Assembly (NCBI GenBank): GCA_017545095.1
Contig: JAFYCU010000059.1
Location: 1-10,764 of the forward strand
Direction of reading: 5' to 3'
Origin: Muribaculaceae bacterium
GTDB taxonomy: Bacteria; Bacteroidota; Bacteroidia; Bacteroidales; Muribaculaceae
Length of the DNA stretch: 10,764 nucleotides
Shown here: piece by piece, positions 1 through 10,764 of the stretch
Numbering within the stretch: position 1 is the first letter of the stretch
Layout of the letters: every line of letters starts with the position of its first letter
Notes under the pieces: model-generated
What the model saw: only the letters and a program-made list of their open reading frames with translations
The model's database searches: none
What the model was told of the DNA's origin: nothing
Program-made: the position numbers and the translations under genes

Positions 1-911
1 ACCATGTCGCAGTTGAACATCTTCGGGTCGGTGTCGAAGCATTCATCGGCAAAGCAGTAGTTGTCGTACCAGGGCCGCATCTGCGCGAGCAGGTCCTCCT
101 CCACGCCTCCGTTGCCGTCGTCCTCGATCATGCCCACGCTCTGGTAATAACGGATCATCTGGCGCACATCCTCCTCGCTGAAGCCGAGCATCATGTTGTA
201 GCGTTCCTCGAGGGTGATGTTGATGGAGATGTTGAAGCCGCTGGTGAGGTCGTCCATCGTCACGGGACTCACGCCGAGCATGAGTATGCGGTCGAAGTTG
301 GGCTTGTAGAGCTTGAACTCGTCGCGGTAGAACCCCTCGGCGTGTGTCATGGCGCGGTACACCTTCTCGCCATGCTCGCTGAGCACGGTGTTGGTGAAGT
401 TGTCGTATTCGTCGATGATCAGGTACAGGTGGTGACCCAGGGTTTTCGCCTCGGTGCAGATGATGGTGATTTTATCGGCCGAACGTTTTGATGCCAGCAC
501 CTCGGGCAGCCACCAGTCGGGATAAAGGTGCGCATATTGGCGTGCAAAAGCGTCGAGCCGTCGGCAGCAATACTCGTTGAAGTTCTTGGGCAGGTCATCC
601 ACACCGCCCTGCACCTGCGAGAAGTCGAAGTGCAACATCTGGAACGAATGGTGCAGCTTGGTGGGGTGGTCGTGAATCCACAAGCCGCCGAAGAGCTCGT
701 CCCACTGGTCGGCCTCCATCAGGTCGTAGTAGGCCTTGAGCATGCTCAGGAAGATGCTCTTGCCGAACCGTCTGGGGCGCGTGAGCAGCAGGAAGTTGCC
801 CGACACCTCAAGCTGAGGCAGATACTGGGTTTTGTCGACAAAATATTTGCCTTCGTGTCGCACCTGCTTGAAGTCGCAGATGCCGTAGGGGATGAGTTTC
901 ACGTTGTCCAT
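1..911 (-). CDS. AAA-ATPase-like protein with expected C-terminal PD-(D/E)XK nuclease domain (3' end cut by window)
   Basis: The frame is open from ATG at 911 to the window edge, giving 303 complete codons, so the C-terminal part is missing. The start (MDNVKLIPYGICDF) followed by 'FVDKTQYLP' is the usual opening of the AAA-ATPase-like family (Pfam PF09820). A Walker-A-type loop RPRRFGKS lies at residues 45-52. Walker B (LYLIIDEYDN, D167/E168) follows, then the conserved 'ILMLGVSPVTMDD..SGFNISINIT' block around 209-232 and 'WYDNY' at 281-285. Family members normally run to just over 500 residues and end in a PD-(D/E)XK nuclease-like domain (PF08011), which would lie beyond base 1. Biological role is unproven; these genes are often present in many paralogous copies in gut Bacteroidales. 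It differs in family from the ATPase at 5393-6820. Family assignment is strong, function is not. Confidence 0.9.
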   Translation of the reverse strand, partial: MDNVKLIPYGICDFKQVRHEGKYFVDKTQYLPQLEVSGNFLLLTRPRRFGKSIFLSMLKAYYDLMEADQWDELFGGLWIHDHPTKLHHSFQMLHFDFSQVQGGVDDLPKNFNEYCCRRLDAFARQYAHLYPDWWLPEVLASKRSADKITIICTEAKTLGHHLYLIIDEYDNFTNTVLSEHGEKVYRAMTHAEGFYRDEFKLYKPNFDRILMLGVSPVTMDDLTSGFNISINITLEERYNMMLGFSEEDVRQMIRYYQSVGMIEDDGNGGVEEDLLAQMRPWYDNYCFADECFDTDPKMFNCDM

Positions 912-938
912 TGTTGTGGAACCTTTGATTTCAACCTG

Positions 939-946
939 CAAATGTA
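939..946 (-). promoter_or_regulatory. Candidate -7 box (TACATTTG) for the ATPase gene ending at the left edge
   Basis: On the minus strand TACATTTG matches the Bacteroidetes -7 consensus TAnnTTTG 28 bases before the ATG at 911, giving a leader of roughly 20-25 bases. No TTTG or TTG is found 19-21 bases upstream, so the -33 half is missing. A chance TATAAT lies at 961-966 without a matching -35, and a near-match TAACTTTC lies at 1004-1011. The call rests on the -7 box alone. Confidence 0.4.
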
Positions 947-1132
947 GATAAAATTCGGGAATTATACGCCAGTCGAGATAAAGAAACTGCATTTTCTTTA
1001 GAGGAAAGTTACTGCAAAATTGGTGCAAGTCGAAAACAATTCAATTTTTTTGGGCAATTATCGACGTGTTGTCCCCAAGCCACCTTCGCACGCCCTGTGG
1101 TTTCATGCTTAAATAGTTGACATATAATGCGA

Positions 1133-1157
1133 GTGCGAGACTTCAAAAGTCTCGCAC
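1133..1157 (-). terminator. Perfect 11-bp stem-loop behind the dockerin-protein gene
   Basis: GTGCGAGACTT at 1133-1143 is the exact reverse complement of AAGTCTCGCAC at 1147-1157, with a three-base loop. It begins 60 bases after the stop of the gene ending at 1217 and lies between two genes of the same direction. No strong T-run follows on either strand, so it is a weak intrinsic terminator by the textbook rule. It could instead be an RNA 3'-end stabiliser or a repeat element. Confidence 0.5.
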
Positions 1158-1216
1158 CCAAATTCTTATCCATAGGAAGCTAAATATCTCTATGCGACTA
1201 TAGCATCCAAGGCAGT

Positions 1217-3004
1217 TTAGCCAAGTATCATGTTGATGACATTGTTTAGGTCGTCAACATCCACATTACCGTTGTCGTCAGTATCGGCTCCGGGATAATC
1301 CTGGAGGGATTTCTTCTGAAGTATGATGTTGATGATGATGTTCACATCGTCAATATCAATGATGTGGTTCCCATCGGCATCACCAGGAGTCGAAGGATGA
1401 ACGTAGCCCGCTTGTGAGAAGAGGTAGTCGATATAAGCACCTTTGAAGGCAAAACGCACTTGTGCTTCATGCACTTCGGTGCTGTTCCTCGGGTCGGCAG
1501 TGACATGGGCCGTGACGGTGCCTGTCCAATCACCATTCTCGTCCATATCGTCGGTGAGCGTGATGTGCAGCCATTCAGGTAAAGAACCACCTTTACTCAT
1601 TGTCACCGTCCATTCTGCCGAGGGTTGCGCTGTGTAGAAGCTGATTCCTTCGAAGGTCTGCCCACCCATAGTGCGCGTCATAGAGCCGCCCTCGGCAGGG
1701 AACGTATATTCACCTTTTTCAGTCGGGATATTGAAAACGAGGAACGGCCGGCTCACGTCGAGCAGAATCGATGCTCCAACCTTGAGGGGCATGTTCCCAT
1801 CCTGATTAGCGAAAAAGTTGTTCAAACCATACAGTTCAATATAGCCATCGGCCTGCCGACCGATATAGGTGAGTTCTCCCACGCCTTCGTCTTCAGCATC
1901 GGTGGTAATCAGTCCTGTGATGCTCTGAATGGCAGCTTGATCCATGCCAGTGACAACCACGATGATAGCGTCATTGATTTCGGGCTGCCACTCACGTTCC
2001 ACACCCGTTGCCTCATCGGTCTCATAAAGGGTGAACTCCAGAATACCATCTCCATCCTCAGCCATCTCGGGGGTGATGGTGGTTCGTCCGCTAGCTATCA
2101 GATTGTTGTCGGTGAGGTTATAAGCATTGATGAACACTGGCTCAGTGTCGCTGTACTGCGGCAGCTCTTTATGCAGGTCATCGCGCATGTAGCGGTAGAT
2201 TTTCACACCGAGGTCAACGTTTTCGGCGACAACAAGATTGGCGCAGAAGAGATACACCTTGTTGAGCACGTAGGGCGACACGGGGGCATCAAAGCCAGCT
2301 CCGAACACGTTATACCCACTATAATTTTTCCCGAACCAGTAGCCGCTTTTATCACCCTCGCCATCGGAACCCATTGCACCGGTGTAATAAATCCAGCCGT
2401 AGCTCTGCTTCCCAAAGCGGTCGCTGTTGCCATAGTAATGGGCCGAGGCGAGGAAGTTGCTCGAAGCCCCGGTGTAAACCTCTCGCGAATCAACAACGGC
2501 AGCCACGCTTGCCGGGTTGTTGTCGATGCCCAATGCATAGGGGGGATAGTCGCCCACCGTGAGTGTGGGCACCTGCACGCATTCGTAGCCGTATTTGACA
2601 GAAAGGTCATTATCGCTGCTTTCAAACGTTTCTTCTTGCCCTGTCTCGGGGTCAACAAGCGTGTAGCTCCAATGCGAAGTGCCTTGCGCGGTGGACATAT
2701 TGCGCCACGTCACAGCATCGTAAGGTTTGGTGTGAATGAATGGCATCATGTAGCCACTGCCGTTTTTCAGCCATGCGGCATACATCGTGCCTTTCGGCCG
2801 CAGATAGTAAGCGGAGTTGGCCGGCACCTGCTTGCGGGGCGAGGTGGCAGCACATTGCCCATCGTGCCGCTGTGCAGTGCGATGCTCAATCTTGGCATTC
2901 ACCACCTGCACGGCGGGTGCAACCTGATTGTGCCGAGGTTGAGCAGCATCAACAGCCAGCCACAGCGTCAAGGCTAAAACAATAAATGGAATCTTCTTTT
3001 TCAT
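1217..3004 (-). CDS. Secreted protein with BACON-like domain and C-terminal dockerin-like calcium-loop pair
   Basis: This is a 595-residue protein. It starts MKKKIPFIVLALTLWLAVDAAQ, a clear signal peptide with a probable cut near residue 20. The region from about 60 to 420 is unrecognised, rich in Gly, Tyr and Asn, and looks like an extracellular beta-rich fold. Residues about 430-534 resemble a BACON or Ig-like domain ('FPAEGGSMT...AEWTVTMS...WLHITLT...FSQAGYV'). Two dockerin-type loops close the protein: D542/D544/N546/D550/D553 and D574/D576/N578/N580/D582/D585, each followed by a hydrophobic helix (NIIINIIL, NNVINMIL). Dockerins bind cohesins in Firmicutes cellulosomes; in Bacteroidales such tails are common but their partner is unclear. 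No catalytic motif was recognised. It has its own promoter and probably its own terminator, so it looks monocistronic. Domain calls are from pattern, not search. Confidence 0.85.
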   Translation of the reverse strand: MKKKIPFIVLALTLWLAVDAAQPRHNQVAPAVQVVNAKIEHRTAQRHDGQCAATSPRKQVPANSAYYLRPKGTMYAAWLKNGSGYMMPFIHTKPYDAVTWRNMSTAQGTSHWSYTLVDPETGQEETFESSDNDLSVKYGYECVQVPTLTVGDYPPYALGIDNNPASVAAVVDSREVYTGASSNFLASAHYYGNSDRFGKQSYGWIYYTGAMGSDGEGDKSGYWFGKNYSGYNVFGAGFDAPVSPYVLNKVYLFCANLVVAENVDLGVKIYRYMRDDLHKELPQYSDTEPVFINAYNLTDNNLIASGRTTITPEMAEDGDGILEFTLYETDEATGVEREWQPEINDAIIVVVTGMDQAAIQSITGLITTDAEDEGVGELTYIGRQADGYIELYGLNNFFANQDGNMPLKVGASILLDVSRPFLVFNIPTEKGEYTFPAEGGSMTRTMGGQTFEGISFYTAQPSAEWTVTMSKGGSLPEWLHITLTDDMDENGDWTGTVTAHVTADPRNSTEVHEAQVRFAFKGAYIDYLFSQAGYVHPSTPGDADGNHIIDIDDVNIIINIILQKKSLQDYPGADTDDNGNVDVDDLNNVINMILG

Positions 3005-3061
3005 GTCTGTTGTATTTTATAGTTGGACATTGATTTGTATATTGCAACCATCAAGATTTTG

Positions 3062-3092
3062 CAAAATTACAAATTATTTTGGAAATATCAAA
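3062..3092 (-). promoter_or_regulatory. Bacteroidetes-type promoter of the dockerin-protein gene
   Basis: On the minus strand TTTG (3089-3092) is separated by exactly 19 bases from TAATTTTG (3062-3069), matching the TTTG / TAnnTTTG consensus of the Bacteroidetes primary sigma factor. Transcription should start near 3055, giving a leader of about 50 bases before the ATG at 3004. The leader is A+T-rich with no Shine-Dalgarno site. Confidence 0.8.
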
Positions 3093-3168
3093 ATAAAATG
3101 CAACATCATTCGTAAAAAAACGTTGGAAATTGCAAGGGAAGTTGTGATTCTAAACACGCGAAACAGTA

Positions 3169-3197
3169 GCAACGGCCCGGGATGAGCAAGCCGTTGC
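3169..3197 (-). terminator. Possible terminator hairpin after the LTA-synthase-like gene
   Basis: GCAACGGC (3169-3176) and GCCGTTGC (3190-3197) form a perfect 8-bp G+C-rich stem with a 13-base loop, starting 53 bases after the stop at 3251. On the minus strand it is followed by TACTGTTTCGC, a poor T-tract, so an intrinsic terminator is plausible but not certain. The remaining bases between 3093 and 3250 show nothing else. Confidence 0.4.
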
Positions 3198-3250
3198 ACC
3201 GTTTAGGATTCCATAGTCCGCTTTGTCCTGCAGGGCAAGTCGTGGTGCCG

Positions 3251-5215
3251 TTATGGTTTTGCCACCAGGCGGTCGTGCTTCATGCGCGTCATGTATTGCT
3301 GGATGATGGCTTTGAGCTCACGCTCCATGCCAGGCTGTTCGGGTCGCTGGCCGACGAGGTTGTGCTGCATCAGGCGGTCGTCGAGAGCGTAGAGGCCCAC
3401 GGTGCGACTGCCGTCCATTTGCAGCACGAGGCCGTGTTTCACATATTGGTAGATGCCGTTCAGATAGTTCACCGCCCAGGTCTGGTCGGCAGGTGTCGAC
3501 AGCACGTCGATGCCGAAAGCCACATAGGGCTTGCTGTAGCCCAGCAGTCCGAGCATGGTGGGCATGATGTCGATTTGTTGTGCCACTTTGTCGACCATCG
3601 CCGGCTGCAACTCGCCGCTAGGGTCGAAGAGGATGATGGGCGAGGCAAACCCGCCCAGGTCGGTCTGATACTCGGCATGGTCGCTCATGTTGGTGTGGTC
3701 GCTGGTGAGCACAAACAGCGTGTTGCTGTACCACGGCTGGCGGCTGGCGGCCTCGAAGAAGCGACCCAGTGCCATGTCGGTGTAGCGGATGCAGCGGTGA
3801 ATCTCGAGCGGGCCGGGTGCAAAGCGCGACTCATATTCCTTGGGAATGGCAAACGGGTGATGCGACGAAGCGGTGAACACGGCCGTCATGAATGGCTCGT
3901 GCATCTCGCTCATCTTGGCGCAGTAGTATTGCAAGAACGGCTCGTCCCAGATGGCCCAGGTGCCGTCGAAGTCTTTGTCGCCGCGAAACCGCGTGTCGGC
4001 ATTGAACTCGGTGCGCCCGTAATAGCGCTGGAAGCCCGTGGCCTGCGCAAATGCCTGAAATCCCATGCTGCCGTTCTGCGCACCATGGAAAAAAGCCGTC
4101 TCATAGCCCTCGTCGGCCAGCACGTCGGCCAGACCGCTCACGCTGTTCATCGAAGCCGGCGTGAGGAAAAATGGCTCCACAAACATGGGTATGCTCGAGA
4201 GGATTGAGGGCATGCCATCGATACTCTTGCGTCCGTTGCAATAGCTGTGGGTGAAGGTTACGCTGCGGGCGATGAGCGTGTCGATGCAGGGGGTGTAGCC
4301 TTGGTAGTGTCCGCCCTCCAGGTCGCGGTTCAAGGCTCCGATATATTCCCGCCCGAAACTTTCCACGATGAGCACCACCACGTTGCGGCGACGCATGGCG
4401 GCGGTGTCGGCAGGCGCGTGGAGTGGGGTGTAGATGGCTTCCAGCTCCTGCTCGGTGGCGTAGTAGTTGGGCACACGAAACACGTCCTTGCCCAAGGTGC
4501 GCAGTAGCGAGAAAGGCGTGTTCAGCACCAGAGCGGCATCGGTGGGGCGGCTTACATATTGTGCGGCATTGCTCACCGTGATGGGGCGCACGGCGGTGGT
4601 GAACCCGCCGCGCATGGCGGCCACCGTGAGCGGCACAGCCACCACCAACGAGGCGAGCATGGCGAGTGTGTAGTGCCACCACACCAGCCGGTGGCGGTTG
4701 AGACGTGGCATGAGGTAGAGCCGCCACAGCAGGGCCACCATGGCTGCGAAAGCCAGCACCAGCTCCCAATGGCGCAACGCCTCGGTGCCGAAAATCGCCA
4801 CCAGGTTGCCTTCGCGGCCAAACTCACCAAACACCGTGCTCGTGGTGCGGCGCAGCGTGAACGGGAAATAGACGGCATCGCACAGGTTGATGGCGATGGC
4901 CAGCCCGTTCACCACCACAAACAGCCAGCGCAGCACGCGGTGGAAGGTTGGCCGCTCCTTGCCGTGCCACGGTAGCAGCATGAGCACGAGCCACAAGGCA
5001 TTGGTGTAGGCGATGGCCGAGGCATCGAATGCCCAGGCCCCGCGCACAAGCTGCCACCAGTCGCCATCGAGCGCACCGCTCAGCAGCGACCAGTTCTCAA
5101 ACAGGAACAATGCACGGCACACGGCATAGCACACCAGCACCAGCAGCACATTCCACAACACGGCCCACACAGGAGCTATTGCCGACTCGGCAAAATAGCG
5201 TCTCAAATTTTTCAT
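3251..5215 (-). CDS. LTA synthase family membrane protein (sulfatase-fold transferase)
   Basis: This 654-residue protein has the length and layout of the LtaS-like group. About five hydrophobic segments lie in the first 200 residues (roughly 14-36, 69-83, 96-113, 149-168, 180-200), followed by an extracytoplasmic sulfatase-type domain (PF00884). Visible catalytic features are metal ligand E285 in VLIVESFGRE, the probable nucleophile S331 in CNGRKSIDG (spacing close to E255/T300 of Staphylococcus LtaS), H452/H453 in SSHHPF, and D506-H507 in LTSDHTNMSDH. The family moves phosphoglycerol, phosphoethanolamine or similar groups onto envelope polymers. Gram-negative Bacteroidales make no classical lipoteichoic acid, so the real acceptor is unknown and 'LTA synthase' should be read as a fold name. 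The nucleophile is Ser rather than the Thr of LtaS. The start is supported by a promoter immediately upstream. Confidence 0.92.
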   Translation of the reverse strand: MKNLRRYFAESAIAPVWAVLWNVLLVLVCYAVCRALFLFENWSLLSGALDGDWWQLVRGAWAFDASAIAYTNALWLVLMLLPWHGKERPTFHRVLRWLFVVVNGLAIAINLCDAVYFPFTLRRTTSTVFGEFGREGNLVAIFGTEALRHWELVLAFAAMVALLWRLYLMPRLNRHRLVWWHYTLAMLASLVVAVPLTVAAMRGGFTTAVRPITVSNAAQYVSRPTDAALVLNTPFSLLRTLGKDVFRVPNYYATEQELEAIYTPLHAPADTAAMRRRNVVVLIVESFGREYIGALNRDLEGGHYQGYTPCIDTLIARSVTFTHSYCNGRKSIDGMPSILSSIPMFVEPFFLTPASMNSVSGLADVLADEGYETAFFHGAQNGSMGFQAFAQATGFQRYYGRTEFNADTRFRGDKDFDGTWAIWDEPFLQYYCAKMSEMHEPFMTAVFTASSHHPFAIPKEYESRFAPGPLEIHRCIRYTDMALGRFFEAASRQPWYSNTLFVLTSDHTNMSDHAEYQTDLGGFASPIILFDPSGELQPAMVDKVAQQIDIMPTMLGLLGYSKPYVAFGIDVLSTPADQTWAVNYLNGIYQYVKHGLVLQMDGSRTVGLYALDDRLMQHNLVGQRPEQPGMERELKAIIQQYMTRMKHDRLVAKP

Positions 5216-5219
5216 GCCG

Positions 5220-5250
5220 CGAATTTAGCACGAAGTGCGTTATTATCCAA
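5220..5250 (-). promoter_or_regulatory. Promoter almost on top of the LTA-synthase-like start codon
   Basis: On the minus strand TTGG (5247-5250), 19 bases, then TAAATTCG (5220-5227) resembles the Bacteroidetes consensus with one mismatch in the -7 box. Only four bases separate the -7 box from the ATG at 5215, so the transcript would be leaderless or nearly so. If that is wrong, the gene may instead be read through from the ATPase gene upstream. Confidence 0.5.
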
Positions 5251-5290
5251 GAAAAAAAGCATTTTTGTCGTTGTTCTTCAGGTCACCGCG

Positions 5291-5397
5291 CCAAGGATAG
5301 GTGCGCCAACTCGGTGTTTTTTTTGCTCGATTTGGCGCGATAATCGGCGATAGGTGCGCCAACTCGATGAATTTTTGCTCGATTTGGCGCACCTATC
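5291..5397. repeat. Copy A of a 106/107-base direct repeat flanking the ATPase gene (hairpin-bearing)
   Basis: This copy matches 6908-7013 base for base except for one extra T in a T-run (8 here, 7 there). Inside are two tandem units that start at 5296 and 5349 with the same 18 bases (gataggtgcgccaactcg) and share the end gctcgatttggcgc. The second unit has perfect 14-bp inverted arms, GATAGGTGCGCCAA (5349-5362) and its complement (5384-5397), around a 21-base loop. In the first unit only the inner 7 bases of the right arm pair. It overlaps the last codon and the TAG stop (5393-5395) of the ATPase gene, so it would fold at the very 3' end of that message. Confidence 0.95.
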
Positions 5398-6820
5398 GTT
5401 TGATTGTTGCGAACAGATCGTTGAGCGTTACTTGATTCGTAATATTGCTTGCATAAGCATTGGCTTTGAGTCCTTGCGTGGTCACCATCACTACTTGCAC
5501 GCTCGCTTTAAAGCCCGTTTCGGTCAGGAAATTCATCATGCGTGTGTTCAGCAGGCGGTCGTCGGCAGCCGTCATCACATATTCGCCCCTGCTGAATTTC
5601 ATCTCGCACAAATAGGCGACTTGCTTGGGACATTCAATCACCAAGTCGATTTGCGTTCGTGGCTCGGTGTCGTGGCTTCGCCAGGCATAGTACTCGGTGT
5701 GCAGTCGGGCTATGCCGAGAGCCTGCTTAATGGCATCGACATGGGTCATGCTCACGCGTTCAAACGACAAGCCCAACCAAGTGTTGAGTCGCGGTGTGTT
5801 GTGCTGTGAGCTCCAATAGTGGGCATCGGTGGTGCGATTGGCGCAGAACGAGAAGTGGAACTGTGTAAAAGCATCGGTGATTTGGTAAATGAGCTGGTTG
5901 GCCTTGATTTTTTTCTCGCGTGTGTGGTAGCTGCGGATGAAATCGCAATTCTCCAAATTCGACAGCAGCTGCGTCAGGTAGCCGCCCGTGTTGATGCCCA
6001 ATGCTTGTTTCAGCTCCTCGCGTGTGAGACCTTTGCGGCTCTTGGCCAGCAGCTCAATGATGCGCACATAGTTGTCGGGCGACTTGAACAGCGATTTAAA
6101 CAACCGTTCGAACTCGCGTCCAAGTAGCGCATCGGAGCCAAAAAACAAGCGGTCGATATTTTGTGCCACCGCATAGCGGCGGTCAAGCAGGCTCAGATAA
6201 TAGGGTACTCCACCTGTGGCTGAATACATTTCCAAGATGGCCATGCGGTTCCATCGAAATCCGTTGGCCTTTAGGTAGTCTTCCGCTTCGCTCAGAGTGA
6301 AGGGTTTGATGTGAAGTTCACGTGTGATTCGGTTGTGTAGACCTCCGTGGCTGTCGATGATGTTTTTCAGCATCCAAGAAGTGGCAGAGCCACACACAAT
6401 GAGTTTGACATGATGCTGATGTGCCGCCCAACCATTCCAAAACTGGTCGAGAGCGCGGATGAAACCCGCTTTCGGCGTGTCGAGACATGGCAGTTCATCG
6501 ATGAAAAGAATAATCTTGGTTTTGTTCTTCCTGCTGCGAAGAAAATCCTCCAGTAGTGTAAATGCCTCTATCCAAGTATTGGCCGAGGGAGCCTCGACAC
6601 CTGTCATGCGGCGCAAGGCCTGAGCGAACTTGAATAGTTGCTCTTGCTTGCTGCCGCCTATCACGCCAGTCATGTCGAAAGTGAGATGCTTGCCAAGCAA
6701 CTCCTGCACCAAAAAAGTCTTTCCCACACGGTGTCTGCCGTAAATGGCAATAAACTCCGATTTGGCAGATGCGATGCAGTCTTTTAAAACCCTCGATTCT
6801 TCTTCACGTCCTATCAGCAT
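5393..6820 (-). CDS. Archaeal-type ATPase with winged helix and C-terminal PD-(D/E)XK (DUF234-type) domain
   Basis: This 475-residue protein is complete. The start MLIGREEESRVL is the standard opening of the ATPase_2 family (PF01637). Walker A is GRHRVGKT (28-35) and Walker B ILFIDEL (104-110, D108/E109). A sensor-1-like stretch LIVCGSATSWM (140-150) and the conserved RITRELHIKPF (164-174) follow. Residues about 249-300 look like a winged helix-turn-helix. The C-terminal part has F353-E..V...QALGI and the nuclease-type triad D392 (QIDLVIE), E406 and K408 (CEMKFS), as in DUF234 (PF03008) of the PD-(D/E)XK superfamily. All catalytic residues look intact. The cellular role is unknown; mobility, defence or DNA maintenance are inferences. 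It has its own promoter and is enclosed by two near-identical direct repeats; the stop codon lies inside copy A. Confidence 0.93.
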   Translation of the reverse strand: MLIGREEESRVLKDCIASAKSEFIAIYGRHRVGKTFLVQELLGKHLTFDMTGVIGGSKQEQLFKFAQALRRMTGVEAPSANTWIEAFTLLEDFLRSRKNKTKIILFIDELPCLDTPKAGFIRALDQFWNGWAAHQHHVKLIVCGSATSWMLKNIIDSHGGLHNRITRELHIKPFTLSEAEDYLKANGFRWNRMAILEMYSATGGVPYYLSLLDRRYAVAQNIDRLFFGSDALLGREFERLFKSLFKSPDNYVRIIELLAKSRKGLTREELKQALGINTGGYLTQLLSNLENCDFIRSYHTREKKIKANQLIYQITDAFTQFHFSFCANRTTDAHYWSSQHNTPRLNTWLGLSFERVSMTHVDAIKQALGIARLHTEYYAWRSHDTEPRTQIDLVIECPKQVAYLCEMKFSRGEYVMTAADDRLLNTRMMNFLTETGFKASVQVVMVTTQGLKANAYASNITNQVTLNDLFATIKR

Positions 6821-6880
6821 AGCTACTAATTATTATTGGTTGTATTCGGCATTGCATTTGGGTGAGCGTTTTTTCGGGCG

Positions 6881-6911
6881 CAAATTTAGAAACAATTTTC
6901 GAAATCACCAA
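6881..6911 (-). promoter_or_regulatory. Promoter of the repeat-flanked ATPase gene
   Basis: On the minus strand TTGG (6908-6911), 19 bases, then a full-match -7 box TAAATTTG (6881-6888). The TTGG is the outermost four bases of repeat copy B, so part of the promoter is contributed by the repeat. The leader to the ATG at 6820 is about 55-60 bases and has no Shine-Dalgarno site. Confidence 0.7.
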
Positions 6912-7013
6912 GGATAGGTGCGCCAACTCGGTGTTTTTTTGCTCGATTTGGCGCGATAATCGGCGATAGGTGCGCCAACTCGATGAATTTTTGCTCGATT
7001 TGGCGCACCTATC
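6908..7013. repeat. Copy B of the 106/107-base direct repeat flanking the ATPase gene
   Basis: Same orientation and sequence as copy A, with a single T fewer in the homopolymer. Tandem units start at 6913 and 6965. The perfect 14-bp arms are at 6965-6978 and 7000-7013. It begins 62 bases behind the thyA stop, so like copy A it sits downstream of a minus-strand gene, and its far edge feeds the ATPase promoter. The sequences just outside the two copies are unrelated, which fixes the repeat borders. Confidence 0.95.
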
Positions 7014-7075
7014 TGTGCTGTGGCTGATTGTCAAATTATTAGTGATGAGCGTGTTGCGACTTTTGGTTTGCTTTT

Positions 7076-7870
7076 TTATACCGACACTTGCCCCTTGATG
7101 GCTGGCCAGGGGTCGTAGCCCTCGAGGGTGAAGTCATCGTAGTGGTAGTCGAAGATGTCGTTTACCTCAGGGTTGAGCACCATGTGCGGCAGCGGGCGCG
7201 GGGTGCGGCTGAGCTGCTCGTGCACCTGGTCCATGTGGTTGAGATAGATGTGTGCATCGCCAAAGCTATGCACAAATTCGCCCGGTTGCAGCCCCGTGAC
7301 GTGCGCCACCATCTGCAGCAGCAGCGCATAGCTGGCGATGTTGAATGGCACCCCCAGAAACAGGTCGGCGCTGCGCTGGTAGAGCTGCAGGCTCAGCCGC
7401 CCCTCGGCCACGTAGAACTGGAACAGCGTGTGGCATGGGGGTAGCTTCATTGTGGGCACATCAGCCACGTTCCACGCACTCACGATGAGTCGCCGCGAGT
7501 CGGGTGTGCGGCGTATCATGTCCACCACCTGGGCTATTTGGTCGATGGTGCCTCCGTGGTGGTCGGGCCAGGAACGCCATTGGTGGCCGTAGACCGGCCC
7601 GAGGTTGCCGTCAGCGTCGGCCCACTCGTTCCAGATGCGCACGCCATGCTCTTGCAGGTAGTGCACATTGGTGTCGCCTCGCAAAAACCAAAGCAGCTCG
7701 TAGATGATGGACTTCAGGTGCACTTTCTTGGTGGTGAGCAGCGGGAAGCCCTTGCTCAGGTCGCAACGCAGCTGGTAGCCAAAGATGCTCTTGGTGCCTG
7801 TTCCCGTGCGGTCGGTCTTCACCACGCCATGGTCGAGCACGTGTTGCAGAAGGTCTAGATATTGTTTCAT
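7076..7870 (-). CDS. thyA: Thymidylate synthase
   Basis: Converts dUMP to dTMP using 5,10-methylenetetrahydrofolate as carbon and hydride donor; cytoplasmic homodimer. It is 264 residues long, the same as Escherichia coli ThyA, and the known active-site positions fall at the same numbers: R21, E58, W80, Y94, catalytic C146 in LPPCHTLF, R166, D169, N177, H207 and Y209. It should be fully functional. The gene follows the flavin-reductase gene with an 85-base gap that contains heptad repeats and no good promoter, so it may be read from guaA. In several Bacteroidales a dihydrofolate reductase gene follows thyA; here the ATPase cassette follows instead and no such gene is in the window. Confidence 0.98.
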
Positions 7871-7885
7871 CGTTATCGTTGGTAA

Positions 7886-7913
7886 GTGATCCGTGATCAG
7901 TAATCAGATGCTA
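7886..7913. repeat. Degenerate 7-base tandem repeat between thyA and the flavin-reductase gene
   Basis: Read on the plus strand: gtgatcc, gtgatca, gtaatca, gatgcta. The first three units differ by one or two bases. It lies in the leader region of thyA, ending 16 bases before the start codon. A weaker run of pyrimidine-rich 7-mers (tcatctc and neighbours) follows around 7926-7946. Confidence 0.6.
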
Positions 7914-7955
7914 GGAAATCTATGTTACTCTCTCATCTCGGTTCTTGAAACGCTG

Positions 7956-8525
7956 TCATCCCTTTTTCTTGCGGACGCTCCAGCCGAAGTGTCCTAGCTC
8001 ATCGCCCAAGGCGTAGTAATGGCCGTGGCAATAGGTGATCAGGTCGGCGCGTTGCAGGTCGAGTGCACCGCTGTCGGGGTCGAGGAAGCGGTCGTCGGCA
8101 AGCACATTCATCACTTGAGCGATGAACATGTCGTGCGTGCCCAGACGCATGATGTCGCGCACCTGGCACTCGATGCTCACGGGCGATTCGTCGATATAGG
8201 GTGCCGCCACTGTCACGCCCTTCACCGGTGTGAGTCCGGCCTCGCGCCATTTGTCGTAGTCGCGTCCGCTGCGCACACCGCACCAGTCGGTGGCACGCGC
8301 CATGGCACGCGTGGTGAGGTTGAGCGTGAATGCCATGTTGCGTTCCACAATGGCGTGGCTGTGCCGCTCAGGGCGTATCGACACATAACAAATCACTGGA
8401 TCGCTGCATAGCGTGCCCGTCCACGCGGCGGTGAACAGGTTGTATTCCTCGGGCGTGGCACCACAGCTCACCAGCACGGCCGGCAAGGGATAAATCATGG
8501 TGCCTGGTCTCCAATTCTGTTTCAT
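7956..8525 (-). CDS. Flavin reductase family protein (FMN-binding split barrel)
   Basis: This 189-residue protein has the flavin_Reduct pattern (PF01613). PLPAVLVSCG lies at 13-22, then 'NLFTAAWTGTLCSDPVICYVSIRPERHS' at about 29-56, which would line the FMN pocket, then a conserved 'FTLNL' and 'DWCGVRSGRDYDKW' stretch. A 'VSIECQV' strand follows near 116-122. Relatives bind FMN and pass electrons from NAD(P)H or act as unknown oxidoreductases; the substrate cannot be read here. The C-terminus (GWSVRKKKG) is basic, as is common in this group. It lies between guaA and thyA in the same direction, 120 and 85 bases away, with no clear promoter of its own, so shared transcription is possible. Confidence 0.88.
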   Translation of the reverse strand: MKQNWRPGTMIYPLPAVLVSCGATPEEYNLFTAAWTGTLCSDPVICYVSIRPERHSHAIVERNMAFTLNLTTRAMARATDWCGVRSGRDYDKWREAGLTPVKGVTVAAPYIDESPVSIECQVRDIMRLGTHDMFIAQVMNVLADDRFLDPDSGALDLQRADLITYCHGHYYALGDELGHFGWSVRKKKG

Positions 8526-8572
8526 CGTTGTCTGTTTTCAGTTATTGGTTGAGCGCAATGCGGGGGAGTTTT

Positions 8573-8589
8573 GCAAGGCGATGCCTTGC
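8573..8589. repeat. 7-bp perfect hairpin in the guaA/flavin-reductase gap
   Basis: GCAAGGC (8573-8579) and GCCTTGC (8583-8589) are perfect inverted repeats with a 3-base loop, about midway between guaA and the next gene. Neither side has a proper T-tract, so it may be a weak terminator, an attenuating structure or a message stabiliser. Confidence 0.4.
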
Positions 8590-8614
8590 GACCTTTCAAC
8601 TGATTGTGCTTGGG

Positions 8615-8642
8615 TCTTAGTTCTCGCATCTTGCTTCTTCTT
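8615..8642. repeat. Degenerate 7-base tandem repeat behind guaA
   Basis: On the plus strand: tcttagt, tctcgca, tcttgct, tcttctt, all starting TCT in register, ending four bases before the guaA stop codon. On the minus strand these are purine-rich units ending in AGA; one of them, TGCGAGA, also appears in the heptad array at 10505-10539. Confidence 0.5.
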
Positions 8643-8645
8643 TGC

Positions 8646-10190
8646 TCACTCCCACTCGATGGTGGCTGGTGGCTTGGAACTGATGTCGTAGCACACGCGG
8701 TTCACGCCGCGCACCTTGTTGATGATGTCGTTGCTCACGCGTGCCAAGAAGTCGCAGGGCAGATGCGCCCAGTCGGCCGTCATGGCGTCGGTGCTGGTAA
8801 CCGCGCGCAAGGCCACGGGGTGCTCATAGGTGCGTTCATCGCCCATCACCCCCACGCTGCGCACATCGGCCAGCAGGATGGCCCCGGCCTGCCACACCTT
8901 GTCGTAGAGCACCTCGCCATCATCGCAGTGGTAGTCGAGCATGGCACGGATGTAGATGTCATCGGCTTCCTGTAGGATTCGCACGCGCTCGCGGGTAATA
9001 TCACCCAGGATGCGCACCGCCAGCCCCGGCCCGGGGAACGGGTGTCGCTTGATGAGCCGTTCGGGCATGCCCAACTCGCGGCCCACGCGGCGCACCTCGT
9101 CTTTGAACAGCCATTGCAGCGGCTCGCACAGCTGCAGGTGCATCTCCTGGGGCAACCCGCCCACGTTGTGATGGCTCTTAATCACCTTGCCTGTGATGTT
9201 CAGGCTCTCGATGCGGTCGGGATAGATGGTGCCCTGCGCCAGCCAGCGTGCATCGCTGATTTGCGCTGCCTCGGCGTTGAACACCTCCACAAAGTCGCGT
9301 CCGATGATTTTCCGTTTCTGTTCCGGGTCGGTGACCCCGGCCAGGTCGGCAAAAAAGCGGTCGCTGGCATCCACGCCGCGCACGTTAAGCCCCAGCCCGT
9401 GGTAGGCTTCCATCACCTGTTGGAACTCGTTTTTCCGTAGCATGCCGTGGTCCACGAATATGCAGGTGAGTCGGTCACCGATGGCACGGTTGAGCAGCAC
9501 GGCGCACACGCTCGAGTCCACGCCGCCGCTCAATCCCAGAATCACGCGGTCGTGGCCCAGCTGGCGGCGCAACTGCTCCACGGTGCTTTCCACAAACGAT
9601 GCCGCGCTCCACTGCTGGCGGCTGCCGCAGATGTCCACCACGAAGTTGCGCAGCAGCTGCATGCCTTGCAAGGTGTGATACACCTCGGGATGGAACTGCA
9701 CGGCCCACAGCGGTGCGGAATCGCTGGCATAGGCGGCAAAACGCACGTCGGCGGTCGAGGCAATGGCATGGCATCCGGCGGGCAGCGCGGTGATGGTGTC
9801 GCCGTGGCTCATCCACACCTGCGAGCCAGCCTCCACGCCTTTCAAGAGCGGGTTGCTGGAGTCGACCATGGTGAGATGGGCACGCCCATACTCGCGGCTG
9901 CCGGCACGCTCCACACTCCCGCCACCCGTGTGGGCGATATACTGCGCTCCATAGCAGATGCCCAGCACCGGCACGCGACCCACAATGGCCGACAGGTCGA
10001 GCTGGAACGCATCGGCATCGTGAACCGAGAACGGCGAACCGCTCAATATCACGCCAATCACGTCAGGGTCGGCCACAGGGAACTTATTGTAGGGCAGGAT
10101 TTCGCAGAAGGTGTCCAACTCGCGCACCCGTCGCCCGATGAGCTGGGTGGTTTGTGAACCGAAGTCGAGAATGATGATTTTCTGTGACAT
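8646..10190 (-). CDS. guaA: GMP synthase (glutamine-hydrolysing)
   Basis: Last step of GMP synthesis: amidates XMP with ATP, using ammonia from glutamine. It is 514 residues, the usual length for a single-chain enzyme. The class I glutamine amidotransferase domain is at the N-terminus (about 5-190), with nucleophile C79 in GICYGAQ and H167/E169 in FHPEV. The ATP-pyrophosphatase domain follows, with PP-loop SGGVDSS at 221-227, [11 protein letters not shown] at 337-347 and HPFPGPGLA at 383-391. The dimerisation domain ends in the hallmark KPPATIEWE (506-514). All catalytic residues are present. A consensus Bacteroidetes promoter lies directly upstream, so this is probably the first gene of a guaA, flavin-reductase, thyA transcript. 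The stop is embedded in the edge of a heptad-repeat tract. Confidence 0.98.
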
Positions 10191-10210
10191 GACGCGGGGC
10201 TTTTAGTTTG

Positions 10211-10241
10211 CAAAGTTACTGCAAACCGAGCGAATGGCAAA
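10211..10241 (-). promoter_or_regulatory. Bacteroidetes-type promoter of guaA
   Basis: On the minus strand TTTG (10238-10241), exactly 19 bases, then TAACTTTG (10211-10218): a full match to TTTG / TAnnTTTG. The leader to the ATG at 10190 is about 15-20 bases, without a Shine-Dalgarno site and too short for a riboswitch. Confidence 0.82.
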
Positions 10242-10343
10242 ACAAATGAGGGACGAATTTGATTTTTCCAATTCCGAGGTGGCGTGACTTCAACGAAAGT
10301 TGCTGTAACCCCTTAGGGCTCGAGGCGATGATGCAGCACGAGT

Positions 10344-10402
10344 GAAGGTGTATCAAAAGTGATTATCACGCGTAGCGTGCAAAACGCTTTTGATACACCT
10401 TC
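10344..10402. repeat. Nested palindrome: 16-bp inverted repeat enclosing a 5-bp hairpin
   Basis: GAAGGTGTATCAAAAG (10344-10359) and its exact complement (10387-10402) flank 27 bases. Inside these, CACGC (10367-10371) and GCGTG (10375-10379) form a second stem with a three-base loop. It lies between the right-edge gene and the guaA promoter and contains that gene's in-frame stop. It may be a strong terminator-like structure in RNA or a palindromic mobile element; no T-run follows. Confidence 0.8.
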
Positions 10403-10764
10403 GGTTTGGGGAGGCACGGGGTTTGGGGAGGCCTTCTTCAGCTACGAGCTTCAAGCTACAAGTGTCGCAATGCGGTATAGCGTGCGTTAGCCAGCTTGGC
10501 ACTTGCATCTCGCATCTCGCATCTCGCATCTTGCATCTTAACCACCGCGTCACGGCCACTTTGCGTCCGTCGCGGATATAGATGCCGGGGGCGTCGGTGT
10601 CGGCCACGCGGCGGCCCTGCAGGTCGTAGGTCACGCCGTCGACCACCGACTGACGCACCGGCACATCGTCAACGCCCACACCGTCCTCGGGGTCTCCGCC
10701 TTCGGCCATCTGCTCGGCATGGTGATCCTCGATGAAGTAGCAATCACGTATTCGGTACACGATC
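10353..10764 (-). CDS. C-terminal part of a surface/secreted Bacteroidales protein, with apparent read-through tail (5' end beyond window)
   Basis: The frame is open at the right edge (…VYRIRDCYFIEDHH). Residues corresponding to 10548-10640 carry 'VTYDLQGRRV...APGIYIRDGRKVAVTR', the tail found at the very end of many secreted Bacteroidales proteins (YDL.GRRV...GIYI..GKKV), probably a surface-sorting or anchoring signal. In such proteins a stop normally follows within a few residues. Here the frame continues another ~63 codons through the heptad arrays, the 13-base direct repeat and into the palindrome before TGA at 10353. A TAA exists one base out of frame at 10538-10540. A one-base slip or a lost stop is therefore likely, and the true protein may end near 10540. 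The main body is outside the window and its function cannot be told. Confidence 0.7.
   Translation of the reverse strand, partial: IVYRIRDCYFIEDHHAEQMAEGGDPEDGVGVDDVPVRQSVVDGVTYDLQGRRVADTDAPGIYIRDGRKVAVTRWLRCKMRDARCEMQVPSWLTHAIPHCDTCSLKLVAEEGLPKPRASPNRRCIKSVLHATRDNHF
10403..10432. repeat. Short direct repeat (13 bases, period 17)
   Basis: GGTTTGGGGAGGC occurs at 10403-10415 and again at 10420-10432, separated by four bases. It directly abuts the right arm of the palindrome at 10344-10402 and precedes the heptad tracts, so it is part of a 200-base block of stacked repeats. Confidence 0.7.
10440..10467. repeat. Degenerate 7-base tandem repeat (agctacg type)
   Basis: On the plus strand: agctacg, agcttca, agctaca, followed by the drifted agtgtcg. 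The three first units share AGCT in register. It lies in the apparent read-through region of the right-edge gene. Confidence 0.6.
10505..10539. repeat. 7-base tandem repeat, five units (gcatctc/gcatctt)
   Basis: Three exact gcatctc units (10505, 10512, 10519) are followed by two gcatctt units (10526, 10533). Seven is not a multiple of three, so each unit shifts the reading phase, and the array translates as a non-repeating basic/Cys-rich stretch (CKMRDARCEMQ) in the frame of the right-edge gene. This fits DNA that was not selected to code. It is also a likely slippage hotspot. Confidence 0.9.

What the first reader, a model, noticed from the sequence alone, without database searches (positions are those of the whole stretch)
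5291..7013. An ATPase/PD-(D/E)XK gene enclosed by near-identical 106/107-base direct repeats: a candidate undescribed gene cassette or mobile unit
Seen: copies A (5291-5397) and B (6908-7013) differ by one T in a homopolymer and lie in direct orientation exactly around one gene. Copy A supplies the last codon and the stop; copy B supplies the TTGG half of the promoter. Outside the copies the flanks are unrelated. Known: archaeal-type ATPases with DUF234 and other ATPase/nuclease fusions are present in many copies in Bacteroidales, with no settled role. Inference: gene plus one repeat (about 1,617 bases) behaves as a unit that can be gained or lost by recombination between repeats, or moved by its own ATPase/nuclease. 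There is no transposase, integrase or obvious target duplication, so the mechanism would be new.
Basis: partly seen in the sequence, partly recalled or inferred. Interest (0 to 1): 0.85.

Follow-up and report, generated by a model that had tools for sequence, protein, structure and literature searches.

The report
Defence-candidate gene with private DNA palindromes
The two repeats around this bacterial ATPase-nuclease gene are paired DNA palindromes of a kind found, with a different sequence for each gene, beside many relatives of this candidate virus-defence gene; they are probably the gene's own control switch, and here a second copy also closes its far end.

Summary
The repeats are real: 107 and 106 bases, one T apart, in direct orientation around one gene. 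Each copy is two tandem ~50-nt palindromes, 52-53 bp apart. The gene encodes an AAA+ ATPase, winged helix and PD-(D/E)XK nuclease: PADLOC PDC-S27, an untested single-gene defence candidate.

Palindromes beside the start are common in the nearer part of this family, but each gene has its own sequence: hairpin score 12 or more in 12 of 18 loci against 10 of 169 control starts. One unnamed 1.5 Mb genome has 14 paralogues; 9 of 14 carry tandem repeats with a period near 54 bp or twice that (1 of 319 controls), and no palindrome was found away from its own gene in the 1.19 Mb examined. In seven loci the palindrome keeps helical phase with the promoter (p 0.005). Best reading: a private operator array bound by the gene's own product.

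Copies on both sides recur clearly in 3 of 33 loci, each abutting the stop codon, and a related element keeps two palindromes without their ATPases; gain or loss of gene plus palindrome is plausible, unproven. A repeat shared by paralogues is refuted where testable. The window's own genome is not held.

The parts
5393..6820 (-). ATPase gene, 475 aa: AAA+ (about 1-245), winged helix (248-314), PD-(D/E)XK nuclease (about 346-475; D392, E406, K408); PDC-S27
6908..7013 (-). Copy B (106 bp): two tandem palindromes upstream of the ATPase promoter
6965..7013 (.). Copy B, distal (long) palindrome, 19-nt arms
6913..6961 (.). Copy B, proximal (shorter, imperfect) palindrome; centre 48.5 bp before the TAnnTTTG box
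6881..6911 (-). Probable ATPase promoter: TTGG (6908-6911), 19 nt, TAAATTTG (6881-6888)
   Evidence: sequence; consensus recalled
5291..5397 (-). Copy A (107 bp): same two palindromes; supplies the ATPase stop codon and lies upstream of the sulfatase gene
5348..5398 (.). Copy A, long palindrome, 20-nt arms
   Evidence: I9

Best explanation
The 106-bp repeat is a double palindrome that serves as a private DNA binding site (operator array) of this PDC-S27 gene. Shown: each copy is two palindromes about 52 bp (five helical turns) apart; comparable but differently worded palindromes stand beside the start of many PDC-S27 genes, often in tandem at 52-56 bp, in phase with the promoter where this could be measured, and in the sequence examined they were not found away from their own gene. 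Inferred: the gene's own AAA+/winged-helix protein binds them as an oligomer and represses (or gates) its own promoter, so that a potentially toxic nuclease is kept low; each paralogue needs its own site so that paralogues do not silence one another. The downstream copy, at the stop codon, is inferred to be either a second operator (looping or a block to read-through) or the trace of gain or loss of [palindrome + gene] by recombination between copies.
For: Upstream hairpin score >=12 in 12 of 18 PDC-S27 loci against 10 of 169 intergenic control starts, Fisher p 3e-9. G405: score >=10 in 12 of 14 paralogues against 65 of 341 controls; tandem period 48-60 bp or double in 9 of 14 against 1 of 319, p 1.6e-13, a tenth by inspection (54 bp). 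Same spacing elsewhere: window 52-53, G351 53, WO phage and L093 56. Privacy: G351 whole genome (1.2 Mb) only the 2 sites at its ATPase, control 0; G405 no palindrome away from its gene found in 1.19 Mb; Segatella plasmid, 317 kb, one site. Orthologues at 65.7% identity in G351 and G406 keep the half-sites while the loops differ. Centre-to-box distances 38.5, 46.5, 47, 48.5, 58.5, 60, 68.5: R 0.83 at 10.5 bp, p 0.005, 10.5 the best of the periods scanned from 6 to 16. Palindrome likeness follows protein identity weakly (Mantel rho 0.36, p 0.0014). Model has a winged helix; Orc1/Cdc6 proteins bound to DNA are among the structural neighbours.
Against: No binding or expression was measured. The closest structures after two archaeal ATPases are STAND proteins (plant NLR, CED-4), where the winged helix need not touch DNA. 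Palindromes are weak or absent in some members (L051, L058, L059, L091, L093 score 8-9 and L096 11; the L057 score of 12 may be an ordinary terminator), and in 8 more distant PDC-S27 members only 2 reach 12 (L103, L104). With score >=9 all 14 G405 paralogues pass, but so do 100 of 341 controls. The phasing test has n=7 (6 without the weak L051: p 0.010). In one search pairs of 46% identity or more are not significantly more alike than the rest (p 0.08), and I delimited the 14 palindromes by hand. In G405 the overlap of half-sites with predicted promoter spacers is only modest (0.43 against 0.26 in 12 of 14). An RNA role is not excluded.
Confidence: 0.58

Rival explanations
1. Gene cassette or mobile unit: gene plus one repeat is gained and lost, by homologous recombination between palindromes or with help of its own nuclease.
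For: Direct copies on both sides, abutting the stop, in the window, L052 and G405 C14. In contig IMGVR 2799112767_000002 (L091) palindromes A and B of contig G300 stand without the ATPases they accompany in G300; palindrome A lies in both contigs next to the same DUF3871-type gene (83% identical proteins; gene name recalled and from the annotation), while the ATPase beside it differs (40% identical). ATPase GC3 0.62 against 0.75-0.81 in its four nearest genes.
Against: Most members have the palindrome only upstream; no target duplication, transposase, circle or true empty allele seen; ORF 1217-3004 in the window has an equally low GC3 (0.61), so low GC3 is not special to the ATPase; palindromes A and B could instead belong to the host element. 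A scan of viral contigs with the DUF3871 protein gave only the same two contigs.
Confidence: 0.2
2. Dispersed REP/REPIN-type repeats that happen to flank the gene.
For: Size, hairpin shape and tandem pairing resemble REP doublets (PMC3733652, passages).
Against: High copy number is lacking wherever a whole record or most of a genome could be searched; exact-pattern scans of viral contigs gave 0 stretches and of genome contigs 5 unrelated-looking stretches, none titled Bacteroidales. The window's own genome was not searchable.
Confidence: 0.05
3. The palindromes act as RNA: transcription terminators, insulators or a small antitoxin-like RNA.
For: They fold strongly on either strand; copy B follows thyA by 63 nt.
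Against: No full-length terminator is called: only 5-pair partial stems on the + strand, in a region whose terminator count (4) is near the shuffle mean (2.2, sd 1.8); no Rfam match in window and six loci; in the Bacteroidota loci measured the palindrome lies upstream of the promoter, so outside that transcript; helical phasing and 5-turn spacing point to DNA.
Confidence: 0.1
4. Origin- or iteron-like site: the Orc1/Cdc6-like protein opens or nicks its palindromes to copy or amplify the unit.
For: AAA+ plus winged helix next to tandem sites with A-rich centres; Orc/Cdc6 among structural neighbours.
Against: No replication gene or evidence of extra copies; fold likeness is generic to AAA+.
Confidence: 0.07

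Closest known systems
PDC-S27 (PADLOC phage defence candidate; models PDLC04984/PDLC04985)
   Same: Window protein E 2.4e-178 over 2-470; ATPase fused to PD-(D/E)XK as described (PMC12988326, passages and section 20)
   Different: The passages I saw mention no palindromes or operator; no member there is experimentally validated
arCOG03166, AAA+ ATPase fused to HTH and RecB nuclease domains (Makarova et al. 2014, PMC4158269, table row seen)
   Same: Same domain order; noted there as likely involved in defence or some plasmid gene
   Different: Archaeal family; membership of the window protein not tested; cis-sites not mentioned in the passages seen
REP / REPIN elements with RAYT (PMC3733652 passages; PMC3116915 and PMC2817692 search listing only)
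   Same: Short palindromes, sometimes paired, next to a gene for a DNA-processing enzyme
   Different: Not multicopy in the sequence examined; no GTAG tag seen; nuclease is PD-(D/E)XK, not HUH
Iteron/initiator and autorepressor-operator pairs (recalled)
   Same: Tandem sites with their own sequence class next to the gene of their binding protein
   Different: Protein is an AAA+ nuclease of a defence family; units are palindromes at about 54 bp, five turns

Membership tests
PDC-S27 | Full-length match to the PADLOC model | tested here: met
   E 2.4e-178. Also 14 of 14 G405 paralogues and 17 of the 18 loci (the fragment L096 not run)
PDC-S27 | Intact ATPase and PD-(D/E)XK residues | tested here: met
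   G33, K34, E109, D392, E406, K408 invariant in 20 aligned members including 4 distant ones
PDC-S27 | Antiviral activity | not testable with these tools
   needs phage assays; none reported in the passages seen
REP/REPIN with RAYT | Many dispersed copies in the genome | tested here: inconclusive
   Not met in relatives; the window's genome is not held
REP/REPIN with RAYT | Tyrosine (HUH) transposase nearby | tested here: inconclusive
   Pfam scan of 6 window ORFs shows none; rest of the genome not held
Insertion sequence / transposon | Transposase or integrase within the unit | tested here: not met
   Only the ATPase-nuclease lies between the copies
Insertion sequence / transposon | Target-site duplication | tested here: not met
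   No shared bases directly outside the copies beyond the repeat
Autorepressor with private operator | Cognate site at the promoter, specific to the gene | tested here: met
   (association and position only)
Autorepressor with private operator | Protein binds the site and lowers its own expression | not testable with these tools
   bench test needed

The most novel reading that the evidence does not exclude
Genes of the PDC-S27 type are one-gene immune units that each carry a private DNA address: tandem palindromes about five helical turns apart, bound by the unit's own AAA+ nuclease, which both restrain the enzyme and mark the ends between which the unit is exchanged (leaving solitary palindromes behind). 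Private addresses act like compatibility groups and let as many as 14 paralogues live in one small genome.
Probability: 0.2. Interest if true: 0.82.

Novelty: new variant of a known kind. Interest (0 to 1): 0.62.

Why it matters
PDC-S27 is one of the commoner unvalidated defence candidates (4,562 bacterial and 3,503 archaeal systems reported in PMC12988326). A gene-specific site gives a direct handle: what the protein binds, how it is kept silent, and why a genome can hold 14 paralogues. It also offers a family with many natural protein-site pairs for studying specificity.

Tried and rejected
The genome-contig scan with the hairpin pattern gave 5 stretches, none titled Bacteroidales. A thyA search in what I took for Bacteroidota reached another phylum: 225 of 299 genomes matched, best 73% identity, and none of 20 neighbourhoods had the window's gene order; SusD was absent in 21 of 21. 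A protein search with the ORF that reads through copy B found nothing. Single-protein viral scan: none. REP reading, terminator reading and type III antitoxin-like RNA were considered and put low. Rfam 0 matches; NCBIfam and PHROGs 0; no PDB chain by sequence.

Dropped before counts: L049 (same sequence region as L048), L094 and L095 (same WO gene as L059) were left out of the 18 loci; L097-L104 (21-25% identity for the four aligned) were kept apart as distant members and did worse (2 of 8 at score >=12). An earlier 14-locus version with a 160-nt upstream window gave 7 of 14 against 3 of 51; I widened it to 220 nt after seeing that the window's own long palindrome lies 145 nt upstream, so one search is not free of tuning; the G405 paralogues were found afterwards, but one search uses lower score cut-offs and the period window was set after I had read the arrays. 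Phasing used the 7 of 8 chosen loci that have a TAnnTTTG box (L056 has none; other loci not tried). One search tested 33 of 35 loci (L096 and C14_8 are cut off) and listed the window, L052 and L091; it missed C14_8527 because the script took a wrong gene end, which searches put right. In L091 the match is only 17 nt inverted and 14 nt direct, so I count it as partial. In one search, 3 of 14 upstream regions had other matches: C11_1667 twelve, which by inspection are another repeat, C63 further copies in its own upstream stretch, C14_8527 its own downstream copy plus one 18-nt match. In one search the re-run for C11_1667 started from a wrong ATG; only its pattern search is used.

Nothing like these sites was seen in print in searches of the held library; most listed papers were seen as listings only, and subscription papers and preprints are not held. 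The original PDC paper was not read.

Full report
Observation. The two repeats are present as described: 5291-5397 and 6908-7013, 99.07% identical over 107 columns with one T of difference. Each copy consists of two tandem palindromes with 53 (copy A) and 52 (copy B) bp between starts. The order on the minus strand is guaA, flavin reductase, thyA, copy B, ATPase, copy A, sulfatase, ORF595.

Relatives carry palindromes too. I collected 18 independent PDC-S27 loci besides duplicates: the window, 5 plasmid or phage-collection records of Bacteroidota and others, Wolbachia phage WO, IMG/VR contigs and one genome. The best hairpin in the 220 nt upstream scores 12 or more in 12 of 18, against 10 of 169 intergenic control starts from the same sequences (Fisher 3e-9). 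Sequences differ from locus to locus: for example CGATAGTGGTGCCAAAAGT in Segatella, TATAATCTGCCAAAATCAAC in L054, and TTTTGGCGGAATATA in Butyrivibrio, nearly shared with Emticicia. Several protein relatives (P0008 clearly, P0021, P0097 and P0115 suggestively) have N-terminal read-through residues that look like a translated palindrome of the window's type (my inspection).

A genome with 14 paralogues. In the order of G351, 3 of 6 genomes hold the family; G405 holds 14 copies, one cut by a contig end, all 14 PDC-S27 by PADLOC. Pairwise identities run from 25 to 71% among the 13 long ones. Each has an upstream hairpin of score 9 or more (controls 100 of 341); 12 of 14 reach 10 (controls 65 of 341). 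The stronger sign is tandem repetition: 9 of 14 with period 48-60 bp or double, in fact 52-56 or 108-110, against 1 of 319 controls (p 1.6e-13); C11_1667 adds a pair at 54 bp by inspection. In 11 of 14 nothing else in 1.19 Mb matches the upstream region; the other three are explained under Tried and rejected. In G351 the pattern occurs twice in the whole 1.2 Mb genome, both upstream of its single ATPase, control 0. The G406 orthologue (65.7% identity) keeps the half-sites TTAGCCAA/TTGGCTGA while loops and flanks differ.

Position. In seven Bacteroidota loci the palindrome centre lies 38.5, 46.5, 47, 48.5, 58.5, 60 or 68.5 bp before the TAnnTTTG box; the lengths differ but the helical face is kept (R 0.83 at 10.5 bp, p 0.005 against uniform distances; without the weak L051 p 0.010). 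With spacings of about five turns, this is what a protein bound to one face of DNA near RNA polymerase would give. In G405 half-sites often overlap predicted -35/-10 spacers, but only modestly above background.

Two-sided copies and solitary palindromes. The window, L052 and G405 C14_8527 have the palindrome again right at the stop codon, in the same orientation; L091 shows a partial case. So 3 clear of 33 loci tested. Contigs G300 and L091 are relatives; the palindrome A next to a DUF3871-type gene and palindrome B are both kept in L091 (97.8% over 46 bp for B), but the ATPases that go with them in G300 are absent and a third ATPase stands between them. Both patterns occurred in 2 contigs only of viral contigs. 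This fits turnover of ATPases at palindromes, or palindromes that belong to the element; I cannot decide.

Verdict. What it is: most likely a private operator array of a PDC-S27 defence-candidate gene, duplicated to the far side here. What is shown is association, privacy in the sequence examined, spacing and position; binding, repression, defence and mobility are inferred. Distant members of the same PADLOC family mostly lack the feature (2 of 8 at score >=12), so it is a property of a part of the family.

Noticed in passing
window 10344-10402: Inverted repeat, 28-nt arms at 86% with a 3-nt loop, in an intergenic-looking stretch beyond guaA.
   Followed up: no
window 1217-3004 (-): 595-aa ORF without a Pfam match; its end looks like a dockerin-type repeat pair (recalled). 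GC3 0.61, as low as the ATPase, against 0.75-0.81 in the other four genes measured.
   Followed up: partly
L003 / G001 (CP051228.1): Titled Mesoflavibacter (Bacteroidota), but it and 20 genomes of its phylum group had no SusD match and its sampled DNA is 61% GC; the title looks wrong.
   Followed up: partly
L054 about 8464: The ATPase of this viral contig is interrupted by an in-frame stop.
   Followed up: no
G405 C11 about 23079, C76 about 6498 and upstream of C11:1667: A dispersed repeat (ctctaactacgctaaagcttcgtt...) unrelated to the palindromes.
   Followed up: no
W01 (NZ_CP137560.1) about 207221: The strongest hairpin of this plasmid, 36-nt arms with 4 mismatches, purpose unknown.
   Followed up: no
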